From NCBI GenBank assembly GCA_002685435.1, contig NYXD01000082.1:1-5928 (forward strand): a DNA stretch of 5,928 nucleotides, given 5' to 3'. Both the position numbers and the translations under genes were made by a program. Positions 1 through 5,928 of this stretch are shown here, in pieces (position 1 is the stretch's first letter; every line of letters starts with the position of its first letter). Origin of the DNA: Cryomorphaceae bacterium. Lineage in GTDB: Bacteria; Bacteroidota; Bacteroidia; Flavobacteriales; Schleiferiaceae. The notes below the pieces were generated by a model, which saw only the letters and a program-made list of their open reading frames with translations, ran no database searches and was not told the origin of the DNA.

Positions 1-522
1 ATTTTTGCGCAAGCAATCATGTTCATCCCAATCACTGTGCTACAGTACAGCGGAGCTGAAGGCGATAGTGTAAGCTGGTTAATTACGGTATTTGGAAATA
101 TTCAAGGCTTGTGGTACAATGTAGCTTTCGCCGTATTGATCATTGTCTTCACCTATTTCTATACCGCGATTCAAGTAAATACAAATTCTATCGCAGATGA
201 TTTGAAGCGTAATGGAGGATTTGTTCCAGGGATTAAGCCGGGTGCGCCAACTGCTGAATTTCTAGATACTGTCTTAAGTAGAATAACGTTCCCAGGTTCG
301 TTATTGCTCGCTTTAGTTGCAATCTTACCAGCAGTTGCAATGACTGTAGGCTTGAATACGCAATGGGCCTACTTCTATGGAGGTACTTCATTGCTCATTA
401 CAGTTGGTGTTATTCTAGATACATTACAGCAGATCGAAAGCTATTTGTTAAATAGACATTACGATGGTTTAATGAAGACTGGAAAGTTGAGAGGTAGAAA
501 CACACAAAGCACGTTTAGTTAA
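1..522 (+). CDS. secY: Protein translocase subunit SecY, C-terminal part (5' end outside window)
   Basis: SecY is the pore-forming subunit of the SecYEG channel, which moves unfolded proteins across, and membrane proteins into, the inner membrane. The frame is open from base 1 (first residues [10 protein letters not shown], the family's TM7 region) and gives 173 residues before TAA; the N-terminal half and more is missing. Visible in order are a hydrophobic TM8 near partial residues 38-59 ending in YFYTAIQVN, the cytosolic C5 loop with the signature FVPGIKPG at about 74-81, TM9 near 97-114, and TM10 near 124-145 starting [10 protein letters not shown]. The C5 loop is where SecA and ribosomes dock in studied homologues. 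The position just before infA with no adk or map between fits Flavobacteriales. An internal ATG at base 19 is not the start, because family sequence continues upstream of it. Identification is very secure. Confidence 0.98.
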
Positions 523-523
523 T

Positions 524-739
524 ATGGCGAAGCAAAGCGCAATAGAGCAAGACGGAACGGTAACAGAAGCATTGTCTAATGCAATGTTTCGTGTGGAGTT
601 GGAGAATGGTCACGTTGTGACAGCGCATATTTCAGGTAAAATGAGAATGCACTACATCAAACTACTACCGGGTGATAAAGTAAAACTAGAAATGAGCCCA
701 TACGATTTGTCAAAGGCTCGTATAACGTACAGATACTAG
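524..739 (+). CDS. infA: Translation initiation factor IF-1
   Basis: IF-1 is a small OB-fold (S1-like) protein that binds the 30S A site during initiation and cooperates with IF-2 and IF-3. The 71-residue product has the usual length and covers the whole family: [11 protein letters not shown] at the start, the core [20 protein letters not shown] at residues 23-42, then the [16 protein letters not shown] strand region and a basic aromatic end RITYRY. The start is fixed by the universal N-terminus; its ATG lies one base after the secY TAA, so translational coupling is likely, and there is no Shine-Dalgarno sequence. The gene ends in TAG exactly where the family ends. This matters for interpreting the TAG inside rpsD, since TAG evidently serves as a real stop here. 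rpmJ follows after 4 bases. Confidence 0.98.
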
Positions 740-743
740 AGAA

Positions 744-860
744 ATGAAAGTAAGAGCATCAGTAAAAAAGCGTAGCGTGGACTGTAAGATTGTTCGCCGT
801 AAAGGACGCTTATATGTAATTAACAAGAAGAACCCCAAGTTCAAGCAACGTCAGGGTTAA
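744..860 (+). CDS. rpmJ: 50S ribosomal protein L36, zinc-ligand-poor form
   Basis: L36 is the smallest large-subunit ribosomal protein and packs against 23S rRNA. The ATG at 744 opens a 38-codon frame ending in TAA: it begins [10 protein letters not shown], has the basic centre [11 protein letters not shown] and ends KFKQRQG, the hallmark L36 C-terminus. The zinc-binding form of L36 has a Cys-Cys-Cys-His set; here only Cys14 remains. The positions corresponding to the other three ligands are Ser11, Asn27 and Phe33, so zinc is unlikely to be bound. The 38-residue length, one longer than in E. coli, and this loss are both known in Bacteroidota. It sits between infA (4-base gap) and rpsM (22-base gap). 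Confidence 0.97.
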
Positions 861-882
861 CCAATAATAGAAGAAAAAGACT

Positions 883-1260
883 ATGGCAAGGATTGCAGGT
901 GTAGACTTACCCAGAACCAAACGTGGTGTTATTGGCCTGACTTATATCTACGGAGTTGGCTTAAGCCGCTCTCAAGAGATTTTGGACAAGGCAGGTGTAA
1001 GTGAAGATGTAAAAGTTCAGGATTGGACGGACGAGCAGTTAACAGCTATTCGTGGCGTAATTTCTGACGAGTACAGAGTAGAAGGTGAATTGCGTTCAGA
1101 GGTTCAGTTGAACATCAAGCGTATGATGGACATAGGTTGTAACCGTGGTATCCGTCACCGTTTGGGACTTCCACTACGCGGACAGCGTACGAAGAACAAT
1201 TCACGTACTAGAAAGGGTAAGAGAAAAACGGTTGCTAACAAGAAGAAAGCGACTAAATAA
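883..1260 (+). CDS. rpsM: 30S ribosomal protein S13
   Basis: S13 sits in the head of the small subunit, binds 16S rRNA, and contacts the P-site tRNA and the 50S subunit through intersubunit bridges. The 125-residue product begins [10 protein letters not shown] and has the helix-two-turn-helix region [14 protein letters not shown] at about residues 22-35. Its signature [16 protein letters not shown] at about 88-103 is followed by the basic tail [17 protein letters not shown] that reaches towards the tRNA. Length and start match the family. Residue 87, within GCNRG, is Asn where homologues I know have Tyr. The gene ends TAA immediately followed by in-frame TAG. The 22-base purine-rich leader (CCAATAATAGAAGAAAAAGA) is too short for the pseudoknot through which S4 represses this gene in E. 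coli. Confidence 0.98.
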
Positions 1261-1269
1261 TAGTTAGTT

Positions 1270-1662
1270 ATGGCTAAGAAACAGACTAAACAGACAAAGA
1301 AGCGTAAAGTGCGTATCGACGCTGTCGGTGAAGCGCACATTGGATCTTCTTTTAACAACATCATTATCTCGTTGACGAACAATCAAGGGCAAGTAATCTC
1401 TTGGTCGTCTGCCGGTAAGATGGGCTTCCGTGGTTCAAAAAAGAACACTCCTTACGCTGCTCAGATGGCAGCAGAAGATTGTGGTCGTGTAGCATTGGAA
1501 GCAGGACTTAAAAAAGTGAAGGCTTACGTCAAAGGTCCAGGTAATGGACGTGAGAGTGCGATTCGTTCGCTCCACAACTTAGGAATAGAGGTTATCGAAA
1601 TCATCGATATCACTCCAACTCCTCACAACGGTTGTCGTGCACCTAAGAAACGTCGCGTTTAA
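1270..1662 (+). CDS. rpsK: 30S ribosomal protein S11
   Basis: S11 lines the small-subunit platform near the mRNA exit channel, next to S7 and S18. The product is 130 residues. After a short lysine-rich N-terminal extension ([17 protein letters not shown]) come [17 protein letters not shown], the [20 protein letters not shown] block at about residues 49-68, [15 protein letters not shown] at about 88-102, and the conserved C-terminal signature [16 protein letters not shown]. The usual Pro in the CRPPK end is Ala here, a minor change. The start ATG lies 9 bases after rpsM and no alternative fits better. The gene ends with two in-frame TAA codons (1660-1665). The order rpsM-rpsK-rpsD-rpoA-rplQ is the conserved bacterial alpha operon. 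Confidence 0.98.
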
Positions 1663-1683
1663 TAATTAGAGAAGAACAGTATT

Positions 1684-2289
1684 ATGGCAAGATATAGAGG
1701 ACCAAAAACAAAGATCGCTCGCCGTATGGGTGAGCCAATCTTTGGCCCAGATAGCTCTTTCGAAAAGCGTAAGTACCCTCCAGGTCAGCACGGGAATACC
1801 CGTCGTCGCGGTAAGAAAAGCGAATATTCAGTATAGTTGCAAGAAAAGCAAAAAGCGAAATACACCTACGGTATATTAGAGCGTCAGTTTGCTCGTATGT
1901 TTAACAAAGCTTCACGTAGTAAAGGCAAAACAGGTGATGTATTGCTTCAACTTTGTGAGGGTCGCTTAGACAACGTTGTATTCCGTTTAGGATTAGGTAA
2001 AACTCGCGATGGCGCCCGTCAGCTCGTAGGTCACCGTCACATTACAGTGAACGGTCAGATCGTTAACATTCCATCAATGAATGTTACTCCAGGCGATGTA
2101 ATTGGAGTTCGTGAGAAGTCTAAATCTTTGGTAGTAATTGCTGAAGCATTAGCTAGCCGTGGAACTGAGTACCCATGGTTGGAATGGAATGAAAGTAAAA
2201 TGGAAGGTACCTTCTTAAGTGTACCTTCACGCGATGCAATCCCTGAGAATATCAAGGAGCAACTCATCGTCGAATTGTACTCTAAATAA
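1684..2289 (+). CDS. rpsD: 30S ribosomal protein S4, interrupted by in-frame TAG at codon 51
   Basis: S4 is a primary 16S rRNA-binding protein that nucleates assembly of the 30S body; it helps form the mRNA entry site and influences decoding accuracy. From ATG 1684 the frame reads [20 protein letters not shown], continues through YPPGQHGN and [10 protein letters not shown], meets TAG at 1834-1836, and resumes with [20 protein letters not shown] to the family C-terminus [16 protein letters not shown]. Read through, it has exactly the usual 201 residues. The S4 RNA-binding domain is at about residues 94-157 ([29 protein letters not shown]). No Cys occurs in the first 50 residues, so this is the zinc-free type. 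Homologues carry Gln at codon 51, so CAG to TAG is the simplest change. Taken literally, the DNA yields a 50-residue fragment, or a 150-residue protein from TTG 1837 lacking the N-terminal rRNA-binding part. Sequence error, suppression, or a second gene copy are open explanations. The gene ends TAATAA. Confidence 0.93.
1834..1836 (+). other. In-frame amber codon inside rpsD
   Basis: TAG stands at codon 51 of rpsD between GTA (Val50) and TTG (Leu52), with no frame shift on either side. The expected residue is Gln, as in the family motif VQL followed by EKQK. A single C-to-T transition converts CAG into this TAG. No Shine-Dalgarno sequence precedes the following TTG, so restart there is not supported by sequence. 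Confidence 0.97.
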
Positions 2290-2311
2290 TAATCACCTTA
2301 TACTCTCTTAT

Positions 2312-3304
2312 ATGGCTATCCTTAATTTCCAGAAGCCCGAAAAAGTAATAATGAACGCTTCCACTGACTTCAGTGGTCAGTTCGAGTTTAGACCTTTGGA
2401 GCCTGGTTACGGTCTTACCGTCGGTAATGCACTGCGCAGAGTTTTACTTTCCGGTCTTGAAGGTTTTGCCTTGACTTCATTGAGAATTGAAGGTGTTGAC
2501 CACGAGTTCACAACCATTCAAGGTGTTGTTGAAGATGTCACTGAGATCGTTCTCAATTTGAAACAAGTACGTTTCAAGCAACAGATAGAAGCTCAGGATA
2601 CTGAAACAGTGAAGTTCACAATCAGCGGTAAAGAACAGTTAGTTGCTGGCGATTTCGCATCGCATATCAGTGCTTTCCAAGTATTAAACCCAGATCACGT
2701 TATCTGTAACATGGATCCAAGCGTTAGCTTGACTATGGAAATGGTAATTGAGAAAGGGCGCGGATATGTTGGAGCTGAAATGAACAAGAAAGCAGATGCT
2801 CCAATAGGAACAATTGCTTTAGACAGCATTTACACACCGATCAAGAACGTTAAGTATTCAGTGGAAAACTACCGTGTTGAGCAAAAGACCGATTACGAAA
2901 AATTGGTTTTTGAGATCGATACAGACGGTTCAATTCATCCAAAAGATGCACTGACAGAAGCGGCGAAAATTCTAATTCACCACTTCATGTTGTTCAGTGA
3001 TGAGCGCATCAGTTTAGAAGATGAAGAGTCTTCAGAGACTGAGAGCTACGATGAAGAAGCATTGCACATGCGTCAGTTGCTAAAAACAAAACTTCATGAT
3101 ATGGACTTGAGTGTCCGTGCTTTGAACTGTTTGAAGGCAGCAGAGGTAGATACATTGGGTGATTTAGTGACATTCTCTAAATCTGATTTAATGAAATTCC
3201 GCAACTTCGGTAAGAAGTCTCTTACTGAACTAGAGGAGTTAGTTGAAAGTAAAAACTTGAGCTTCGGGATGGATATCTCAAAATATAAGCTCGATAAAGA
3301 ATAA
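2312..3304 (+). CDS. rpoA: DNA-directed RNA polymerase subunit alpha
   Basis: The alpha subunit dimerises to seed RNA polymerase assembly, and its C-terminal domain contacts UP-element DNA and transcription activators. The product is 330 residues. The N-terminal domain (about 1-230) contains [20 protein letters not shown] and later GRGYV and [19 protein letters not shown], the family's dimer and beta/beta' contact regions. An acidic linker ([16 protein letters not shown]) follows near 235-250. The C-terminal helix-hairpin-helix domain carries [12 protein letters not shown], with Arg269, Asn272 and Lys275 matching E. coli DNA-contact residues 265, 268 and 271, and then [14 protein letters not shown] chose ATG 2312 because [14 protein letters not shown] is the usual Bacteroidota N-terminus. 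The open frame extends up to 2219, but that longer form would overlap rpsD with unrelated residues. The 22-base gap after rpsD has no Shine-Dalgarno sequence. Confidence 0.98.
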
Positions 3305-3306
3305 GC

Positions 3307-3810
3307 ATGAGACACGGTAAGAAATTTAACCACCTCGGTAGAAAAACTGCGCACAGAAAAGCGATGTTAAGTAACATGGCGGGTTCATTAATTGAGCACA
3401 AACGTGTAATGACAACAGTGCAAAAAGCAAAAGCTTTGCGCAAGGTAATTGAGCCTTTAGTAACTCGTTCAAAAGAGAATACTACGCACAATCGTCGTAT
3501 TGCTTTTGCAGTATTGCGTCAGAAAGAAGTGGTAACTGAATTATTCAATGTAGTGGGTCCTAAGGTCGGTGATCGTCCAGGTGGATATACTCGTATCATC
3601 AAAACAGGAAACCGCCAAGGTGATAATGCAGAGATGTGTATGATTGAATTAGTAGACTTCAATGACATGTACGGGAAAGACGAGAAGAAGAAGACTACTC
3701 GTCGTAGCCGTCGTGCGAAAACTGAAACTGCGCCTGTAGTTGAGGAAGCGGCACCAGTAGCTGAAGCACCTGCAGCAGTAGAAGAATCAAAAGAAGAATC
3801 TGCTGAATAA
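3307..3810 (+). CDS. rplQ: 50S ribosomal protein L17 with acidic C-terminal extension
   Basis: L17 is a large-subunit protein near the polypeptide exit tunnel. The core (about residues 1-118) starts [20 protein letters not shown], contains [20 protein letters not shown], and ends with the [13 protein letters not shown] and [10 protein letters not shown] blocks. At 167 residues it is about 40 longer than E. coli L17. The extra tail from about residue 124 is first basic ([12 protein letters not shown]) and then rich in Ala, Glu, Pro and Val up to the end (EESAE), so it is probably disordered. Tails of this kind are usual in Bacteroidota L17. ATG 3307 lies two bases after the rpoA stop, implying coupled translation. 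This is the last gene of the ribosomal block; the terminator at 3854-3892 follows. Confidence 0.98.
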
Positions 3811-3821
3811 CAAAGAATTAA

Positions 3822-3870
3822 TGCACCAAATCGGTCATTGTTAAGTAATTTCGAGGGGAAATTAGGTGCA
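3822..3870 (+). promoter_or_regulatory. Possible alternative RNA fold competing with the terminator (attenuator candidate)
   Basis: AATTTC (3847-3852) and GAAATT (3858-3863) are perfect complements with a 5-base loop GAGGG. TGCACC (3822-3827) and GGTGCA (3865-3870) form an outer 6-bp pair around them. Both would occupy the left arm of the terminator at 3854-3867, so the two folds exclude each other. This could be an antiterminator controlling read-through into carA, but matches of 6 bp also arise by chance in a gap this AT-rich. No known riboswitch or leader peptide is recognisable. Confidence 0.22.
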
Positions 3871-3892
3871 CGCCTGGTTTCCCCTTTTTTTT
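3854..3892 (+). terminator. Intrinsic (Rho-independent) terminator after rplQ
   Basis: AGGGGAAATTAGGT (3854-3867) pairs with the stretch 3872-3885 in a continuous 14-bp stem. The outer eight pairs AGGGGAAA/TTTCCCCT are perfect, and the inner six include three G-U pairs. The stem closes on a four-base loop GCAC and is followed at once by eight T's (3885-3892). It lies 43 bases after the rplQ stop and 14 bases before the carA start. It most likely ends the ribosomal operon transcript. Transcription of carA then needs partial read-through or a promoter I cannot see. Confidence 0.9.
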
Positions 3893-3906
3893 GAAGATAG
3901 CGACTC

Positions 3907-5928
<2,022 letters not shown>

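Follow-up and report, generated by a model that had tools for sequence, protein, structure and literature searches.

The locus described here raises the question of whether an in-frame TAG codon inside rpsD, the gene for ribosomal protein uS4, reflects recoding biology or no more than a fault or rare variant in the assembled sequence. The window (the whole stretch of 5,928 nucleotides that was analyzed) is, we infer, a piece of a metagenome-type contig. It begins within secY and stops within eno, and its genes lie in the operon order secY-infA-rpmJ-rpsM-rpsK-rpsD-rpoA-rplQ, followed by carA and eno, all on the plus strand. For secY, infA, rpmJ, rpsM, rpsK, rplQ, and carA, we presume the names from operon order and sequence. 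Neither a tRNA scan nor an Rfam search at gathering scores gave a match in the window. Its features are as follows.

1 to 522, plus strand: 3′ part of secY (open reading frame, matched in relatives; name presumed)
524 to 739, plus strand: infA, terminated by TAG (open reading frame, relatives; name presumed)
744 to 860, plus strand: rpmJ (relatives; name presumed)
883 to 1260, plus strand: rpsM (open reading frame, relatives; name presumed)
1270 to 1662, plus strand: rpsK (open reading frame, relatives; name presumed)
1684 to 1833, plus strand: rpsD codons 1 to 50, the N-terminal part of uS4 (PF00163 positions 1 to 52, NF003717 positions 1 to 48)
1834 to 1836, plus strand: in-frame TAG, rpsD codon 51 (all 80 relative loci have Gln here)
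1837 to 2289, plus strand: rpsD codons 52 to 201 plus TAA (PF00163 positions 56 to 95, PF01479, and NF003717 positions 52 to 202 above its cut-off)
2312 to 3304, plus strand: rpoA (NCBIfam NF003516, 445.2 bits versus a cut-off of 353)
3307 to 3810, plus strand: rplQ (open reading frame, relatives; name presumed)
3907 to 5007, plus strand: carA, terminated by TAG (open reading frame, relatives; name presumed)
5048 to 5926, plus strand: 5′ part of eno (NCBIfam TIGR01060, 466 bits versus a cut-off of 300)

Codon 51 of rpsD reads TAG at positions 1834 to 1836, in frame with the ATG at 1684 and the TAA at 2287 to 2289, exactly where an earlier note, made from the sequence alone, had placed it within a full-length S4 frame. 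The frame is therefore not the uninterrupted one of a uS4 gene, whereas the domain content is that of uS4, with a Ribosomal_S4 N-domain followed by an S4 RNA-binding domain in about 200 residues. Residues 1 to 50 match positions 1 to 52 of Pfam PF00163, the Ribosomal_S4 N-domain (E 2.9e-9), and residues 52 to 201 match its positions 56 to 95 and then the S4 domain PF01479 (E 1.8e-18). NCBIfam model NF003717 is matched at positions 1 to 48 by the first half and at positions 52 to 202 by the second, and since these matches are consecutive, they leave a gap of no more than a few model positions. The second half alone scores above both bacterial NCBIfam cut-offs (215.1 versus 116; 183.1 versus 177.2) and the first half alone below both (46 and 42.3 bits). 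Both halves thus match uS4 models, which bears out the earlier statement that family sequence runs up to and beyond codon 51. In length, frame, domain order, and operon position, the gene resembles bacterial uS4 (NF003717/TIGR01017, PF00163 plus PF01479); it differs in having TAG at codon 51, where all 80 relative loci have Gln. In an alignment to solved structures, residue 51 stands opposite Gln54 (Met1 counted) of the 206-residue chain 7unr_d. We take the corresponding Gln of enterobacterial S4 to be a site of ribosomal-ambiguity mutation, an assumption for which the open-access literature searched offered no support.

The relative set comprised 80 loci, kept out of at least 582 confirmed in one scan of species genomes. 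Codon 51 encodes Gln in every one of the 80 (CAG in 54, CAA in 26), and none of them has a stop within rpsD. Among the matches listed, the closest is that of Flavobacteriales bacterium UBA4585 (L001), with 93.8% DNA identity over the window, followed by those of a Cryomorphaceae bacterium (L003; 89.9%) and a Bacteroidetes bacterium (L002; 88.6% across 5,137 aligned columns). All three encode Val-Gln-Leu at codons 50 to 52, and each of their genomes (G001 to G003) holds a single rpsD, whole and free of internal stops. The TAG is not chance sequence, since the frame it interrupts has 98% protein identity to the UBA4585 locus. The letters TAG are real, but as a feature the TAG probably is not. 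The comparisons proposed in the earlier note accordingly gave an intact rpsD in close relatives, with Gln in 80 of 80 loci (of at least 582 confirmed), and one rpsD, with no second copy, in each of the three near-relative genomes; the substitution that it had proposed, CAG to TAG, fits the codons that the relatives use.

A wider sample of the class covered 395 genomes, 371 with an S4 match and 24 without, and internal stops were absent from the best 150 matches listed for those 371. Two S4 matches were seen in 6 of the 371 (G034, G063, G195, G211, G277, and G361); the second match in these six genomes may be an rpsD copy, another S4-domain protein, or contamination.

Apart from its stop, rpsD in the window looks normally constrained. 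Compared with the UBA4585 locus, 20 of its codons differ synonymously and 3 with a change of amino acid, and it has no indel, against 334 synonymous and 15 changing codon differences summed over the genes of the whole window. Its first 50 codons carry 5 synonymous and no changing differences relative to the same locus, no changing difference relative to L003, and 1 relative to L002. A decaying pseudogene was rejected on these grounds, as neither relaxed constraint nor a further lesion was seen relative to UBA4585, in agreement with the earlier view that the gene is not in decay. We also counted departures from the family at the 880 columns in which conservation reaches 95% of the sequences or more, leaving out the stop codon itself. 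The window departs at 0 of the 880, L001 at 1, L002 at 0, and L003 at 1, with a median of 4 and a maximum of 33 over the 80 loci; an error-rich window therefore found no support. Normal constraint together with the lack of departures at these columns suggests that rpsD was probably in use until very recently.

Codons 51 and 52 hold three base differences from the UBA4585 locus, at positions 1834, 1837, and 1839. Six-base spans with at least three differences number 20 in this comparison, counted with overlaps, and the span at codons 51 and 52 is the only one within positions 524 to 2289, the others being in secY, carA, and eno. As about 1.4 such spans would be expected in 524 to 2289 if differences fell independently, the cluster is unremarkable. 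Further, among the single substitutions that the coding sequence of the window allows, 17,037 in all, 769 (4.5%) create a stop, so that one nonsense call arising from one random error would be unremarkable if many windows were scanned.

Whether TAG could be decoded in this organism can be judged partly from the window itself. The TAG that ends infA is shared with L001 and L003 (the gene lies outside the L002 locus), and the TAG that ends carA is shared with L001, L002, and L003; in more distant relatives, the stops of these two genes are mostly TAA. TAG is hence an ordinary stop here. Release factor RF1 was matched in all three near-relative genomes, above the family cut-off in two of them, and in G002 it came as two pieces, one running from base 1 of its contig, which we infer to be one gene. 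Recoding of TAG was rejected because TAG terminates infA and carA in the window and in those near relatives whose loci cover the genes, and because RF1 is matched in all three near genomes.

ARAGORN was run on all 67 tRNA matches from the three near-relative draft genomes, and no CUA anticodon was found among them, in a catalogue that looks incomplete, as no tRNA-Ile was called in these drafts. Each genome has one tRNA-Gln, with anticodon UUG, and three weak matches (L140, L141, and L152) yielded no tRNA by ARAGORN. The missing CUA tRNA, for which the earlier note had proposed a search, is thus an absence in three near-relative drafts and short of proof; within that scope, a suppressor tRNA found no support. 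Folding of the RNA, expressed relative to shuffled sequences, gave z = +0.24 for the 100 bases 3′ of the TAG and −0.64 for positions 1784 to 1883; the same calculation in Gln-bearing relatives gave +0.55 and +0.17 for the 100 bases 3′ and +0.45 for the 100 bases around the codon in L001. No signal of a read-through-stimulating RNA structure was therefore seen in the 100 bases 3′ of or around the TAG. The codons that follow the TAG are TTG CAA, which differ from what we take to be the tobamovirus-type read-through motif, UAG CAR YYA. With a stop in none of the 80 loci (of at least 582 confirmed) and neither a stimulating context nor a stimulating structure, programmed read-through was rejected.

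Taking these observations together, we consider it very probable that the TAG is a one-base consensus error or a rare nonsense variant rather than recoding biology, and between these two we lean toward error. The consensus of the contig, an assembled and probably metagenomic one, would hold a single wrong base; alternatively, at most a rare nonsense allele, carried by few cells or by dead DNA molecules, may have been assembled by chance. In either case, the uS4 made by the living population would be normal, of full length and with Gln as residue 51. Mismatches do occur in assemblies of synthetic metagenomes, and the error profile differs by assembler (PMC5502489). The TAG resembles isolated nonsense errors and rare variants in metagenome consensus sequences in that one base is affected, the relative loci show no trace of it, and the gene is otherwise conserved; it is unlike isolated errors of this kind in that the remainder of the window has no further oddity. 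Two observations count against this reading of an error or rare variant: the conserved columns give no separate indication that the stretch is faulty, and one database protein, P0122, starts at codon 52, as contigs with the same TAG would cause it to do. The earlier note had also favored error, and the intact relatives, the lack of a CUA tRNA among the matches from three near drafts, and the single rpsD in near genomes support that preference, whereas suppression, read-through, and feedback through S4, which it had listed as options, find nothing in their favor beyond the ambiguous hint from the P0122 cluster.

That hint comes from a JGI source. P0122 has 150 residues, starts exactly at codon 52, and represents a cluster of 16 members with 2 contigs, the longest of 1,728 bases. 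It is identical to the window at 149 of its 150 residues and shares the window's Asn74, which is absent from L001 to L003. A second JGI product, P0123, also has 150 residues and a start at codon 52, with 85% identity to the window and a longest contig of 3,307 bases; it is too distant to belong to the same population and shows that a codon-52 start has been called elsewhere too. The first residue of both is written as Leu, and codon 52 of the window is TTG. This TTG, at 1837 directly 3′ of the TAG, is the first start-type codon following Met15, so that an interruption anywhere in codons 16 to 51, whether a break or the edge of a contig, could explain the P0122 start. If the P0122 contigs carried the same TAG, the allele would be real, or at least sampled more than once; as a sign of a real TAG allele, P0122 is thus ambiguous.

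Other S4 products of the clade in the databases vary in their ends as well. P0003, P0016, and P0018 (187 amino acids) start at Met15 rather than Met1. At codon 15, 10 of the 80 loci (L001 to L010) have ATG and the remaining 70 encode Phe, and residues 1 to 14 are well conserved, so that the Met15 starts look mis-called. P0160 runs out of frame past residue 67, into a frame that can be read at window position 1916, and P0218 ends at residue 67, by a stop or a contig end. These last two products suggest that assemblies of this clade break or err inside rpsD.

The P0122 cluster, near-identical to the window and drawn from two other JGI contigs, could derive from a TAG allele, and it is the main reason for weighing the idea that a real amber allele is common in the population and is tolerated because partial decoding of TAG, by a near-cognate tRNA-Gln, an unseen suppressor, or leaky termination, yields enough S4. 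Such an idea would agree with the conserved sequence on both sides of the TAG and with the Gln of the relatives, a residue that near-cognate reading of TAG could insert. It is nevertheless improbable in our judgment, given that infA and carA, both in the window and in those near relatives that cover them, terminate at a true TAG stop, that RF1 is matched in all three near genomes and a CUA anticodon in none of the 67 tRNA matches, and that no unusual structure lies at the stop. Further, the product of termination that it predicts, a 50-residue piece or a 36-residue form from Met15, is absent from 118 first-half matches, among which a 90% cluster could hide one. Its stronger form, in which a common allele shared with the P0122 contigs is decoded leakily and the supply of S4 is tuned by read-through, is more doubtful still.

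We consider it highly unlikely that the protein is instead made in a split form, with translation ending at the TAG and starting afresh from TTG 1837 or from codon 72, an ATG, to give an N-truncated S4 that would still assemble. The TTG directly 3′ of the TAG is suitably placed, and the piece from residue 52 to 201 nearly equals the S4 delta 41 fragment (PDB 1c05), which aligns to residues 44 to 201; the two nearly coincide in extent, although 1c05 is by name a truncated construct. S4 delta 41 presumably binds 16S RNA, which says nothing on growth. Set against this, the first 50 residues are as conserved as described above relative to the three nearest loci, and no split gene occurs in the 80 loci (of at least 582 confirmed), in the three near genomes, or among the best 150 class matches listed.

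An intact second rpsD elsewhere in the genome, which would make the operon copy a fresh pseudogene, has similarly little to recommend it. The 6 of 371 matched class genomes with two S4 matches give it some precedent, but the three nearest genomes are single copy, and the damaged copy would be the one in the conserved operon, which is the place expected of the main gene.

Phage-style recoding, in which TAG would be read as Gln (code 15) in a host gene much as crAss-like phages of Bacteroidota read it, has the least chance of all, and the TAG stops of infA and carA come near to refuting it; the TAG does stand at a Gln position, as code 15 would have it, but the window is a bacterial ribosomal operon and no phage, rpsD codon 51 is the sole in-gene TAG in it, it contains no tRNA, and the three relatives yielded no suppressor tRNA. 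A search of viral contigs with a degenerate DNA pattern allowing stop and Gln codons gave no match, and a protein search of viral contigs gave two stretches that fit the pattern, neither an S4 relative. For the phages themselves, recoding of TAG to Gln is backed by metaproteomics (PMC9523058).

A one-base consensus error or rare nonsense variant, then, is the reading that we carry forward. A search of the open-access literature (titles and abstract openings) found no report of an amber codon occurring naturally in rpsD. Were the stop real, it would mean that a single-copy essential ribosomal gene depends on stop-codon read-through, of which natural examples are rare, with feedback through the role of S4 in decoding accuracy, a role on which rpsD ambiguity mutants bear (PMC12713390). 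As it is, the locus counsels caution: when a highly conserved gene on a short assembled piece shows a lone nonsense codon, the reads should be consulted before any biological reading is placed on it.
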